12,811 nucleotides of DNA. Source: Candidatus Omnitrophota bacterium (GTDB taxonomy: Bacteria; Omnitrophota; Koll11; Zapsychrales; Fredricksoniimonadaceae). The position numbers and the translations under genes are program-made. The number at the start of each line of letters is the position of its first letter. The first letter of the stretch is position 1. The DNA lies in assembly GCA_015233705.1 (NCBI GenBank), contig JADFXE010000010.1, positions 2,644 through 15,454 on the forward strand, given 5' to 3'. Of this stretch, positions 1 through 12,811 are shown one piece after another. The notes under the pieces are model-generated. The model was not told the origin of the DNA. It ran no database searches and saw only the letters and a program-made list of their open reading frames with translations.

Positions 1-2585
1 CGATTGCCGGTTCGCGCATCCGCACGCTTGCACAGATCAAACAGCGAGGTGAACGCGCCTTTGGCCTTACGCTCGCGGATCAAGGCGTCGATCGCGGCAG
101 CGCCGACGTTCTTCACGCCCAAAAGGCCGTAACGGATCGTCCGCTCACCGGTCACGGTAAACGTCGAGAAACTTTCGTTCACATCCGGCGGCAGGACCTG
201 GATGCCCATGGACTCGGCTTCTTTGACGTATTCCACGATCTTGTCGGTATTGTCTTTTTCATTGGTGAGCAGTCCGCACATGAACTGGACCGGATAATTG
301 GCCTTGAGCCACGCCGTCTGGTAGGAGACGACCGCGTAGGCCGCGGAATGAGAACGGTTGAACCCGTAACCTGAAAAATAATCGATCGTGTCGAACAGAC
401 GGTTGGCTTCGTCCTCGGGAATGGCATTGATCTTCCGGCAGCCCGTCACAAAGGTCGCACGCATCTTCTGCATGACCTCGGCCTTTTTTTTGGACATGGC
501 GCGGCGAAGGTTATCGGCCTCCGTCATCGAGAATCCGGCGAGAACAGCAGCCATCTGCATGACCTGTTCCTGATAAATGGCAACCCCGTAAGTGTTCTTC
601 AGCACCGGCTCAAGCTTGGGATGCGGATACTTGACCGGCTCCTCCCCGCGCTTGCGCTTGATGAAATCATCCATCATGCCGCTTTGCATGGGGCCGGGAC
701 GGTACAGAGCCAGGATCGAAATAATGTCTTCCAGTTCCGTCGGCTTGATGCGCCGCAGGAGGTCTTTCATGCCGCCAGATTCCAACTGAAAAATACCCGC
801 ACTCTCCCCACGGCCCAACAATTCGTAGGTCTTCTTGTCATCCAAGGGAAGCTTGCGAATATCGACCTCAACGCCGGTCGTCTCCTTGATGATCCGGATA
901 ACGTCCTGAATCAGGGTCAGCGTCTTCAGCCCCAGAAAATCCATTTTAAGAAGCCCGATCTTCTCAATGCCCTTCATCGTAAAGGCGGTGGTAATCTGGT
1001 TATCCGTCGACTTGTAAAGCGGCACATACTCGGACAGCGCCTTGTCGGAGATGACAACGCCCGCGGCATGGATCGAGGCATGGCGCGTCAGGCCTTCCAG
1101 AACCTTGGCCGTCTCAACGAGCTTGCGGGTGCTCTCATCCTCGGCGATGAGCTGCCGCAGCTGCGGTTCGGCTGCGATCGCATCTTCCAGCGTGATGTGA
1201 AGTTCATTGGGGATCAGCTTGGCGATGCGGTCCGCATCCGCGTACGGCAGGCCCATGACACGGGCCACATCGCGCACCACGGCCTTGGCCTGCATGGTCC
1301 CGAAGGTGATGATCTGGGCAACATTGTCCCGGCCGTATTTATTGGCCACATACTCAATGACCTCGCCGCGCCTTTCGAAGCAGAAGTCAATGTCAATATC
1401 CGGCATGCTCACGCGCTGGGGGTTGAGGAACCTTTCAAAAAAAAGCGAATACTTGAGCGGGTCCAGGTCCGTGATCCCCAAAAGGTAACTGATGATACTG
1501 CCTGCCGCTGACCCGCGCCCCGGCCCGACGGGAATGCCCTGGGCCTTGGCATAACGGACAAAATCCGACACGATCAGGAAATAGCCGATGAACCCCAGGT
1601 CGCCGATGACCTTAAGCTCAAAATCCATCTGTTTCATGACGCCATCAGGGACATTGGCGCCGTAACGCTCCTGAACGCCTTCCAGGCAAAGCTTCCTGAG
1701 ATAGACCTCCTTGGTCTCTCCGGTCGGCGAGGTGAATTCCGGAACATGGTACTTGTCAAACTCGAGCTTGACGTTGCAGCGCTCAGCAATGGCCGCGGTA
1801 TTGGCGATCGCCTCCGGTGCCCAGGCAAACAGCCGCGCCATCTCATCCCCGCTGCGGAAATAAAACTGATCCGAATTCATTCTCATACGCTTGGGATCTG
1901 ACAGCGTCGTCTGCGTCTGGATACACAACAGCGCCTCGTGCGCCTCGTAATGTTCAGGAAGAAGATAGTGAACGTCATTGGTCGCCACGAGCGGGATCCC
2001 CATCTCACGCGAAAGCTTCAGAAGCCCTTCATTCACGGACTTCTGCTCCGGCATGCCGTGGTCCATGACCTCGAGAAAAAAATTCTTCGGCCCCAGAATA
2101 TGACGGTACTCCTCTGCCGCCTTGCGGGCCTCGTCATATTTTCCGGCCATGAGCTTCTGGGCAACTTCGCCCTTGAGGCACGCCGAAAGGCCGATCAATC
2201 CCCTAGAATAGCGGGACAGGATCTCCTTGTCGATCCGCGGCTTATAATAAAACCCCTCCAGATAAGCGATCGAGACCAGCCTCATGAGGTTGGCATACCC
2301 TTCATTGGTCTCAGCCAAAAGGACCAGATGCCCGGTCTTCTGGTCGCCAGACTTGTCAAAGCGCGTAGTCGGGGAAATATATGTTTCGCAGCCGATGATG
2401 GGCTTGATGCCCGCGCTCACGGCCTCATCATAGAAATCAATGACGCCAAAGAGGTTCCCGTGGTCGGTCATCGCGACCGCCGGCATTCCCAATTCCTTGG
2501 CTTTCTGGAAGATATCCTTGAGACGGCACGCGCCGTCGAGAAGACTGTACTGGGTGTGCAAATGAAGATGTACGAAACTGCTCAT
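1..2585 (-). CDS. dnaE: DNA polymerase III subunit alpha (C-terminus beyond window)
   Basis: This is the catalytic subunit of the replicative DNA polymerase III holoenzyme, which synthesises DNA 5' to 3' at the fork in the cytoplasm. The visible 861 residues contain an N-terminal PHP domain with an intact HLHLHT motif (residues 6-11), TDHGNLFG (40-47) and E67. These match Thermus-type DnaE rather than the degenerate E. coli form. The polymerase core has GPGRGSAAGS, PDIDIDF (395-401, catalytic D396 and D398) and KMDFLGL with D549 as the third carboxylate. DnaE proteins are usually 1100-1200 residues, so the OB-fold and clamp-binding tail lie outside the window. The ATG at 2585 is chosen because AAGGA lies 9 bases upstream (2595-2599) and FVHLHLHT is the normal N-terminus. 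The gene starts 28 bases after the TPR gene and is probably co-transcribed with it. Family assignment is essentially certain. Confidence 0.97.
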   Translation of the reverse strand, partial: MSSFVHLHLHTQYSLLDGACRLKDIFQKAKELGMPAVAMTDHGNLFGVIDFYDEAVSAGIKPIIGCETYISPTTRFDKSGDQKTGHLVLLAETNEGYANLMRLVSIAYLEGFYYKPRIDKEILSRYSRGLIGLSACLKGEVAQKLMAGKYDEARKAAEEYRHILGPKNFFLEVMDHGMPEQKSVNEGLLKLSREMGIPLVATNDVHYLLPEHYEAHEALLCIQTQTTLSDPKRMRMNSDQFYFRSGDEMARLFAWAPEAIANTAAIAERCNVKLEFDKYHVPEFTSPTGETKEVYLRKLCLEGVQERYGANVPDGVMKQMDFELKVIGDLGFIGYFLIVSDFVRYAKAQGIPVGPGRGSAAGSIISYLLGITDLDPLKYSLFFERFLNPQRVSMPDIDIDFCFERRGEVIEYVANKYGRDNVAQIITFGTMQAKAVVRDVARVMGLPYADADRIAKLIPNELHITLEDAIAAEPQLRQLIAEDESTRKLVETAKVLEGLTRHASIHAAGVVISDKALSEYVPLYKSTDNQITTAFTMKGIEKIGLLKMDFLGLKTLTLIQDVIRIIKETTGVEVDIRKLPLDDKKTYELLGRGESAGIFQLESGGMKDLLRRIKPTELEDIISILALYRPGPMQSGMMDDFIKRKRGEEPVKYPHPKLEPVLKNTYGVAIYQEQVMQMAAVLAGFSMTEADNLRRAMSKKKAEVMQKMRATFVTGCRKINAIPEDEANRLFDTIDYFSGYGFNRSHSAAYAVVSYQTAWLKANYPVQFMCGLLTNEKDNTDKIVEYVKEAESMGIQVLPPDVNESFSTFTVTGERTIRYGLLGVKNVGAAAIDALIRERKAKGAFTSLFDLCKRADARTGN

Positions 2586-2613
2586 GGATCTTTATCCTTG
2601 GAACATTATACGA

Positions 2614-3528
2614 TCACAATAACTTTTCCTTGCCCGGACTGAGGCAAAGCGTCCAGGGATGGATTGTATCAGCCGTAATGTTTATCGCAAAACCTTTGCG
2701 GAATTCTTCCCTGTCGATCATCCGCTCCCGATGCTTCGTCTTGCCAGACTCCTGTGTCTTTATAAAATCCACCATATCATGGACCAAGGGGCGGTTCGTT
2801 TCTGAAGACCATAACATCTCCGCTGATGCCAACGCATCATGCGAGTTGCCGGTATCATAACTTAATGCCATCCCATATAACAGAATCTGATCCCGGTCAC
2901 CTTCGAAAAAATCTCCGTTACTTTTTAAGACCTTCAAGGCACCGGCCTCATCGCCGCCGCGAGCCAGGGACCGCACCAGCATCCAGGCGCTGTCCCTTCT
3001 GATGCGGGAAACCCACTCCGGGATCATCTCCAGCAACTTCTCACGAGCGGGCGCAGAAAAAGTCCTTAACGGAGAAAGCACTGCGTTGAACCTTTGCTGC
3101 TTTAAGTCGTCGGAAAGAACCGCCCTGAACTTGGCGGCCGCCTCCTTCCAGCGAGCTTGATGATACAAGGCGACTCCCTCCTCGTAGGAGAGCCAGAAAA
3201 AGCTTTTCTCCTTACGGAATGCCTGATCAAAAAGCCGGCCGGCCTCGGCCTCATTCCCCAGCAGCATGCGGCACAGGCCGCGCATCTCGTACGCCCGCGG
3301 CATATCCGGGAACCACTCGGACAGCAGAACATAATACCGCAATGCACTGCGCATCCTTCCTTCATCAAAAGGCTGGCGACCGGCTATCAAATTAGCCGGA
3401 TAATTGGCCAGAATCTGCAGGGTATTCAATCGTTGGACGATCGCCTGCGTCTTATTGAAAAAGACCGCCACCAGCAACACTGCGGCGCCGTAAACCACGG
3501 CCATGGGAATGAAAAGTTTTCTCTTCAT
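2614..3528 (-). CDS. Membrane-anchored TPR-like protein, function unknown
   Basis: The predicted 304-residue protein has a short positive N-terminus (MKRK) followed by one hydrophobic segment (about residues 5-24), fitting a single inner-membrane anchor with the rest exposed. Residues about 60-140 contain tandem helix-turn-helix units with TPR-like spacing and residues, for example MRGLCRMLLGNEAEAGRLF and GVALYHQARWKEAAAKF. More weakly repetitive helical sequence follows, including MLVRSLARGGDEAGALKVL. TPR proteins usually scaffold protein complexes, and no catalytic motif is visible. The frame is open further upstream to 3585, but that would overlap the preceding gene. The ATG at 3528 has GGAA 7 bases before it and lies 4 bases after the upstream stop, so it is preferred. 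Tight linkage to the YfhO-like gene suggests a shared role, perhaps in envelope polymer assembly; this is inference. Confidence 0.8.
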   Translation of the reverse strand: MKRKLFIPMAVVYGAAVLLVAVFFNKTQAIVQRLNTLQILANYPANLIAGRQPFDEGRMRSALRYYVLLSEWFPDMPRAYEMRGLCRMLLGNEAEAGRLFDQAFRKEKSFFWLSYEEGVALYHQARWKEAAAKFRAVLSDDLKQQRFNAVLSPLRTFSAPAREKLLEMIPEWVSRIRRDSAWMLVRSLARGGDEAGALKVLKSNGDFFEGDRDQILLYGMALSYDTGNSHDALASAEMLWSSETNRPLVHDMVDFIKTQESGKTKHRERMIDREEFRKGFAINITADTIHPWTLCLSPGKEKLL

Positions 3529-3532
3529 GCGC

Positions 3533-5692
3533 TTATTCCGGAAGCTTCCTGTAGCTGAACACAAGACTGCCAACCCAAATGGCATTGATCAAAATGATCG
3601 AATAATAATAGAGATTCCACCACGACGAAAGGAATTGAAAGGCGACACGATGCGCTCCTTGATCGATCCAAACCCCTTTGAACGCCCCGTTCGCCCGATA
3701 AAGCGGTTGCCTTTTTCCGTCGACCGTGACCGTCCACTGATCATGATAACTGTCGTTGTACACAAAAAACGCCCGATACGGCAAAGCCACATCCAGGCGT
3801 ACGGCGTTGGCATTGAAATCCCTGACCTTCACAAAGCTTGCTGCGTCCAGCACCACCTCGCGGCCGTCCATTGAGCCGCCAACCCCGCGAGCATCCTCCA
3901 CCACTGCCGGACCATTGCCAGACAAAGCCGCAATCAACCGGCCCTGATCAGCCTTGGAAGCGCTCGCCAGCCGCGCAGCCGGATAAAAAACAAATTTCTT
4001 CATGACGTAAGGTTCAAGAACACTTTTGGGAATCGTCTTGCCCAGAAAATACGATCCCCTCTGACCGAAATAATCGTCTGCATAAAAACCGGCATCATCC
4101 TTGCGCAGCTTCGGCCTGAGAAAATAACTACTTCCAAGTTCCTTTGATGGTCGCGGCCTTTCCAAAGCAAACTTCATCGGCAGTCTCTGATGTTCCGTGA
4201 CTGCGCGACTCCGACCAGCCAGCCCCTGAAAATTCCCCAGGACCTCGATCGGCTGCACAAGCGCGATGAACCCAAGAATGACAACAAAGACATGCGGTCT
4301 TGCCCGCAACGGCTGCCAAAATAGGAATGTCAAGAACCAAAGCAGGCTTGCCAAGAGCATGACAAATGTCCCCGGCGAAGAATCCTGCAGGTGTAGCAAA
4401 AATAAAGCCGCCCCGCCATGGACCGCGATCACCCAGAATGCCAGCATCGCCTTGCGCAGCCCGCGCTGCGGCAGATCGGCCAGGAACTTCTCCAACTCGC
4501 CGATCAACAGCACGATCGCCATCACTATCAACGCCGGCCAGAAGAAATAATAATTCCGAAATTGCCGAAAGAATGACAGGTGCTGATACAGAAAATCAAA
4601 GACCGGCGTTGCGCTGGTCGCGGCGATCAGGAACAGGAACAGCCCTGACAGAAAGATCACGACCTGCCGGCGCGTCACCCGATTCCAAACAGCGATCAGG
4701 AATAAAACATACGCCAACCCGGAAATGTACACGTAATGCTGGGATGCATTCCGAAAGTCGGTGAAGAGTTCGGCGAAACTGGCCCGCGCGAGCAATCCAC
4801 TGTTAACGATCATCTGCTGACCAACCTCCAGGGAATTCACGCCGCTCTCGGTAGTGCGTCCATACAAAAGAACGTTCTGGGGATCCTTCAGCGCCAGCAA
4901 ACACCGGAGCGAAGGAAAAACTGTCAGACAAAGCAAGGCGATCAGAAACAGACTAAAGAAAGGATCTGTCACCAGGAACTTCAGCAGAGCGACAAAAAAA
5001 CGGACCACCTCGCGAGGCAGGCAGATCAGACACGCCAGCAAGACACAGCCGACGACCGTCAGGAAATAATAAGGAATATACGCGGTCAGCGCCAAGGCCA
5101 CGACCAGTCCCATTCCGGCAAGATTCCAGCGTTTTCTGTTGCGGTGCTTCGCACTGACAAACCCCTGCAGGAAAACAAAGAACCAGATCATTGGCGCCGT
5201 GATCGTGGTCAGATCCATCTGCCAGAAGATCAAGGCTGAAAAGATCGAGGAAAACATCAGGAGAAGCGTCCCCAGCAAAGCCAGAGACGAACGCACGGAC
5301 AGCTGCCGCAAAAGAAGATAAACGCCTCCGAAAAGAACAATGGCGTAAAGAATGACAAAACTCAAGAAAGCCGCATACGGCGGCAATCCTAGCGACAAAA
5401 AAAGCGGGGAAATCAATAACAGCGGATTAAATTCACCGATCAGATGAGCCTGAGTGTAATCATATCTTCCCCGCCCGTGGAACGGATCCCAGAATGGATA
5501 AACTCCCTCGATAAAGTGCTCGAAATGATAGGTAATCCAGTGAAGACTCTGCCCGTTATCCGCGCCCATGAACAGCTGGCCATTCAGGAACGGACTGATG
5601 CACCACAACCAGGACGCGACCAGAATCAAAAAACACATCGCGCGGGCCAAAGGACTGGAGAAGGCAGAACGCAGTTGGGCTGATCTGTTCAT
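3533..5692 (-). CDS. YfhO-family polytopic membrane protein (GT-C-like)
   Basis: A 719-residue protein with about a dozen hydrophobic segments from residue 18 to about 480, an extracytoplasmic C-terminal domain and a last membrane helix near 695-713. The first loop has GADNGQS and YPFWDPFHGRGRYD, resembling the polar first loop of GT-C/YfhO-type proteins. The C-terminal domain has AFFVYNDSYHDQWTVTVDG, then PLYRANGAFKGVWI and GAHRVAFQF. This is the typical YfhO ending, in which a VDG-K-x-Y-R-AN-F-G-V series precedes the last helix. Members are linked to glycosylation of envelope polymers, such as lipoteichoic acid in Firmicutes, but the substrate here cannot be read from sequence. A GTG at 5698 in the same frame is possible, but GGAGAGG lies 2 bases from it and 8 bases from the ATG at 5692, so the ATG is favoured. 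It probably heads an operon with the TPR gene and dnaE. Confidence 0.85.
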   Translation of the reverse strand: MNRSAQLRSAFSSPLARAMCFLILVASWLWCISPFLNGQLFMGADNGQSLHWITYHFEHFIEGVYPFWDPFHGRGRYDYTQAHLIGEFNPLLLISPLFLSLGLPPYAAFLSFVILYAIVLFGGVYLLLRQLSVRSSLALLGTLLLMFSSIFSALIFWQMDLTTITAPMIWFFVFLQGFVSAKHRNRKRWNLAGMGLVVALALTAYIPYYFLTVVGCVLLACLICLPREVVRFFVALLKFLVTDPFFSLFLIALLCLTVFPSLRCLLALKDPQNVLLYGRTTESGVNSLEVGQQMIVNSGLLARASFAELFTDFRNASQHYVYISGLAYVLFLIAVWNRVTRRQVVIFLSGLFLFLIAATSATPVFDFLYQHLSFFRQFRNYYFFWPALIVMAIVLLIGELEKFLADLPQRGLRKAMLAFWVIAVHGGAALFLLHLQDSSPGTFVMLLASLLWFLTFLFWQPLRARPHVFVVILGFIALVQPIEVLGNFQGLAGRSRAVTEHQRLPMKFALERPRPSKELGSSYFLRPKLRKDDAGFYADDYFGQRGSYFLGKTIPKSVLEPYVMKKFVFYPAARLASASKADQGRLIAALSGNGPAVVEDARGVGGSMDGREVVLDAASFVKVRDFNANAVRLDVALPYRAFFVYNDSYHDQWTVTVDGKRQPLYRANGAFKGVWIDQGAHRVAFQFLSSWWNLYYYSIILINAIWVGSLVFSYRKLPE

Positions 5693-5700
5693 GTTCACAG

Positions 5701-5707
5701 CCTCTCC
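5701..5707 (-). promoter_or_regulatory. Ribosome binding site deciding the YfhO-like start
   Basis: GGAGAGG on the minus strand lies 8 bases from the ATG at 5692 and only 2 bases from the in-frame GTG at 5698. The spacing selects the ATG as the start codon. Confidence 0.75.
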
Positions 5708-5790
5708 GGTAAAACGATGTCAGGCTGATGCACGCATTGAAGAAAGCAGTGCTTGGTATGCCGATGGAGATGGATGAAAAGTTGGGACAT

Positions 5791-5860
5791 AAAAAGTCAG
5801 CGGTCAACAATCAGCTGTCAGCAGAGCTGGACTGCTGACCGCTGACCGCTGACGGCTGAC
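5791..5860 (-). terminator. guaA intrinsic terminator built from GCTGACN heptamers
   Basis: The two 29-base arms (5796-5824 and 5832-5860) flank a 7-base loop and match at 24 of 29 positions. Three of the mismatches become G-U pairs in the minus-strand transcript. The inner part is a perfect 8-bp stem (5817-5824 with 5832-5839). On the minus strand the stem is followed directly by five T residues (5791-5795), the expected layout of a rho-independent terminator. It starts 16 bases after the guaA stop. The right arm is four tandem GCTGACN heptamers (5834-5861) and the left arm is four degenerate inverted copies (5796-5823). The plus strand has no T run after the stem, so termination should work only in the guaA direction. 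Confidence 0.75.
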
Positions 5861-5876
5861 TCCGTATTAAAGCAAA

Positions 5877-7628
5877 TTATTCCCATTCAATAGTCGCGGG
5901 CGGCTTGGAACTGATGTCGTAAACAACGCGATTGACACCGCGCACTTCGTTGATGATCCGGTTGGAAATCTTGCCCAGAAGTTCATACGGCAGATGCACC
6001 CAATCGGCAGTCATGCCGTCGACGCTGCTGACGCAGCGGATCGCGATCACGTTCTCGTAAGTGCGCTGGTCGCCCATGACACCCACGGTCTTGACCGGCA
6101 ACAGGACCGCAAAAGACTGCCAGACCTCGTTGTAAAGGTTGGCCTTCTTGATCTCCTCCAAAACCCGTTCATCCGCCTCGCGCAGGATGTTGAGACGCTC
6201 CTCGGTGACATCCCCCAGAATGCGGATCGCCAATCCCGGACCCGGGAACGGCTGACGCTTGAGGATGACATCCTGCAGGCCCAGCACTTTGCCGATCGCT
6301 CTCACCTCGTCCTTGAAAAGATCGCGCAAAGGCTCGAGCAGCTGCAGATGCAGCGACTTGGGAAGCCCGCCCACATTGTGGTGGCTCTTGATGACCGCGG
6401 AAGGCCCGCCAGTCGGAGATACAGACTCGATCACGTCCGGATAAAGCGTCCCCTGCCCCAGGAACTCAACGCTCTTGATCCTCTTGGCGTTCTCCTGGAA
6501 GACCTCAACAAAGACGCGGCCGATAATCTTGCGCTTCTCCTCCGGGTCGGTCACGCCGGCCAACTCCTTGAGGAAGCGCTTGGAGGCATCAACCACATGG
6601 AAATTCATCCTGAAATTACCCTTGAAAGTATTGTGAACAGCCTTAGCCTCGTTCTTGCGCAGGACGCCGTTATCGACAAAAATGCAATAAAGGTTCATGC
6701 CAATGGCCTTGCTGATAAGGACCGCGGCCACCGACGAATCAACGCCACCCGACAGCCCAAGGACGACCTTCTTGTTGCCGACCGTCTCCTGGATCTTCTT
6801 GATCGAGGCATCGATGAAACGGTCCATGGTCCAGCGCGGCAGGCATCCGCAAATACTGTGCGTAAAATTCTGCAGAACCTGCACCCCGCGCTGCGTGTGG
6901 ACGACCTCGGGATGAAACTGGACACCGTAGATCTTCTTGGAACGGTTGGCAAATGCCGCGCAACCGTTATTCAAGGTATGCGCGATCTTCTCAAAACCAG
7001 GCGGCAGCGAGATAATCTCATCCCCATGGCTCATCCAGCAGGTCAGGTTAGTCGGAAGATTCGAGAACAGGTCCTTGTTGCTGTCGATGAACAATTCGGC
7101 GCGGCCATACTCGCGATCCTTGGACTTGTTGACCTTGCCGCCAAACATCTGGGTGATGACCTGCAGGCCGTAGCACACGCCCAGAATCGGCAGACCCATC
7201 TTGAAAATTTCTTTATTGGGATGAGGGGCGTCCTTGTCGTAGACGCTCATCGGCCCGCCGGAAAGGATCAGGCCCTTGGCGCCCAACTCTTTAATCCGGT
7301 CAGGAGTGATATTGAACGGAACGATCTGGCTGAAGACCTTGCACTCGCGGATACGACGGGCAATAAGCTGGGTGTACTGGGAGCCGAAATCCAGGACCAA
7401 AATGACGTCGCGCGACTTGATCTTGCGGACCTTGATGTTCAGCGTCTTGGTACTGCCTTTGAGGAGCGACACCTTGCGCTGTTCCAGCTTGTGATAGCTG
7501 TTGCCCTGACGCGCCGTGTGAAGCTTCCTGGCGAATTCTGCTTTTCTCAGGGAGACCGCCTTTTTGGAAGGCAGGGCCCTGGGCTTCTGAACCTTGTTCA
7601 CCTTAGTCTTTTTGGCCTTCGTTGGCAT
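5877..7628 (-). CDS. guaA: GMP synthase (glutamine-hydrolysing) with basic N-terminal extension
   Basis: A 583-residue cytoplasmic enzyme that aminates XMP to GMP with glutamine and ATP, the last step of guanine nucleotide synthesis. The class I glutamine amidotransferase domain begins near residue 75 ([18 protein letters not shown]). Its nucleophile is C152 in GVCYGLQ, with H239 and E241 in QFHPE completing the triad. The ATP pyrophosphatase domain has the PP-loop SGGVDS (293-298). The C-terminal dimerisation domain has [17 protein letters not shown] and ends in PPATIEWE, as in the whole family. E. coli GuaA is 525 residues; the excess here is a Lys/Arg-rich N-terminal extension of about 74 residues with no internal ATG or GTG closer to the domain. 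A GTG at 7655 is possible, but only the ATG at 7628 has a well-placed AAAGG. The gene lies downstream of guaB3 and acts directly after it in the pathway. Confidence 0.97.
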
Positions 7629-7635
7629 TCGGACA

Positions 7636-7640
7636 CCTTT
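7636..7640 (-). promoter_or_regulatory. Ribosome binding site deciding the guaA start
   Basis: AAAGG on the minus strand lies 7 bases from the ATG at 7628. The in-frame GTG at 7655 has no purine-rich site before it. This supports the 583-residue form and shows that the basic extension is probably translated. Confidence 0.65.
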
Positions 7641-7660
7641 GGTTAAATTGAACACACAAG

Positions 7661-7724
7661 GTCAACAGTCAAAAGTCAGCGGTCAGCAGAATATCGGCTG
7701 ACAGCTGACGGCTGACAGCTGACT
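7661..7724 (-). repeat. Second heptamer palindrome, possible weak terminator after guaB3
   Basis: The right arm holds four tandem GCTGACN heptamers (7697-7724) and the left arm four degenerate inverted copies (7661-7688), around an 8-base centre. The element begins on the base next to the guaB3 stop codon. The inner stem (7675-7687 with 7697-7709) matches at 12 of 13 positions and is followed on the minus strand by four T residues (7671-7674), then mixed sequence. It could be a weak or partial terminator that lets some transcripts reach guaA, or an mRNA-stabilising hairpin. The architecture equals that of the element after guaA, so the two belong to one repeat family. Confidence 0.7.
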
Positions 7725-8885
7725 CTATTTCCCCATCCCTATCTTCTGGCTCATCTGAAAGACCTTGCCCTCACTCTGGAAGGAATGCGCAATGATGATC
7801 TCAACATCGTGCATTTCCTTGATGTTGGCCGCACCCAGCGAACCCATCGAGGTCTTCAACGCACCGACGAGATTCTGCGAACCGTCATCGACCCTGGCCG
7901 GCCCCAAAAGAATTTCCTTGAGCGTTCCGGACTGGCCGACCTTGACGCGCGTACCGCGCGGCAGGTTGGCATTCGACGTCGCCATGCCCCAGTGATACCC
8001 GCGGCCCGGCGCTTCATAGGCCTTGGCAAACGCGGAACCGACCATGCAGGCGTCGCCTCCCGCGGCAATAGCCTTGCAAACCTCGCCGCCGATGCGCATG
8101 CCGCCGTCGGTGATAATGGGGACATACTTGCCGCGGCGCTTGAAGAAATAATCGCGGGCCGCCGCGCAATCGACGGTCGCGGTAATTTGCGGGACGCCGA
8201 TGCCCAGAACCCCGCGGCTCGTGCAGGCCGCACCCGGACCAATCCCGACGAGAATGGCCGACGCGCCAGCCTCCATGAGCTCGAGCGACACATCATAACT
8301 GACCGTATTGCCGACAATGACCGGGATCTTGGAATCCTTGCAGAATTTCTCGAGGTCCAACACCTTGTATTCCGTGGCCACATGACGGACCGTGGCAACG
8401 GTCGACTGAATGATGAACATGTCGCAGCCGGCGTCGATCGCGATCTCGCCGAACTTCTTGGCATTTTGCGGAATGCAGCTGACAATCGCCGGAACCTTGT
8501 GCTTCTTGATCTCCTCAACACGCTTGGCGATAAGGGCTTCCTTGACCGGCTTGGTATACAGGCTCTGGATAAGGTTGGTGGCCTGGTCCGGCGCAGCCTC
8601 GGCGATCTGATCGAGGATGTCGTCCGGGTTCTCGTAGCGGGTCTGGATGCCATCGAGATTAAGGACCGCAATGCCGCCGAGCTTGCCCATCTCGACCGCA
8701 AACTTGACGTTCACCACACCGTCCATGGACGCGGCCAGGATCGGGATGTTGAATGTGTTCTTGCCAATGGACCAGGAAACGTCCACTTCGTTGGGATTCA
8801 CTGTTTTATCGCCAGGGGCGAGCGCTACTTCATCAAAGCCATAGCAACGGCGGGCTCTACGGCCTATCCCAATCCAGTCAGCCAT
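7725..8885 (-). CDS. guaB3: GuaB3-type IMP dehydrogenase lacking CBS domains
   Basis: A 386-residue TIM-barrel protein of the IMPDH/GMP reductase superfamily. The family oxidises IMP to XMP with NAD, the first committed step to GMP. The catalytic loop reads [15 protein letters not shown] with nucleophile C221, and the phosphate and flap regions follow ([13 protein letters not shown], then [16 protein letters not shown]). Canonical GuaB is about 490 residues with a tandem CBS insert; that insert is absent. The N-terminus ([18 protein letters not shown]) and length match the GuaB3 or IMP-dehydrogenase-related group known from actinobacteria and cyanobacteria. The ATG at 8885 has TGGAGG 9 bases upstream (8895-8900). 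guaA follows in the same direction, which supports a role in XMP supply. GMP reductase is a less likely alternative because of the guaA linkage and the sequence type. Confidence 0.92.
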
Positions 8886-8960
8886 TTGTCACAACCTCCA
8901 TAATTTCAATATGTTATATGTTAAATGAAACTTTTTAGATGATCTTGTGGGTATTAGTGT

Positions 8961-8991
8961 TATATAGTATTTGTTATGCAGGAATTGTCAA
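8961..8991 (-). promoter_or_regulatory. Candidate sigma-70 promoter of guaB3
   Basis: A perfect TTGACA (-35) lies at 8986-8991 on the minus strand. A 16-base spacer leads to TACTAT (8964-8969), and an overlapping TATATA (8961-8966) is an alternative -10 with a 19-base spacer. The predicted start leaves an AT-rich leader of about 70 bases before the guaB3 ATG. The leader contains a tandem 7-base repeat (ATATGTT twice on the plus strand, 8909-8922). No riboswitch-like structure is evident. Confidence 0.5.
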
Positions 8992-9092
8992 CAGGAAATC
9001 GACGACGGGAAGGATTATCTTCCTAGACGTAAGTCGTTTGGTGGCTTAAGGAAGGAAAATAGGTGGTTTCTCGATTATTGTGCCGTGAGCGA

Positions 9093-9356
9093 TTAGCGAT
9101 AGGCATCCTTGCGATGACCGATATGGATAATCTGGACCATCACTCTGCCTTTATCAATTGAATAAACCACACGATATACTCCGACCCGTAAAGAATAAAA
9201 ACCATAAAGATCGCCAACAAGCGGTTTGCCCCGATACGGATCATAGGCCAAATCATTAATAGCGCTAGCCACATGTCCCGCCATCGAAGGCTGGGCCTTT
9301 TGGAGACGGGCCAAGGCCTTAAGCGCAATCGGCTCAATCTCAATCCTATATGTCAT
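9093..9356 (-). CDS. RelE/ParE-family toxin
   Basis: An 87-residue protein with the RelE fold pattern: N-terminal strand (YRIEIEP), two helices, then strands carrying the basic active-site residues. Visible landmarks are LVGDLYGFYSLRVGVYRVVY (residues 46-65), with R57 and R62, and the ending IIHIGHRKDAYR with R82 and Y86. These sit where RelE has its mRNA-cleaving Arg and Tyr residues. RelE toxins cleave mRNA in the ribosomal A site; some ParE-like relatives inhibit gyrase instead, so the exact target is inferred. The frame is open upstream to 9491, but the ATG at 9356 starts the conserved domain, gives a normal length and overlaps the antitoxin gene end by 11 bases, a typical translationally coupled pair. 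Confidence 0.92.
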   Translation of the reverse strand: MTYRIEIEPIALKALARLQKAQPSMAGHVASAINDLAYDPYRGKPLVGDLYGFYSLRVGVYRVVYSIDKGRVMVQIIHIGHRKDAYR

Positions 9357-9621
9357 ACCCCAAGTCTTTCTTTGCCTTCTCCCAGGGAATACCCTTACCA
9401 GCCTTGGCCTCCTTGATGCCCTCCCGAATCTCACGGACGATACCGGGGTTGGACAGGATCTCAATCGTCTCCATAATGCTTTCATAATCATCCTGAGACA
9501 TCAGGACCGCCTCCGGCCGGCCATGACGGGTGATCACAAACCGGTCCATATACTTGGACACCCTGTCCATGACATCCGGAAGCCTGGGACGCAATTCTGT
9601 CAACGGGATCATATTAACCAT
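9346..9621 (-). CDS. Phd/YefM-family antitoxin
   Basis: A 91-residue antitoxin that should bind and neutralise the RelE-like toxin encoded just downstream and repress its own promoter. The N-terminal DNA-binding Phd fold reads IPLTELRPRLPDVMDRV, then VITRHGRPEAVLMSQDDYES (residues 29-48), the standard family signature. The C-terminal third (about 60-91) is charged and probably folds on the toxin. The ATG at 9621 is supported by a full AGGAGG 7 bases upstream (9629-9634). Its own promoter lies directly upstream. The gene ends in TAG inside the toxin start region. Confidence 0.93.
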   Translation of the reverse strand: MVNMIPLTELRPRLPDVMDRVSKYMDRFVITRHGRPEAVLMSQDDYESIMETIEILSNPGIVREIREGIKEAKAGKGIPWEKAKKDLGYDI

Positions 9622-9640
9622 AAGATATCCTCCTGAACAA

Positions 9641-9669
9641 AATATACATTATCATGTACATATTGTCAA
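9641..9669 (-). promoter_or_regulatory. Promoter and candidate operator of the toxin-antitoxin pair
   Basis: TTGACA (9664-9669) is followed by a 17-base spacer and TATATT (9641-9646) on the minus strand, a near-consensus sigma-70 promoter. An inverted repeat with 8-base arms matching at 7 positions (9642-9649 and 9654-9661) covers the spacer and -10. This is a good place for Phd-type autorepression. The leader is very short, with the AGGAGG starting close to the predicted transcript start. Confidence 0.65.
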
Positions 9670-9676
9670 TGGCAGC

Positions 9677-9703
9677 GATTCTGTCGACAATGTCGGCAGA
9701 ATC
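9677..9703. repeat. Near-perfect 27-bp palindrome upstream of the toxin-antitoxin promoter
   Basis: GATTCTG (9677-9683) and CAGAATC (9697-9703) are exact inverted arms, and CGACA (9685-9689) and TGTCG (9691-9695) are exact inner arms around the single base at 9690. Only the T/G pair at 9684 and 9696 breaks the symmetry. It lies 7 bases upstream of the -35 and 34 bases after the stop of the long gene. No T run follows it on the minus strand, so a protein-binding site is as likely as a terminator. Confidence 0.6.
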
Positions 9704-9737
9704 TCATCGAAGAACGGATTTAACCCGGATGTTGGGT

Positions 9738-12290
9738 TTACCCGGCTGAAGCGGCGGCGGATTCCTGGCGCAGGCCGAGGAACAGGCGAAAATCCTTCAG
9801 CGGCTGGATGGTCATGCTGACCGGTACGAGGCCGGGAGCGCGCTCTAATCTCTGCAATTCAGCGGGATCAATGTTAAAGGACATCTGCGCGCTGTCGCCG
9901 CGGGTCTCAAGCACGCCGTCTGTCCGCTTGGCGGTCAGGTCAATACCACCCGGAGCTTCGGTCGGCGCGGCTGCGGCATCGGACGGACCATTGACCACCG
10001 TCTCCTGGACATTTTCGACCGGCGCGGCCTCAGCTCCCGATTCGGCCGGAGCCACAAACTCTGGCGCGGGCTCGACATTGCTGAGCGCATCCCTGATCAG
10101 GGCCTCAAACCCTGGCTGGTCGAGCTTGCGGCTCTCCACGCCATTGGCATCCACAGACACCAGGTCCGCGAAATAGTCGGCCAGCGGCTTCTTCGCCCGG
10201 CCCAGGCGATCCAAAAGGACCAGCGCAGCCTTGCGGTAAGTCAGGTTAAAAATCCCGCCCTCGGAGGTGTGCGAATAATACAGTCCCGGTGATAAAGACG
10301 CCGCACTGATAATGCCGCCCTTGACCATGAATTCGATCAGATGCGCCAACTCGTGGATCGTGACCTCGGTGGCCTCGTGAATATCAGTCCCGCTCGCGGC
10401 AAAGGCCGACATATTAGCCGACAAACGCTGCTTCAGATAGATCCTCCCGCCATCGACGAAGAAATTGCCCACAGCCTCACCCCGGGCCGTATCCATACTC
10501 GCGAGTATAACGTCATTAAACCCGAAAACCCCGGTAATGAATCGGGCCAGGAACATGAACTTGAGATCATCCGCGTTCCAATCTTTCCAGGGGATGACCT
10601 CTATCTTAGGCTCCTGGATAGGCGCCAGATCCTGATAAAGATCCGCGGCACTGGACCGGCCAAAAGATTCCACCTGCTCCCGGCTGACGCCCATCCGGCC
10701 CAAAAGATCATCAGAAAGTTCCTTCCGATAAACATAAAGCCGGGCGGCCAGAAGAGAAGTCCGCGTCTGCGGATTTTCAAAACTGTCCCAGACTTCAAGA
10801 TGCGCCAGGAATGACACGAATTTCGTCTTATCAAGAGCGCCCTGCGCGCCGCCAGCCTTGCCCGCGAACCAGTCGCGCAGCTGCTCCAGGTCTTTGACTG
10901 AAACCTTATCCAGATCATCGCTGTTGATCGTATTGGCCACGCGCACCAGCTCAGGTTCGGCATCGGCGGCCAAAGCTTTCCAATAACGCTCGCCGCCTCC
11001 CTCAAAATCCGTTGGCATGCCGCTGATCCTGAATCCGGGATCCTGGATCGACTTGAACGCCAGCGCCCGGTAAAAAAGCGTGGCCACCCGGACCTGATTG
11101 GCAGCCTCATTCTCCAGGCCGCCCTGGATCCGGTCGCGATTAATGGTCAACAGCACCGGCAGCTGAATAATCATCCCAAGATTCGAGATCTGCTCCTGTA
11201 GCGGCGCAGGGATCAAGGCCAGAAGGCTTTCCAGCCCGTCGACATCCGTGATGCGCAGCCCGTTGGCGTCGATGAATTGCGTGGGCATGTTCTTGTCCTT
11301 CACGCTCCAGATGCGGCCGGTCCGCTCCCTCATTCTTTTTACCATTTTCCCATCGACCTCTTCCCTGACCTCCTCCTTAAATTTAAGCTCAGACAAAAGT
11401 CTCACGCCCTTGACCTCCAGCGGCCTGGGATTGCCGTCCAGATCCTCGACCATGATCTGAAACTCCCGGCCTTCGCGTTTCTGCACGATCGGCACCATGC
11501 CGGCCATGACCTTAAGATGCCGTTCGTTCTGAAATTTCTCCAGCTCCGGGATAACATTCGCCAGCGCACTGATCATCCTGACCTTGACGCCGTGCGGCTG
11601 TTTCTGTGGATCGCCGGCCTCGGCCTTGAGAAGCCGGTAAGCGCCGGTATCGCGGTTGACCAAAACCGTAAGCTTGTAGGCCTGCTTACCGTTATTCATC
11701 TCGATCTCGACCACATCCTCGCGGCTGAAAACAGTCTTGGCGCCGCTGCCAAAGCGTCCGCTCTCCCCATCCCTCGGTTTGGTCGACCACTCCACCAAAA
11801 ACGCCAACACCGCGGCCTCGGTCTGCCCGCGGCCGTTATCGCTGACCTCACTGACACTGGCGCCTTTGGTGCCTGTGGGCAGATCAGCCTCGTCAGGAAA
11901 AATGTACCCCTCATTGCGGAAATGCCGGACCAGGACCTCGGTGGCACCCGCGCCGATCGCGTTCTGCAGCATCTCCCGCCACTTGACTCCAGGCTCGCCC
12001 TGATCGTTCACCATCTTCTCGTAGGCGCCGCGCCGGGCAGCAAAGGCCTTGCGGGCCGCTTCGCTCGACTCGCCTTCCTGCATCACGGTCACGACCCCGG
12101 CCAGCAGGTCTTCCAAAGACGGCAAACGCGGCTTGCCGTCCGGACCAGTCTTGAGATTGTCTTTGGCAAAAGTGTCGATAAACTCGATCCCCGCGCCGCC
12201 TTGCGGCAGACCGGGCATGATCTGGCCATCATACACCGGAACCGTGCCCTGGCGCATCATGGACAGACGGGTGGTCAGAAAGACGATCAT
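9738..12290 (-). CDS. GHKL-type ATPase with C-terminal HExxH metallopeptidase-like region
   Basis: An 850-residue frame of unusual architecture. Residues about 90-250 form a GHKL ATPase domain: N box WREMLQNAIGAGATEV (104-119, with E106 and N110), G1 box SDNGRGQ (150-156) and G2 box GRFGSGAKTVFS (178-189). The Asp often found three residues after the N-box Asn is Gly here (G113). TINRDRIQ (382-389) resembles the segment after the ATPase core in Hsp90/MutL/sacsin-like proteins. Residues 641-655 contain TEVTIHELAHLIEF, a zincin motif with H646, E647 and H650; E677 in HTSEGG is a possible third ligand. A Pro/Ala-rich linker (about 741-782) precedes a small C-terminal segment of about 68 residues. 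Only weak ribosome-binding sequence precedes the ATG at 12290. The same frame stays open upstream apart from one TAG, so this may be the 3' part of a much larger gene. The cellular role is unknown. Confidence 0.8.
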   Translation of the reverse strand: MIVFLTTRLSMMRQGTVPVYDGQIMPGLPQGGAGIEFIDTFAKDNLKTGPDGKPRLPSLEDLLAGVVTVMQEGESSEAARKAFAARRGAYEKMVNDQGEPGVKWREMLQNAIGAGATEVLVRHFRNEGYIFPDEADLPTGTKGASVSEVSDNGRGQTEAAVLAFLVEWSTKPRDGESGRFGSGAKTVFSREDVVEIEMNNGKQAYKLTVLVNRDTGAYRLLKAEAGDPQKQPHGVKVRMISALANVIPELEKFQNERHLKVMAGMVPIVQKREGREFQIMVEDLDGNPRPLEVKGVRLLSELKFKEEVREEVDGKMVKRMRERTGRIWSVKDKNMPTQFIDANGLRITDVDGLESLLALIPAPLQEQISNLGMIIQLPVLLTINRDRIQGGLENEAANQVRVATLFYRALAFKSIQDPGFRISGMPTDFEGGGERYWKALAADAEPELVRVANTINSDDLDKVSVKDLEQLRDWFAGKAGGAQGALDKTKFVSFLAHLEVWDSFENPQTRTSLLAARLYVYRKELSDDLLGRMGVSREQVESFGRSSAADLYQDLAPIQEPKIEVIPWKDWNADDLKFMFLARFITGVFGFNDVILASMDTARGEAVGNFFVDGGRIYLKQRLSANMSAFAASGTDIHEATEVTIHELAHLIEFMVKGGIISAASLSPGLYYSHTSEGGIFNLTYRKAALVLLDRLGRAKKPLADYFADLVSVDANGVESRKLDQPGFEALIRDALSNVEPAPEFVAPAESGAEAAPVENVQETVVNGPSDAAAAPTEAPGGIDLTAKRTDGVLETRGDSAQMSFNIDPAELQRLERAPGLVPVSMTIQPLKDFRLFLGLRQESAAASAG

Positions 12291-12311
12291 GTCCCGCGTA
12301 TCGTCGGGAAT

Positions 12312-12811
12312 CTACTGCAAACCCGGAGCATTGCTCGCGTGAACCAGGTCCTCCAACTCCACCTTCCGTTCGTCAAATGCCCGGCACCACTGAGACAGGT
12401 AAAGAAGGGCCGCTCCCTTGAGCATTCCGTTGGCATGCCGCAGAGACAACAGTTGCCTGACCTGACGGTCGATGATCTCAAGCCCGCCGGGCTTTTGGGC
12501 CGCAGCGCTCAAAAACCGGATCATGTTAAGGCGCGTCTCCCGATTGGCCGGCGCGTCGATCTCGCTTAAAGTTTGCAAAAGATCCATGACTGTCTCGGTC
12601 TTTTTCAGCGATTCCTCGTCATGAATTTCCCACCCGAAACCAATCGCCTTCATAAAACGCTTGTCAGCCAGAAGATCATCCAGCGAGCCGTTAAGGTCCG
12701 GCACCGCGGCCAAGCCCATCAGGCCTCTGGCCAGACACCTGACAAACGGCCGCCTCGCCGTGGGATCAGAATAAAGGGTGCCGATGAACCGCTCGATCTC
12801 AGGCTTGTGCG
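12312..12811 (-). CDS. Upstream part of the long frame, ended by in-frame TAG (5' end beyond window)
   Basis: 165 codons are visible, open to the right window edge and ended by TAG at 12312-12314. The sequence is helical, with Leu-rich stretches such as ETVMDLLQTLSEI and RQVRQLLSLRHANGM. It has no motif I recognise; a HEAT- or ARM-like helical solenoid is conceivable but not shown. The frame is exactly that of the 850-codon gene that follows, and only seven sense codons separate the TAG from that gene's first ATG. Either this is the end of a separate gene whose neighbour happens to share its frame, or both are halves of one gene split by a nonsense change. An ATG at 12719 exists, but the frame continues beyond it without a stop, so that ATG is probably internal. 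Confidence 0.6.
   Translation of the reverse strand, partial: HKPEIERFIGTLYSDPTARRPFVRCLARGLMGLAAVPDLNGSLDDLLADKRFMKAIGFGWEIHDEESLKKTETVMDLLQTLSEIDAPANRETRLNMIRFLSAAAQKPGGLEIIDRQVRQLLSLRHANGMLKGAALLYLSQWCRAFDERKVELEDLVHASNAPGLQ

Follow-up and report, generated by a model that had tools for sequence, protein, structure and literature searches.

A predicted GHKL ATPase module linked to a zincin-like region in giant Omnitrophota proteins

Do some Omnitrophota carry a GHKL ATPase and a metallopeptidase-like region in one polypeptide chain, and what sort of protein would that be? The question is raised by a window of 12,811 nucleotides (the whole stretch of DNA analysed, in which all coordinates below are given). 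An 850-residue ORF, P0001, runs on the minus strand from 12290 down to 9738. The first-pass annotation had placed the three GHKL boxes and a HELAH motif in this chain, and they were borne out at the residues claimed. On the minus strand, the N-box occupies residues 104-119 (11934..11981), with E106 and N110 kept and G113 replacing Asp; the G1 box occupies residues 150-156 (11823..11843; D151-N-G153-R-G155), the G2 box residues 178-189 (11724..11759; G178-R-F-G181-S-G183) and HELAH residues 646-650 (10341..10355). The boxes fall within predicted Hsp90/MutL-like N and middle domains (residues ~95-494, 10809..12008), which include a conserved R385 in an NRxxF stretch. The zincin-like region spans residues 551-712 (10155..10640) and includes H674 (10269..10271). 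The chain is closed by a C-terminal module (residues 776-850, 9741..9965) that is common to the ends of other Omnitrophota proteins.

Upstream of the ATG at 12290, the minus-strand frame is open to the window edge save for one TAG (12314-12312). The resulting upstream piece (12312..12809, minus strand; 165 aa, open at the window edge) covers the region before the GHKL module. It matched residues 2569-2725 of L101, a related locus with a 3,489-aa open frame (E 5e-10), and P0001 residues 1-840 matched the adjoining residues 2737-3483 at 31% identity; L101 is one open frame across the stretch where the TAG parts the two pieces. The upstream piece also scored 59.3 bits against a profile of the relatives' stretch preceding the core. 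The gene of P0001 extends beyond the window edge, and P0001 is the C-terminal part of a giant, probably exported Omnitrophota protein. The in-frame upstream piece and the giant relatives speak against a stand-alone protein of 850 aa, and that reading was rejected. Of the earlier description as one 850-residue protein, the presence of both motif sets in one chain stood, and the ORF itself proved to be the 3' part of a larger gene.

The relatives measured 1,769-5,601 aa, with one shorter piece that stops at a contig end. Open frames in the 12 Omnitrophota genomes bearing the GHKL-zincin core ranged from 1,117 to 5,601 aa, the shortest being cut by a contig end. Fuller relatives begin with a signal-peptide-like start, a variable N-terminal part and a GHKL-like module with permuted boxes, and continue with a long middle part, the Hsp90/MutL-like GHKL and middle domains and the zincin-like region; a C-terminal tag closes the chain in some. 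A single-sequence search found the core in 12 of 285 Omnitrophota genomes, and a profile search of the 285 returned the same 12 plus partial core matches in 7 further genomes. In these same 12 of 285 genomes, the zincin-like part and the N-terminal module gave strong matches alongside the core. All three lie in one open frame in 9 of the 12; in G188, G216 and G256 the N-terminal module is on a separate contig and the core frame reaches a contig end. Beyond the 12 genomes, we found one weak zincin match, in G116 (G116:C3:32972-33085, E 9.2e-4, in a 44,856-aa open frame), and five weaker matches to the N-terminal module (best E 2.8e-15). Contig C35 of G008 carries a 5,392-aa frame with diverged partial matches to both GHKL modules and no zincin match. 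This frame is perhaps a protease-less cousin, and because it has both GHKL modules without a zincin match it weakens a strict GHKL-zincin linkage. The sequences thus show the order of the parts and that both motif sets are conserved and linked; the GHKL-zincin fusion is real and conserved.

Comparison of P0001 with nine related Omnitrophota genomes gave 103 matches at E <= 1, one of them a full relative; among the matches listed, all but the full relative were confined to P0001 residues 738-850, and such matches occurred in 9 of 9 genomes. Genome and viral collections searched with P0001 for related loci yielded none. In protein searches, P0001 (7,995 candidates scored) and the core alignment (7,993 candidates scored, about 366-1,165 aa) each recovered P0001 alone. 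The length rule of these searches hides giant proteins, and a giant relative was therefore taken as query against 5.8 billion proteins. Scoring of the 7,977 candidates sharing most words with this query recovered 33 proteins of 1,769-4,617 aa, including the query's own entry, P0002. An organism was shown for 10 of the 33: nine were Omnitrophica or Omnitrophota and one was Ratteibacteria.

Ten genomes under other titles gave one partial core match. An Elusimicrobia locus led to G294, in whose phylum 0 of 198 genomes had the full core and two had partial matches. A Verrucomicrobia locus led to G288, in whose phylum the full core was present in 0 of 194 genomes, in a search that lacked a positive control. 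In the phylum of G287, to which an Auribacterota locus led, 1 of 44 genomes had the full core, spread over two contigs, and three more had partial matches. The split core lies on contigs C75 and C67 of G701; the family may therefore extend beyond Omnitrophota. No recurring neighbour gene was seen when the flanks of 11 loci were viewed by eye. One SecA-like ORF was noticed, also by eye, in the flank of L116.

Homologues keeping both motif sets had been proposed as a check, and they were found in number; the conservation among them shows that the boxes did not arise by chance alone. Our alignment comprised 46 rows representing 42 distinct proteins, with L117, L118, L122 and L124 repeating P0011, P0002, P0030 and P0028, respectively. 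In the N-box, E106 was kept in 46/46 rows, N110 in 45/46 and Asp at position 113 in 44/46; the exceptions at this last position are Gly in P0001 and Val in P0033, so that the Asp-to-Gly change reported at first is real and peculiar to the window copy. D151 and G155 of G1 were kept in 46/46 rows and G153 in 45/46. G178, G181 and G183 of G2 were kept in 45/46, with one row gapped, and R385 also in 45/46. On the zincin-like side, H646, E647 and H650 were kept in 45/46 rows, as was H674, which lies 22-33 residues after the second His of HExxH. P0031 is without HExxH and without H674, and P0033 is without the N-box Asn and Asp. A separate alignment of the zincin-like part (13 rows) had six invariant columns, four of which are H, E, H and H.

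Is the window copy itself intact? The doubt originally attached to G113 was well placed, as only one of the 42 proteins is further from the family pattern than P0001. Of 79 columns with a conservation of 90% or more, P0001 differs at 20; the corresponding counts are 20 of 76 for P0031 and 18 of 77 for P0033, and the other 39 proteins differ at 0-14%. Its changes at the best-kept columns (G113, F124, S147, F164, M239, V379 and I388) all fall in the GHKL and middle domains. Two other ORFs of the window, those for GuaB3 and a Phd-like protein, also end in TAG, which is therefore a normal stop here. The in-frame TAG and the changed columns together suggest weakened constraint or a broken copy, with the metal motif kept. 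We consider the chances about even that this copy reflects gene decay or faulty assembly, a reading compatible with every functional reading below. The TAG where L101 is open, the lack of a clear ribosome-binding site before ATG 12290 and the conserved columns that have changed, G113, S147 and M239 among them, speak for it; yet 850 codons remain open past the TAG, and HELAH, H674, E106, N110, D151 and the G2 glycines are all kept. The TAG could also stem from an error in a single base, and the changed columns from fast evolution. The ATPase half of the window copy is probably weakened, and the gene may be broken or mis-assembled. The TAG at 12312-12314 (minus strand) within the giant gene could be a nonsense change, an assembly error or a real split.

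The fold check suggested for the GHKL half came out in its favour. A structure search with the predicted model matched residues ~95-494 to the N and middle domains of Hsp90 and MutL, and 4z1i_C aligned over model residues 95-494, including the middle domain that follows the GHKL domain. This half is thus predicted to adopt a Bergerat fold of the Hsp90/MutL-like kind. Sequence comparisons gave less: P0001 had no match in Pfam and, used alone, none among PDB sequences. Its best NCBIfam match was the sacsin-type ATP-binding domain NF047352 (residues 106-196, E 3.6e-4), a model that 10 of 13 members match at E <= 1; the cut-off of 50 bits was not reached by P0001 (20.9) or the core (21.5). HATPase_c_3 was the only cut-off that we saw passed by the GHKL-zincin core, in one of the six giant relatives scanned (L101, 28.1 against 25 bits). 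Hsp90-family NCBIfam cut-offs were not reached (PRK14083, 10.7 against 455 bits in P0001), and the HtpG model appeared at E 0.055 in 1 of 13 members. The initial statement that no well-characterised family has this order agrees with our searches, in which no Pfam, NCBIfam or PADLOC model names it.

These comparisons set the protein apart from Hsp90, TRAP1 and GRP94, as P0001 falls under all Hsp90-family cut-offs and its GHKL half is followed by a zincin-like region in a giant, probably exported chain. MutL and the GyrB 43-kDa ATPase fragments differ in giving no sequence-family match and in their context. Sacsin (NF047352, PF25794) is alike in its weak profile match and giant chain, and we know of no zincin-like part in it. 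As described in the accessible part of PMC3629688, sacsin is a giant protein of 4,579 aa with repeated regions.

HELAH lies within a predicted helix (residues 638-656) that follows short strands. The first-pass annotation had called the third zinc ligand uncertain. That doubt was partly answered by H674, whose conservation makes it a candidate third metal ligand, and partly stood, the H674-bearing loop being of low confidence in the predicted model (pLDDT block means 31-57), for which reason the metal geometry remains a candidate. No named peptidase family matched P0001 above cut-off (SprT-like, 12.2 against 25.6 bits). No profile placed the zincin-like part in a family: the best profile match was SprT-like, at E 7.2e-4 in 2 of 13 members, and the best match of the zincin-like part in the PDB had E 0.12. 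The whole-model structure search probed the zincin-like part little because the GHKL half fills the match list. An HExxH in a helix after short strands and marginal profile matches liken this region to SprT-like, Zincin_1 and M91 metallopeptidases; it differs from them in that the candidate third ligand here is a His 22-33 residues downstream, and in the SprT-like score below cut-off.

A second GHKL-like module, with its boxes in the order N-G2-G1, was found in the N-terminal part of 33 of 41 relatives, for example at residues 531-712 of P0034 and 501-680 of L101; it is not within the window. The box order may reflect a circular permutation of the Bergerat fold. When the two GHKL modules were compared profile to profile, the probability was 49% (E 1.7e-4); the match, which lay mainly over G2 and the strands that follow, is not convincing alone. 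No relevant paper on a circularly permuted GHKL or Bergerat fold was found in the open-licence literature.

By a hydropathy rule only, a strongly hydrophobic 14-mer lies close to the start in 24 of 33 relatives with the N-terminal N-box, and several of the remaining ones begin inside the protein. Relatives with a readable start mostly look exported. The idea of a defence-type effector fared poorly: PADLOC matches were marginal (best E 0.0062, in 1 of 13 members), and those 24 relatives start signal-peptide-like. At L126, the neighbour ORF 2-853 (minus strand) has a signal-peptide-like start and a LPAPGAMVGLTP stretch that, by eye, resembles the way in which several giant relatives begin; they may have an N-terminal module in common.

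The C-terminal module of about 70 residues (GGIDL...GFVPVIINIQPM...FLGL; window 9741-9965, minus strand) is also present in L082-L100, and in other ORFs of 9 of 9 genomes searched with P0001. It ends 1-40 residues before the stop in 18 of 19 loci read, the match lying across the stop in L099 and being partial in L095. Of 10 ORFs scanned, seven have it behind a HATPase_c, protein kinase, deaminase, NUDIX, glycosyl hydrolase 26 or guanylate kinase domain. It looks like a sorting or assembly tag. By eye, the module stands at the end of 11 of the 46 aligned rows, P0001 included. Histidine kinase-like and protein kinase-like Omnitrophota ORFs were also seen to end in it.

What might these proteins do? 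Our preferred reading, which we hold at a little short of an even chance, is a metalloprotease gated by ATP that would be exported and act on, or inside, another cell. ATP binding would close the GHKL clamp, and the closed clamp would expose or align the zincin-like metal site. Because most relatives with a readable start look exported and little ATP is present outside cells, the giant protein would meet ATP at or in a neighbouring cell, after delivery into it or its lysis, and ATP would be the signal restricting cleavage to the target cell. The scarcity of extracellular ATP fits poorly with export of a GHKL ATPase, and the delivery step is assumed.

Alternatively, the zincin-like part could cut its own chain, or sister proteins with the same tag, during export, with the GHKL clamps acting in a chaperone-like way and ATP being consumed before or during export. 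The recurrence of the C-terminal module in other ORFs of all nine genomes, and its place at the ORF end in the 19 loci read, would suit such processing or sorting, as would the very long chain and the Hsp90-like predicted fold. We nevertheless think it unlikely, as the module ends so few of the rows that keep HExxH, no cleavage site is known, and the core lies near the C-terminus in many relatives and is hence made late. It is rather unlikely that the protein is a surface scaffold or adhesin in which both folds are structural, or sense ATP from lysing cells, without proteolysis: giant Omnitrophota ORFs are read as adhesins or coats in the part of PMC10066038 available, and signal-peptide-like starts fit, but the keeping of E106, D151, H646, E647 and H650 in 45-46 of 46 rows exceeds what a scaffold needs. 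A cytoplasmic Hsp90-like chaperone or MutL-like DNA-repair protein with HExxH by chance, for which the fold matches to Hsp90 and MutL might be cited, is highly improbable given HExxH plus His in 45/46 rows, signal-peptide-like starts, giant size and Hsp90-family NCBIfam models far under cut-off.

Returning to the ATP-gated protease, a bolder form of it seems to us somewhat unlikely: an ATP-dependent protease driven by Hsp90-like GHKL clamps and not by an AAA+ ring, in a giant exported chain with two GHKL modules, the N-terminal one permuted, and activated, upon entry into a cell, by the ATP there. If GHKL clamps do gate a protease, ATP-dependent proteolysis would not be confined to AAA+ enzymes, and ATP would cue a secreted protease that living cytoplasm had been reached. 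No description of a GHKL-metalloprotease or GHKL-HExxH fusion was found in the open-licence literature. Omnitrophota have been proposed as predators or parasites, in which giant ORFs are common and their roles poorly understood, according to the accessible text of PMC10066038 (cited beside it, PMC12057145 and PMC11573180). The giant ORFs of Seymour et al. (2023, PMC10066038) resemble ours in phylum, great length and proposed extracellular role. They differ in exceeding 20 kb, a length that the frames here (up to 5,601 aa, about 17 kb) do not attain, and the domains named for them in the part of that paper available are of adhesion type, not GHKL or zincin. The GHKL-zincin family would give one class of very long Omnitrophota proteins two candidate chemical activities.

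The genes of the window were compared with 80 loci. Neither P0001 nor the upstream ORF had a match in them, and the same held for the YfhO-like ORF, the TPR ORF and the toxin-antitoxin pair. That pair lies beside the giant gene at 9093-9621 (minus strand), as a Phd/YefM-type antitoxin ORF and an overlapping ParE/RelE-type toxin ORF. In L001-L003, which bear Omnitrophica MAG titles, identity was 92% to the GuaB3 of the window and about 71% to its DnaE. GuaA was closest to L013 (84%, titled Elusimicrobia) and then to L001 (78%). L013, labelled Elusimicrobia, thus has a GuaA nearer to that of the window than the listed Omnitrophota loci do, and is perhaps a mislabelled bin.
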